From positions 1-43,811 of the forward strand of contig JAJZZA010000024.1 in assembly GCA_021797825.1 (NCBI GenBank): a stretch of DNA of 43,811 nucleotides, read 5' to 3'. Numbering within the stretch: the stretch's first letter is position 1; each line of letters begins with the position of its first letter. A program made the translations under genes and the position numbers. Under the pieces are notes generated by a model. That model saw only the letters and a list, made by a program, of their open reading frames with translations, did not search any database and had not been told where the DNA came from. This document shows, piece after piece, positions 1 through 43,811 of this stretch. The stretch comes from Bacillota bacterium. GTDB taxonomy: Bacteria; Bacillota; Sulfobacillia; Sulfobacillales; Sulfobacillaceae.

Positions 1-1593
1 GAAGGGTCCATCGGGACGCTCTCAGGCCATAGCCCTTTCATCAAGCGCGTCCGTCGCCGGGGAATAGCATCCGTTCATGGTACAGTTCCCGGACAGCCAA
101 CCCGAGACTTTTTTGGCCAAATACCGTGAGGCCTTACAGTTTCTGGCTAAACCGGTTGACAAGGTTCCCGATAAGGGCGAACCCCCAGCCGGAAAGTGAT
201 GTCTGGGATGTATCCGGGGTTGGCGCCGAATCCATACAACGGATTCAGGTGCGAGTCCATGGGCCTTGCCGGGGTTCCGCGTATTTTCGATGAGGCGCAA
301 CTAGCCGACGGCGATGTCGCCCAGACCTGCGCCGAAGCGACCGAGCGCCGCGAAGGCTGTACATAGAGGCGCCGGCATCAGCCACGCCACGGAATGAGAA
401 GGGGTGAGTTTAAGCAGCCCAAGCATGCTGTTCAAAGCAAGGCCGTCTCCTCTGTCCGTTACGTTGCGCGGCAGGGGCTCCTGCCGACGGCCCGTGCGTC
501 TTGAGTGCTCTCCTGACTAGGTTACCTACGACATAGTATTCACGACATGACGGTCGTTTGTCAATAGGCAATAACCCGAACTGCGCAGATACTGGCTTGT
601 GCGGGTGAAAGAGCGTCCCCAACCGCTCGGGAACCAAAGTGAAACGTACCCCAATACGCTGGGAACGATACACACGCGGCGTGGCTGTTCTCGGTCGACG
701 CGTGCCGGGTTAAGACCGAGGTGGCGCCATGTTCCCCATTCGGACCCGTCATCGCAAGCAATCCGCGGACGGTGGTTTCAGCAAACGGTTCGCATGGGAC
801 TAAAGGTGGCATTGCTTCCCACCGAACCACGCGGGATCGGTAAAAAGCCATACTTAACGATGGGCCGTTATCGTGCTGGCGATTCGGCCGAGACGTGTTC
901 TGCGGGTCCGACGCAATACGCTGGGGTCCACCATTGATCCGGGCCACGCGTTTGCGGTGAGCAAACCTCTCCCGGAGGGATCGCGACGGGTATCCCTTAG
1001 GTCGGTTCACCGTCTGTGCCGGGCTAAATCGCGGCGGAGCAGATATGAAGATGGCGATATGGTCCGCGTCCGTTTTCCTGTCATATGTGAAGCCTTGCAT
1101 AATAAGGGGAGACTTATCGGAAGTCGGGTGAACGCAAAAAAACTGCGAGTGGGGAGCCTCAGACGGCTCCGGTAACTTTTCGTGCGCCGCCCGCGTTACA
1201 CACGCGTGGGTCAACACGGGCGGTGCAGGATTGCTGAGGAGCCCCCGGGTTTGAATGTCGGCGAGAATGGTTTGCCGCGTCAGACTTCCGTGGTGGGGAA
1301 GGAGATTTGGTTCGTGGCATGACGCCAACGATTACGGTGAAAAAGCACTTCGGGGGTTCACCCTGCCGGCACATCGCCGCCGGTGTGGCAACGGAAGTCG
1401 GAGGAGGCCACAGCCCTGGTGCGCGGATCGTACGACGAGAATCTTCGTCACTGCCGTCTCTCAAGCGATGTGAATCGGCGGTATTAAAGCAGAGCCACGC
1501 GATGATTGGAATTTTGAGTGCGGCCGTCTCTCGGTGCGATGAGGTTGGAATTCACCGGTATTTGGCCGACGATCGAGGAGGGTGCCCTGCCCA
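1..1593. other. Gene-poor decayed DNA
   Basis: I find no convincing gene here. Open frames exist on both strands, the longest about 255 codons on the minus strand, but they overlap one another, lack ribosome binding sites and show no recognisable family motif. One short frame at 77-199 on the plus strand reads as a plausible 40-residue protein tail rich in Pro and Lys, but it has no good start signal. The stretch is best described as intergenic or pseudogenised DNA before the mreB-like gene. Confidence 0.5.
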
Positions 1594-2619
1594 GTGAATC
1601 GCATCCGTATGGGATTTTCCCCGGATCTGGGGATCGATTTGGGAACCGCGAATACCGAAGTTTTTGTCAAGGGGCGAGGCGTTGTCCTGCAAGAGCCCTC
1701 TGTGGTGGCCATGGACCAGGGGACCGGGGAAATGATTGCGGTCGGACACCAGGCGCAACAAATGATCGGCCGGGCCCCGAGTCACGTCCAGGCGGCACAC
1801 CCGCTAAAAGACGGAGTAGTTGCTCATTTTGACGCCACGCGAGCCATGCTGAAACATTTCATAAACCAGTCGGGCCATCACCGCCCGGGGTCTCGTCCGC
1901 GGGTTGTTATCGGCGTACCGACCGACGTAACCGGCGTGGAGAAACTGGCGGTCAAAGAGGCCGTCGCAAGCGCTGGCGCTCGCGAATGCCTGCTGGTGGA
2001 AGAACCCATGGCGGCGGCCCTAGGTGCGGGATTGCCGGTCAGGGAGCCGGTTGGCAATATGATTGTGGATGTGGGAGGCGGAACCTGCGAGGTGGCCATC
2101 CTCTCGCTAGATGGCATTGTCTCCGCGACGTCGCGTCGTATTGCCGGGAACGAAATGGATGAGGCGATCGTCCGGCACGTCAGACGGACATACAACATGA
2201 TGATTGGGCAGCGCACGGCGGAAGCGGTCAAGGTCGCCATTGGCTCGGCTTTCCCCCTGGATCAGGAAGAAACCATGGAGGTGCGGGGACGCGATTTGGT
2301 GGCCGGTTTGCCCAAGACTTTGACTCTTACCGCCACGGAAATTCAGCAGGCGTTGGCAGGGCTAGTCAACAAGATTGTGGCCACAATTAGAGCCGGCTTA
2401 GAAGCGGCGCCCCCGGAATTGGCGGCTGACATCATGGATCGCGGCCTGGTGATAACGGGAGGAGGAGCGCTGCTGCGCAACTTTGATCGATTGGTGAGCG
2501 CCGAAACCGGTATACCGGTTTTCCGGACGGTCGATCCGCTGCTGACGGTGGTGCAAGGCACAGGTTTGGTCTTGGAAGATCATCGCCATTTGGAGGTCTT
2601 GCGCCGCCGCTTCCGTTAA
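1594..2619 (+). CDS. mreB: MreB/Mbl-like cell-shape actin homologue
   Basis: Bacterial actin of the MreB/Mbl family, which polymerises under the membrane and guides lateral cell-wall synthesis. The 341-residue length fits the family (about 330-345). Visible actin-fold motifs are phosphate-1 GIDLGTANT near residues 13-21, phosphate-2 VDVGGGTCE near 157-165 and the adenosine motif ITGGGALL near 286-293. I chose GTG at 1594 because the GAGGAGG at 1575-1581 is 12 nt upstream; GTG 1582 directly abuts that site, and ATG 1609 is also possible. No mreC or mreD follows, so the gene is solitary, which is common for Mbl or MreBH paralogues. Which paralogue it is cannot be told here. Confidence 0.9.
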   Translation: MNRIRMGFSPDLGIDLGTANTEVFVKGRGVVLQEPSVVAMDQGTGEMIAVGHQAQQMIGRAPSHVQAAHPLKDGVVAHFDATRAMLKHFINQSGHHRPGSRPRVVIGVPTDVTGVEKLAVKEAVASAGARECLLVEEPMAAALGAGLPVREPVGNMIVDVGGGTCEVAILSLDGIVSATSRRIAGNEMDEAIVRHVRRTYNMMIGQRTAEAVKVAIGSAFPLDQEETMEVRGRDLVAGLPKTLTLTATEIQQALAGLVNKIVATIRAGLEAAPPELAADIMDRGLVITGGGALLRNFDRLVSAETGIPVFRTVDPLLTVVQGTGLVLEDHRHLEVLRRRFR

Positions 2620-3338
2620 GGTCTGACGGGGGGAGGTCGTTTTTCGGTGACGAGAGCTGATGTCGCACGATTAGCGGGGTGAGGGGCCAACCCTGGGTGA
2701 CCTGGCGGGGATCTCTGCGTAACCCGTGGCGATACGATTGCGCTCAGTCTAGGATGCCGGCCGTACGCTGTTGTCCGGTGGGGCCGACAATCGGCGCAAG
2801 GCCCGCAAATCGTCTCTACAAACAACAGATGGCGCGGGCGACCTCGAGCGTTCTGTCCTCATCGCTCAAAATCCCCAATTGTTTCACGCTCCCCACGCGT
2901 GATCCCCTTTTGGGGGACTGGACACCAGTCCGTCCCGAACTGGGGGGACGAACGGAGGCGGGGGATTCTTGCGAGCATTCCCCGCGCGTGGGCGTTACTC
3001 GCCCAGGGTGAGGCCAACGCCCTCTATACTCCTCGCGTCGCACAATTGATGATTTAGGCAGCCGACTTGAAGACTGGGAATTTGCGTGTCAACAGGATGT
3101 TGCGCTGGGCTTGATGGACATGGCTCGCTCCTGACCCTCTTACGCCCTAGTAATAAACGCTTCGCAGAAATAAGTCAAGCCTTAGCGGACGGATGCTCCG
3201 GAAGGCTTGCGCCAATGAGACGATTCTGCCGCCCTCAGTCCGCCGCTATCGCTGGTGTAGCTGACGGCTTGTTTTGACCAAAAGTTGACGGTGTCCGTTG
3301 TCTAGGATTTGCTGGTCGCCGTGTCCACCGCGGCGCGT
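2620..3338. other. Intergenic stretch with a gene relic
   Basis: No intact gene is visible between mreB and the minus-strand terminator at 3339. The only interpretable content is a degraded fragment of a GntR-regulator ligand domain at 3025-3125, listed separately. Confidence 0.55.
3025..3125 (+). pseudogene. Relic fragment of GntR FCD domain (copy A)
   Basis: About 100 bp that align closely with 25893-25992 (copy B) and, in reverse, with 23963-24062 (copy C, inside a recognisable GntR pseudogene). The conceptual peptide contains DDLG, LEDWE and CQQDVALGLM, the pattern of the first helices of the FCD ligand-binding domain. There is no DNA-binding domain upstream and the frame is broken on both sides. 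It is a remnant, not a functional gene. Confidence 0.55.
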
Positions 3339-3366
3339 AAAAAAGGGGGTAGCCAAAGCTACCCCC
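3339..3366 (-). terminator. Rho-independent terminator
   Basis: A perfect 9-bp stem (GGGGGTAGC, 3345-3353, with GCTACCCCC, 3358-3366) and a 4-nt loop. Read on the minus strand it is followed by a run of six T (the A run at 3339-3344). It ends the minus-strand transcript that begins near 4045. Confidence 0.85.
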
Positions 3367-3379
3367 CTGCGGCAGCCGG

Positions 3380-3617
3380 TCAGTCGGCGATATCGGTCGG
3401 CGGTGGCAGGATCGCCCGTAACCAATCATGCCGCTCGGCCCGGGACACGGGAAACGGCTGTCGGCGCACCCATCGGCGCCAGTGCCAAAAGGCATATACC
3501 CGGTGCAAGGTGGCCGTGGCCCGATAGACGGCGAGCCAAGGGGCCGCTCCCCCGCCAGGGCTTGGCAATACCACGCCCACACCGCACGATCCGCCTCCGC
3601 CCACGTGACGTGATGAC
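3380..3617 (-). pseudogene. Possible frameshifted C-terminal remnant
   Basis: Beneath the 3' part of the neighbouring long frame, two other minus-strand frames together spell a more protein-like sequence. One gives VTWAEADRAVWAWYCQALAGE; after a slip in the G-rich run near 3550 the other continues through APWLAVYRATATLHRVYAFW and ends with a stop at 3380, directly before the terminator. This suggests the end of an older Trp/Arg-rich gene with a one-base indel. The family is not recognised and the reading is tentative. Confidence 0.3.
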
Positions 3618-3989
3618 ACTATTGATAAAACTGTAGGCAGACTGAGCTTGTTGCCAAGCGAGGTTCAAGCTGTTTAAAGCGTTGGTACCATCCGCATTGA
3701 TCGGCCCCACCGCTGCGGTGTTATACCAACTATACGTGTCACAAAACATCGTAAATTGACCACTGCCGGTGCCAATGACAAGACTGTCCGCACATAATTG
3801 ATCTAGCACTTTAGACATGGCAGGACCGCCAACGACAATCACGAGCTCACTACTCTTAATCCAGTTGGCGGCTTGCACCACATCGCCCGTAATTTGAGCC
3901 ACTGGAGTTCCCGCATCATTGGCGGCCCAAAAAGCCGCACCTAAATCGAGGGGAGCATCACCATAAAAATAAATCGCGGTATTCGCCAT
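3426..3989 (-). CDS. Protein of unknown function under a tandem-repeat promoter
   Basis: I do not recognise this family. The first ~128 residues look like a genuine small alpha/beta domain: a MANTAIYFYGDAP start, an ELVIVVGGPAM strand-loop and a NLAWQQAQSAYSFINSVI helix. There is no signal peptide or membrane segment. The last ~58 residues are Arg/Gly-rich and look like read-through of another frame, so the natural protein may be shorter. ATG 3989 is preceded by AAGGAGG at 9 nt; GTG 3992 is possible. Base composition is clearly lower in GC than in the neighbours, suggesting acquisition. The gene lies just downstream of an orphan OmpR-type regulator gene and of six 11-bp direct repeats, so it is a likely regulatory target. 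Confidence 0.6.
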   Translation of the reverse strand: MANTAIYFYGDAPLDLGAAFWAANDAGTPVAQITGDVVQAANWIKSSELVIVVGGPAMSKVLDQLCADSLVIGTGSGQFTMFCDTYSWYNTAAVGPINADGTNALNSLNLAWQQAQSAYSFINSVITSRGRRRIVRCGRGIAKPWRGSGPLARRLSGHGHLAPGICLLALAPMGAPTAVSRVPGRAA

Positions 3990-4083
3990 CACGTAAACCC
4001 TCCTTGGTGCCAGAACTTTAACAAGAAGCTCTGGAAGATGGATTTAGTGTACATGCCGAATCTGACGCCTAGTTGACGCGAAC

Positions 4084-4149
4084 CTCATTCGTATCTCATT
4101 TGTACCTCATTTGTACCTCACGATAATCTCACGATAATCTTACGCGGAG
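4084..4149 (-). promoter_or_regulatory. Six tandem 11-bp direct repeats, probable operator
   Basis: CTCA or CTTA starts at 4084, 4095, 4106, 4117, 4128 and 4139, an exact 11-bp step. Units 2 and 3 are identical, as are units 4 and 5. Direct repeats with about one helical turn of spacing are the classic binding array of OmpR/PhoB/SARP winged-helix proteins. The array lies upstream of the minus-strand gene starting at 3989. A TACACT -10 candidate sits at 4046-4051 (minus strand) with no good -35, consistent with an activator-dependent promoter. The sixth unit overlaps the stop codon of the upstream regulator gene. Confidence 0.75.
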
Positions 4150-4499
4150 GCCGATGACAGACCCGGTGGCCACGTGGCTACGCAAGCCGGATCCACATCC
4201 AAGAGATAGCCCGCCGCCCGGCGGGTCACGAGGAACTGCGGATGATGCGGATCGGGTCCGAGGTCCTGACGCAGGTGATAGATTCGGGTAAAGAGATCGC
4301 TAGCGGTCCGCAATTCCCCAGGCCATCCGGCCTGCAACAGGTGCGACTCGGGGAGCACGTGATTGGGATGCCGGATCAAACACCGTAAGATCTGATAGGC
4401 CCGCGCCGATAAGGCGAGAAACTGATCACCTTGCCAAATGCCTTGGCGATCCAAATCCACCCGCGTGTGTGGCCCCAGAGAAATTTGTTGCGTATCCAT
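4140..4499 (-). CDS. Orphan OmpR/PhoB-type winged-helix regulator
   Basis: A 119-residue protein consisting essentially of one Trans_reg_C winged-helix DNA-binding domain. The family pattern is clear: LSARAYQILRCLIRHPN (start of the helical part), HLLQAGWPGE, SDLFTRIYHLRQDLG (recognition helix region) and LVTRRAAGYLL (wing hairpin). No receiver domain precedes it, so control by a partner kinase is not evident. ATG 4499 follows an excellent AAAGGAGG at about 8 nt. The gene is co-oriented with the unknown gene ending at 3426, and the 11-bp repeats between them are the expected kind of target, so it probably controls that gene. Confidence 0.8.
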   Translation of the reverse strand: MDTQQISLGPHTRVDLDRQGIWQGDQFLALSARAYQILRCLIRHPNHVLPESHLLQAGWPGELRTASDLFTRIYHLRQDLGPDPHHPQFLVTRRAAGYLLDVDPACVATWPPGLSSASA

Positions 4500-5584
4500 C
4501 CGTATGCCCTCCTTTCCGGAGACGGAAATCCGACAGCCCGCTGGGATTGCTCAAGGAGGGAGGAAGACTGCAGCCTGGCAATCCGTCCCTGCCGAATGGC
4601 TGGAGAGAGGACCCAGCCCTTTGCGACCCCGGGTTACCCACGGGTGTGCCCGTGTGTGTCAATTATTGGAAGAGCGCCGAATGAGGGAGACAAGTTACAC
4701 CAGCCACCCCGCGTGAGGTAACATAATGTCTGTTTTATCGGGACCTCCCCCCGGATCCCTCCCAATGCAAGGGTGATTTTGGACCCTGAGCGCCCGGGAG
4801 CCCCGATGAGCGCCCCGTACATGCCTAGCCAAAGCGATCAAAGTCAGCGAACGGCAAACTCCGGATTTCATCGTGTTACGGGGTGATCGAATAAAAAAAA
4901 GTCCACTGGTATCGGCCAAACAATCGATGATCGCCTGTTCGAACGGCCCAAACTTCGGATAGGACCGTCCAGCTATCGTGTCGCTAATTACAAAACGCAA
5001 GACTTCGTCCGCGCGAAGTATATCCGGTTACCCGAGGGTCGCCGGTTACGTTTCCGGCTCGTTGACCGCATCCGGTGACCGTCGGGTCTTGATGACGCGA
5101 TGCATTTTACGACCCCCACACTTGCGGGAGGAACCCCCTGTAGCGACCGATAAGGTCCGGCCCCCCCTGATCACCCACCAACTGCTCGTGCCAGCGGCAT
5201 TGCGCACACGCGTGGCCTGGGGAAACTGGATGATCACCTGGTTCTCGGCCCGTTCGGGGTCCCACCGCGGAATCAGGAAAAAACCTGTCACCTAGCGGTG
5301 AGCGGTTTATTCCCTGATTTAGCAAAGGGGTTTACGGCGCATTGGATAACCTGAGGAAAATATCATGACCGTCGACCGCGTCGCCGACCGACGCATCTTG
5401 ACACACGATAAGCATAGCGTGAAAATGAACTCGTGAAACAGCCATCGCAAGCAAACGACGCGGGAGAGCCAGGTGAACGGATGCACAGGGGATGGTTCGC
5501 ATACAGGCGCTCGACGTAATGCCTTCCAGAGGAAAGCCGCAATTTTTTCCGCCAGACGACGGAAACGAAGGGAAGCTTCGGGAC
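4500..5584. other. Decayed gene remnants, minus strand
   Basis: No intact gene. On the minus strand several short frames carry protein-like stretches (for example VISDTIAGRSYPKFGPFEQA near 4950-5000 and NQVIIQFPQATRVRNAAGTS near 5180-5240) interrupted by stops and frame changes. They look like one or more pseudogenes beyond recognition. No family can be assigned. Confidence 0.45.
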
Positions 5585-6457
5585 ATGGGCGGACCACAAA
5601 CAACCCCGCATCCTTATCATGGCCGCAAGGTCGCTCTAGCCACCAAACACCAGAAAGAACGGTCACTGGGGCAACCTTTAAAGCATGCGGTTGGCCTCAA
5701 ATTAGTGGTACCCGCCGGTCTGGACACCGATCTCCTCGGAACGTTCAGCGGCGAGGTTGATCGTAAGGGTACTCCGCGGGAAGTGGCTCTGCAGAAGGCG
5801 CGGCTGGGAATGAAAGCTGCTGGCCTGACTTTAGGCTTGGCCAGCGAGGGCAGCTTTGGTCCTGACCCTCGCTTGCCTTTTGTCCCCGCCGATCATGAGC
5901 TGCTGGGGTTTGTTGACGATGATTTGGGCATTGAGGTGATCGAACAGGTTATTAGTTCCAACACCAACTTTGCCCATGAGGCGGCCAGAACGTTGGAAGA
6001 TCTGACGGATTTTCTACGGCGGGCACGTTTTCCCTCGCATGGGTTAATCGTCCGACCGAACTCCGGACTGCAGCCCGGGTTTTTGTTCAAAGATATTACC
6101 ACCATTGAAGCGCTGAAAGAAGCGGTGGAGCAGTGCGCTTGCGTTTCAGCGGATGGCCTAGCGCATGTCGAAACGGACATGCGCGCGCATCGGAACCCGA
6201 CTCGGCGAGCGGTGCTGCGCGAGGTTGCGGAGGGACTCGGCCGTCGGCTAAAAAGCGTCTGTCCTGAATGCGGGACGCCGGGCTGGGGATTGGTTGATGT
6301 GAGCCGGGGACTGCCCTGCGAATGGTGTGGGGGGGAAACCGAGTTGGTGCGCACCGAGGTCTATGGTTGTCCGCGTTGTCTATATCGCGAGAACCGCCCC
6401 CGGAGCGACGGCTTAGAGGCCGCGTCACCCGGAGACTGCGCTTGGTGTAATCCCTAA
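5585..6457 (+). CDS. DUF6671 family protein
   Basis: Matches the DUF6671 pattern throughout: an N-terminal YHGRKVALATKHQKE segment, DTDLLGTFSGEV, LGLASEGSFGPDP, SNTNFAHEA, FPSHGLIVRP and ETDMRAHRNPTR. It ends in a cysteine-rich tail with CPEC, CEWC, CPRC and CAWC pairs, likely two small zinc sites. The molecular function of the family is unknown. I chose ATG 5585 (290 residues) because family members begin shortly before YHGRK; the frame stays open upstream to 5492 but that part looks unrelated. A weak GAAGGGAAG lies about 12 nt upstream. It is followed, about 100 bp later, by folC on the same strand. Confidence 0.8.
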   Translation: MGGPQTTPHPYHGRKVALATKHQKERSLGQPLKHAVGLKLVVPAGLDTDLLGTFSGEVDRKGTPREVALQKARLGMKAAGLTLGLASEGSFGPDPRLPFVPADHELLGFVDDDLGIEVIEQVISSNTNFAHEAARTLEDLTDFLRRARFPSHGLIVRPNSGLQPGFLFKDITTIEALKEAVEQCACVSADGLAHVETDMRAHRNPTRRAVLREVAEGLGRRLKSVCPECGTPGWGLVDVSRGLPCEWCGGETELVRTEVYGCPRCLYRENRPRSDGLEAASPGDCAWCNP

Positions 6458-6564
6458 ACCGGACCTTTCGTCCCAGCCCCGTGAGGCGGCGGGGCGGGTT
6501 ACCGTGCTGGCTGGCCGGCGAAGAGGGGTGATGATCCCACAGGAATAATGATGGAGAAGGGGGA

Positions 6565-7971
6565 GTGACAGCGACGACTTATAGGGAAGCTGTCACTTAT
6601 CTGCGTTCGTTGGAACGGTTTGGCATGCGACCCGGGCTGCAACGCACGGTCGAATTGTTACGCCGCCTGGGGAATCCGCATCAAGCGAATTATCACGTCT
6701 TCCATATCACCGGAACCAACGGCAAGGGGTCGGTGAGCAGCATGGTGGCAGCGGCGTTGCGGGCGGGTGGATACAAGACCGGCCTTTACACCTCACCGGC
6801 GCTGGAGCTGTTTCGAGAACGCATCCAGATTCAGGGGCGCCCTATTTCCGAATCGCGGGTAGCGCGGTTGCTTACCCGGGTCAAGCTCGCGGTGGAGGCG
6901 ATGGTGCGTGCGGGTTTCGAACAGCCTACGGAATTTGAGGTGACCACCGCACTGGCCTTCCTGCACTACGCCGAAGCGGGTGTCGATGCGCTGGTCTTGG
7001 AAGTGGGCCTGGGCGGCCGCTTCGATGCGACCAATGTGGTGGACAGGCCATTGGTAACGGTTGTCACCAACGTGTCGCTGGATCACATGGACGTGTTGGG
7101 TGCAACCGTTGAACGGATCGCGTGGAACAAGGCCGGGATCATCAAACCGGGGGTTCCGTGTGTCACGGCCGCGTCCGATGGGGCGCAGCGCGTTCTGCGC
7201 CAGGAGGCGCAGGCGATGGGTGCGCCGCTGATTGACGCACGTTCCGGGGTGCGCGCTCATTTCACCTCGGTGCATGGACAACGGATTTCGCTGCGAGTGG
7301 GGGAAACCGTGTATTCCGATTTGGAGTTGTCCTTGCTCGGCCGCCATCAGGTGCAAAACGCGGCGGTGGCTCTTCAGGCTTTGGAGGCCGCGCGTCAACA
7401 GGGACTGCCGCTTGCGGAGGGGGCCATCCGGGAGGGGCTCCGCAGCGCCCGATGGCCGGGGCGCTTCGAAGTGTGGGATGCCGAAGGGCCGGTTCCGGTG
7501 GTGCTGGATTGCGCTCATAACGAGGCCAGCATGGCTGCCCTGGCGGACGCTCTGCGCGAATATTTTCCGGATCGGCTAGCGGTGGCGGTATTGGGGATGC
7601 TGGCGGACAAAGAGGTTGGGCCTTCCATCCACCATCTCCTGCCGCGTCTTCGAGCTGCCGTAGTCACCACCCCCGGCAGTCCGCGCGCCTTGGCTGCCGC
7701 TGGCCTGGCGGCCCAACTTCCCGCAAGCCTGGTGGTGGAGGTTGCACCGGACCCGGAGCGGGCCCTCGCCCAAGCCCGTCGGATGTTGCGGGCGGGAGAG
7801 TTGCTGCTTATCACCGGGTCGTGTTATCTGGTCGGACCACTGCGCCGAACGTTGGCCGCCCGCCCGGCAGAGGCTAAACCGGATGTTGCCTTTTCGTCGG
7901 GGCGAAACCTGGCCAACCGCCAAAAGATTGGCGGGTTGTCCTCTCATCTCGCGGATCATTTTCGGTCGTAA
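6565..7971 (+). CDS. folC: Folylpolyglutamate/dihydrofolate synthase
   Basis: A Mur-ligase-family enzyme that adds glutamate to folates and may also make dihydrofolate from dihydropteroate, ATP-dependent and cytosolic. Seen: an N-terminal YLRSLERFGMRPGL, the P-loop TGTNGKGSVSSM near residues 49-60, YTSPALELFRERI, LEVGLGGRFDATNVV, VSLDHMDVLG and the C-terminal ligase domain with VLDCAHNEASM. At 468 residues it is about 35 longer than usual, with a Ser/Arg-rich tail. GTG 6565 is the assigned start; AAGGGGG ends only 1-2 nt before it, so its start context is odd. A six-codon reading frame beginning at ATG 6548 ends exactly on this start (GTGA overlap) and may couple translation. Confidence 0.92.
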   Translation: MTATTYREAVTYLRSLERFGMRPGLQRTVELLRRLGNPHQANYHVFHITGTNGKGSVSSMVAAALRAGGYKTGLYTSPALELFRERIQIQGRPISESRVARLLTRVKLAVEAMVRAGFEQPTEFEVTTALAFLHYAEAGVDALVLEVGLGGRFDATNVVDRPLVTVVTNVSLDHMDVLGATVERIAWNKAGIIKPGVPCVTAASDGAQRVLRQEAQAMGAPLIDARSGVRAHFTSVHGQRISLRVGETVYSDLELSLLGRHQVQNAAVALQALEAARQQGLPLAEGAIREGLRSARWPGRFEVWDAEGPVPVVLDCAHNEASMAALADALREYFPDRLAVAVLGMLADKEVGPSIHHLLPRLRAAVVTTPGSPRALAAAGLAAQLPASLVVEVAPDPERALAQARRMLRAGELLLITGSCYLVGPLRRTLAARPAEAKPDVAFSSGRNLANRQKIGGLSSHLADHFRS

Positions 7972-8320
7972 TCGAAACGTTCGCGAGGACCGTTGCCCCA
8001 GGGCGGATGGTGACGACGGCACGCTTATAGAGCGCCGAAGATTGGAGATGATGACCAGGAACTGTTGCGCAGTTCGGACCCTTGCGGGCGGCCGGGCTTG
8101 GCGGGAGCCGGGCCTGATGTCCCGACACGGGATTCTAAACGGCCTTCGCAACCGAACTCGGCGGTGTTGGCAGGCAGGGATTCAGCTGCGCAGACAGAAC
8201 GAGGAACGGGTGCCAGGGCCAGGCTGACCGGCCGAATTTTGTAATCGGGCGGGTTAGAAACGGCGATGCCGGCAGAACCAGGCGCCAGTCGGCTTGTCAT
8301 AGGATGAGGAGGAATGCGCG
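7972..8320. other. Intergenic stretch
   Basis: About 350 bp between folC and the small zinc protein. I see no gene and no clear terminator. Only the last 20 bases are interpretable, as the ribosome binding site of the next gene. Confidence 0.5.
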
Positions 8321-8488
8321 ATGGATTGCGACACCTGCGAAGGGCACGGCGAGTGGGTGTGTACGGAGTGCGGCAACGCCGCGGCGCTGGCGTCGGGTGA
8401 GCCGCAAGCGGAGACTTGCGGAAAATGCGGCGGAATCGGTTATGTGATCTGTCCCGCTTGTGGCGGGAACGGAATTTTGGAGCAGTAA
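8321..8488 (+). CDS. Mini DnaJ-type zinc-finger protein
   Basis: A 55-residue protein almost entirely made of CxxC pairs of the DnaJ central-domain kind: CDTCEGHG near residue 3, CTEC near 14, CGKCGGIG near 33 and CPACGGNG near 44. The CxxCxGxG spacing is that of the two zinc centres of DnaJ, without J domain or substrate domain. AGGAGG sits 8 nt before ATG 8321, an ideal arrangement. The stop is only 24 nt before the isocitrate dehydrogenase gene, so the two are probably co-transcribed. A role as a folding or metal helper for that enzyme is a guess. Confidence 0.75.
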   Translation: MDCDTCEGHGEWVCTECGNAAALASGEPQAETCGKCGGIGYVICPACGGNGILEQ

Positions 8489-8512
8489 GTCAACAGAACG
8501 GAGAATGTGACC

Positions 8513-9958
8513 ATGACACAGCCAACCCCTATTGCCGTGGCTTACGGAGACGGCATCGGCCCGGAAATAATGGAGGCCACGCTGAACATTATTCAGGCAG
8601 CTGGCGCCAACATTGCGATCGAAACGATTGAAATCGGAGAAAAGGTCTATTTGCGCGGAATCGAAACCGGGATGGAGCACGGTGCCTGGGATGTCTTGCG
8701 GCGGACGCAGGTGTTTCTCAAGGCCCCGATCACCACACCCCAGGGCGGTGGCTATAAGAGTCTTAACGTCACCACCCGCAAGGCATTGGGGCTCTACGCC
8801 AATGTTCGTCCGAGCGTCTCCTACCATCCTTTTGTCCGCACCAAACACCCGACCATGGACGTGGTCATCATCCGCGAAAACGAGGAGGATTTGTACGCGG
8901 GCATCGAGCACCGGCAGACGGAGCAGGTCTATCAATGTCTGAAGCTTATTACGCGGCCGGGGTCGGAAAAGGTTATCCGCTACGCCTTTGAATACGCGCG
9001 CGCCCACCACCGCAAAAAGGTGACCTGTTTCGTCAAAGACAACATCATGAAACTGACCGACGGGCTCTTTCACAAAGTATTCGACGAGACGGCCGCCAAG
9101 TATCCGGATCTCGAGAATGAAATGTGGATTGTCGATATCGGCGCAGCCAAACTGGCGGATACCCCCGAACGATTCGATGTCATTGTTATGCCGAACCTTT
9201 ATGGTGATATCCTGTCCGACATGGCGGCCCAGATCGCCGGATCGGTGGGGCTGGCAGGGTCGGCCAACATCGGTGAGCAGTGCGCGATGTTTGAGGCCAT
9301 TCACGGCTCCGCGCCCCGCATCGCCGGGCAAAACCGTGCGAATCCATCGGGGCTAATGCTCGGCGCGGTCATGATGCTGGTTCATATCGGACAGGCCGCG
9401 GTCGCGATGCGGGTACACAACGCCTGGCTCAAGACGATTGAGGATGGCATCCATACGTATGACATCTTCATGGACGGGATCAGCCGGCAAAAGGTGGATA
9501 CCACCGGGTTTGCGGAGGCGGTGATCAGTCGTTTGGGGGAATCGCCTAAAGTGCTGAAGCCGGTCTCGTACGAGATCGAACAGCCCATGGCGCTGTGGCG
9601 AAAGAATGACCACCAAAAAAAAGCCGAAAAGCGTCTGGTGGGGGTCGATGTGTTCCTGGATTGGGATCAGGGCTCGCCGGACGACCTTGGTGCCTCGCTG
9701 GGCCAAGTGTTCGTGGACCCCTTGCATCTCCGGGTCATCACCAACCGCGGCATCAAGGTGTGGCCGGACGGATTGCCGGAAACGTTCTGCACCGATCACT
9801 GGCGTTGCCGCTTTTTGGGTGAAGACGGGGAAGCGGTGCAGCCCAGCCAGGTGGTGGAATTGCTCAAGCGCGTCGGTGAGGCGGGATTTGACAACGTCAA
9901 GACGGAGAACCTTTATCTTTTCGACGGAGTGCCGGGATTCTCCGCCGTCCATGGATAA
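8513..9958 (+). CDS. icd: Isocitrate dehydrogenase, Thermus/Rickettsia type
   Basis: Oxidises isocitrate to 2-oxoglutarate in the TCA cycle. The 481 residues comprise the isopropylmalate/isocitrate dehydrogenase fold (residues ~1-345) and a ~130-residue C-terminal domain as in the Thermus and Rickettsia enzymes. Seen: GDGIGPEIM, KAPITTPQGGGYKSLNVTTRK (substrate loop), NVRPSV, RENEEDLYAGIEHR, KDNIMKLTDGLF, the signature NLYGDILSDMAAQIAGSVGL and IHGSAPRIAGQNRANPSG. The Arg after GSAP, where NAD enzymes usually have Asp, suggests NADP use (inference). ATG 8513 has GGAGA about 8 nt upstream; GTG 8507 is in frame but less well placed. Confidence 0.92.
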   Translation: MTQPTPIAVAYGDGIGPEIMEATLNIIQAAGANIAIETIEIGEKVYLRGIETGMEHGAWDVLRRTQVFLKAPITTPQGGGYKSLNVTTRKALGLYANVRPSVSYHPFVRTKHPTMDVVIIRENEEDLYAGIEHRQTEQVYQCLKLITRPGSEKVIRYAFEYARAHHRKKVTCFVKDNIMKLTDGLFHKVFDETAAKYPDLENEMWIVDIGAAKLADTPERFDVIVMPNLYGDILSDMAAQIAGSVGLAGSANIGEQCAMFEAIHGSAPRIAGQNRANPSGLMLGAVMMLVHIGQAAVAMRVHNAWLKTIEDGIHTYDIFMDGISRQKVDTTGFAEAVISRLGESPKVLKPVSYEIEQPMALWRKNDHQKKAEKRLVGVDVFLDWDQGSPDDLGASLGQVFVDPLHLRVITNRGIKVWPDGLPETFCTDHWRCRFLGEDGEAVQPSQVVELLKRVGEAGFDNVKTENLYLFDGVPGFSAVHG

Positions 9959-10050
9959 TTTGGCGGCGAGCGACGGACCGGCATGGTAGAAATGGGCCAA
10001 GACTGCGATATGCGGCAAGAACCTTGGCCGTAGGCGGCGAAGATACCGAG

Positions 10051-10090
10051 CACCGCCTGAGTCCCTGCTAGCAGAGGGGCTCAGGCGGTG
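10051..10090. terminator. Long inverted repeat, possible terminator
   Basis: An 11-bp perfect stem (CACCGCCTGAG, 10051-10061, with CTCAGGCGGTG, 10080-10090) encloses a second small palindrome, CTGCTAGCAG. It lies about 90 nt after the isocitrate dehydrogenase stop. There is no T run on either side, so a classical Rho-independent terminator is not proven; it could be a transcript-end barrier or a remnant of the neighbouring mobile element. Confidence 0.4.
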
Positions 10091-10126
10091 TTGCCGTATG
10101 CCATGGTGTCGGGCGAGCAGGCGGTG

Positions 10127-10256
10127 ACGACTCCCCATGCCTGAAGGCAGGGGCTTCTCGGTTCATGGCGGGGGCGCGTGCGCCATCCGCTCCCCGACGA
10201 CTCCGTCCGAGCCCAGTAATGTTGTCGCCTGGGACGGCACTTTCAGCCTGTTCCAC
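10127..10256 (-). mobile_element. Relic right end of an IS200/IS605 (TnpB) element
   Basis: Read on the minus strand, the sequence resembles the 3' end of tnpB-type elements, where the C-terminal coding region merges with the guide-RNA scaffold. GC-rich stem-loops are followed by the terminal GAAGCCCC-TGCC-TTCA-GGCA-TGGGGAG hairpin (10131-10160) and GTCGTCA. No tnpA or tnpB body remains; only a short broken frame ending in Arg/Ala/Pro-rich sequence is left. The assignment rests on the form of the terminal hairpin. Confidence 0.5.
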
Positions 10257-10359
10257 GAAAATACTCTACCACAAAAGACGGGACCTTACGGTCAGCGGCT
10301 TTCATCCCCATAGGTAATCCAAGGGGTTTTTCGCCGCTATTTTATAAGATATCGGAAAC

Positions 10360-10395
10360 TTGCGAAAGTAATCACGGTATGGTATACAATATACC
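10360..10395 (+). promoter_or_regulatory. Promoter overlapped by a perfect palindrome
   Basis: A -35-like TTGCGA (10360-10365), 17-bp spacer and TATACA (10383-10388) lie under GGTATA-CAA-TATACC (10381-10395), a perfect inverted repeat. The form resembles FadR-type GntR operators, which are short AT-rich palindromes around GTATAC. Thirteen nucleotides of it, TGGTATACAATAT, recur in the promoter of the NCS1 transporter gene (minus strand, 25732-25744). It probably drives and represses the cluster starting with the GntR gene. Confidence 0.6.
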
Positions 10396-10420
10396 GATAC
10401 ATAAAGCGGGAGGTGAAGGG

Positions 10421-10597
10421 ATGGCGAATCCGTGCCGGCACGTGGTTACGCCGGGGGTCCGCCCGCTCGGCGATGCCCTTAGGTTAAGAGGCGGGCGGTA
10501 TGCGTGGCCGCTTGCGGTGGGCGAGGCGTCGCCGCGCGAGCGTCCGAGCGCTAATCGGGATGAGGTGCCTACGCTCGCTGAGCGGAGTCCGTCCTAA
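10421..10597 (+). CDS. Short leader reading frame, doubtful
   Basis: A 58-codon frame begins at ATG 10421, 6 nt after GGAGGTG, and lies just downstream of the palindromic promoter. The start context is good, but the Arg/Pro/Gly-rich product has no recognisable domain and could be fortuitous. If translated, it would be the first frame of the GntR cluster transcript and could act as a leader. Confidence 0.25.
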   Translation: MANPCRHVVTPGVRPLGDALRLRGGRYAWPLAVGEASPRERPSANRDEVPTLAERSPS

Positions 10598-10642
10598 TCA
10601 ACCGACCCACCACCCCTGCGGATTTCCGACGTGGAGGCAGAT

Positions 10643-11320
10643 ATGGCCGAATTCCAGAAGATCAAAATTGATACGGTGACGGAGGTGGCGTACCGCCATC
10701 TGCGCGACTTGATTTTGACCGGATATTTTCTTCCGGGACAGTGGCTGCGGGAGCGTGAACTCACTGAGCTTATCGGCGTCAGCCGAACACCCATCCGGGA
10801 AGCGTTGCGCACCCTCGAGCAGGACCAACTGGTGATAGCGGAATCCCGCCGAGGCTTTCGGATCCCGGTGCCGACGGCCAAAGAGATTAGGGATTTCTAT
10901 GAGTTGCGGTCGGAATTGGAAGGGATGGCGGCCGCAAAAGCCGCCCAGCAGGGGGACGCCGGGCGGATGGCGGAGATTTTGCAGGCGCTGGACACGGCCC
11001 AAGCATCGTTGGATCACGAAGAGATCTTGCAAGTGATTGGGCTTAACAACCGGTTTCATGATTTGGTGGCCATGGCCAGCGGCAACCAGAGTTTATGCGA
11101 CGTGCTCGGCAAATTGCGGACCAAGGTGAATTTGTTTCGAGTCCTGTCGTGGTCCGGTCGCCGGGAACGGCCGGGAGAGACCTTGCGGCAGCACCGCCTG
11201 ATCTTTGCGGCCATCGCGGAACACAGCGAGCGACGGGCGCGCTCCCTGGCCATGGACCACATCTTGGATTCTTTGCCGCTCGTGCTGGCTGGCTTAAACG
11301 CGGTCCAGGCGAATCATTGA
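10643..11320 (+). CDS. GntR-family regulator, FCD subfamily
   Basis: A FadR-type transcription factor of 225 residues. The N-terminal winged helix (residues ~12-75) shows VAYRHLRDLILTGYFLPGQ, LRERELTELIGVSRTPIREALR and a RRGFRIPVP wing. The C-terminal FCD ligand domain (~80-215) has YELRSELEGMAA, an NNRFHDLVAMASGN metal/ligand region and HRLIFAAIAEH. ATG 10643 has GGAGG 6 nt upstream; GTG 10631 is less likely. It heads a plus-strand catabolic cluster and probably represses it until a pathway acid or acyl-CoA binds. A close frameshifted relative lies at 23940-24264 beside the NCS1 transporter. Confidence 0.9.
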   Translation: MAEFQKIKIDTVTEVAYRHLRDLILTGYFLPGQWLRERELTELIGVSRTPIREALRTLEQDQLVIAESRRGFRIPVPTAKEIRDFYELRSELEGMAAAKAAQQGDAGRMAEILQALDTAQASLDHEEILQVIGLNNRFHDLVAMASGNQSLCDVLGKLRTKVNLFRVLSWSGRRERPGETLRQHRLIFAAIAEHSERRARSLAMDHILDSLPLVLAGLNAVQANH

Positions 11321-11363
11321 CAGTGGGGGGATCCCCACTTTGCCCAGCGGGAGGAGAGAGATT

Positions 11364-12005
11364 ATGCCGCTTGTCGATCTCAGTGTTCCCTGGGGACCGG
11401 ACGTGCAACCTTTGGACGGACACCCCCGCATCCGGTTCGAACCCGTCACCACGCATGAGCGAGAGGGACGCTCGAATACCCGGGTGGAATTCAGCATTCA
11501 TACCGGAACCCACATCGACGCCCCTTTCCATTTCTTCCCGGAGGGGAAAACCATCGACCAGATCCCGCTGGCGGTGTTTATCGGTCCGGCCATCGCGGTC
11601 GATGTTACCCGCTTCGGATCTCCGCGACAGGCTATTACCCTGGACAATTTGTTCGCGGCCGGCATTGCCGACGTGGCTTTGTCCGGGATTCGTCTGCTCT
11701 TGCGCACGGATTGGGCCACGCAACACTGGAATCAACCGGATTTGTACACGAAAAATCCCTATTTGGCACAGGATGCCGCGCAGTGGCTGGCTAATCAGGG
11801 GATCGCGGCGCTCGGCCTGGATTTTGCTGTGGACAGCGAGTTTCCCTATCCCAACCACTATGTGTTTCTCGGCAAAGAGATCCTTTTGATGGAAAATCTC
11901 ATCAATCTGGACCGCCTCGGGAGCAGGCCCTTTACGCTGATGGCGTTGCCATTGCGGGTGGTAGGCGGAGACGGCGGGCCGGCGCGGGTTGTGGCCAGCG
12001 TGTAG
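11364..12005 (+). CDS. Cyclase-family metal-dependent amidohydrolase
   Basis: A member of the cyclase/kynurenine-formamidase-like family, which hydrolyses amide bonds (N-formylkynurenine, isatin, cyclic imides) using a Mn or Zn centre. The diagnostic HTGTHIDAPFHF motif is at residues ~46-57, preceded by DLSVPWGPD and followed by the GLDFAVDSEFPYPNHYVFL region with further ligands. It is 213 residues long, typical for the family. GAGGAGAG lies about 8 nt before ATG 11364, 43 nt after the regulator gene. In this cluster a ring-opening or amide-cleaving step is the natural role; the substrate is unknown. Confidence 0.85.
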   Translation: MPLVDLSVPWGPDVQPLDGHPRIRFEPVTTHEREGRSNTRVEFSIHTGTHIDAPFHFFPEGKTIDQIPLAVFIGPAIAVDVTRFGSPRQAITLDNLFAAGIADVALSGIRLLLRTDWATQHWNQPDLYTKNPYLAQDAAQWLANQGIAALGLDFAVDSEFPYPNHYVFLGKEILLMENLINLDRLGSRPFTLMALPLRVVGGDGGPARVVASV

Positions 12006-12226
12006 CAGGCGGGCGGCCTGGGGGGATGCGGCCGGACGGGCGGGGATTCTCTGGGGAGGGGGCATTGCCTGCCCGCTCGGTTCGGACTGCAGAGGAACAT
12101 CCCCAAAGCCTCCCACTGGGCAGCAAGTTCTGCAGCCAGGGCTGGTCAACAGAAGGCGAACACCGGGCTTGGGCGGACTGGTGATGGCGCGGGCGGCCCG
12201 TCGTGCAAGAACAAAGGAGGGTCATC

Positions 12227-13027
12227 GTGGACTTAGGACTGAAAGGAAAGAACGTTCTCATTACCGGCGGCAGTCTGGGAATTGGACGGCAAACCGCCTT
12301 GACGATGGCGGCCGAGGGAGCGCGATTGGCGTTGGTGGCTCGTACCCGGGAAACGCTGGAAGCGGCCCGCACGATGATTCTGGCCAAAACGCCGGGAGCC
12401 CGGGTGGTTTTGGTGACGGCCGATCTGCAGCATGAGGCCGAGGCGTTGCGAGCCGTCGACGAAGTCACCGCCGCGCTGGGCCGCGTCGACATCTTGGTCA
12501 ACTGCGCCGGGGCTGCGCCTGGGCGGTTGTTGCAGGATATTGACGACGACACCTGGCGGGTGGCCTTAGGGCTCAAATTCCTCGGCTATGTGCGCATGGC
12601 CAAGGCGGTGATGCCCCAATTTGTCGAACAGGGTGGCGGCGTCATCGTCAACGTGAACGGCAACGATGGGGTCAAGCCCTCGTATTGGGAACTGACCGGG
12701 ACAGCGGCCAATGCCGCGGTCATGGCGACCATGCAGGCCCTGTCCGACCAATACGGACGGCACAACGTGCGCATCGTTTCGGTGAATCCGGGACCCGTGG
12801 ATACCGGCCGCTGGGCCACCCTGACGGAGGCGTTTGCCCGCGACAAGAGCATTTCGGTGGCGCTGGCCGATGAGGTGGCCACCAAGTCGATCGCCTTTGG
12901 ACGCATTGCCACACCCCAAGAGGTGGCTGACGTGGTGACTTTTTTGGCGTCCGACCGCGCCCGGTTTGTCCACGGCACCAGCATTAACATCGACGGCAAC
13001 CAGAGGAAGGCGATTATGGATGTGTAA
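12227..13027 (+). CDS. Atypical short-chain dehydrogenase/reductase
   Basis: SDR Rossmann fold of 266 residues. The cofactor motif GGSLGIGRQ is near residues 13-21, NCAGAAPG near 89-96 and a VNPGPVDTGRW loop after strand 6. A C-terminal VTFLASDRARFVHGTSINIDG matches classical SDRs. Where these have Tyr-xxx-Lys, this protein reads GTGTAANAAV, so neither the catalytic Tyr nor Lys is present. A related atypical group with GNAAL in this position exists, so it may bind a nucleotide without acting as an ordinary oxidoreductase. GTG 12227 follows AAAGGAGG at 6 nt; the in-frame GTG 12203 would place that site inside the gene. Confidence 0.85.
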   Translation: MDLGLKGKNVLITGGSLGIGRQTALTMAAEGARLALVARTRETLEAARTMILAKTPGARVVLVTADLQHEAEALRAVDEVTAALGRVDILVNCAGAAPGRLLQDIDDDTWRVALGLKFLGYVRMAKAVMPQFVEQGGGVIVNVNGNDGVKPSYWELTGTAANAAVMATMQALSDQYGRHNVRIVSVNPGPVDTGRWATLTEAFARDKSISVALADEVATKSIAFGRIATPQEVADVVTFLASDRARFVHGTSINIDGNQRKAIMDV

Positions 13028-13042
13028 GGGGGAGGGCAAGCC

Positions 13043-13921
13043 TTGCGCATTGGCATAGCGCAACTGGCGATTGACGCCGATCCCGGCCGGGTGGCCGCCA
13101 ACCGGGACAATGCGGCGCGGATGGCCGCCGATCTCTTCGAGCGCGGAGCGGAACTGGTGGTGCTGCCGGAACTGACTCATCACGGCTATTTCCCTAAAGA
13201 CCGGCACACCGTCGAGGCGCTTGGCGAAGATCTGGAGAGCGGGACCAGTGTCGGAGACTGGATGCGGATAGCGCGCCAATACCACGGATACATCGTGGGC
13301 GGACTATTGGAACGGGATGATGCCGGCCTGTACAATGCTGCCGTGCTGGTGGGTCCGGCAGGCCTCGTCGCCCGCTACCGCAAGGTCCACCTGTTTGACT
13401 GGGAGAAGAAATGGTTATTGCCTGGCAATCAGTGGGTCGCGGCATACTTGCCGGACCTGGACGTAACGGTCGGGCTGCTGGTCTGCTACGATCTCCGTTT
13501 TCCTGAAGCGGTCCGGCAGATTGCCGACCAAGGAGCCGACCTGCTGGCGGTGCCGACGACTTGGACCTCGATTGGCAAGCCGGTGCTGTGGGACGACGGC
13601 GGCTACTGTTTGCAAAATCACCTGGCCATTGCCCACGCTTACTGCAACCGGCTGGCGGTGGTGTGCGCGGACCGTGTCGGGCAGGAACGGGGCGTGACGT
13701 ACCTCGGCGCCAGTCTGGCGGTCCATCCCTCGGGTCAGGTGGCGGCGGGTCCGCTGGCGGGAACTGCGGCCATGGCCAGGGTGGCCGAGGTGGATGTGCG
13801 GGCGGCGCGATCCAAAGAGCTTGGATTGGGCAATCATCTGGTCCGCGATCGCCGTCCAGAACTCTATGGAGGCAACGGCGCCCAGCGCACGCTGCCGGGA
13901 AAGGGGAGGACAGACCCGTGA
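13043..13921 (+). CDS. Nitrilase-superfamily amidohydrolase
   Basis: A carbon-nitrogen hydrolase that cleaves amides, carbamoyl groups or nitriles by a covalent thioester. The Glu-Lys-Cys triad is visible: Glu in VLPELTHHGY (~42), Lys in YRKVHLFDWE (~112) and Cys in LLVCYDLRFPE (~149). The 292 residues fit the family. TTG 13043 is the start, with GGGGGAGGG about 9 nt upstream and 15 nt after the SDR stop. The tight spacing to both neighbours places it in the operon, where it likely removes an amide or carbamoyl nitrogen from the substrate. N-carbamoyl, omega-amide or formamide substrates are all possible. Confidence 0.87.
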   Translation: MRIGIAQLAIDADPGRVAANRDNAARMAADLFERGAELVVLPELTHHGYFPKDRHTVEALGEDLESGTSVGDWMRIARQYHGYIVGGLLERDDAGLYNAAVLVGPAGLVARYRKVHLFDWEKKWLLPGNQWVAAYLPDLDVTVGLLVCYDLRFPEAVRQIADQGADLLAVPTTWTSIGKPVLWDDGGYCLQNHLAIAHAYCNRLAVVCADRVGQERGVTYLGASLAVHPSGQVAAGPLAGTAAMARVAEVDVRAARSKELGLGNHLVRDRRPELYGGNGAQRTLPGKGRTDP

Positions 13922-14346
13922 TGCTGCGCGGCCTCGACCACATCGGGATTATCGTGCGGGATCTGACGCAGGCGGCTCGGCAATATCAAGAGGTGTTGGG
14001 ATTGTCGGTCAGCCGCATCGAGGATTATGGCAATGGGCTCTTAAGCATCGCGTTTCTGCCGGTGGGGGATGGAAATGATCCGGCGGTCGTCAAAGTGGAA
14101 TTGCTCCAGCCCCACCGGCCCGGCAGTTCGGCTTGGCGTTTCTTGCAGGAGAAGGGCGAAGGGATTGAGCATCTGGCATTCCGCGCCGACCATCTTGACG
14201 GCCACCTCGCGCGGATGGCCGGAAGCGGAGTCGCACTCTGGGATCGGATGGCGCGCCCAGGAGCGGAAGGCACCCGCATCGCCTTTATCGATCCGGTGAG
14301 TCTGTCGGGATGTCTGGTGGAGCTGGTAGAGCGTGTTGAGCCGTGA
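13921..14346 (+). CDS. VOC-family epimerase or glyoxalase-like protein
   Basis: A 141-residue vicinal-oxygen-chelate protein close in pattern to methylmalonyl-CoA epimerase: LDHIGIIVRDLTQAARQYQEVLGL at the N-terminus, an IEHLAFRADHLD strand-helix in the second half and a CLVELVE ending with the metal-binding Glu. The His of LDHIGI and IEHLAF and the terminal Glu are the expected ligands. ATG 13921 overlaps the TGA of the preceding hydrolase gene by one base, so translation is coupled. In a CoA-ester pathway it could epimerise a 2-substituted malonyl-CoA, but related dioxygenases and isomerases share the fold. Confidence 0.85.
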   Translation: MLRGLDHIGIIVRDLTQAARQYQEVLGLSVSRIEDYGNGLLSIAFLPVGDGNDPAVVKVELLQPHRPGSSAWRFLQEKGEGIEHLAFRADHLDGHLARMAGSGVALWDRMARPGAEGTRIAFIDPVSLSGCLVELVERVEP

Positions 14347-14396
14347 GCCAGGCAGGAGCCGGCGAGTCGCGGGAGGCAACCGGGGGGTGACGAGTA

Positions 14397-15602
14397 ATGA
14401 CAGAGTCTGATGCGGATGCGGCCCAACCCTTGCGCGGGGTGCGGGTGCTGGATCTGACCCAGTTGTTGTCCGGTCCCTATGCCACCCAAATCCTGGCCGA
14501 CCTCGGAGCCGAAGTCATCAAGATTGAACAACCCGGAGGGGACAAGGCCCGGGGCAACGGCCCCTTTTTTGAGGGGAAGAGTTCCTACTTCGCCAGCCTC
14601 AATCGCGGTAAGAAAAGTCTGGCCTTAAACCTCAAGAATGACAGCGGGCTCCGGGTATTTCAGGACTTGGTCCGTCAATCCCAGGTCGTGGTGGAGAATT
14701 TCCGACCGGGGGTGGCCGAACGGCTCGGGATTGGGTTCGAGCAGACCCGGCAGTGGAACCCGTCGGTTATTTATGCGTCGTGTTCGGGATTCGGCCAGAC
14801 CGGTCCCAAGGCCGGCCTGCCGGCCTTGGACATCATCATTCAGGCGCTGGCAGGGACGATGTCTTTGACCGGGGAGCCCGGCGCCCCCCCCTTGCGGGCG
14901 GGATTTTCGGTGGCCGACATCGGCGCCGGAATGTACTTGGCGATGGCGATTTTAGCCGCGCTTTGCCGGCCCCCGGCGGACGCCCCCGCCATTCATATCG
15001 ACATCAGCATGTTGGACACGCAGGTGGCGCTGTTAGAGAACGCGTTTGCCCGGTTTTTCGCGACCGGTGAGGTGCCGCAAGCGACCGGAACCCGGCATCC
15101 GGTGCTGGCCCCCTTTCAGAGTTTCGAGGCGGCAGACGGCAGGTTTGTGGTGGCGATCAGCACCGAGGAGCACTGGCTAAAATTTATCCGGGCGATTGGA
15201 CACCCGGAGCTAGGGGACGAGGCCATGTTCAAGACTCCGGCCGCTCGGCTTCGACATGTCGACCAGCTGGAGGGGATTTTGCTGCCGATATTTCGCACCC
15301 GGTCCCGGGAATGCTGGATTACCCGGTTGGAGGCGGCCGAGGTTCCGGTCGCCCGCATCAACACCGTGGCGGACACCGCGGACGACCCGGATTTGCGGGT
15401 CCGCGAGATGTTTTCCGAGGTGCAATTTGGAACCGCGCGCATGAAAGTGGTAGCCTCCCCGTTTCACTTCAACGGCCGATCCCTCCGCGCGTTGCCGGTG
15501 GTGGCGGAATTCAACGGTAACCAGGCCGAGGTGCTGCAAGAGATTCTCCATCTCAATCCGCAAGAAATCACCCGGCTCGACCAGGAAGGGGCGTTTGCAT
15601 GA
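14397..15602 (+). CDS. Class III CoA-transferase (CaiB/BaiF family)
   Basis: Moves CoA between carboxylic acids through an aspartyl-CoA intermediate, activating the pathway acid. Seen: GVRVLDLTQLLSGPYATQILADLGAEVIKIE at the N-terminus, FASLNRGKKSLALNL, VVENFRPGVAERLG, GFGQTGPK and the catalytic Asp in LPALDIIIQALAG (~145). The 401 residues match the family. ATG 14397 lies 50 nt after the VOC gene. The stop overlaps the next start (ATGA), a sign of a single operon with the enoyl-CoA hydratase-like gene. The donor (succinyl-CoA, formyl-CoA or acetyl-CoA) cannot be read from sequence. Confidence 0.92.
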   Translation: MTESDADAAQPLRGVRVLDLTQLLSGPYATQILADLGAEVIKIEQPGGDKARGNGPFFEGKSSYFASLNRGKKSLALNLKNDSGLRVFQDLVRQSQVVVENFRPGVAERLGIGFEQTRQWNPSVIYASCSGFGQTGPKAGLPALDIIIQALAGTMSLTGEPGAPPLRAGFSVADIGAGMYLAMAILAALCRPPADAPAIHIDISMLDTQVALLENAFARFFATGEVPQATGTRHPVLAPFQSFEAADGRFVVAISTEEHWLKFIRAIGHPELGDEAMFKTPAARLRHVDQLEGILLPIFRTRSRECWITRLEAAEVPVARINTVADTADDPDLRVREMFSEVQFGTARMKVVASPFHFNGRSLRALPVVAEFNGNQAEVLQEILHLNPQEITRLDQEGAFA

Positions 15603-16387
15603 CCGCTACGGTGAGTTGGGAGATCGAGGGGCAGACGGGATGGATATGGATTAACCGTCCAGAAAAGCGCAATGCGATGACAGACGCGATGTGGCAAAAA
15701 CTGGCGGGCCTGGTTGATGAAGCTCCGCGGATGGGTGCGCGGGCCGTGGTGATAAGCGGGCGGGGCGGCTCATTTGTAGCCGGCGCCGACATTTTGGAAT
15801 TCGAGTCGACCAAGAACACCCCGAGCGCGGCGCAGGCGTCGTTTGCCTCGGTCGACAACGCTTGCCGCGCGGTGCAGGACCTTCCCATTCCCGTCATCGC
15901 GGCGATTGACGGATTTGCCGTTGGTGCCGGGTTGGAATTGGCAGCGGCGTGCGATTTCCGGTTGGCTTCGGGTAACGCCCGTTTGGGCATTACCGCGTCC
16001 AAATTGGGCATTACCCCTGGTCGCGCCCATATTGCCCGGCTGTGGGAGGTTGTCGGGACCGCGCGAACGTTGGATTTGCTGATGACGGGGCGCCTGATTA
16101 CGGCTCATGAAGCCTACGCGATGGGACTCTTGTACCAAATCGCTGAGGACGGAAACGATTTGCGGGAAGCCGCCGGCGCACTGGCCCGCTTGTTAGCGGA
16201 GAGAGCGCCGCTTACCTTGTCGTGGACCAAAAGCACTGTGCGGCGATTGGTGACGGAATCGCTGCTGGACCGGATCGGGGATGACGCCGGGGATGCGACC
16301 GTGTGTTTTGCAACGAGTGATTTTCGGGAAGCCGTGCAGGCATTTAAAGAAAAACGTCCGCCGATTTTTGGGAGCCGTGCGGATTGA
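15599..16387 (+). CDS. Enoyl-CoA hydratase/isomerase family protein
   Basis: Crotonase-fold enzyme of 262 residues acting on a CoA ester. The oxyanion-hole segments FVAGADILEFES and IDGFAVGAGLELAAACDF are clear, and the Glu of GLELAAACD corresponds to the first catalytic Glu of enoyl-CoA hydratase. At the second catalytic position, normally PE before LLG in the hydratases, this protein has TASKLGITPG, so that Glu is missing. It may therefore be an isomerase, hydrolase or decarboxylase instead of a simple hydratase. It overlaps the CoA-transferase gene by 4 nt and comes just before the molybdenum hydroxylase genes. Confidence 0.88.
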   Translation: MTATVSWEIEGQTGWIWINRPEKRNAMTDAMWQKLAGLVDEAPRMGARAVVISGRGGSFVAGADILEFESTKNTPSAAQASFASVDNACRAVQDLPIPVIAAIDGFAVGAGLELAAACDFRLASGNARLGITASKLGITPGRAHIARLWEVVGTARTLDLLMTGRLITAHEAYAMGLLYQIAEDGNDLREAAGALARLLAERAPLTLSWTKSTVRRLVTESLLDRIGDDAGDATVCFATSDFREAVQAFKEKRPPIFGSRAD

Positions 16388-16408
16388 CCGGAGAAAGGAG
16401 GCCGCGCC

Positions 16409-17308
16409 ATGAAACCGTGCGCCTTTGAGTTTTTGGCCCCCAAGACGCTCGCGGAAGCCCTGAGCGTCCTTTGGCAGTTGGTTGAGGAGGAGGGTTTGGC
16501 AGTCAAGCTGCTGGCGGGGGGACAAAGTCTGATGCCGGTGCTGAACATGCGCCTGTCGACCCCCGATGTGTTGCTCGATCTCAATGGACTGCAAGGGGAA
16601 TTAGGCGATATTGTCATCAACCGGCAGCAGGTGCACATCGGAGCGCTCGCGCGCCACTATCAATTGGAAACCCATCCGCTGATCCGGCGCCATGTGCCGG
16701 TCATGGCCGAAGCGGAACGGTGGGTCGGCCACGTGGCGATTCGCTCCCGTGGTACCATCGGCGGGAGTTTGGTTCACGCCGATCCTGCGGCGGAATTGCC
16801 GCTGGTGGCCACGTTGTTGGACGGCAGTATGATCCTGCAGTCGAAAAATGGGTGTCGCACCGTTCCGGCCGCAGAGTTTTTTCTGACCTACTTAATGACG
16901 ACCGTGGAGCCTGCGGAAATTCTTACCGAAATCATTTTTCCCGCGATGCCCGCCCGGTCGGGCCAGTCTATCGAGGAGTTTGCATTGCGGCATGGAGATT
17001 TCGCGTTGGCGGTCGCGGCCGCGCAGATTACGCTGGATGAATCCGGGCGGATTCGTCACAGCCGGTTGGCTTTGGGGGCAATGGGTCCGACGCCGCTGGA
17101 TATGAGCGACAAAGTGGCCCAGTTGGAGGGGACGCGGCCCGAAGCGGCGGAGATTGCCGAACTGATGGCGGATATTTGCCGGACGATTGAACCCGATGGC
17201 GATATCCATGCCGATGGGCCGTACCGTCAAGACCTGGCCGCGGTCTTGAGTGCGCGGGCGTTGACGGCCGCGCTGCAACGGGCGCAAGGCTGGACGGAGA
17301 TGGCCTAA
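16409..17308 (+). CDS. Molybdenum hydroxylase FAD-binding subunit (CoxM-like)
   Basis: Medium subunit of a xanthine dehydrogenase/CO dehydrogenase-family hydroxylase; it binds FAD and passes electrons from the iron-sulfur subunit to an acceptor. It has 299 residues. FAD-binding signatures are AGGQSLMPVLNMRL near residues 37-50 and RGTIGGSLVHADPAAE near 114-129; the C-terminal CO_deh_flav_C domain starts near residue 180. AAAGGAGG is 8-9 nt before ATG 16409, and the gene begins 22 nt after the enoyl-CoA hydratase-like gene. It is followed by the small and two large subunits, so it serves the same enzyme complex or complexes. Confidence 0.93.
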   Translation: MKPCAFEFLAPKTLAEALSVLWQLVEEEGLAVKLLAGGQSLMPVLNMRLSTPDVLLDLNGLQGELGDIVINRQQVHIGALARHYQLETHPLIRRHVPVMAEAERWVGHVAIRSRGTIGGSLVHADPAAELPLVATLLDGSMILQSKNGCRTVPAAEFFLTYLMTTVEPAEILTEIIFPAMPARSGQSIEEFALRHGDFALAVAAAQITLDESGRIRHSRLALGAMGPTPLDMSDKVAQLEGTRPEAAEIAELMADICRTIEPDGDIHADGPYRQDLAAVLSARALTAALQRAQGWTEMA

Positions 17309-17337
17309 GCGCGTTCAATCGAAAGGAGGGTACGGCC

Positions 17338-17847
17338 ATGTTGCCACAACGCGGCACAGAGCGCGTGTCGTACACGCTTTTGGTCAATCAGCAAACTTAT
17401 ACGGTGGAGCAAGTGGAGCCCCGCATGTTATTGGCCGATGTACTCAGAGAGGTGTTGCGGTTGACCGGCACCCACCTGGGCTGCGAGCACGGTGCTTGTG
17501 GGGCCTGCACCGTGCTGGTGGATGGCCGACCGGTCCGATCCTGTCTGATGCTGGGCATCCAGGCCCAAAACCAATCCATTATCACCGTCGAAGGACTTTC
17601 CGCGTCGGATGCAACGCTGTCGACCTTGCAAACCGCATTTTGGGACGAGCATGCGCTGCAATGCGGATTTTGCACCCCGGGCATGTTGATTGCCGCCACC
17701 CACTTGTTGCACGAGAATCCCCATCCCTCCCGCCAGCAGATCCGGGAAGCCTTGTCAGGCAATCTCTGCCGGTGCACCGGCTACCAAAATATTGTGAATG
17801 CGATTGAACGGGCGGCAGGTGGCGAGGGGACAGAGAGTCGAGGGTGA
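17338..17847 (+). CDS. Molybdenum hydroxylase 2Fe-2S subunit (CoxS-like)
   Basis: Small subunit carrying two 2Fe-2S clusters. The plant-type ferredoxin cluster uses CEHGACGACTVLVDG (~48-62) with RSC just after it. The second cluster uses CGFCTPGM (~108-115) and LCRCTGY (~142-148). The 169 residues fit the family (about 155-170) with a slightly long N-terminus. AAAGGAGG lies before ATG 17338. Electrons pass from the Mo cofactor of the large subunit through these clusters to the FAD subunit encoded just upstream. Confidence 0.95.
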   Translation: MLPQRGTERVSYTLLVNQQTYTVEQVEPRMLLADVLREVLRLTGTHLGCEHGACGACTVLVDGRPVRSCLMLGIQAQNQSIITVEGLSASDATLSTLQTAFWDEHALQCGFCTPGMLIAATHLLHENPHPSRQQIREALSGNLCRCTGYQNIVNAIERAAGGEGTESRG

Positions 17848-17851
17848 TGGC

Positions 17852-20104
17852 ATGAGACGACAGGAAGATCCGCCCCTCTTGCGGGGAACGGCCCGGTTCG
17901 TCGCGGATTTGCAGGCGCCCGGCATGTTGGAGGCGGTGATTGTGCGCAGCATTCACGGCCATGCCCGCATCGACGCCATCGACTGTGCTGCCGCCAGAGC
18001 GATGCCGGGAGTGCGGGCAGTGATCGTCGCCCGCGACTTGCCAGCGGACCTTGACCCCATTGCGATGCGGCTCTCCCCGGCGCCGGAGTTGGCCGAAGCC
18101 CTGCAATACCCGTTAGCGCAGGAGCGGGTGAGGTATGTCGGCGAACCGCTGGCCGTTGTCGTGGCTTCGTCCCGCTATCTCGCGGAAGACGCCGCCTGGG
18201 CCGTGCGCGTGCGCTACACCCCGTTAGAGACCATGGCGTCGTTGTCCACAGCGTTGGCGGGCGCCCCGTTGTTTGACGGTTTGGACAGCAACCAGGTGTA
18301 TCTCAGGACGCATCAAAAAGGAGGCGGCAATGCGGCCGTGGCGGCGTCACCGCGACGGCTCAAGATGACGTTCTCCATTCAACGCCATACGGGAATGCCT
18401 TTGGAGACCCGGGGACTGCTGGTTGTGCCCGACGGAGATCGCCTGACGGTCTATGGATCGACCAAGGTGGTGTTTTTCAACCGCCGGATCTTGTCGCATC
18501 TGCTTAAAGTGCCGGTTGCCAGCCTGAGGTTCGTCGAAACCGCGGTAGGAGGCGGATTTGGCATCCGGGGTGAGTTCTATCCGGAAGATTTTTTGATTCC
18601 CTACTTGGCGCGCCTGTTGCAGGCACCGGTGCGCTGGATTGAGGATCGCGTCGAACATTTGCAGGCGGCCAATCATTCGCGGGAGCAATGGCACGAAGTC
18701 GAAGTGGGATTTGACGAGACGGGTCAAGTCATGGCTCTTGCGGACGATATCTGGGTGGACAACGGAGCCTATATTCGGACGCACGGGGTGACGGTACCGG
18801 AACTGACCCAAGCCATGCTGCCGGGACCCTACGTCTGGCCAGCGCTGGACAGTCGCCTGCACGTGGTGCTGACCAACAAGACGCCCATTGGGACCTACCG
18901 GGCTCCCGGGCGGTTCGAAGGCACGTTTGTCCGCGAGCGCCTGCTGGATGCGATTGCGGCCAGCTTGCATTTGGATCCCCTCACGGTTCGTCGGCGCAAC
19001 CTGCTGCAACCGGAGCAACTGCCCTATTCCAACGGACTGCTGGCTTTGGGCCAGGAAGTGAAACTCGATTCCGGGGATTATCCCGCGGCCCTAAATCGCG
19101 CTGCCGAACTGATGCAGGCCGCAGAGATTGGGGAACGCAAAAGGCTCGCCCGCCGGAGCGGCCGGTTAAGAGGACTGGGATTTGCTTTTGTCGTGGAAAA
19201 GTCGGGATTGGGTCCGTGGGAAGATTCGCGGCTGGTGTTGCACGCTGATGGGACCGTCACCGGCTTTACCGGCCTGGCCGATTTGGGCCAGGGTACGAAA
19301 ACCTTGTTGGCGCGGGTGGTCGCCGACTGCCTGGGGATGGCTATGGAGAGAGTTCGCGTGGTCTACGGGGATACGGACCAGGTAGCGGAAGGTTTTGGCA
19401 CGTTTGCCAGCCGGGGTACGGTGATGGGAGGCTCTGCGGCTTACCTGGCGGCTGTCGAACTGCGCCGAAGGGTGAGCGCGGTGCTGCGGTCCGATGGGAT
19501 TGGATGTCCGGATCGAGACGACATCACCATGACCCCATCGGGGATCGTGGCCTCAGGCGTGGCGCGGCCGGTGCCCTATGGCGAAGTCCTCCGCCGCGCG
19601 GAGTTGCAGGGCGTAGCGCTCGACGTTACGGAACGTTTTCAAGCCACGGCCATGACCTACCCGTATGGCGCCCATGGCTGCGAAGTCGATATTGATCCCG
19701 GCACCGGCGGCGTCAGCATCGTCCGCTACGGGGTTGTTTACGATGTGGGGAGAGCGATAAATCGGGAACTGGTGGTTGATCAGATCGTGGGGGGGGTGGC
19801 GCAGGGCCTGGGCGGGGCTATGTTGGAAGAGTTGGCCTATGACAGCCATGGTCAATTACAGACCGGCACGTTGCTGGATTACTTGCTGCCGGGAGCCTGC
19901 GAGGTGCCGGAGATTGAGGTGGTGGTGACGGAAAACGCCCCCGCCCCCAGCAATCCCCTGGGCGTTAAGGGGGCGGGGGAGGGCGGCGCGGCCGGAGTGG
20001 CGCCCGCGCTGGCGAATGCCGTGGCCGATGCCGTCGGGGCGCCCCCGGAGGCATTTGCCGCCTTGCCCATCCGGCCGCAGGAGATCTTGCGTTGGATACG
20101 CTAA
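17852..20104 (+). CDS. Molybdenum hydroxylase large subunit 1
   Basis: Molybdopterin-binding catalytic subunit (xanthine dehydrogenase family) that inserts a water-derived hydroxyl group into its substrate, typically an N-heteroaromatic ring. I chose ATG 17852 (750 residues): the family N-terminus, RRQEDPPLLRGTARFVADL, begins right there and the previous stop is 4 nt upstream. The Mo-site motif reads GTYRAPGRFE near residue 345-354, like nicotinate and purine enzymes and unlike the AYRCSFR loop of CO dehydrogenase. The C-terminal GVKGAGEGG near 703 carries the catalytic Glu. A second, different large subunit follows immediately. Confidence 0.92.
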   Translation: MRRQEDPPLLRGTARFVADLQAPGMLEAVIVRSIHGHARIDAIDCAAARAMPGVRAVIVARDLPADLDPIAMRLSPAPELAEALQYPLAQERVRYVGEPLAVVVASSRYLAEDAAWAVRVRYTPLETMASLSTALAGAPLFDGLDSNQVYLRTHQKGGGNAAVAASPRRLKMTFSIQRHTGMPLETRGLLVVPDGDRLTVYGSTKVVFFNRRILSHLLKVPVASLRFVETAVGGGFGIRGEFYPEDFLIPYLARLLQAPVRWIEDRVEHLQAANHSREQWHEVEVGFDETGQVMALADDIWVDNGAYIRTHGVTVPELTQAMLPGPYVWPALDSRLHVVLTNKTPIGTYRAPGRFEGTFVRERLLDAIAASLHLDPLTVRRRNLLQPEQLPYSNGLLALGQEVKLDSGDYPAALNRAAELMQAAEIGERKRLARRSGRLRGLGFAFVVEKSGLGPWEDSRLVLHADGTVTGFTGLADLGQGTKTLLARVVADCLGMAMERVRVVYGDTDQVAEGFGTFASRGTVMGGSAAYLAAVELRRRVSAVLRSDGIGCPDRDDITMTPSGIVASGVARPVPYGEVLRRAELQGVALDVTERFQATAMTYPYGAHGCEVDIDPGTGGVSIVRYGVVYDVGRAINRELVVDQIVGGVAQGLGGAMLEELAYDSHGQLQTGTLLDYLLPGACEVPEIEVVVTENAPAPSNPLGVKGAGEGGAAGVAPALANAVADAVGAPPEAFAALPIRPQEILRWIR

Positions 20105-20141
20105 AACATCAGGATCCGCTGCAAAAAGGAGATGGTGGCGA

Positions 20142-22469
20142 GTGGCTTATGATTATGTAGGGCAAAGCGTTCGACGGGTGAACGACCAGCGGTTGTTGCG
20201 CGGCCAGGGCCAGTATATTGCCGACATTCGGCGGCCAGGCTTGGCCCACGTGGCTTTTGTCCGATCTCCGCATGCCCATGCCCGGATTATTGCCGTGGAC
20301 ACCGCGCCAGCGGCAAGAGTGTCAGGGGTGCTGGGCGTCTATGCCGCCGACGGCATCGAATTTCCGGCCTTGCCCTTATTGTTTCCTTATCGCACGCTCG
20401 ATGCCGTCACCCAAATCCCTTTTGGCCGCGAGGTGCACCATGTTGGGGAACCGGTCGCCATGGTGGTGGCAGAAAACCGGTATCAGGCAGAAGACGGCGC
20501 CGCCGCGGTTCACGTGGAATATGAGCCGCTCCCGGCCGTGGCCGAGATGAAGCGAGCCCGGCAAGACGGCGCACCGCGCGTGCATAGCGACCGCAGCGGG
20601 AACCTGGCCGCCTCGATCATGCAAAACGTCGGCGACGCCGCCGGGGCGATGCAAGAGGCGCCGATCGTGGTCAACTGCGAGATCGGGATGGGACGGGTTA
20701 GTTGCGCCCCGATCGAGACCCGGGGCCTGCTGGCCGAATGGAGCGTGCGTTCGGGCGATCCCGAGCTGCATGTCTACGCGGCCACCCAGACGCCGCACAT
20801 GATGCAGCGCATCTATGCGGAGTTGTTGCACCTGTCCGAACGGCAGATTCATGTGCAGGCTCCCGACGTGGGAGGGGCGTTCGGGGCCAAAGAGCCATTT
20901 TACGTGGAAGATTTTTTGGTCGCCTGGGTCTCCCGCCAGCTGGGCCGTCCTGTGGTTTGGATTGAGGACCGTCTCGAGCATCTGCTGACGTCAGTCCATG
21001 AACGCGAGCAATTTCATCAAGCGCAAATGGGGTTGACCCGCGACGGCCGCATTCTAGCCGTGATCGATCGTTTCCTGGCCAACACCGGAGCCTATGTGCC
21101 GTGGGGAGTGATTGTCCCGGTGATCACGTCGACGCTGATTCCGGGGCCTTACAAGGTGCCCAACTATTTCTGTGAAGGCCTGGTCATGTATACCAACACC
21201 ACCCCGCTGGCCCCCTACCGGGGGGCGGGCCGTCCCCAGGCGGCTATGGTGATTAACCGTCTGTTGGATCGGGCGGCCGACCGGCTGCATGTGGACGCGG
21301 CGGCCATTCGCCAGCGGAATTTTATCCAACCGGAAGATTTTCCTTACCAGACGGGCCTTATATCCCGGGAAGGGACGCCCATGGTGCTGGACAGCGGAGA
21401 CTATCCCGCTTTGCTGAAAACCCTGATGCAGGCAGGAGGCTATGCCCAATGGCAGGAGAAAAAGACCCGGCAATCCGCCTCGGACCGCCCGCTTGGAATC
21501 GGGTTGGCGGTGGGGATTGAAAATACCGGCATGGGGCCCCACGAAGGCGCGACCGTGACTGTCGGCAGCGATGGCCAGGTGACCATTGTGACCGGGGCGG
21601 CTTCGCAAGGACAGGGACATGAAACGACGCTGGCGCAGGTGGCGGCGGAAGTGTTGGCCATTGACATTGACCGGGTGCATCTGGTGGAAGGGGACAGCCA
21701 AAGGATTGCCTACGGCACGGGCACCTTTGCCAGCCGCACTGCGGTTGTCGCGGGCAGTGCCGTGAAAATGGCCAGCGAACAACTGCGGGACAAAATGCTG
21801 ACGCTGGCGGAGCATCTGTTGGGCACTCGCCGTGAGTTCCTGCAGCTGGCAGGTGGAACCGTGCGAGTTGTCAGTGATCCCACGCGTTCGGTGTCGCTGG
21901 CCCAACTAGCGGAGGCGGCGAGTGGACCCTTTCCCGGCAGCTCATACACCTTGCCGGTTGATCCCGGACTCTCCGTCACCATGTTCTTCACGCCGCCCGG
22001 GGCCACCTACGCCGCTGGTGCCCACCTGGTGGTGGTGGAAGTCGACCGGGACACCGGCCAGGTGAACATCGTGGCCTACACCGCCGTGCATGATGCCGGA
22101 ACACTGATTAATCCGCAAATCGTCACCGGACAAATACAGGGGGGGATCTCAGGGGGGATCGGGACCGCGCTGCTCGAAGAGATGCGATTTGACGAAGCGG
22201 GTCAGCTGCTGACCGGCACGTTTATGGATTATCTGCTGCCCACGGCGCTGGACGTGCCGGATATGACGGTGCTGCATCGGGCGACGCCGTCCCCCTTGAA
22301 CCCGCTGGGAGCCAAAGGCGTGGGCGAAAGCGGAGCCATACCGTCGCCATCGGCTATTGTGGCGGCGGTGGAAGACGCCCTGAAAACCGAGCATGCAGTC
22401 CTTGATGCGATTCCGGTCAGGCCGAGCGCCGTGCGCCAGCGCATCCGGATGGCATCGGAGCCGCAATGA
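20142..22469 (+). CDS. Molybdenum hydroxylase large subunit 2
   Basis: A second full-length Mo-binding subunit of 775 residues. GTG 20142 follows AAGGAG at 10 nt; the open frame upstream to 20016 overlaps the preceding gene and looks like out-of-frame sequence. Family marks are QSVRRVNDQRLLRGQGQY at the N-terminus, FVRSPHAHARI, DVGGAFGAKEPFYVED, APYRGAGRPQAAM near residue 355 and GAKGVGESG near 722 with the catalytic Glu. It shares the fold but little close sequence with the first copy, so this is not a recent duplication. One FAD and one 2Fe-2S gene probably serve both. Confidence 0.92.
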   Translation: MAYDYVGQSVRRVNDQRLLRGQGQYIADIRRPGLAHVAFVRSPHAHARIIAVDTAPAARVSGVLGVYAADGIEFPALPLLFPYRTLDAVTQIPFGREVHHVGEPVAMVVAENRYQAEDGAAAVHVEYEPLPAVAEMKRARQDGAPRVHSDRSGNLAASIMQNVGDAAGAMQEAPIVVNCEIGMGRVSCAPIETRGLLAEWSVRSGDPELHVYAATQTPHMMQRIYAELLHLSERQIHVQAPDVGGAFGAKEPFYVEDFLVAWVSRQLGRPVVWIEDRLEHLLTSVHEREQFHQAQMGLTRDGRILAVIDRFLANTGAYVPWGVIVPVITSTLIPGPYKVPNYFCEGLVMYTNTTPLAPYRGAGRPQAAMVINRLLDRAADRLHVDAAAIRQRNFIQPEDFPYQTGLISREGTPMVLDSGDYPALLKTLMQAGGYAQWQEKKTRQSASDRPLGIGLAVGIENTGMGPHEGATVTVGSDGQVTIVTGAASQGQGHETTLAQVAAEVLAIDIDRVHLVEGDSQRIAYGTGTFASRTAVVAGSAVKMASEQLRDKMLTLAEHLLGTRREFLQLAGGTVRVVSDPTRSVSLAQLAEAASGPFPGSSYTLPVDPGLSVTMFFTPPGATYAAGAHLVVVEVDRDTGQVNIVAYTAVHDAGTLINPQIVTGQIQGGISGGIGTALLEEMRFDEAGQLLTGTFMDYLLPTALDVPDMTVLHRATPSPLNPLGAKGVGESGAIPSPSAIVAAVEDALKTEHAVLDAIPVRPSAVRQRIRMASEPQ

Positions 22470-22739
22470 GGCGGAGCGGGATGTGGTCCGGAATGGGAGG
22501 ATTGCGGTCTGGCGGAGCAACCGATCGGGACCGGCGTGGCGGCGTTGCGCGGCATTGAACCGGGTTGCCCAGCGGGGTGTTCCCGGGGTTAGCGTGCGCG
22601 CAAGCGGTTGTCGTCGTGTCACCCGCCCCGCTTGGGAAAATGGTATGATAGGCGTTAAGAAGGCGAACCGATGGCGGTTTTTGGGTGGAGGTGTGGGGTG
22701 GGCAAAGTCCTGCGGAAGGCGTTTGGGGTGCGACCGCTG

Positions 22740-22964
22740 ATGGCCGACAGAGTGGTTGATGTCCGCGGTCTTTCCTGTCCGTTGCCGTTGGTCCGGCTCA
22801 GTCAAGCCATGAAAGAGGTCCGCCATGGGCGGGTGGTGCGGTTGATGACCTCCGACCCGATGGCACGGGATCTTGAGGCCTGGTGTCGATTAACCGACAA
22901 CAGCCTCTTGCATGCCCATCATTCTTCACACTTTTGGGTTTTCGACCTGCGGCGAGGAAGTTAG
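22740..22964 (+). CDS. TusA-like sulfurtransferase
   Basis: A small sulfur carrier of the TusA/SirA family. The persulfide cysteine is in RGLSCPLPL (Cys13 from ATG 22740), followed by the usual two-layer fold. The 74 residues fit TusA. The start is uncertain: the same frame is open from ATG 22671, and GTG 22698 has the better GGTGGAGGT. Family function is passing sulfane sulfur to tRNA modification, molybdopterin maturation or sulfur oxidation. Sitting right after the molybdenum hydroxylase genes, it may supply sulfur for the Mo cofactor; this is inference. Confidence 0.8.
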   Translation: MADRVVDVRGLSCPLPLVRLSQAMKEVRHGRVVRLMTSDPMARDLEAWCRLTDNSLLHAHHSSHFWVFDLRRGS

Positions 22965-23010
22965 GGCCGATGGTCTTGGCCGGATCATGGCCATCGGCAC
23001 CTCACCCGCA

Positions 23011-23391
23011 TCAGAATGTGATCGTGGAGGAAGCACCCAAGGCCTGTTCCAAAAAGGCGGCGGCGCCCGCGTACTGGATCCCATCGATGAGGGCTTCCGG
23101 GGGGACGCTCATCAGATCCATGGTCATTTGGCAGGCGATAAAATTAATGCCGGACTCCAAGGCCATGTCGCGCAGATCGGCCACGCCGGGGATTTTCGAT
23201 AGGTTGTCCTGAAACGGTTCGAGCTCTGGCGGCATCGTATAATGCAAGTCCTTCATCAAAAGACTAAGTCCGCCAAATGTGCAGAAGACATGGACCTCGG
23301 TGTCCATGGCGGCGCCAGCCAACGCGATATTGAGAGCTTTGTAGGCGGTCTCAACTCCCCCCTGGCCAATTAGGATAGCCAATCGGTTCAT
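23011..23391 (-). CDS. DsrE-family protein, DsrE2-like
   Basis: A 126-residue member of the DsrE/DsrF family. The DsrE2-type features are an N-terminal LAILIGQGGVETAYKALNIA, an EVHVFCTFGG with Cys37, and INFIACQMTMDLM with the conserved Cys87. In sulfur-oxidising organisms DsrE proteins exchange persulfide sulfur with TusA, and a TusA-like gene converges on this one 46 bp away. AAAGGAGG stands before ATG 23391. It may handle sulfur for the neighbouring Mo enzyme or belong to sulfur metabolism generally. Confidence 0.85.
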   Translation of the reverse strand: MNRLAILIGQGGVETAYKALNIALAGAAMDTEVHVFCTFGGLSLLMKDLHYTMPPELEPFQDNLSKIPGVADLRDMALESGINFIACQMTMDLMSVPPEALIDGIQYAGAAAFLEQALGASSTITF

Positions 23392-23939
23392 CAGATATTC
23401 CTCCTTTAGAGTGGGAATCCAAAAACATCATAACAAATCCGTCAAGTCTGATGTGTCGGAAAAGTACAATGGGAAGACGGCTGCGGAGTCTGCCCGGATC
23501 TTCCGAGTGACCTCCGGGAATTTGCCCGCGCGTTTTCGCGTTTCGTCCCGGTTTTTTCGCTTTGTGGCGTGTTCCCGGCGTTACGGTGCTGAGGTGCATG
23601 ATGGAGACCGGCGCAAGTCGCTGGGCACTGTATCCCAACAAATGTGACCGATGTTCCGATTTGTGCTCCGTCAGGGACATTTCCCGCTTGGTCTCCCGGC
23701 GTCCAAGCCGACGTCGGGTGCTGCGCTGCCATGGGTTGACCGATGCGCGCTACATCAACGCCATGCTTAGGTGATGGCCGCGGCGGCATGCTTCGGGATT
23801 ACCTGGCTCTGGCTGCCGACGTAATCACCCCACCGCAAGCTCAGCGCACGGCTGTGGCAGTCTGTGCAGGCCGACGGCTAAGCAGTGGGGACTGGTGGTG
23901 CCTCCATGGGCGAGATTATCCGACGTGTGGACCCTGCAG
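23392..23939. other. Intergenic stretch
   Basis: Roughly 550 bp between the DsrE-like gene and the GntR pseudogene. Overlapping frames on both strands have no ribosome binding site and no family motif. I see nothing I can support. Confidence 0.5.
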
Positions 23940-24264
23940 ACACGCGATCGTCGATTGTTGATAGCAGCGGCCGCCATCAAGCCTAGCGCAACACCCTGTT
24001 GGCACTCAATTCCCCAGTCTTCAAGGTGGCCTGCATCATCCATGGTCAGACGCAAGGAGTATAACTCCGACCCCAATTCGTAGAGATCGGTCATTTCCTT
24101 GACTCTCGGGACGGGAATCCGAAACCCCTGGCGGGACTCCGCAATCCCAATGCGGCCTTGTTCCGGAAGGCTTCTCGAGTCGGCGTGCGGCTGACCCCCA
24201 GCAACTCGGTTAATTCCCGCTCCCGTCGCCACTGCCCCGGGGAGAAATATCCCGTGAGATCACG
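23940..24264 (-). pseudogene. Frameshifted GntR (FCD) regulator, copy C
   Basis: The minus strand spells a broken relative of the regulator at 10643-11320. From 24264 it reads RDLTGYFSPGQWRRERELTE and LLGVSRTPTREAFR, the winged helix. A one-base shift near 24168 is needed before the other frame continues with IAESRQGFRIPVPRVKEMTD and LYELGSELYSLRLTMDDAG, then LEDWGIECQQGVALGLM. The first ~20 residues and most of the FCD domain are missing. It lies about 90 bp beyond the stop of the NCS1 transporter gene and on the same strand. Confidence 0.75.
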
Positions 24265-24352
24265 TCTCGCTTAGGACGGTAAGAACCTCCCTAGCCGTCC
24301 TCACGGTACGACTATTCGATTCGGTTAAAGGCACTGCCTCTGTAAGATCTAT

Positions 24353-25681
24353 CTAAGACTCTTCGACCCGCCCTATGGCCATGGTTCCCCCGGTCCGCCG
24401 TTCGATTGCCCAAAAAATGAGTGCTGCCACAATCAGGCCTAAATAATAGCTGATGTCCCCGCCTTGCAACGCCTTCGCAATAGGTCCTTCAAACAACGTG
24501 GTGTCCATGAACGGAATGATAACCAACATGCCAACAACAAAAGCGAAAACACTAGCCCACCGGACTGGAGGCGCTGTCATAGCCGATTGTGTGCTCAGTT
24601 GATGCATCCAGGCCCCTACAAACGTAATTCCGATCCACGGAGCAATCCAATATGAAATCAGGAGCAGAAAGTTGCTGTAAAATGTTAGCAGGTGGCTACT
24701 AGAAAACCATGCGATGAGTCCGCCAATAACCGCTATGGCGGCACCGGCGTACGGACGTAAAAAAGGAAGATCCAGGGTAAGAAGAGACATGGTTGAAGTA
24801 TAGGAGTTTAATGCATTAGCGGTCATCGTGCCAAATACGATGGCGAGCTCGGCAAATGCTGAGAACCGGCCCATAAGATGCTGAACAATCCCGACCGCCG
24901 ATAGGTTCCCTAAACCGAGAGCGCCAGCAATGCCTCCCGCCACTTCAACCCATACGCAAGACAGCCACGAACCCCAGAAAGTAAGCCAAAAAACACGACG
25001 GCGCGAGGTGTGCGTTGGCAAATACCGAGTGTAGTCGGAGGCATAGGTGGACCAACTGAATGAATAACTGGCCACCGCTGCCAACAAAATCAAGAACGAT
25101 CCGTAATTTCCCCCCGCCGTTGCCTTGATAGCCCCCCATTCCATAAGAGCGCTGATGGTCAACCCGATAAAAAGCGCACCTTGAACATAGGCCATCCAAT
25201 GTTCAAATCGGTGAATCATATCGTGTCCCAAATAGACAATGGCACCTTGCGCAATGATCATAATGATAAACGCAATCGCTACGTTGACATGCAACAACAC
25301 CGCCAGGGCTGTTCCGCCTACTGCGGTATTGACCACATACCAGCCCAACGATGAAAGGGCATTAAGCGCCGCAGGAAAATAATTTCCCTTATGGCCAAAC
25401 AAGGCCCGCGACAGGGGCATTTGAGCCAAGCCATAACCTATCCCAACTGCCGCGGTTATCCCCAGCAACAGGGAGGCAATGATGTTCCCTAAAACCACTG
25501 CCCATACCGTTTGCAACAAGCTTAAACCCAACACCGGCCCCAGCACCCCGACCAAAAATGGCGGCATACCCAAATTGGCCGACCACCATAACGTAAATTG
25601 CTGGCGAGGCGCCCCCCGACGTTTGTCAGGACTAATCGGTTCGATACCCATGGTTTCCAGGGATGCGATGGATTCGCTCAT
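24353..25681 (-). CDS. NCS1-family nucleobase/hydantoin-type permease
   Basis: Integral membrane transporter of the nucleobase:cation-symport-1 family (cytosine, uracil, allantoin, hydantoin, thiamine-type substrates), 442 residues and about 12 hydrophobic segments. Family features are LWWSANLGMPPFLVGVLGP after a hydrophilic N-terminus, a GHKGNYFPAALNALSSLGWY helix 3, SYSFSWSTYASDYTRYLP near the middle and FYSNFLLLISYWIAPWIGI. The frame is open farther upstream, but ATG 25681 has AAAGGAGGTGGGAGGA before it. Its promoter shares a 13-nt motif with the GntR cluster operator, so it is probably the uptake system for that pathway's substrate. Confidence 0.85.
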   Translation of the reverse strand: MSESIASLETMGIEPISPDKRRGAPRQQFTLWWSANLGMPPFLVGVLGPVLGLSLLQTVWAVVLGNIIASLLLGITAAVGIGYGLAQMPLSRALFGHKGNYFPAALNALSSLGWYVVNTAVGGTALAVLLHVNVAIAFIIMIIAQGAIVYLGHDMIHRFEHWMAYVQGALFIGLTISALMEWGAIKATAGGNYGSFLILLAAVASYSFSWSTYASDYTRYLPTHTSRRRVFWLTFWGSWLSCVWVEVAGGIAGALGLGNLSAVGIVQHLMGRFSAFAELAIVFGTMTANALNSYTSTMSLLTLDLPFLRPYAGAAIAVIGGLIAWFSSSHLLTFYSNFLLLISYWIAPWIGITFVGAWMHQLSTQSAMTAPPVRWASVFAFVVGMLVIIPFMDTTLFEGPIAKALQGGDISYYLGLIVAALIFWAIERRTGGTMAIGRVEES

Positions 25682-25731
25682 TCCTCCCACCTCCTTTTTT
25701 AGGAAAAGAACACCGTCCAATGGGATACTCC

Positions 25732-25761
25732 ATATTGTATACCAAAACACGCCTATTACAA
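25732..25761 (-). promoter_or_regulatory. Promoter of the NCS1 gene with shared operator motif
   Basis: On the minus strand: TTGTAA (25756-25761), a 16-bp spacer and TACAAT (25734-25739). The -10 lies inside TGGTATACAATAT (25732-25744), identical over 13 nt to the palindromic promoter before the GntR gene at 10380-10392. The match suggests common control by the GntR protein of the catabolic cluster. Confidence 0.6.
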
Positions 25762-25892
25762 GAAAATTTTGTATCTGACCTTTGTGCTTTGTATCCATTA
25801 GATCTCGGTCGAAGAGAGAAATTGGCGAAAGACGTTCTGTTGGCCTGCCGCGGGGTGGTCGGGTCGTCTCCCCTCGCGTGAGGAGACAAACC

Positions 25893-25992
25893 TATACTCC
25901 TCGCGTCTCACCATTGATGATGTAGGCGGCCGCCTTGAAGACTGGGAATTTGAGTGTCAACAGGATGTTGAGCTAAGCCTGGATAGTGGCTG
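25893..25992 (+). pseudogene. Relic fragment of GntR FCD domain (copy B)
   Basis: About 100 bp nearly identical to copy A at 3025-3125, and similar to part of the GntR pseudogene at 23963-24062. It retains the same LEDWEFECQQDV coding core, but the frame is open only briefly. No other part of a regulator gene surrounds it. The rest of 25762-26186 contains nothing else I can identify. Confidence 0.55.
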
Positions 25993-26186
25993 TTGGTGTC
26001 GGCAAAAACACTCGCTGATCACCTGTCTGAACGGCGATGGTGACCACCTTGGAGAACACGTCGCCCGAATACAAACAGAAGCTGACATCATTATTAACCC
26101 GCAACTTTCAGCTATTCGATAACGCGGCCTTATCGTTAATTGGAGCCGGCGAGGGGCGCTATCAATCCGCCGGATGTTCATCCGGG

Positions 26187-27074
26187 TTAGGGGGATTGCC
26201 CGGTGATGGATTCGATGAGGCGGACCAATGCGTGCTGCACCGGGGTGTCGAGACCGTTCTGCCGGCCCATGCGCACGATGTAGCCATTGATCGCCAGAAT
26301 CTCGGTCGGGCGTCCCGCGCGGACGTCTTGCAGCATGGAGGAGAGATTATCCCCGGTTGTTTGCGCCAACGCCGCCGCCTCGGCCAGCAACTCGCGATGG
26401 TCGGCGAGAGGAATCCCGGCTGCGCGGGCCACCTGAAGACCTTCGGCGAGGAGAGGAGATGCCAATTGCCATATCGGCAGGGCGGGCAATTCCCGGTTGA
26501 CGCAGTTGGCCAATGCCGACAAGGGATTGATAACGCTATTAAAAAGGAGTTTTCGCCAGCGCATGGACTGCAGTTGTGCTGGCGGTAGCCAGCGCCACCC
26601 CAGATTGCGGGCCAAAGTCATCTCTTTTAAAGAGCCTTCGGCCGCGTGGCCCGTGATCGGCAAGACCTCCTCGCCCACGTGGCGCACGATGACCGCAGGC
26701 TCAGGGGTGTCGATGCGGGTGCAGGCGGCGGTGGTCACCCCCATCGCCAACCGGTCGGGATTGGTTACCGAGGCGAAGATGTCTTCCTGGCCCATGCCGT
26801 TCATCAGGGAGATGACCAGGGCGTTCCCGCCATAGCGGGCGAGCCATTCGCGGACCAACGGCATGGCCGGCCATTTGACGAGGATCAAAACCACGTCAAT
26901 CGGTCCCGGATTATGGGTCCAAGGCAGAAATCGCGGGGTGACGGTGCTCTCGAACCCGTCGCCCCGGACTTGGTAGGTGGAAAGGGCGCGGCCCACTACG
27001 ATGGGCTGGGCGGAACGAAGCTGGTAGGCATAATAGCGGGCCAGTGCGCCAGTTCCCAATATGGCCAGCCGCAT
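26187..27074 (-). CDS. panE: 2-dehydropantoate 2-reductase family protein
   Basis: Ketopantoate reductase (PanE/ApbA) family, NADPH-dependent, making pantoate for CoA synthesis. From ATG 27074 (295 residues) the Rossmann motif ILGTGALARYYA is at the very N-terminus, VILVKWPAM follows, and VISLMNGMGQED and the catalytic region MRWRKLLFNSVINPLSAL are conserved. The frame is open upstream into panB, but this start is 4 nt after the panB stop and matches the family N-terminus. panB and panE form a two-gene operon; panC and panD are not in the window, so a non-CoA role is not excluded. Confidence 0.87.
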   Translation of the reverse strand: MRLAILGTGALARYYAYQLRSAQPIVVGRALSTYQVRGDGFESTVTPRFLPWTHNPGPIDVVLILVKWPAMPLVREWLARYGGNALVISLMNGMGQEDIFASVTNPDRLAMGVTTAACTRIDTPEPAVIVRHVGEEVLPITGHAAEGSLKEMTLARNLGWRWLPPAQLQSMRWRKLLFNSVINPLSALANCVNRELPALPIWQLASPLLAEGLQVARAAGIPLADHRELLAEAAALAQTTGDNLSSMLQDVRAGRPTEILAINGYIVRMGRQNGLDTPVQHALVRLIESITGQSP

Positions 27075-27078
27075 GGCC

Positions 27079-27939
27079 TTAGGATCCGCGATCGGCGAGA
27101 TGCCGTTCCCATTCTGCGTCCGCAATCTGGTAACTTTGGTCCGGACCCGGGAAGTGGCGTTGCTGCACCGCCTCCCGATAGGCGGTGAGGCCGTTGGTCA
27201 TGGCCGTGCGCACTTGGGCGAACGGTCGCACAAATTTGGGGTAGGCAGTCGAGAGCCCAAGGCAGTCGTGAAAAACCAGAACTTGTCCATCGACGCCTGG
27301 TCCGGCCCCAATGCCAATCGTGGGGATGGGCAGGGAGTTGGTGACTTCGGCCGCTACCCGATCAGGAATGCCTTCCAGCACCAAGGCGCATATCCCCGCC
27401 GCGGTCAACGCGCCAGCTTCTTGCAACAGGATGCGAATGGTGTCGGCGGTTTTGGCTTGAACCTTGTACCCGCCCATTTCGTGGACGCTTTGGGGAGTCA
27501 ATCCCAAATGGCCGACGACCGGAATCCCAAAGGCCACCAAGTGTTCGACGGTTGCGAGAACTTCGCGCCCTCCTTCCAGCTTGACCGCGTCGGCCTCGGT
27601 CTCCTGCATAACGCGCCCGGCGGCGTGCACCGCATCGGCCTGCAGGGCGTAGCTCATAAACGGCAAATCGACCACCATCATGGTGTTGGGCGCTCCGCGC
27701 CGCACGGCGCGGGCGTGATGAATCATGTCGTCGACGGTGACGGGTAAGGTGGTGGAGTATCCCAGGGTTGTCATGCCCAGGGAGTCACCCACCAAAATCA
27801 CGTCGACCTGCGACGCTTCGGCAACTTGCGCTTGCAGAACATCATAGGCTGTGATCCAGGTCAGCGGGATGCCGCCTTTGCGGGCTTTGAGCCCGGGAAT
27901 CGTTAGATTGCGCGTGATGAGACACCTCCCGCGGGTCAC
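27079..27939 (-). CDS. panB: 3-methyl-2-oxobutanoate hydroxymethyltransferase
   Basis: Ketopantoate hydroxymethyltransferase, first step of pantothenate synthesis (methylene-tetrahydrofolate plus 2-oxoisovalerate). Seen: [15 protein letters not shown], metal-site [45 protein letters not shown], the catalytic Glu in LVLEGIP and a [20 protein letters not shown] core. The only standard start near the family N-terminus is GTG 27939, which lacks a ribosome binding site. An ideal GGGAGGTG lies inside the gene 6 nt before an ATC codon at 27916-27918, where family members would start. The true start is therefore unclear. Confidence 0.9.
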
Positions 27940-27950
27940 AAGTCAAAGGT

Positions 27951-27976
27951 CATGCAATTCCGCCAAGAATTGCGTG
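27951..27976. promoter_or_regulatory. Palindrome between divergent panB and acyl-CoA dehydrogenase
   Basis: GCAATTC (27954-27960) and GAATTGC (27967-27973) are perfect inverted arms with a 6-bp spacer; two of the next three flanking positions also pair. It sits in the ~110-bp divergent region between panB and the acyl-CoA dehydrogenase gene, a natural place for an operator. The binding protein is unknown. Confidence 0.45.
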
Positions 27977-28046
27977 TCGATCGATTATCATAGTAGGAGA
28001 CCGAGCCCCTTTCTGCAATGGCGGGGCTATTGGGAGGGAAACAACA

Positions 28047-29189
28047 GTGGATTTTGATCTGACTCGGGAAGAGACCATGATTCGTGACGCGGTGCGGGAT
28101 TTTGCCGAGGAGGTGGTTGCGCCCGGGGCCTCCGCGCGGGACGAAACCGCGGCCTTTCCGTACGACATCATGCAGCAAATGGGCGAACTGGGGTTTTTCG
28201 GCATTCCGTTTGCGGAGCAATGGGGTGGGGCCGGCGGCAGCACGGTAAGCTATGCGCTGGCGGTGGAGGAGATTAGCCGGGTGGACGCCGCGCTGGGGCT
28301 GGGATTTGCGGCCCACGTCTCTCTGGGCTGTTCGCCGGTTTATTATTTTGGTAACGAGCAGCAAAAACAAACGTATTTGACGGGAGCGATTCGCGGAGAC
28401 TACTTGGCATCATTCGGGTTAACCGAACCGGAAGCGGGTTCCGATGCGGGCGGCACCCGCACGCTGGCGTTGCGCACCGGCGACGCCTACCGAGTGTCGG
28501 GCACAAAAATTTTCATTACCAATGCCGGGCATGCCGGTTATCTGGTCGTGACCGCCCGCACGGCGGCATCCGACCGCCGAATTTCCAGTTTTATCATCCC
28601 CCGGGACACGCCCGGGGTGGAAATTCGTTGCGATTACAAAAAAATGGGGATGCGGTCGAGCGAGACATGTGAAATCCGTCTTCAGGACGTGGATATCCCC
28701 GCAGGCCATTTGCTGGGCGAAGAGGGCAAGGGATTTCAGCAGTTTCTTCAGATTTTGGATGGGGGACGGATTTCGATTGCCGCGATTGGTGTTGGGATCG
28801 CCCAGGGGGCCCTCGAGGCAGCGTTGGCCTATGCGGCCGAACGCCGGCAATTTGGCCGACGAATCAACGACTTTCAGGCCATTCAGTTTAAGCTGGCCGA
28901 CATGGCCATGGAGATTGAACTGGCGCGCACGATGGTGCTTAAGGCCGCCTGGCTAAAAGATCAAAACCGGGCGTTCGGCAAAGAAGCCGCCATTGCCAAA
29001 CTGTTTTCCTCGGAATCGGCCATGCGCGCGGCGAGTCAGGCTATTCAAATTCATGGCGGCAATGGCTACATGCGAGATTATCCGGTCGAAAGATTTCTTC
29101 GCGACGCCAAACTTTTGGAAATTGGGGAAGGCACCTCCGAAATTCAACGGTTGGTGATTGCGCGTCATTTGGGGATTGATGCACGGTGA
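28047..29189 (+). CDS. Acyl-CoA dehydrogenase
   Basis: FAD enzyme oxidising an acyl-CoA to the 2-enoyl-CoA, passing electrons to ETF; 380 residues, usual for short/branched-chain types. Seen: [13 protein letters not shown] (substrate and FAD signature), [57 protein letters not shown] and the catalytic Glu in [10 protein letters not shown] (~361). GTG 28047 follows GGGAGGG at about 8 nt. It begins a plus-strand unit with a biotinyl carrier, a carboxyltransferase and an HMG-CoA-lyase-like gene, the order expected for isovaleryl-CoA or similar branched acyl-CoA oxidation. Confidence 0.93.
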
Positions 29190-29869
29190 ACTCCCGATCG
29201 ACCCGGCTTTATGGCTGGCAGGAGGACGGGTTGGGCGGGGTGTGGCCTCCGAGCGCGGAACGCATGGCTTTATGGCGAGCGATGGTCCAAGCGCGGATCT
29301 TGTGGGCGCTGCCCCGGACCTGGGCTGACCGGGCGGCGGGGTGGGCGGTCGGGGCGGTGTTTCGGGTCGATCGGGTGCTTCGCTTGCCGGAGGAGGCGCA
29401 AACCTCCCTTTCTCCAGAAGGCGTGCCGACCGTGCTCCCCGATGCCATCGCGTGTTTGGTGCCGGATCGGACGGGACGGCTTTGGGCCTATACCCACCGC
29501 GCGGTGGGTTCGGCGGTGCGCGCCTGCCGCCATTTTCGAATTGGCGATGCGATGGCGGCGCCCGCCCGAATCGGCTGGCTGAACGGGTTGCCGAAGGTGA
29601 CGGGGCATACCGCTTGGAGGGCGCCGTCGCCGTGGCCGGGATGGGATGCCTGGGAGACAGATCGCCGCCTGCTCCTGTTTCATCCCCGTCTCTTGGGACC
29701 GGTGGGGGCAGTGCTGGCAGACGGGAGCTTCGAACCGTCTCCCGATCTGTGCGTGAAAGGGCCGCCGCACCGTGTTCGGGTGCGCGGCCCTATTGTGCCG
29801 AACGGTTTGTGGCAGAATAATAGGGTGGAACCGATGGACGCGGCGGAGGGATGGTTTTGGCTGCCGTAA
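29186..29869 (+). CDS. Unknown protein in acyl-CoA operon
   Basis: A 227-residue protein I do not recognise. It is rich in Trp, Pro and Arg, with no signal peptide, no cysteine pairs and no obvious nucleotide or metal motif. Recognisable stretches include [20 protein letters not shown] at the start, [20 protein letters not shown] in the middle and [20 protein letters not shown] at the end. GTG 29186 overlaps the stop of the acyl-CoA dehydrogenase gene (GTGA), and the biotinyl carrier gene follows within 40 nt. Translation is therefore coupled, and a role with the acyl-CoA enzymes is likely but unproven. Confidence 0.7.
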
Positions 29870-29907
29870 CGCATCCGACGGATACGGACTGGGGAGGGAA
29901 TAGGGTA

Positions 29908-30120
29908 ATGACGGCTGTGACGGCAAGTTTGGCAGGCGTGGTGTTTAAGGTTTTGGTGGCTCCGGGCGACATGGTGGCGGTCGGACAAGAAGTCGTGCGT
30001 TTGGAGTCCATGAAAATGGAAATCCCGGTCGAGACGGAAGAGGGCGGCACGGTGCGCGAGGTCGTGGTATCCGAAGGGGATTTTGTCAATGAAGGGGATC
30101 CGTTGGTAATTATCGAATAG
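29908..30120 (+). CDS. Biotin/lipoyl carrier protein of acyl-CoA carboxylase
   Basis: A 70-residue single biotinyl domain. ESMKMEI places the biotinylated Lys at residue 36, flanked by the expected VAPGDMVAVGQEV and GDFVNEGDPLVII. I chose ATG 29908, after GGGGAGGGAATAGG; the same frame is open from 29851 but would only add unrelated residues. It lies 25 nt before the carboxyltransferase gene and carries carboxybiotin between a biotin carboxylase, which is not encoded here, and that enzyme. Confidence 0.9.
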   Translation: MTAVTASLAGVVFKVLVAPGDMVAVGQEVVRLESMKMEIPVETEEGGTVREVVVSEGDFVNEGDPLVIIE

Positions 30121-30145
30121 GCCGACCGGGAAAGGGGCATCACGG

Positions 30146-31663
30146 GTGAAGGCGGATGAACTGCAACGGCGCAAGGAAACCATGCTGGCCGGAGGCCCGG
30201 CAAAATATCATGTCAAACTGAAACAGGAACATAAACTGTCCGTGCGGGAGCGGCTTAAGCAGCTGCTGGATCCTGGTTATGTCGAGGATGGCCTGTGGGC
30301 GAACAACCTATCCCCCGGCTTGGCGGCGGATGGGGTGGTGACCGCCACCGGCACGATTGACGGACGGACAGTGGTGGTGATGGCCAACGATCCAACCGTC
30401 AAGGCGGGATCCTGGGGATTTCGAACGGTGGAAAAAATTCTGCGCATCCAAGAAAAAGCCCTGGAGTTGGATTGTCCCATATTTTATTTGGTGGATTCCG
30501 CCGGGGCACGGATTACCGATCAGATCCAAATGTTTCCGGGCCGGCGGGGAGCCGGCCGGATCTTTTACAATCAAGTCAAACTGTCGGGGCGGGTTCCGCA
30601 GATCTGTCTCTTGTTCGGTCCCTCGGCTGCGGGCGGCGCCTACATTCCAGCCTTTACCGACATTGTCATCATGGTTGACGGGAATGCCTCCATGTATCTT
30701 GGCTCGCCGCGCATGGCCGAAATGGTGATTGGCGAGAAAGTCACCCTGGAAGAGATGGGGGGAGCCCGCATGCACTGCACCGTAAGCGGGCTGGGAGATC
30801 TGCTGGCGTCCGGGGAAGATGAAGCAATTTTGCTGGGACGTCGGTATTTTCAATACATGCCAGACAACTGGCAAGGGATGCCGCCGATGATGGCGAGCCG
30901 TGATGCGGAGGCTCCAGACTGGGGACGGCTAATCCCGGAAAACCAAAATGTTCCGTTTGACATGCATCGGGTCATTTTGGGCTTGTCGGATGCGGGCACT
31001 TGGTTTCCTATCAAGCCCTTGTTTGCACCCGAAATCATCGTCGGCCTGGCGCGTCTCGGCGGTCGGGTGGTAGGGATTGTGGCCAATCAATCCAAGGTCA
31101 AGGGCGGCGTCTTGTTTGGGGATTCGGCCGACAAGGCCGCCCGTTTTATCAATCTGTGCGACGCCTTTAATATTCCCCTGTTGTTTTTGGCGGATGTTCC
31201 CGGCTTCATGATTGGCACCAAAGTGGAGCGCGCCGGAATTATCCGTCATGGCGCCAAGATGATTGCGGCGGTGTCGGAGGCCACGGTTCCGAAAATCAGC
31301 GTGGTGGTGCGAAAGGCATACGGAGCAGGCCTTTATGCCATGGCGGGACCGGCTTTTGGAGCGGATGCCTGTTTGGCGCTGCCCACGGCCCAGATTGCGG
31401 TGATGGGACCGGAAGCGGCCGTCAACGCGGTGTATTACAATAAGATTCAAGAAATTGAGGGGGATGAACGGCGCGCTTTTATTGCCGAAAAGCAGGACGA
31501 GTACCGGGAAGGCATTGATATTGGCCGTCTGGCGGCGGAAATGGTGGTGGATGATATCGTCGCACCGCAAGACCTGCGCGAGAATCTGATTCGACGGTTT
31601 GACGCGTATGCGGGGAGAGAGCGGGAATTTAGTCGACGCCGTCATCCGGTGACGCCGGTATAA
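30146..31663 (+). CDS. Acyl-CoA carboxylase, carboxyltransferase subunit
   Basis: Beta-type subunit of the propionyl-CoA/methylcrotonyl-CoA carboxylase family, which moves CO2 from carboxybiotin to an acyl-CoA; 505 residues, normal length. Two crotonase-like halves are visible: YLVDSAGARITDQIQMFPGRRGAGRIFYNQ, PSAAGGAYIPAFTD and MYLGSPRMAEMVIGEKVTLEEMGGARMH in the first; NQSKVKGGVLFGDSADKAARFI, FLADVPGFMIGTKVE and RKAYGAGLYAMAGPAFGADA in the second. The residues around IQMFPGRRGAG resemble methylcrotonyl-CoA more than propionyl-CoA types, but this is tentative. GTG 30146 has GGGAAAGGGG upstream. Confidence 0.92.
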   Translation: MKADELQRRKETMLAGGPAKYHVKLKQEHKLSVRERLKQLLDPGYVEDGLWANNLSPGLAADGVVTATGTIDGRTVVVMANDPTVKAGSWGFRTVEKILRIQEKALELDCPIFYLVDSAGARITDQIQMFPGRRGAGRIFYNQVKLSGRVPQICLLFGPSAAGGAYIPAFTDIVIMVDGNASMYLGSPRMAEMVIGEKVTLEEMGGARMHCTVSGLGDLLASGEDEAILLGRRYFQYMPDNWQGMPPMMASRDAEAPDWGRLIPENQNVPFDMHRVILGLSDAGTWFPIKPLFAPEIIVGLARLGGRVVGIVANQSKVKGGVLFGDSADKAARFINLCDAFNIPLLFLADVPGFMIGTKVERAGIIRHGAKMIAAVSEATVPKISVVVRKAYGAGLYAMAGPAFGADACLALPTAQIAVMGPEAAVNAVYYNKIQEIEGDERRAFIAEKQDEYREGIDIGRLAAEMVVDDIVAPQDLRENLIRRFDAYAGREREFSRRRHPVTPV

Positions 31664-31700
31664 CATGTGCACCACGTAATATCTACGGGGAGGAGCAGGA

Positions 31701-32576
31701 ATGAATATCTGGGAATTGCCGGAAGAGGTGGCGATCCGGGAAGTGGGCGCGCGTGATTTCCGCCGGTTGGCAATGGATGACCGGGTAGCGGTGATCGATG
31801 CCCTGACCATGGCGGGATTTGAGCGAATCGAGGCCGGCTCATTGGTGCCGGTGGGAGGCATGCCCGAAGATGATGCGGTAGGGGAGGTTATGGCGCGCAT
31901 TGAACGGAAACCGGGGATGACATACTCTGTCATGGTTTCCAATCCAGAGCAGGCGGAGCGGGCCCTGACCATGGATCCCGACGAACTGACCCTTCTCATG
32001 TCCGCCAGTGAAAGTCATAACCGTTGGATGACCGGCCGGGGGATGGCCGAGTCGTTGGTCGGGTTCAGCAAGATCTGTGATTTGGCGCGAGACCAGGCCG
32101 TGACGGTATCGGCGCTGATTACCGCTTCGTTCGGCTGCTCCTATGAAGGACGGGTGCCTCGCAGTGTCGTCATTGATCTGGCGTCCCGGATGGACAATAT
32201 GGGCATTGCGCGCGTAACGCTAAGTGACACGGTTGGAGCCGCCAACCCCGCGCAAGTGGCGGAGATGGTCAGAACGGTGCGGATGACGGTGCCGATGGTC
32301 CATCTCGGCCTGCATTTTCAAAATCGGCGGGGCACGGCGTTGGCCAACTTGGTGGTGGCGGTGCTGGCCGGGGCCACGCGGTTTGATACCGCCGTCGGCG
32401 GGGTGCCGGGGGCGTCGTTGACGGAAACCCCGGGAGCGCAAGGAGCGTCGGAAGAAGTGGTCTATTGTCTGCGGGAGATGGGGATTAATACCGGGGTTGA
32501 CATGACAAAATTGTTGGAGGCTGCCCGAATGTTGGCGGCGCAGTTGCCGGGGGGACTGGCCTCGAAAGTGACATAG
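31701..32576 (+). CDS. HMG-CoA-lyase-like protein with altered active site
   Basis: TIM-barrel protein of the HMG-CoA lyase/homocitrate synthase family, 291 residues. The fold signatures EVGARDFRRL, ASFGCSYEGRVP and LSDTVGAANPAQV and the C-terminal GINTGVDMTKLLEAARM are clear. The metal and catalytic set differs from true lyases. The Asp of RD is kept, but the HxHDT motif reads LHFQNRRG, losing the second His and the Asp. The GGCP loop with the catalytic Cys reads GGVPGASLTETPGAQ, with no Cys. GGGGAGGAGCAGG stands before ATG 31701. The protein may catalyse a variant reaction or be non-catalytic; it closes the acyl-CoA operon. Confidence 0.85.
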   Translation: MNIWELPEEVAIREVGARDFRRLAMDDRVAVIDALTMAGFERIEAGSLVPVGGMPEDDAVGEVMARIERKPGMTYSVMVSNPEQAERALTMDPDELTLLMSASESHNRWMTGRGMAESLVGFSKICDLARDQAVTVSALITASFGCSYEGRVPRSVVIDLASRMDNMGIARVTLSDTVGAANPAQVAEMVRTVRMTVPMVHLGLHFQNRRGTALANLVVAVLAGATRFDTAVGGVPGASLTETPGAQGASEEVVYCLREMGINTGVDMTKLLEAARMLAAQLPGGLASKVT

Positions 32577-32633
32577 GCCCGGCGGACCGGGCGATCCGGG
32601 CGAAGTGGCTGATGAGAAGAAAAAACCAAAAAA

Positions 32634-32671
32634 GGCGGCCGGCATCAGGGAATGTGCCAGCCGTCTTCTTT
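32634..32671 (+). terminator. Probable Rho-independent terminator
   Basis: An 11-bp stem with one mismatch (GGCGGCCGGCA, 32634-32644, with TGCCAGCCGTC, 32655-32665) and a 10-nt loop, then the T-rich TTCTTTG. It follows the HMG-CoA-lyase-like gene by about 60 nt and separates the acyl-CoA operon from the SOS cassette. Confidence 0.6.
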
Positions 32672-32673
32672 GC

Positions 32674-32724
32674 TTGCAGCAGACGTCATTTAAGAGGTAT
32701 AATGCTAAAGCGAACAAATGTTTT
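32674..32724 (+). promoter_or_regulatory. SOS promoter with LexA (DinR) box
   Basis: TTGCAG (32674-32679), an 18-bp spacer and a consensus TATAAT (32698-32703) form a strong sigma-70 promoter. From 32711 to 32724 lies CGAACAAATGTTTT, matching the Bacillus DinR/LexA consensus CGAACRNRYGTTYC at 13 of 14 positions. Its place just after the -10 would block transcription until LexA is cleaved. It precedes the ImuB/DnaE2 cassette. Confidence 0.85.
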
Positions 32725-32744
32725 CTAGCTCTGGGGGGATTAGG

Positions 32745-33821
32745 GTGGCGGTCGTGTACTGGCGCCTTGGGCATTTAACAACCGATGTTGCCGAGAGACC
32801 CTTGGGGCCGTTTGTGGTTTTTCAGGGCGATCGGGTCTTTGATGTGGATTCTGCGGGATGGGATGCCGGAATTCGGCCGGGTTATCGTCTGGGGGAGATG
32901 AAATGGCGGTATCCGCAGGCTGTCGGGGTGCCCTGGCAACCGAATCGATACACCAAAACCGCCGAGAATATTGTGCGGTGGCTTGAAAAACAGGCGGTGG
33001 CTTTTCAACAAACGGATGTGCGGTGGGGATGGTGGGAATGGCCGCGGCTGACCGAGGAGACTTGGCGTCGTTTGATTGCAGAGGTTGTGCCACGATGGGC
33101 AGGACGCCTGGAAGCGGGGATCGCGCGCCACCCGCTGCTAGCGGAGTGGGCGGCCGTTTCCGGAGAGGAATTGGGATTGCCGGCCTGGACGGCCTCCGAT
33201 TGGAGGGCATCTATTTTGCGTCCCCATCGCGAAGAGGCATTTTGGGCTCGGTTGCCGTTAAGTTATGTCCGGGATGTTCCGGCCGACACGCGGCGCTCAT
33301 GGCACAAACGGGGATGGACCACGGCTGGGGATGTGCCCGGACTGCTTGCCCGTATTCGTCAACCGTCAGCACCGGATGGGGGACGTCCTAGCATCCGGGT
33401 CGAGCGCCATTTTGAAGACGGATTGGAAATCGGGGTGGCGAGCGTTCTGCACGACATGGCTTTGGAGGTTTTTGCCCGGTTGCAATCCTCTGGTCAAGGA
33501 TTTCGACGGGGTATTTTGCAATGGCAGGCCGATGGCGGCATAGAGAGCCGCGAGCGGGAGTGGCCAACGGCGAAAGGCGATCGGACAGGGGTGGTGACCC
33601 GGGTAATGGCATTGTTGCAGGTTCCGCCCCGCATTCCGCCGGAACGGGTGGTGATGACCGTCGAAAAATTGGAAACCATCCGTGAGCAACTGGTCTGGTG
33701 GCAGGCCAATTCTTCCCAGGACATGACCAATATTTCGGCGCTGCATCGGTTTGTCTCGTCCCGTCGCGAATTGCTGCTGCAGCATTGGGATGTTTGGCGC
33801 ATGCCGGGACGATCCCGATGA
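32745..33821 (+). CDS. ImuB-like inactive Y-family polymerase protein
   Basis: Related to ImuB/DinB-family polymerases. It keeps the N-terminal palm layout (VAVVYWRLGH, PFVVFQGDRVFDVDSAGWDAGIRPGYRL) but lacks the catalytic DxD and SxDE motifs of active Y-family enzymes, which fits ImuB, a non-catalytic adapter. It has 358 residues. ATG 32718 lies inside the LexA box, so I chose GTG 32745, with TGGGGGGA 7 nt upstream. It starts an operon with DUF6504, a 54-residue protein and a DnaE2-type polymerase. ImuB in known cassettes links the polymerase to the sliding clamp; a clamp-binding motif is not obvious here. Confidence 0.78.
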   Translation: MAVVYWRLGHLTTDVAERPLGPFVVFQGDRVFDVDSAGWDAGIRPGYRLGEMKWRYPQAVGVPWQPNRYTKTAENIVRWLEKQAVAFQQTDVRWGWWEWPRLTEETWRRLIAEVVPRWAGRLEAGIARHPLLAEWAAVSGEELGLPAWTASDWRASILRPHREEAFWARLPLSYVRDVPADTRRSWHKRGWTTAGDVPGLLARIRQPSAPDGGRPSIRVERHFEDGLEIGVASVLHDMALEVFARLQSSGQGFRRGILQWQADGGIESREREWPTAKGDRTGVVTRVMALLQVPPRIPPERVVMTVEKLETIREQLVWWQANSSQDMTNISALHRFVSSRRELLLQHWDVWRMPGRSR

Positions 33822-34051
33822 AACCCCTCTCCCGCATTTGGGCCACCAACCGGGTTCCTGAGCGGTTTCTTTGGAACCGTCGGGAAGTGGTGATTGTCCG
33901 GGTGATCGATTATTGGCGGGATGTGGGCGAATGGTGGCGAAACGAACCGGAACTGTGGTTCTGGCGAGTGGAGGGACGTGACCGGGGAATTTATGAACTG
34001 GCTTGTGATCCGCAGCGTAATCAATGGTGGATGTATCACGTATACGATTAA
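33818..34051 (+). CDS. DUF6504 family protein
   Basis: A 77-residue Trp/Arg-rich protein with the DUF6504 pattern: PERFLWNRREVVIVRVIDYW, GEWWRNEPELWFWRVEG and YELACDPQRNQWWMYHVYD. The family is often encoded next to ImuB-like genes and has no assigned activity. ATG 33818 overlaps the previous stop (ATGA), so translation is coupled to the ImuB-like gene. The position supports a role in the DNA-damage polymerase complex. Confidence 0.8.
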   Translation: MKPLSRIWATNRVPERFLWNRREVVIVRVIDYWRDVGEWWRNEPELWFWRVEGRDRGIYELACDPQRNQWWMYHVYD

Positions 34052-34064
34052 GGGGGGCAAGCGA

Positions 34065-34229
34065 ATGTCAGGCATGGGGAAGATCATTCCGTTTCCCGGC
34101 GCGGTTAGTAGAGTGGCAGTTTCTGGACCTGTGGTTCGCATAGGCGGACGTCCATTCAGAATCCGGACCAATTCACGTTTGGCCTGGTTGTGGCAGTGGG
34201 TTCTGGAAGAATTTGCTGAATTCCAATAA
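34065..34229 (+). CDS. 54-residue protein in mutagenesis cassette
   Basis: A small protein preceded by AGGGGGG, with start ATG 34065, 13 nt after the DUF6504 gene and 1 nt before the polymerase start. The sequence begins MSGMGKIIPFPGAVSRVAVS and ends WLWQWVLEEFAEFQ, an amphipathic, Trp-rich helix. I do not recognise the family. Its place suggests it is a true gene and could be a polymerase-binding peptide, perhaps filling the place of the missing ImuA; that is a hypothesis. Confidence 0.6.
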   Translation: MSGMGKIIPFPGAVSRVAVSGPVVRIGGRPFRIRTNSRLAWLWQWVLEEFAEFQ

Positions 34230-34230
34230 A

Positions 34231-37200
34231 ATGCGCGGCGCCCATTTGCATGTGCATTCCGCATTCTCCTTTCTGGAGGGAGCCGCTTTGCCGGGGCAAA
34301 TGATTGAGGCGGCGGTCACGGCCGGTATCGATGCGGTGGCGCTGACCGATTCCCATCGCTTGTCCGGGGTTGTGCCGTTTTTACAGGCGGCGGAACAGAC
34401 GGGGATCAAAGCCATCGTCGGAGCCGAGGTGGAGGTTGCCGATGCCGGACGTTTGGTTTTGCTGGTTCCGGATTCGACGGCCTATGCTGCTTTGACCGGC
34501 CTTTTGACTGCCGCGCATCTTGACTCTCCGCGGACGAAGCCGCGGGTGACGTGGGAAAGATTGCAGGAGTTTGGGCCGTCTTTGATCGCATTGAGCGGGG
34601 ACCGCCGGGGGATGTTGGGATCTTCGTGGCTGGCGGGGGATCGTCAGCGTGTGCCGGAACTTTTAGCACAACTGCGCCGTATTTTCCCGCAGGACCATCT
34701 GTATATTGAACTGACCGCCAGCTACTTGCCAGGAGACCAATCACTCTTTCGCGCCCTGGCCGATTTGGGTGAGCATACCGGAACTCCGTTAGTGGGAACC
34801 GGTGCGGTGCATTATGCCAGCAAGGAGCAATTTGGACTCTATGACTTGATGACCTGCATTCGTACGGGTCAGCCCATTGAGTCGGCTGGCGCGGAACGTG
34901 CTTTAAATGCGGAAAACTATCTGAAACCCGCAGATGCCATGCGACAGGCTTTCAGACGATGGCCGATAGCGTGGGAAAATGCTCTGGAATTGGGAGCGCG
35001 GCTACAAACGCCAGATATACTCCACCGCCACCACCCGCCTTTGTTTGCCATTACCGACGGAACCACCGCGCAAGAATACCTGACCCGTTTGGTCCGGGAA
35101 GGGGCCCGCCACCGGTATGGAGCGCGGATTAAAGAGGTGTGGTCCCGCATTGAGCGGGAATTGGCCGTGATTGGGGATATGGGCTTTACAGATTATTTTC
35201 TGGTGGTGTGGGATGTGGCCCGCTATGCGCGAGAGAGGAAAATTCGTTATGCCGGGCGGGGATCGGCGGCGGACTCGGTCGTGGCGTATTGTCTCGGCAT
35301 TACGGATGTCGATGCCCATGCCCGGAATCTTCTGTTCGAACGGTTTATGAGCCGGGAGCGCCAGGAAGTCCCCGACATCGATATCGATTTTGATGCGCGG
35401 TACCGGGACGCTGTGGCGGACTATGTGGTCGCACGCTATGGTTCGGCGCACGTGGCTCGGGTGGCCACCTACCAAACCTACCGGCAGCGGCTGGCGGTGC
35501 GGGAAATTGGCAAAGTGATGGGATTTCCGCCCGGAGAACTGGACGCATTGGCCAAATCACTGCCGGAAGCCCCCATTCGCGATGTGCTGGCACGCTGGGA
35601 CAATATTCCCGAACTGCGTCAATACCCTCAGTCCGATCGGCTCAAACTGGTCTTGAAATGGGCGCAGGCATTGGAGGGATTGCCACGGCACTTGGGCACG
35701 CACGTGGGCGGAGTGGTCATCAGTTCAGATCCGTTGGGGGCGGTGGGGGTGCGGGAACGCTCGGCCAAGGGGGTTGAAGTGATTGCGGTGGACAAACGCG
35801 ACGTGGAGGCTCTGGGCCTGTTGAAACTGGATCTGCTGTCACTAAGGACATTTACTGCGGTGGATGTGGCGAGCGGCGCGATTCGCCGGCAGAATCCCGC
35901 GTTCTCCTATGACGATCTTCCGTTGGAGGACGCGGCCACCTATCACCGGTTGCAGCGGGGCGAAGGCATTGGCGTCTTTCAGCTGGAAAGCCCCGCGCAG
36001 CGATCGCTGGCGATTCGGCTGCAGCCCGATCGTTGGGAGGATATTGTGGCCAGTTTAGCCCTTATCCGTCCGGGACCGATCAAAGGCAACATGGTAGAAC
36101 CGTTTATCGCCCGTCGCCGGGGAGAGGAACCGGTATCCTATTTACACCCCGATTTGGAGCCCGTGTTGTCCAAAACGTATGGAGTGGTGTTGTTTCAAGA
36201 ACAAGTCATTGCGATTGCCAGTATCCTGGCGGGATTTACCCCTGGGGAGGCGGATCAGCTCCGCCGGGTCATGACCCATGCCCGTTCGCCCGGGGAAATG
36301 ACTGCCATTGGAGAGGCGTTTCGGGCCAAAGCGATGGCGCGAGGAGTCGAGCAGAATGTCGCGCAGGCAGTGTTTCAGCAAATTGCGGGATATGCCAGCT
36401 ATGGATTTAACGAGGCGCATGCGGCCGCGTTTGCCGAAACCGCATATCGTACCGCATATCTTTTGGAGCACCATCCTCGCGAGTATCTTTTGGGTCTCTT
36501 GAATGCGGAACCGTTGGGGTATTACCCCATCGATGTATTGTTGGTCGAAGCCCGCCGCCGGGGGATTTGTGTGTTGCCGGTCGATATTAACACCAGTCAT
36601 GCCGAGGCGATTCCGGAAGGGGACGACGGAATTCGGATGGGATTTCAGTTTGTGCGCGGGATGGGAGCGGAAATGGCGGCCAGAGTCTTTCGCGGGCGAC
36701 CTCCGCAAGGATATCGGACTCCTCAGGACGTTGGCAATATGGTAAACCTGTCGCTGGGAGCGTTGCGGGCTTTCGTCGAAATTGGCGCCTTTGATGCCCA
36801 GGACCCGGATCGCGATGCCTGGCTCGACGGCCTGACCAGGCATAACCGGCTGGGAATTGCCGGACGCAGCACGGGCCAGGCTTGGTCCCGTATGCAACAA
36901 GTTGCGGCCGAATACCGGCATTTGGGGTTTGGGGTGCGCGAACAGTGGATGGCTCTCTGGCGCCCGCAGCTTGAGCAGGCCGGATTCCGGTCCATCGCGA
37001 CGATTCGCGCAATGCCGGCCGGTCAGGTTGTGCGCACGGTGGGGATATTGATCCGGCCGCATCGGCCGCCAACCCGGAGCGGACAATTGGTCGTCTTTTT
37101 TTCGTTGCTGGATGAAACCGGGATACTCGAGGCGAGATTGTCTTCTGCGGGGTACCAGAAATATGGGCACCATATTTTCGGTCCCGGCCGAAAAAGGTAT

Positions 37201-37296
37201 GGAGGCGACAGGGTTCCCCGGATGGTTGCGATTAGCGGCCGGACCGAGCCGCAAGGGGTGGCGGTGACGGCGCTGGCGCCGTGGGTTCCCCTGTGA
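34231..37296 (+). CDS. dnaE2: Error-prone DNA polymerase III alpha, DnaE2 type
   Basis: Family C DNA polymerase of 1021 residues, the length of DnaE2 and not of the replicative DnaE (about 1150). Seen in order: PHP domain HLHVHSAFSFLEG at the N-terminus, GRGSAADSVVAYCLGI, the catalytic PDIDIDFD near 381-388, the third Asp in LGLLKLDLLSLRTFTA near 530, LIRPGPIKGNMVEPFIARR and a C-terminal OB-fold (QVVRTVGILIRPHR) near 930. ATG 34231 is 1 nt after the preceding stop; TTG 34213 is an alternative. Encoded in the SOS cassette, it performs translesion synthesis after DNA damage. Confidence 0.92.
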   Translation: MRGAHLHVHSAFSFLEGAALPGQMIEAAVTAGIDAVALTDSHRLSGVVPFLQAAEQTGIKAIVGAEVEVADAGRLVLLVPDSTAYAALTGLLTAAHLDSPRTKPRVTWERLQEFGPSLIALSGDRRGMLGSSWLAGDRQRVPELLAQLRRIFPQDHLYIELTASYLPGDQSLFRALADLGEHTGTPLVGTGAVHYASKEQFGLYDLMTCIRTGQPIESAGAERALNAENYLKPADAMRQAFRRWPIAWENALELGARLQTPDILHRHHPPLFAITDGTTAQEYLTRLVREGARHRYGARIKEVWSRIERELAVIGDMGFTDYFLVVWDVARYARERKIRYAGRGSAADSVVAYCLGITDVDAHARNLLFERFMSRERQEVPDIDIDFDARYRDAVADYVVARYGSAHVARVATYQTYRQRLAVREIGKVMGFPPGELDALAKSLPEAPIRDVLARWDNIPELRQYPQSDRLKLVLKWAQALEGLPRHLGTHVGGVVISSDPLGAVGVRERSAKGVEVIAVDKRDVEALGLLKLDLLSLRTFTAVDVASGAIRRQNPAFSYDDLPLEDAATYHRLQRGEGIGVFQLESPAQRSLAIRLQPDRWEDIVASLALIRPGPIKGNMVEPFIARRRGEEPVSYLHPDLEPVLSKTYGVVLFQEQVIAIASILAGFTPGEADQLRRVMTHARSPGEMTAIGEAFRAKAMARGVEQNVAQAVFQQIAGYASYGFNEAHAAAFAETAYRTAYLLEHHPREYLLGLLNAEPLGYYPIDVLLVEARRRGICVLPVDINTSHAEAIPEGDDGIRMGFQFVRGMGAEMAARVFRGRPPQGYRTPQDVGNMVNLSLGALRAFVEIGAFDAQDPDRDAWLDGLTRHNRLGIAGRSTGQAWSRMQQVAAEYRHLGFGVREQWMALWRPQLEQAGFRSIATIRAMPAGQVVRTVGILIRPHRPPTRSGQLVVFFSLLDETGILEARLSSAGYQKYGHHIFGPGRKRYGGDRVPRMVAISGRTEPQGVAVTALAPWVPL

Positions 37297-37413
37297 ATTG
37301 CCACGGAGTGACCGATCTGGAACCACCATCAAACGGCAACCCAGGGTATACTGAACCGGCAGGGGTTTGCACCGGAACCCCGTTCAATTTCATCACCGGG
37401 AGGCAAAACGCAC

Positions 37414-37953
37414 ATGGATACCGGCTCTCGCTTGGACTGGACAGAACCCGTTTACGATCACCGTCGGCGGGGAACCTATATCATCTCAACCTCGGACGGC
37501 AGGCGCAGCCACATGCACACCGGATGCTGGGTCAGCCCGGTTTCGCATCGTCCGCCCCGCCTGGGGATAGCTATGGCCAAGGAGATGGAAGGGGCGGAAA
37601 TCGTGGCCCGGGGCGGACGGATTGGTCTTTCGCTGGTGGCGGAAAACCAAAAAGAGCTGTTGGTGCGTTTCATTCAAGGGGCGTACACGCCGGAACGCAT
37701 GGGATCCGAAGAGATATTCTGGGGTCTTAAAACGGGAGTTCCACTGCTGACCCACGCCGTCACGGTATTCGAATGTTGGCTCGATCAGATCATCGACCTA
37801 GGGGACTTTCTTTGGGTGATTGGCGAAACCGTCACCGCCGAGGCGCGTGAGACGGGGCCGGATTTGTTGGTCAACGACATCGGTCCGGTTCCCAAGGCGC
37901 GGATGCCCGTTCGCGGATACGACGATGTGCGGGGTTTGCCAGCCCGTAAATAA
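37414..37953 (+). CDS. Flavin reductase-like FMN-binding protein
   Basis: A split-barrel flavin reductase domain protein of 179 residues. Marks are VYDHRRRGTYIISTSDGRR and TGCWVSPVSHRPPRLGIAMAK near the N-terminus and RFIQGAYTPERMGSEEIFW in the middle. Such proteins bind FMN and use NAD(P)H, or serve as flavoredoxins. GGGAGG lies about 11 nt before ATG 37414. It stands alone between the polymerase cassette and the diguanylate cyclase gene. Confidence 0.82.
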   Translation: MDTGSRLDWTEPVYDHRRRGTYIISTSDGRRSHMHTGCWVSPVSHRPPRLGIAMAKEMEGAEIVARGGRIGLSLVAENQKELLVRFIQGAYTPERMGSEEIFWGLKTGVPLLTHAVTVFECWLDQIIDLGDFLWVIGETVTAEARETGPDLLVNDIGPVPKARMPVRGYDDVRGLPARK

Positions 37954-37967
37954 ATGGCGGCGAGATC

Positions 37968-38003
37968 AATCCTTTTCGATGTAGAGAGAAGGATTTCCTT
38001 TTT
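37968..38003 (+). terminator. Weak Rho-independent terminator
   Basis: AATCCTT (37968-37974) pairs with AAGGATT (37989-37995) over a 14-nt loop; CCTTTTTG follows. It stands just after the flavin reductase gene. The stem is short, so its strength is uncertain. Confidence 0.4.
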
Positions 38004-38054
38004 GTTTCGCGAATTGGAAATAGGGATCGGATAACTAGAGGGAGTGTCGGTGGG

Positions 38055-40004
38055 GTGGAGTTGGACCGGTTCCTCAGCCGATTGGGTTTTCATCGCATAG
38101 TCTTCGGGTTGCGACTGACTCTTTGGGCGATGGCAGGCTTGTTGTCCCTGTCGGAGCCGTGGACGGCCGTCGTCTGGCTCGGTTTTGCCCTGGTGATGAC
38201 AATCGGGATGGCGTTGGTGCGGGACCGCCATCGGCTTGCATTGTGGAATCAAGTCATGATTCCGGTGGATTTTGTCCTGATTACGCTGGCGGTGCGGATT
38301 ACCGGCGGATTGGCCAGCGCCTGGTATCTTTTTTATGGCGGCGAGGCGTTGTTCTTGACCGCATATGGCACCGTGTTATGGGCGGCGGGCGGGGCGGTCC
38401 TGGTGTTTATCTTATACGGCTGGTCCTCGGGGCAATGGACGGATTCGGAGGTGTGGTTCCGGTCAGGATTTTTCGCCATCTTTTTCATCACCTCCGGTTT
38501 GCTCGGCGAGGTCATTCGATTAAATAGCCGCCGAGCCCGTGATCATCGGAAAAAATTCGAGCGCTTAGCCCAAATGAAAGTGCTGCAAGAATCCATTATC
38601 CACGAGCAAAAGCTGGATGTAGTACTTAATGCCATGGTTTACCAGGGGCTGCAGATGACCCATGTCGTGGCTGGATATGTGGCCTTGCTGGCGGAGGACG
38701 GCCACTGGCAACCGGCGGCCTTTGCGGAAAATGCTCCAGGTGTGGTCGACCCAGCCTGGGTTATCCCATGGATTTCCGGGATGACAATCCCCAAACACAT
38801 GGCAATTGTTGAGCTAAGCGACGAGATACCCGCGCCCCAGCGGTGCGCTATCCGATATGCGGCCATCTGCCCCTTGCGGGAGGATGGCACCGACGTGGGG
38901 GTTGTCATATTTTGCGCGCCATCCCGGGCGACTCTTGAGGAACACACCCTGTCCATCGAGGTACTGGCGGGTATGATGGTGGCACAAGTCCGGTTTCACC
39001 GAACCCGAGATATGGCGGCACACCGCGGCAACCTCTTGAAATTGTTTGAGCAAGTCGGCCGGTTGTTGAATCGCAGCCTTGACATGAGCACGCTGCTGCG
39101 GGATTTGCATCAAGCGGTGGCCGAGATTTTGGAGATCGATGGGTTTTATGTGGCCCTGGCCTTGGCCCATAACCCAACTCATGCGTTGATGCGATACGTC
39201 TACGATGATGGGAAAAGCTATCCGCAAGAGGTCATTGCGCTTGAGCCGGGCGGTATTACCGCCGATGTGCTGAAGACCGGTGAGCCGCGGATTTGCGTGG
39301 GCGCTCCCGCCACCGCGCAGTTGGGGGGATCGATGAAAACGCCGCGCGGTGTGATGATAGTCCCGTTGATTCATGAGGGCCGGGTGATCGGCGCCATGTC
39401 GGCACAATCCTATCGTGTTGAGTACAATCCGGAACACCTGGAGTTTTTGTCGGCCATTGCCTCGCAAGCGTCGGGAGCCTTGCGCAACGCCCAGCTCTAC
39501 CAGCAAACGCAAGAGGTGGCGCTTACCGATCCTTTGACCGGCCTCGGCAATTCACGCCATTTCAACGTCACCTTGCAAGAACATTGTGAACGCGCCGATC
39601 GCTTGCAACAACCCCTGTCATTGCTATTGATTGATTCCGACAGCCTAAAGGTAATCAACGACCATTACGGACACATGGCGGGTGATGCCCATTTGCAGCT
39701 GCTGGCGGATACCATCCGAAGTTCCATTCGCGAAGGGGATACGGCTTGCCGGTATGCCGGGGACGAATTTGTGGTCATTCTGCCGGCATCGCGTATCGAC
39801 GACGCGTTGGCGGTGGGTGAGCGGATTCGCCTGACCATGGATCAGGCCTTTTCTTGGGACGGGAACCTGACCCTGATGACCACCATTAGCGTGGGAGCGG
39901 CCGAATATACACCGGGAACCACGGCGGAATATCTCTTTGCCCAGGCGGATTACGCGATGTACCAGGCCAAACAACATGGCAAGAATCGGGTGGTGGCCTC
40001 TTAA
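38055..40004 (+). CDS. Membrane GAF-GAF-GGDEF diguanylate cyclase
   Basis: A signalling protein of 649 residues predicted to make cyclic di-GMP. The first ~165 residues hold five or six hydrophobic segments (for example VIFGLRLTLWAMAGLLSL-like, VDFVLITLAV, AAGGAVLVFILYGWS, FFAIFFITSGLLG). Two GAF-like sensor domains follow (~180-310 and ~325-480), then GGDEF (~490-649). The active site reads AGDEF (~568-572), an accepted variant, and the RxxD inhibitory site (REGD) stands five residues before TACRY-AGDEF in the normal place. GTG 38055 follows GAGGGAG about 11 nt upstream. Confidence 0.9.
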   Translation: MELDRFLSRLGFHRIVFGLRLTLWAMAGLLSLSEPWTAVVWLGFALVMTIGMALVRDRHRLALWNQVMIPVDFVLITLAVRITGGLASAWYLFYGGEALFLTAYGTVLWAAGGAVLVFILYGWSSGQWTDSEVWFRSGFFAIFFITSGLLGEVIRLNSRRARDHRKKFERLAQMKVLQESIIHEQKLDVVLNAMVYQGLQMTHVVAGYVALLAEDGHWQPAAFAENAPGVVDPAWVIPWISGMTIPKHMAIVELSDEIPAPQRCAIRYAAICPLREDGTDVGVVIFCAPSRATLEEHTLSIEVLAGMMVAQVRFHRTRDMAAHRGNLLKLFEQVGRLLNRSLDMSTLLRDLHQAVAEILEIDGFYVALALAHNPTHALMRYVYDDGKSYPQEVIALEPGGITADVLKTGEPRICVGAPATAQLGGSMKTPRGVMIVPLIHEGRVIGAMSAQSYRVEYNPEHLEFLSAIASQASGALRNAQLYQQTQEVALTDPLTGLGNSRHFNVTLQEHCERADRLQQPLSLLLIDSDSLKVINDHYGHMAGDAHLQLLADTIRSSIREGDTACRYAGDEFVVILPASRIDDALAVGERIRLTMDQAFSWDGNLTLMTTISVGAAEYTPGTTAEYLFAQADYAMYQAKQHGKNRVVAS

Positions 40005-40718
40005 TGGAGTGTCGCGTGTTCCCCCGGACTGGGGACGGAGAGGTGCCAACGAGCAGGGGGAGGCTGGCGGAGGGTGGCGAGTTTTTCCCAATCCGCCTTC
40101 TAAAAGGCCACGCGGGTGCGTGGCCACCGAGGACAAACACGGCGTTTCGCGGCTGCTGTCATCGGCACCCAGCATCAATCGTGGCGTATGAACTTTCTTC
40201 GGTTTTGATCCGGGCTCGCTGCTCAGGTCTGACCCGGCGGCCGGGAACATTCAAATTGTTTCCAAGAGCGCCTCGCGTGGTTTGGGATGCGGTAGACAAC
40301 CTCAGGCGCTCAAGATCCCGCCACTTTTCGAATGTGCCGGCTTCAGGCGGGAACGGCAAGCGATTTTGGATCACGCCCCAGCAAGCAACCAGCCGTAGAC
40401 CTACTGCGTGACCGTAATAGGGGATATTACTGCCAATCGGGTGGTTGGGGTTGGCCAACCATCCGGCCGACGGTTTCCACGTCGGATCGCGTGTCCTCCC
40501 TTAAAATGATCGTGCGGTGCTGAATTTGGCAATCAGCGTCCATACATTGGTGGGATCGTTGAGAGCTAACAAACCGTACGTCGGCATGATCATTAGTTCG
40601 TGATCTCTGATTGCGGATTGCACATGGCGCTGACCGACTAGACAGAAGATTGTGGCCACGTTATAATATTGGCGCCCCGATGAGTTCGTGTGGCGGGTGG
40701 CAAATGAACAAACATCAC
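40005..40718. other. Intergenic stretch with one perfect hairpin
   Basis: No convincing gene. GGCCACGC/GCGTGGCC (40106-40113 and 40118-40125) forms an 8-bp hairpin; on the minus strand it is followed by TTTT and could end a minus-strand transcript. A 99-codon minus frame ending at 40159 lies before it but has no ribosome binding site or family pattern. Confidence 0.5.
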
Positions 40719-40747
40719 TTGACCAAAGTGGGCAGGGTGGCTATACT
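40719..40747 (+). promoter_or_regulatory. Promoter of the first tRNA group
   Basis: TTGACC (40719-40724), a 17-bp spacer and TATACT (40742-40747), a near-consensus sigma-70 promoter ending 36 nt before tRNA-Ala. Confidence 0.75.
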
Positions 40748-40783
40748 AATTGAGTGTCGCGCGAGGGCGGCACGGTATGGTTC

Positions 40784-40859
<76 letters not shown>

Positions 40860-40862
40860 GTC

Positions 40863-40938
40863 GACCCCATGGTCTAGTGGCCTAGGACATCACCCTTTCA
40901 AGGTGGTAACCCGGGTTCGAATCCCGGTGGGGTCACCA
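40863..40938 (+). tRNA. tRNA-Glu (TTC)
   Basis: A 76-nt cloverleaf with acceptor GACCCCA paired to TGGGGTC, loop CTTTCAA giving anticodon TTC, T-arm GGTTCGAATCCC, and encoded CCA. It lies 3 nt after tRNA-Ala. Confidence 0.95.
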
Positions 40939-40942
40939 TCCC

Positions 40943-41019
40943 GGGCCATTAGCTCAGTTGGTTAGAGCATCCGCCTTTTAAGCGGAGTGTCGAAGGTTCG
41001 AGTCCTTCATGGCCCACCA
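40943..41019 (+). tRNA. tRNA-Lys (TTT)
   Basis: A 77-nt cloverleaf with acceptor GGGCCAT paired to ATGGCCC, loop CTTTTAA giving anticodon TTT, and encoded CCA. Confidence 0.95.
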
Positions 41020-41026
41020 TTGACAT

Positions 41027-41103
41027 AGGCCAGTAGCTCCAATTGGTAGAGCAGCGGACTCCAAATCCGCCTGTTGGGGGTTCGAATCCCTCCTGGCCTG
41101 CCA
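41027..41103 (+). tRNA. tRNA-Trp (CCA)
   Basis: A 77-nt cloverleaf with acceptor AGGCCAG paired to CTGGCCT, loop CTCCAAA giving anticodon CCA, discriminator G and encoded CCA end. Last gene before the terminator at 41110. Confidence 0.95.
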
Positions 41104-41109
41104 GTTTAA

Positions 41110-41139
41110 GTCCCCGCCCTCAGGGGCGGGGACGTTTTT
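41110..41139 (+). terminator. Rho-independent terminator of the first tRNA group
   Basis: A perfect 10-bp stem (GTCCCCGCCC, 41110-41119, with GGGCGGGGAC, 41124-41133), a 4-nt loop and a T run. It follows tRNA-Trp by 6 nt, so the following tRNAs need their own promoter; TATGAT at 41173-41178 is a possible -10. Confidence 0.9.
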
Positions 41140-41186
41140 AAGGCGGCGGTGGCATAAGCAGGTTCAGCGTGATATGATGGCAGTGT

Positions 41187-41260
41187 GCGGGTGTAGCTTA
41201 ATGGTAAAGCCTCAGCCTTCCAAGCTGATTACGTGGGTTCGATTCCCATCACCCGCTCCA
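41187..41260 (+). tRNA. tRNA-Gly (TCC)
   Basis: A 74-nt cloverleaf with acceptor GCGGGTG paired to CACCCGC, loop CTTCCAA giving anticodon TCC, and encoded CCA. Confidence 0.95.
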
Positions 41261-41265
41261 AATTT

Positions 41266-41341
41266 GGGGCTTTAGCTCAGCTGGGAGAGCGCCTGCTTTG
41301 CACGCAGGAGGTCAGCGGTTCGATCCCGCTAAGCTCCACCA
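41266..41341 (+). tRNA. tRNA-Ala (TGC)
   Basis: A 76-nt cloverleaf with acceptor GGGGCTT paired to AAGCTCC, loop TTTGCAC giving anticodon TGC, and encoded CCA. It is the second alanine isoacceptor in the window. Confidence 0.95.
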
Positions 41342-41351
41342 TAATGGTTTT

Positions 41352-41427
41352 TGGGGAGTCGCCAAGTTGGTAAGGCACGGGACTTTGGATCCCGCATGCG
41401 CAGGTTCGAGTCCTGCCTCCCCAGCCA
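41352..41427 (+). tRNA. tRNA-Gln (TTG)
   Basis: A 76-nt cloverleaf with acceptor TGGGGAG paired to CTCCCCA, loop CTTTGGA giving anticodon TTG, and encoded CCA. Its 3' end adjoins a decayed integrase, a usual integration-site setting. Confidence 0.95.
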
Positions 41428-41441
41428 CTTTTTTTGAGACA

Positions 41442-41471
41442 CCGCAAGCGATTGCGGGTTTAATTTTTCCA
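41442..41471 (+). terminator. Rho-independent terminator of the second tRNA group
   Basis: CCGCAA (41442-41447), loop GCGA, TTGCGG (41452-41457), then GTTTAATTTTT. It follows tRNA-Gln by 15 nt. Confidence 0.8.
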
Positions 41472-41735
41472 TGCGGATCCCTCAGCCATGCGCTCAACTT
41501 TTTGCTGGTGCTGATGTGACTTAGCAACTCCAACAAATACGGGGTCGCGGCTAATGTATGGCACCCTTGTGCGGTGTTCGGTCGTCCGAAGTCAAAGCCC
41601 GTCGAATATACATAATGTCTTCTGATCTTCATGGAGATCGTCCCAGCGCAATCCCAACACCTCGCCCCGTCGGCAGCCCGTCCGTGTTAACCGATACCAA
41701 AGAGCTTCGAGACAGTGGGTGTCAGCCACGGCTAA
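41452..41735 (-). pseudogene. Decayed tyrosine recombinase (phage-type integrase)
   Basis: The minus strand spells LEALWYRLTRTGCRRGEVLG followed by LRWDDLHEDQKTLCIF, the box I region of tyrosine recombinases (GxRRGExLGLRWDD with the first catalytic Arg). A different frame downstream spells HQHQQKVERMAEGSAWK, as expected after it in integrases. Stops and frame changes separate them, and the C-terminal HxxR and Tyr regions are absent. It lies beside tRNA-Gln, the type of gene integrases use as attachment site. The remaining 41736-41901 shows only the start signals of the next gene. Confidence 0.65.
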
Positions 41736-41901
41736 AAGTTAGTTAGTTTCGTCGGGGGGCGCGGCCGTTTATTTAGCCCGGTCGGCGGGATTGAAAGGGA
41801 TCATACCCTTCTTTTGTTCCGTTCGGGTAACCGACTCTCTCCATCCGTCGTTATTCAAGAGGACGGGTCGTACAGTTTGCCAAACTAAGGAATAATCAGT
41901 A

Positions 41902-42876
41902 ATGATGAGACAACACCTTTTAATCGTTGCGGGTGCAGCTCTCGGCATGCTCGGGCTCGCGGGGTGTGGGATCAGCAGTCAACCCCCGGCGACGCCTACG
42001 AATAACGGCCGTACCACCACCATTACCGGAACTATCCATTCGAGTGGCGGGACTACGACACAGGTTCCGTCACCCAGTGCCTCAGCCACGCCTTCACCGA
42101 CATCATCCTCAACCCCAACGACCGGGTTGACGTCGGCCGGTCAAGTCGAGGCGGCCCTCAGCCACTTTCTTAAAGCGACCATCGCGTCCCCCTCGTTGCC
42201 CCCCGTACCACCGGTTCCTGGCCCCCGTGGCGTTGGCAAGCTGCCCATATACTACGGGGTATCCGCAGAGCGTTCAAACGCCCCTGTCGGTGCGGTGGTT
42301 AACTTTGTGGGAACGAGCCGGCCCGAACCGCTGAATGCCACGGTCATTCTCCCTAACCACGTTCCCTTGGGAAGTCTTATCGGTTCTTATGCGGCCTCGT
42401 ATGGCACGCCCACCGCGAGCGTGCAAAGCCAGTGGAAGAACGACACCCTCGGTTTCGATCAGGTGCAAGATGTTCCCGCGCCTCCCAGTTCCATGGTGTC
42501 TGCCTGGATGCATCATGCGTCGGCTCATCAAATTACCCTTTTCCCAAGCGTGCAAGGCACGGTGTACACCGCGCCATCAGAGTTGCCCGCCGTGATTTGG
42601 CAGCAAGCCGGGTGGCAATTTGAAATTAGCAACTTATACGCGCTTAAGCCCGATCAAGCAGCGGTGTCAGAGGCCAGCGCGGTAATCCGGACGCTTAACG
42701 GATTGGGGACCCTAACAGGCCATGGGGTCTTTTATATGGTGGCGGCCGGGGACGGGCAACATACCATTATGCTTTGGTCCCACGGCGCGGAGCACTTGGC
42801 CCTGACAGACTATCATTCCGCTTCATTGGCCCTGCAGTGGCTCGCCACCCTACCCCAGACTCCCCTCGTTCATTAA
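41902..42876 (+). CDS. Secreted lipoprotein of unknown function
   Basis: A 324-residue predicted lipoprotein. The N-terminus MMRQHLLIVAGAALGMLGL is a signal peptide ending in the lipobox LAGC (Cys22). A ~70-residue Ser/Thr/Pro-rich linker follows, then an unfamiliar domain (~residues 80-320) with LPIYYGVSAERS, LGFDQVQDVPAPP and VFYMVAAGDGQHTIMLW stretches. I do not recognise this domain. It would be anchored to the outer face of the membrane. A modest AAGGAATAA lies about 9 nt before ATG 41902. Confidence 0.8.
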   Translation: MMRQHLLIVAGAALGMLGLAGCGISSQPPATPTNNGRTTTITGTIHSSGGTTTQVPSPSASATPSPTSSSTPTTGLTSAGQVEAALSHFLKATIASPSLPPVPPVPGPRGVGKLPIYYGVSAERSNAPVGAVVNFVGTSRPEPLNATVILPNHVPLGSLIGSYAASYGTPTASVQSQWKNDTLGFDQVQDVPAPPSSMVSAWMHHASAHQITLFPSVQGTVYTAPSELPAVIWQQAGWQFEISNLYALKPDQAAVSEASAVIRTLNGLGTLTGHGVFYMVAAGDGQHTIMLWSHGAEHLALTDYHSASLALQWLATLPQTPLVH

Positions 42877-42925
42877 GCGCATGCGGGTTGAGATGGATGG
42901 ACCACAAGGCGGCGCGAAGGTCCAT

Positions 42926-43219
42926 TTATGGCGTAGGCAGAAATTTAACAGAGGTAGTGTTATCCCAAAGCCGATCCAAAGGAATCAGTTTCTTGGGCAA
43001 CGTCCACCGTTCTGATGGCAGGATGGCTTGTTCTGGAATCCGGTGATATAGGCTGAACGTCGCTGGGGTGGGCGCGTATGACCCCGTGGTCGGGTGCTCC
43101 CGCAAGTGCGCGAGATACGCAGCCCGTGTCTGTGTCTGTGGCGCGGTTGCAGGATCGAGACAGGGACTAATCATCTCGTAGCGGTACAACGCCCAGACTG
43201 CGCCTTCTTCTTCCGTCAT
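42926..43219 (-). pseudogene. Truncated transposase N-terminal fragment
   Basis: A 97-residue frame starting at ATG 43219 with an excellent AGGAGGTGAG upstream. Residues 1-45 (MTEEEGAVWALYRYEMISPC and AAYLAHLREHP) resemble the beginning of helix-turn-helix DDE transposases of the IS481/Mu-like group. The rest does not follow the expected helix-turn-helix or DDE pattern and ends at 42926. The upstream DUF6431 remnant is a common partner of such transposases. It could alternatively be a small intact gene of unknown function. Confidence 0.4.
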
Positions 43220-43221
43220 GG

Positions 43222-43806
43222 AACTGTCCTCACCTCCTAGGAGGAGGAGGCAGGACGGCCGTTGGAGCCCGCTCAATCCGGGTGGGGGCCGCGGGCGAAT
43301 CCGGCGGCCCAAATGGGTGCACCGCGGAATGGGAGCGGCGGGGAGTACCTCCGGGGCCCCAGGGCGCCTGACGATCTCGCCGGACGGGAGACTAGCGCGT
43401 CCGGCCTCGCGCCACCGAAGCGCCAGCCGGTGCCACGCCACACTAAGCCAAGCTCCATCGGCCACGACGGCGCCGGCAGGCGGCGCCCCCTGGCCATCGC
43501 CCAACTCCGCCACACGCCGATGGCGGGGCCCCCTTGGGGGACCAATGTGTGCGCAATTCCACACTGGCTGCCAGCCCGGGGCGGGCATGCGCCCGAATCC
43601 CGGGCAAGCTCCCATGCCAGCGGTCAGCGGTGTGCGGGAAGGAATGCCCGGCGACTGCCACCGCGGTCACCGCCGCCTCTAAAAAATAGAGCCGCCAATT
43701 CGTACGGGAGAATCCCGGGCGGGAAGAGGGTCTCGACGGTGTGGCACGCGCGACAGCGGAGCCGGGTCAAGGCAATGAAATCAATCTGATCCGCCGCCCC
43801 TGGCAA
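43222..43806 (-). pseudogene. DUF6431 protein remnant of an IS element
   Basis: From 43806 the minus strand reads TRLRCRACHTVETLFPPGIL and PYELAALFF, matching the zinc-ribbon start of DUF6431 proteins. A slip in the T6 run near 43680 then gives EAAVTAVAVAGHSFPHTADR in another frame, and a second slip near 43520 gives GAWLSVAWHRLALRWREAGR. The pieces follow each other in the expected order, so this is one gene with at least two frameshifts. It ends where the transposase-like fragment starts; the 5' part may lie beyond the window. Confidence 0.5.
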
Positions 43807-43811
43807 CGCCC

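Follow-up and report, generated by a model that had tools for sequence, protein, structure and literature searches.

Between a small OmpR/PhoB-type regulator gene and the gene that follows it, the window (the whole stretch of 43,811 nt analysed here) carries a run of 11-bp direct repeats. Which protein reads these repeats, with what effect on the following gene, and what sets the amount of that protein? An earlier note on this DNA had described regulator, repeats and target as a compact self-contained module. The features of the locus are listed in Table 1; elsewhere, the window also contains a cluster of seven tRNA genes (40784–41424).

Table 1. Features of the regulator–array–target locus, in the order of transcription
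Feature	Position	Strand	Basis
ECF-sigma-type promoter-like element of the regulator gene	4671..4698	(-)	GTAACTT (4698-4692), CGCTCT (4676-4671)
c-di-GMP-I (GEMM-type) riboswitch-like aptamer in the regulator leader	4565..4660	(-)	RF03167, RF01051, core shared
Candidate anti-SD of the expression platform, CCCTCCTT	4553..4560	(-)	Perfect complement of the regulator Shine-Dalgarno region
Shine-Dalgarno AAGGAGGG of the regulator gene	4507..4514	(-)	Sequence
119-aa stand-alone OmpR/PhoB-type winged-helix protein	4140..4499	(-)	Pfam Trans_reg_C, without receiver domain
Candidate tandem operator, eight 11-bp units in register	4062..4149	(-)	Period and place as in relatives
Target-promoter spacer ATTCGGCATG (10 bp) and -10-like hexamer TACACT	4046..4061	(-)	Distance as in curated loci
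Shine-Dalgarno AAGGAGGG of the target gene	3998..4005	(-)	Sequence
Window target, conserved part, about 124 aa (MANTAIYFYGD...)	3615..3989	(-)	Homology to G031
Foreign GC-rich tail in place of the normal target C-terminus (truncation)	3426..3614	(-)	Homology end, GC

A receiver-less regulator is followed by eight repeat units

We searched the regulator against Pfam and found Trans_reg_C (PF00486) with 49.4 bits at a cut-off of 26.2, which makes it an OmpR/PhoB-type winged-helix protein. The same search revealed neither a receiver domain with its phosphoacceptor Asp, as expected of a two-component response regulator, nor a BTA domain after the DNA-binding domain, as expected of a SARP, Trans_reg_C being the only match; the earlier description as a receiver-less winged-helix regulator is thus confirmed. 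Its recognition helix region is DLFTRIYHLR (residues 68–77). Intact relatives measure about 103–125 aa, and comparison with the orthologue in the genome G031 gave a dN/dS of about 0.2, with dS saturated.

Read on the minus strand, the units of the array follow each other as CTCCGCGTAAG ATTATCGTGAG ATTATCGTGAG GTACAAATGAG GTACAAATGAG ATACGAATGAG GTTCGCGTCAA CTAGGCGTCAG. On the plus strand CTCA starts at 4084, 4095, 4106, 4117 and 4128 and CTTA at 4139, each step being exactly 11 bp, and two further units in the same register begin with TTGA (4073) and CTGA (4062). The array had been described as six exact 11-bp repeats: the 11-bp register is indeed exact, but the count is eight and the units are not identical over the full 11 bp. 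Two identical pairs (CTCATTTGTAC twice and CTCACGATAAT twice) are present as had been noted. Conserved among the units is a core of about T[GC]A[GA] on the regulator strand, while the adjacent 7 bp are variable. The array spans from the regulator stop codon (4140–4142), which is overlapped by its last unit on the plus strand, to 10 bp before the -10-like hexamer TACACT, as in promoters of the SARP/PhoB type, where 11-bp direct repeats end about 8–10 bp from the -10. The self-match at lag 11 was 44/55 over 66 nt, whereas the best of 200 Markov resamples of the whole window reached 32.

A strong 9-bp periodicity was observed elsewhere in the window, at 29290–29390 (a match of 34 at lag 9, also seen at lag 18), and probably belongs to a repetitive protein segment.

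The array recurs at a fixed place in relatives

Relatives were searched in 61 and then in 154 genomes of the class, the genomes compared being mostly metagenome-assembled (MAGs). Within the 154 genomes, stand-alone regulators of this type were limited to the same bacterial family and mostly scored above 75 bits, while matches elsewhere lay at or below about 70 bits and were mostly full-length regulators; a scan of the collection with a five-row alignment mostly returned the same MAGs again. For 46 related regulator loci, each with 120 nt or more of downstream sequence, we counted an array as strong when the self-match reached 24/44 no further than about 300 nt from the regulator stop. At lag 11 such an array was found between the regulator and the next gene in 21 of the 46 loci, compared to none of the same loci at each of the lags 8, 9, 10 and 12 to 17. 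This lag test is independent of the choice of anchor. For about half of the relatives the array is weak or absent, many of these cases adjoining degenerate regulators. The unit type changes with the locus (e.g. GTGTCGG, ACTGCA/CTTCA, ATCAG, GGTTAG, CTAAG). In the curated loci the distance of 10 bp between the array and a TA...T hexamer is constant and the spacer starts with WTTCG, the hexamer counts being descriptive only because the score that chooses the anchor rewards such hexamers. The family carries dozens of these cassettes, many of them before genes for cell-wall enzymes.

The proposed contiguity of regulator, repeats and target is borne out by the 21 loci with an array between regulator and next gene, and the idea of a module survived the search for the same repeats beside orthologues, where their absence would have counted against it. 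The module is less self-contained than had been suggested: a candidate RNA sensor and probably an ECF-sigma promoter lie upstream, a second array exists elsewhere and the window target is truncated.

OmpR-type proteins can activate as well as repress, and the protein might bind the array in order to repress or to autoregulate, with a riboswitch in its leader (see below) relieving or imposing repression. The overlap of the array with the regulator stop codon would fit such a role. Against it stands the observation that, in the curated loci, the array stops 10 bp short of the -10 on the upstream side and leaves it uncovered, which is the geometry of PhoB- or SARP-type activation (PMC4415409, PMC10936776). 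Autoregulation via the same repeats upstream of the regulator gene was rejected as well, with the threshold reached in only 2/46 loci and no array at this place in the other 44. We consider repression or autoregulation improbable.

Recognition helix and unit sequence vary together

Across 26 loci the distance between recognition helices was correlated with the distance between unit profiles (Mantel r=0.31, p=0.002), the partial correlation given the rest of the domain being r=0.21. When all pairs of helix residue and unit base were scanned with max-statistic permutation, the top pair was Arg71 with G at unit position 7 (r=0.90, max-statistic p=0.002): in the promoter-proximal units G7 was observed at a mean of 3.2/4 for 13 Arg71 proteins and of 0.2/4 for 12 others. 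Only the window protein departs from this pattern: it carries Thr71-Arg72, and roughly half of its units show G7. When the tree was computed with the helix left out, Arg71 had to change state about four times (bootstrap range 2–4), with G7 following each change. The covariation is partly phylogenetic, and a single origin of Arg71 would be statistically compatible with it. From these data, of which the helix–unit covariation is the strongest evidence, we infer that each protein binds its own adjoining array.

Further copies in the same genome

Exact or one-mismatch matches to the array were found in the genome only in the window and on the contig C134 (G000:C134, L052:5414-6689). The latter holds the array and the last 41 regulator residues, 90% identical to those of the window, and here the array leads a different gene, encoding a 333-aa transglycosylase-like protein with a C-terminal domain that resembles the window target. 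The identity between both copies stops almost exactly at the boundary of array and promoter.

Could the array be the operator of another, full-length OmpR/PhoB-type regulator, the small protein being its decayed or competing relative? About ten more Trans_reg_C-type matches are present in the genome and an 11-bp period is generic for the OmpR/PhoB family; yet the unit sequence varies by locus and follows the helix of the adjoining protein (Arg71 with G7), and close matches to the array occur in the genome only beside the stand-alone protein or its truncated copy, so that we regard this explanation as very unlikely. The units could also have arisen by slippage or recombination and be devoid of a regulatory function, for instance as a junction for cassette exchange, and both the sharp end of the identity between the window and C134 and the mosaic nature of the cassettes would agree with this. 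However, differing units keep the 11-bp period and the promoter distance in many loci, and slippage would explain neither the fixed phase relative to the -10 nor the covariation with the protein helix. We give this origin hardly any credence.

The three copies in this genome show different damage: the C134 regulator is truncated, the regulator of a third copy on contig C131 is frameshifted, and in the window the target is truncated and the ECF-like -10 altered. With damage in all three, the window copy could be in the course of decay. In this genome the system as a whole gives the impression of partial decay, provided that the damage does not stem from MAG errors.

A promoter-like element and a candidate aptamer precede the regulator gene

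The element upstream of the regulator gene resembles an ECF-sigma promoter, a type marked by an AAC motif at -35 and a CGT motif at -10 with fixed spacing. GTAACYT-N15-CGTTAT, or a version one letter off, was found at identical spacing upstream of the regulator in 24 of 47 loci, and the window differs from the CGTTAT of its relatives by two substitutions (CGCTCT). In ten genomes this pattern gave 69 matches, compared to 3 for the reversed control pattern, and its copies may represent an uncharacterised ECF-like regulon. The element is strongly enriched in the family, with 21 copies in G014.

Against RF03167 the candidate aptamer of the window reached 25.9 bits (E=4.7e-4 in 421 nt; gathering cut-off 59) and against RF01051 29.2 bits (E=0.0014 over the whole genome; gathering cut-off 35). 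In the genome of 3.59 Mb, just two c-di-GMP-I matches were found, each directly upstream of such a regulator: the one in the window and C131:2660-2753, which exceeds gathering with 41.7 bits. Other aptamer-led regulators were observed in G031:C73, G001:C66, G007:C130, G017:C85, G027:C103 and G026:C143, which brings the total to eight leaders, spread over seven genomes and five genera. The aptamers of C131, G031, G001 and G007 are above gathering (sibling scores 41.7, 41.9, 43.5 and 61.5), those of G027 and G026 belong to the same sub-type as the window copy, and in all eight the core GGCACACCCG and GGGGTCGCAAAG is invariant.

Among about 46 relatives, only 8 have a recognisable aptamer directly upstream. 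When 20 more regulator leaders were scanned permissively against Rfam, no c-di-GMP aptamer emerged, which rules out that it is common to all regulators, and degenerate relics were recognised in the L054 and L076 leaders. The regulators of L073 and L085 have in common a conserved and seemingly structured leader without a match in Rfam, which might be a sensor RNA of another kind.

The ligand is probably available, since 13–14 GGDEF domains are found in the genome and other aptamers of the family precede EAL and kinase genes. These other c-di-GMP-I riboswitches (L136-L163) lie before genes for a secreted protein of ~470 aa (YGINVFSYDSQLNAPST...), DegS-like histidine kinases and EAL proteins, the identities of the genes being assigned by eye from sequence. 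The window itself encodes a GGDEF (diguanylate cyclase-type) domain at 39519–39989.

Regulator, array and target might still work together while the window aptamer has lost c-di-GMP sensing or senses another cyclic dinucleotide. Its scores below Rfam gathering and the relics in the L054 and L076 leaders point in this direction, whereas the core that is unchanged over five genera and the shared sub-type in G027 and G026 argue against it; we regard such a change as somewhat unlikely. Downstream of the aptamer, CCCTCCTT is complementary to the Shine-Dalgarno sequence AAGGAGGG of the regulator. This suggests that the aptamer controls translation of the regulator, with CCCTCCTT acting as a putative anti-SD.

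Target genes behind the arrays

The window target is 88% identical to a 156-aa homologue in G031, and over its first 124 residues dN/dS is about 0.03 with dS saturated, which indicates strong purifying selection. Homology with L054/L064 stops at the tail boundary (3614/3615). The target had been described as low in GC: at 0.50, compared to 0.60 for the window, its conserved part is only mildly low, and the tail reaches 0.70. The conserved domain is also present at the C-terminus of transglycosylase-like targets; its structure model (pLDDT 72) has an alpha/beta fold, for which no PDB match at E<=0.001 was found.

Genes behind other arrays encode GH25 (E=9e-23), Rv2525c-like GH (E down to 1.3e-30) and transglycosylase-like (SLT-like) proteins. 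Many array-led targets have no family match, and some arrays lead another regulator, a glycosyltransferase-like protein or an 80-aa protein. By these assignments the targets are diverse and often wall-related. A phage origin of the targets was rejected, as the PHROGs matches were only weak (transglycosylase, glycosyltransferase, sigma).

At two loci (L070:7550-7969 and L069:4135-4874) regulators occur in tandem, the array of one lying before the gene of the next, which is possibly a cascade. The second L070 regulator is a mosaic whose N-terminus resembles that of the adjoining glycosyltransferase-like gene. We further noticed a protein of ~80 aa (MESLETLTPxQLLRLTQIELRCVQEC...) that recurs near cassettes in L070, L075, L088 and L089, and the same clusters contain a sigma-like protein and glycosyltransferase-like proteins (PSHDxRAVVxTLxELGxV...).

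Proposed mechanism

From the computed array with its period and position, the helix–unit covariation, the family-wide recurrence and the aptamer homology we infer binding, activation rather than repression and a response to the ligand. We consider it probable that a c-di-GMP riboswitch controls a receiver-less OmpR-type activator, which acts through a tandem operator on a wall protein, the whole being a portable cassette. An ECF-type promoter would give rise to a transcript with a c-di-GMP-I riboswitch leader, and the riboswitch would set the amount of the small receiver-less OmpR/PhoB-type protein, probably via translation. This protein would sit head-to-tail on the 11-bp units directly 3' of its own gene, where the promoter-proximal subunit, 10 bp upstream of the -10, could substitute for a -35 element, and would activate the next gene, coding for a wall-associated hydrolase or a wall-binding-like protein. 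Through the number of units the output would be cooperative and concentration-dependent instead of depending on phosphorylation. The window protein probably also acts on the near-identical C134 array.

For a more general reading we see about even chances: a multi-copy portable cassette in which an RNA sensor of c-di-GMP replaces the receiver, a code of residue 71 and position 7 specific to each copy insulates paralogues, and the wall-hydrolase target is freely exchanged. Such cassettes would be a compact wiring of c-di-GMP to a promoter with neither kinase nor receiver, and would tie c-di-GMP to wall-active proteins in poorly known Bacillota, mostly MAGs. The some 25 regulator–operator pairs offer a natural library from which the recognition code of OmpR/PhoB winged helices could be read, and pairs of a small regulator and a tandem operator are potential orthogonal parts.

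Comparison with known systems

In our literature search we found no description of this type of regulator with a c-di-GMP-I riboswitch, nor of a receiver-less version with an attached operator. The nearest described case is CmrRST of Clostridioides difficile, where a c-di-GMP riboswitch lies upstream of OmpR-family regulators and, as proposed here, the riboswitch in the leader governs production of the OmpR-type regulator; CmrT has lost the typical two-component signal cascade, and the outputs include cell chaining and biofilm (PMC12548384). In contrast to the window regulator, which consists of the DNA-binding domain alone, CmrR and CmrT retain receiver domains in a two-component-type operon, and no multi-unit operator is described beside the gene, whereas the candidate operator and target directly follow the regulator in the window. 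With c-di-GMP-I (GEMM) riboswitches (RF01051/RF03167) the window copy shares the aptamer core, but it scores below gathering and its downstream gene encodes a stand-alone winged-helix protein.

PHO boxes, including the complex operators of Streptomyces, consist of several direct repeat units of 11 nt in varying number (PMC4415409). PhoB/PhoP thus resemble our system in their 11-nt direct repeats, bound head-to-tail by a Trans_reg_C domain, with binding being predicted here; they differ in being full-length phosphorylated regulators with a genome-wide regulon, whereas the present proteins lack a receiver, and the unit sequence beside each regulator is particular to its locus. Small SARPs bind direct repeats spaced by 11 bp close upstream of the -10 and activate a suboptimal promoter (PMC10936776). 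They share the OmpR-type DNA-binding domain and the 11-bp direct repeats near the -10 with the window regulator, but possess a BTA domain, which the latter lacks, and belong to antibiotic clusters of Streptomyces.
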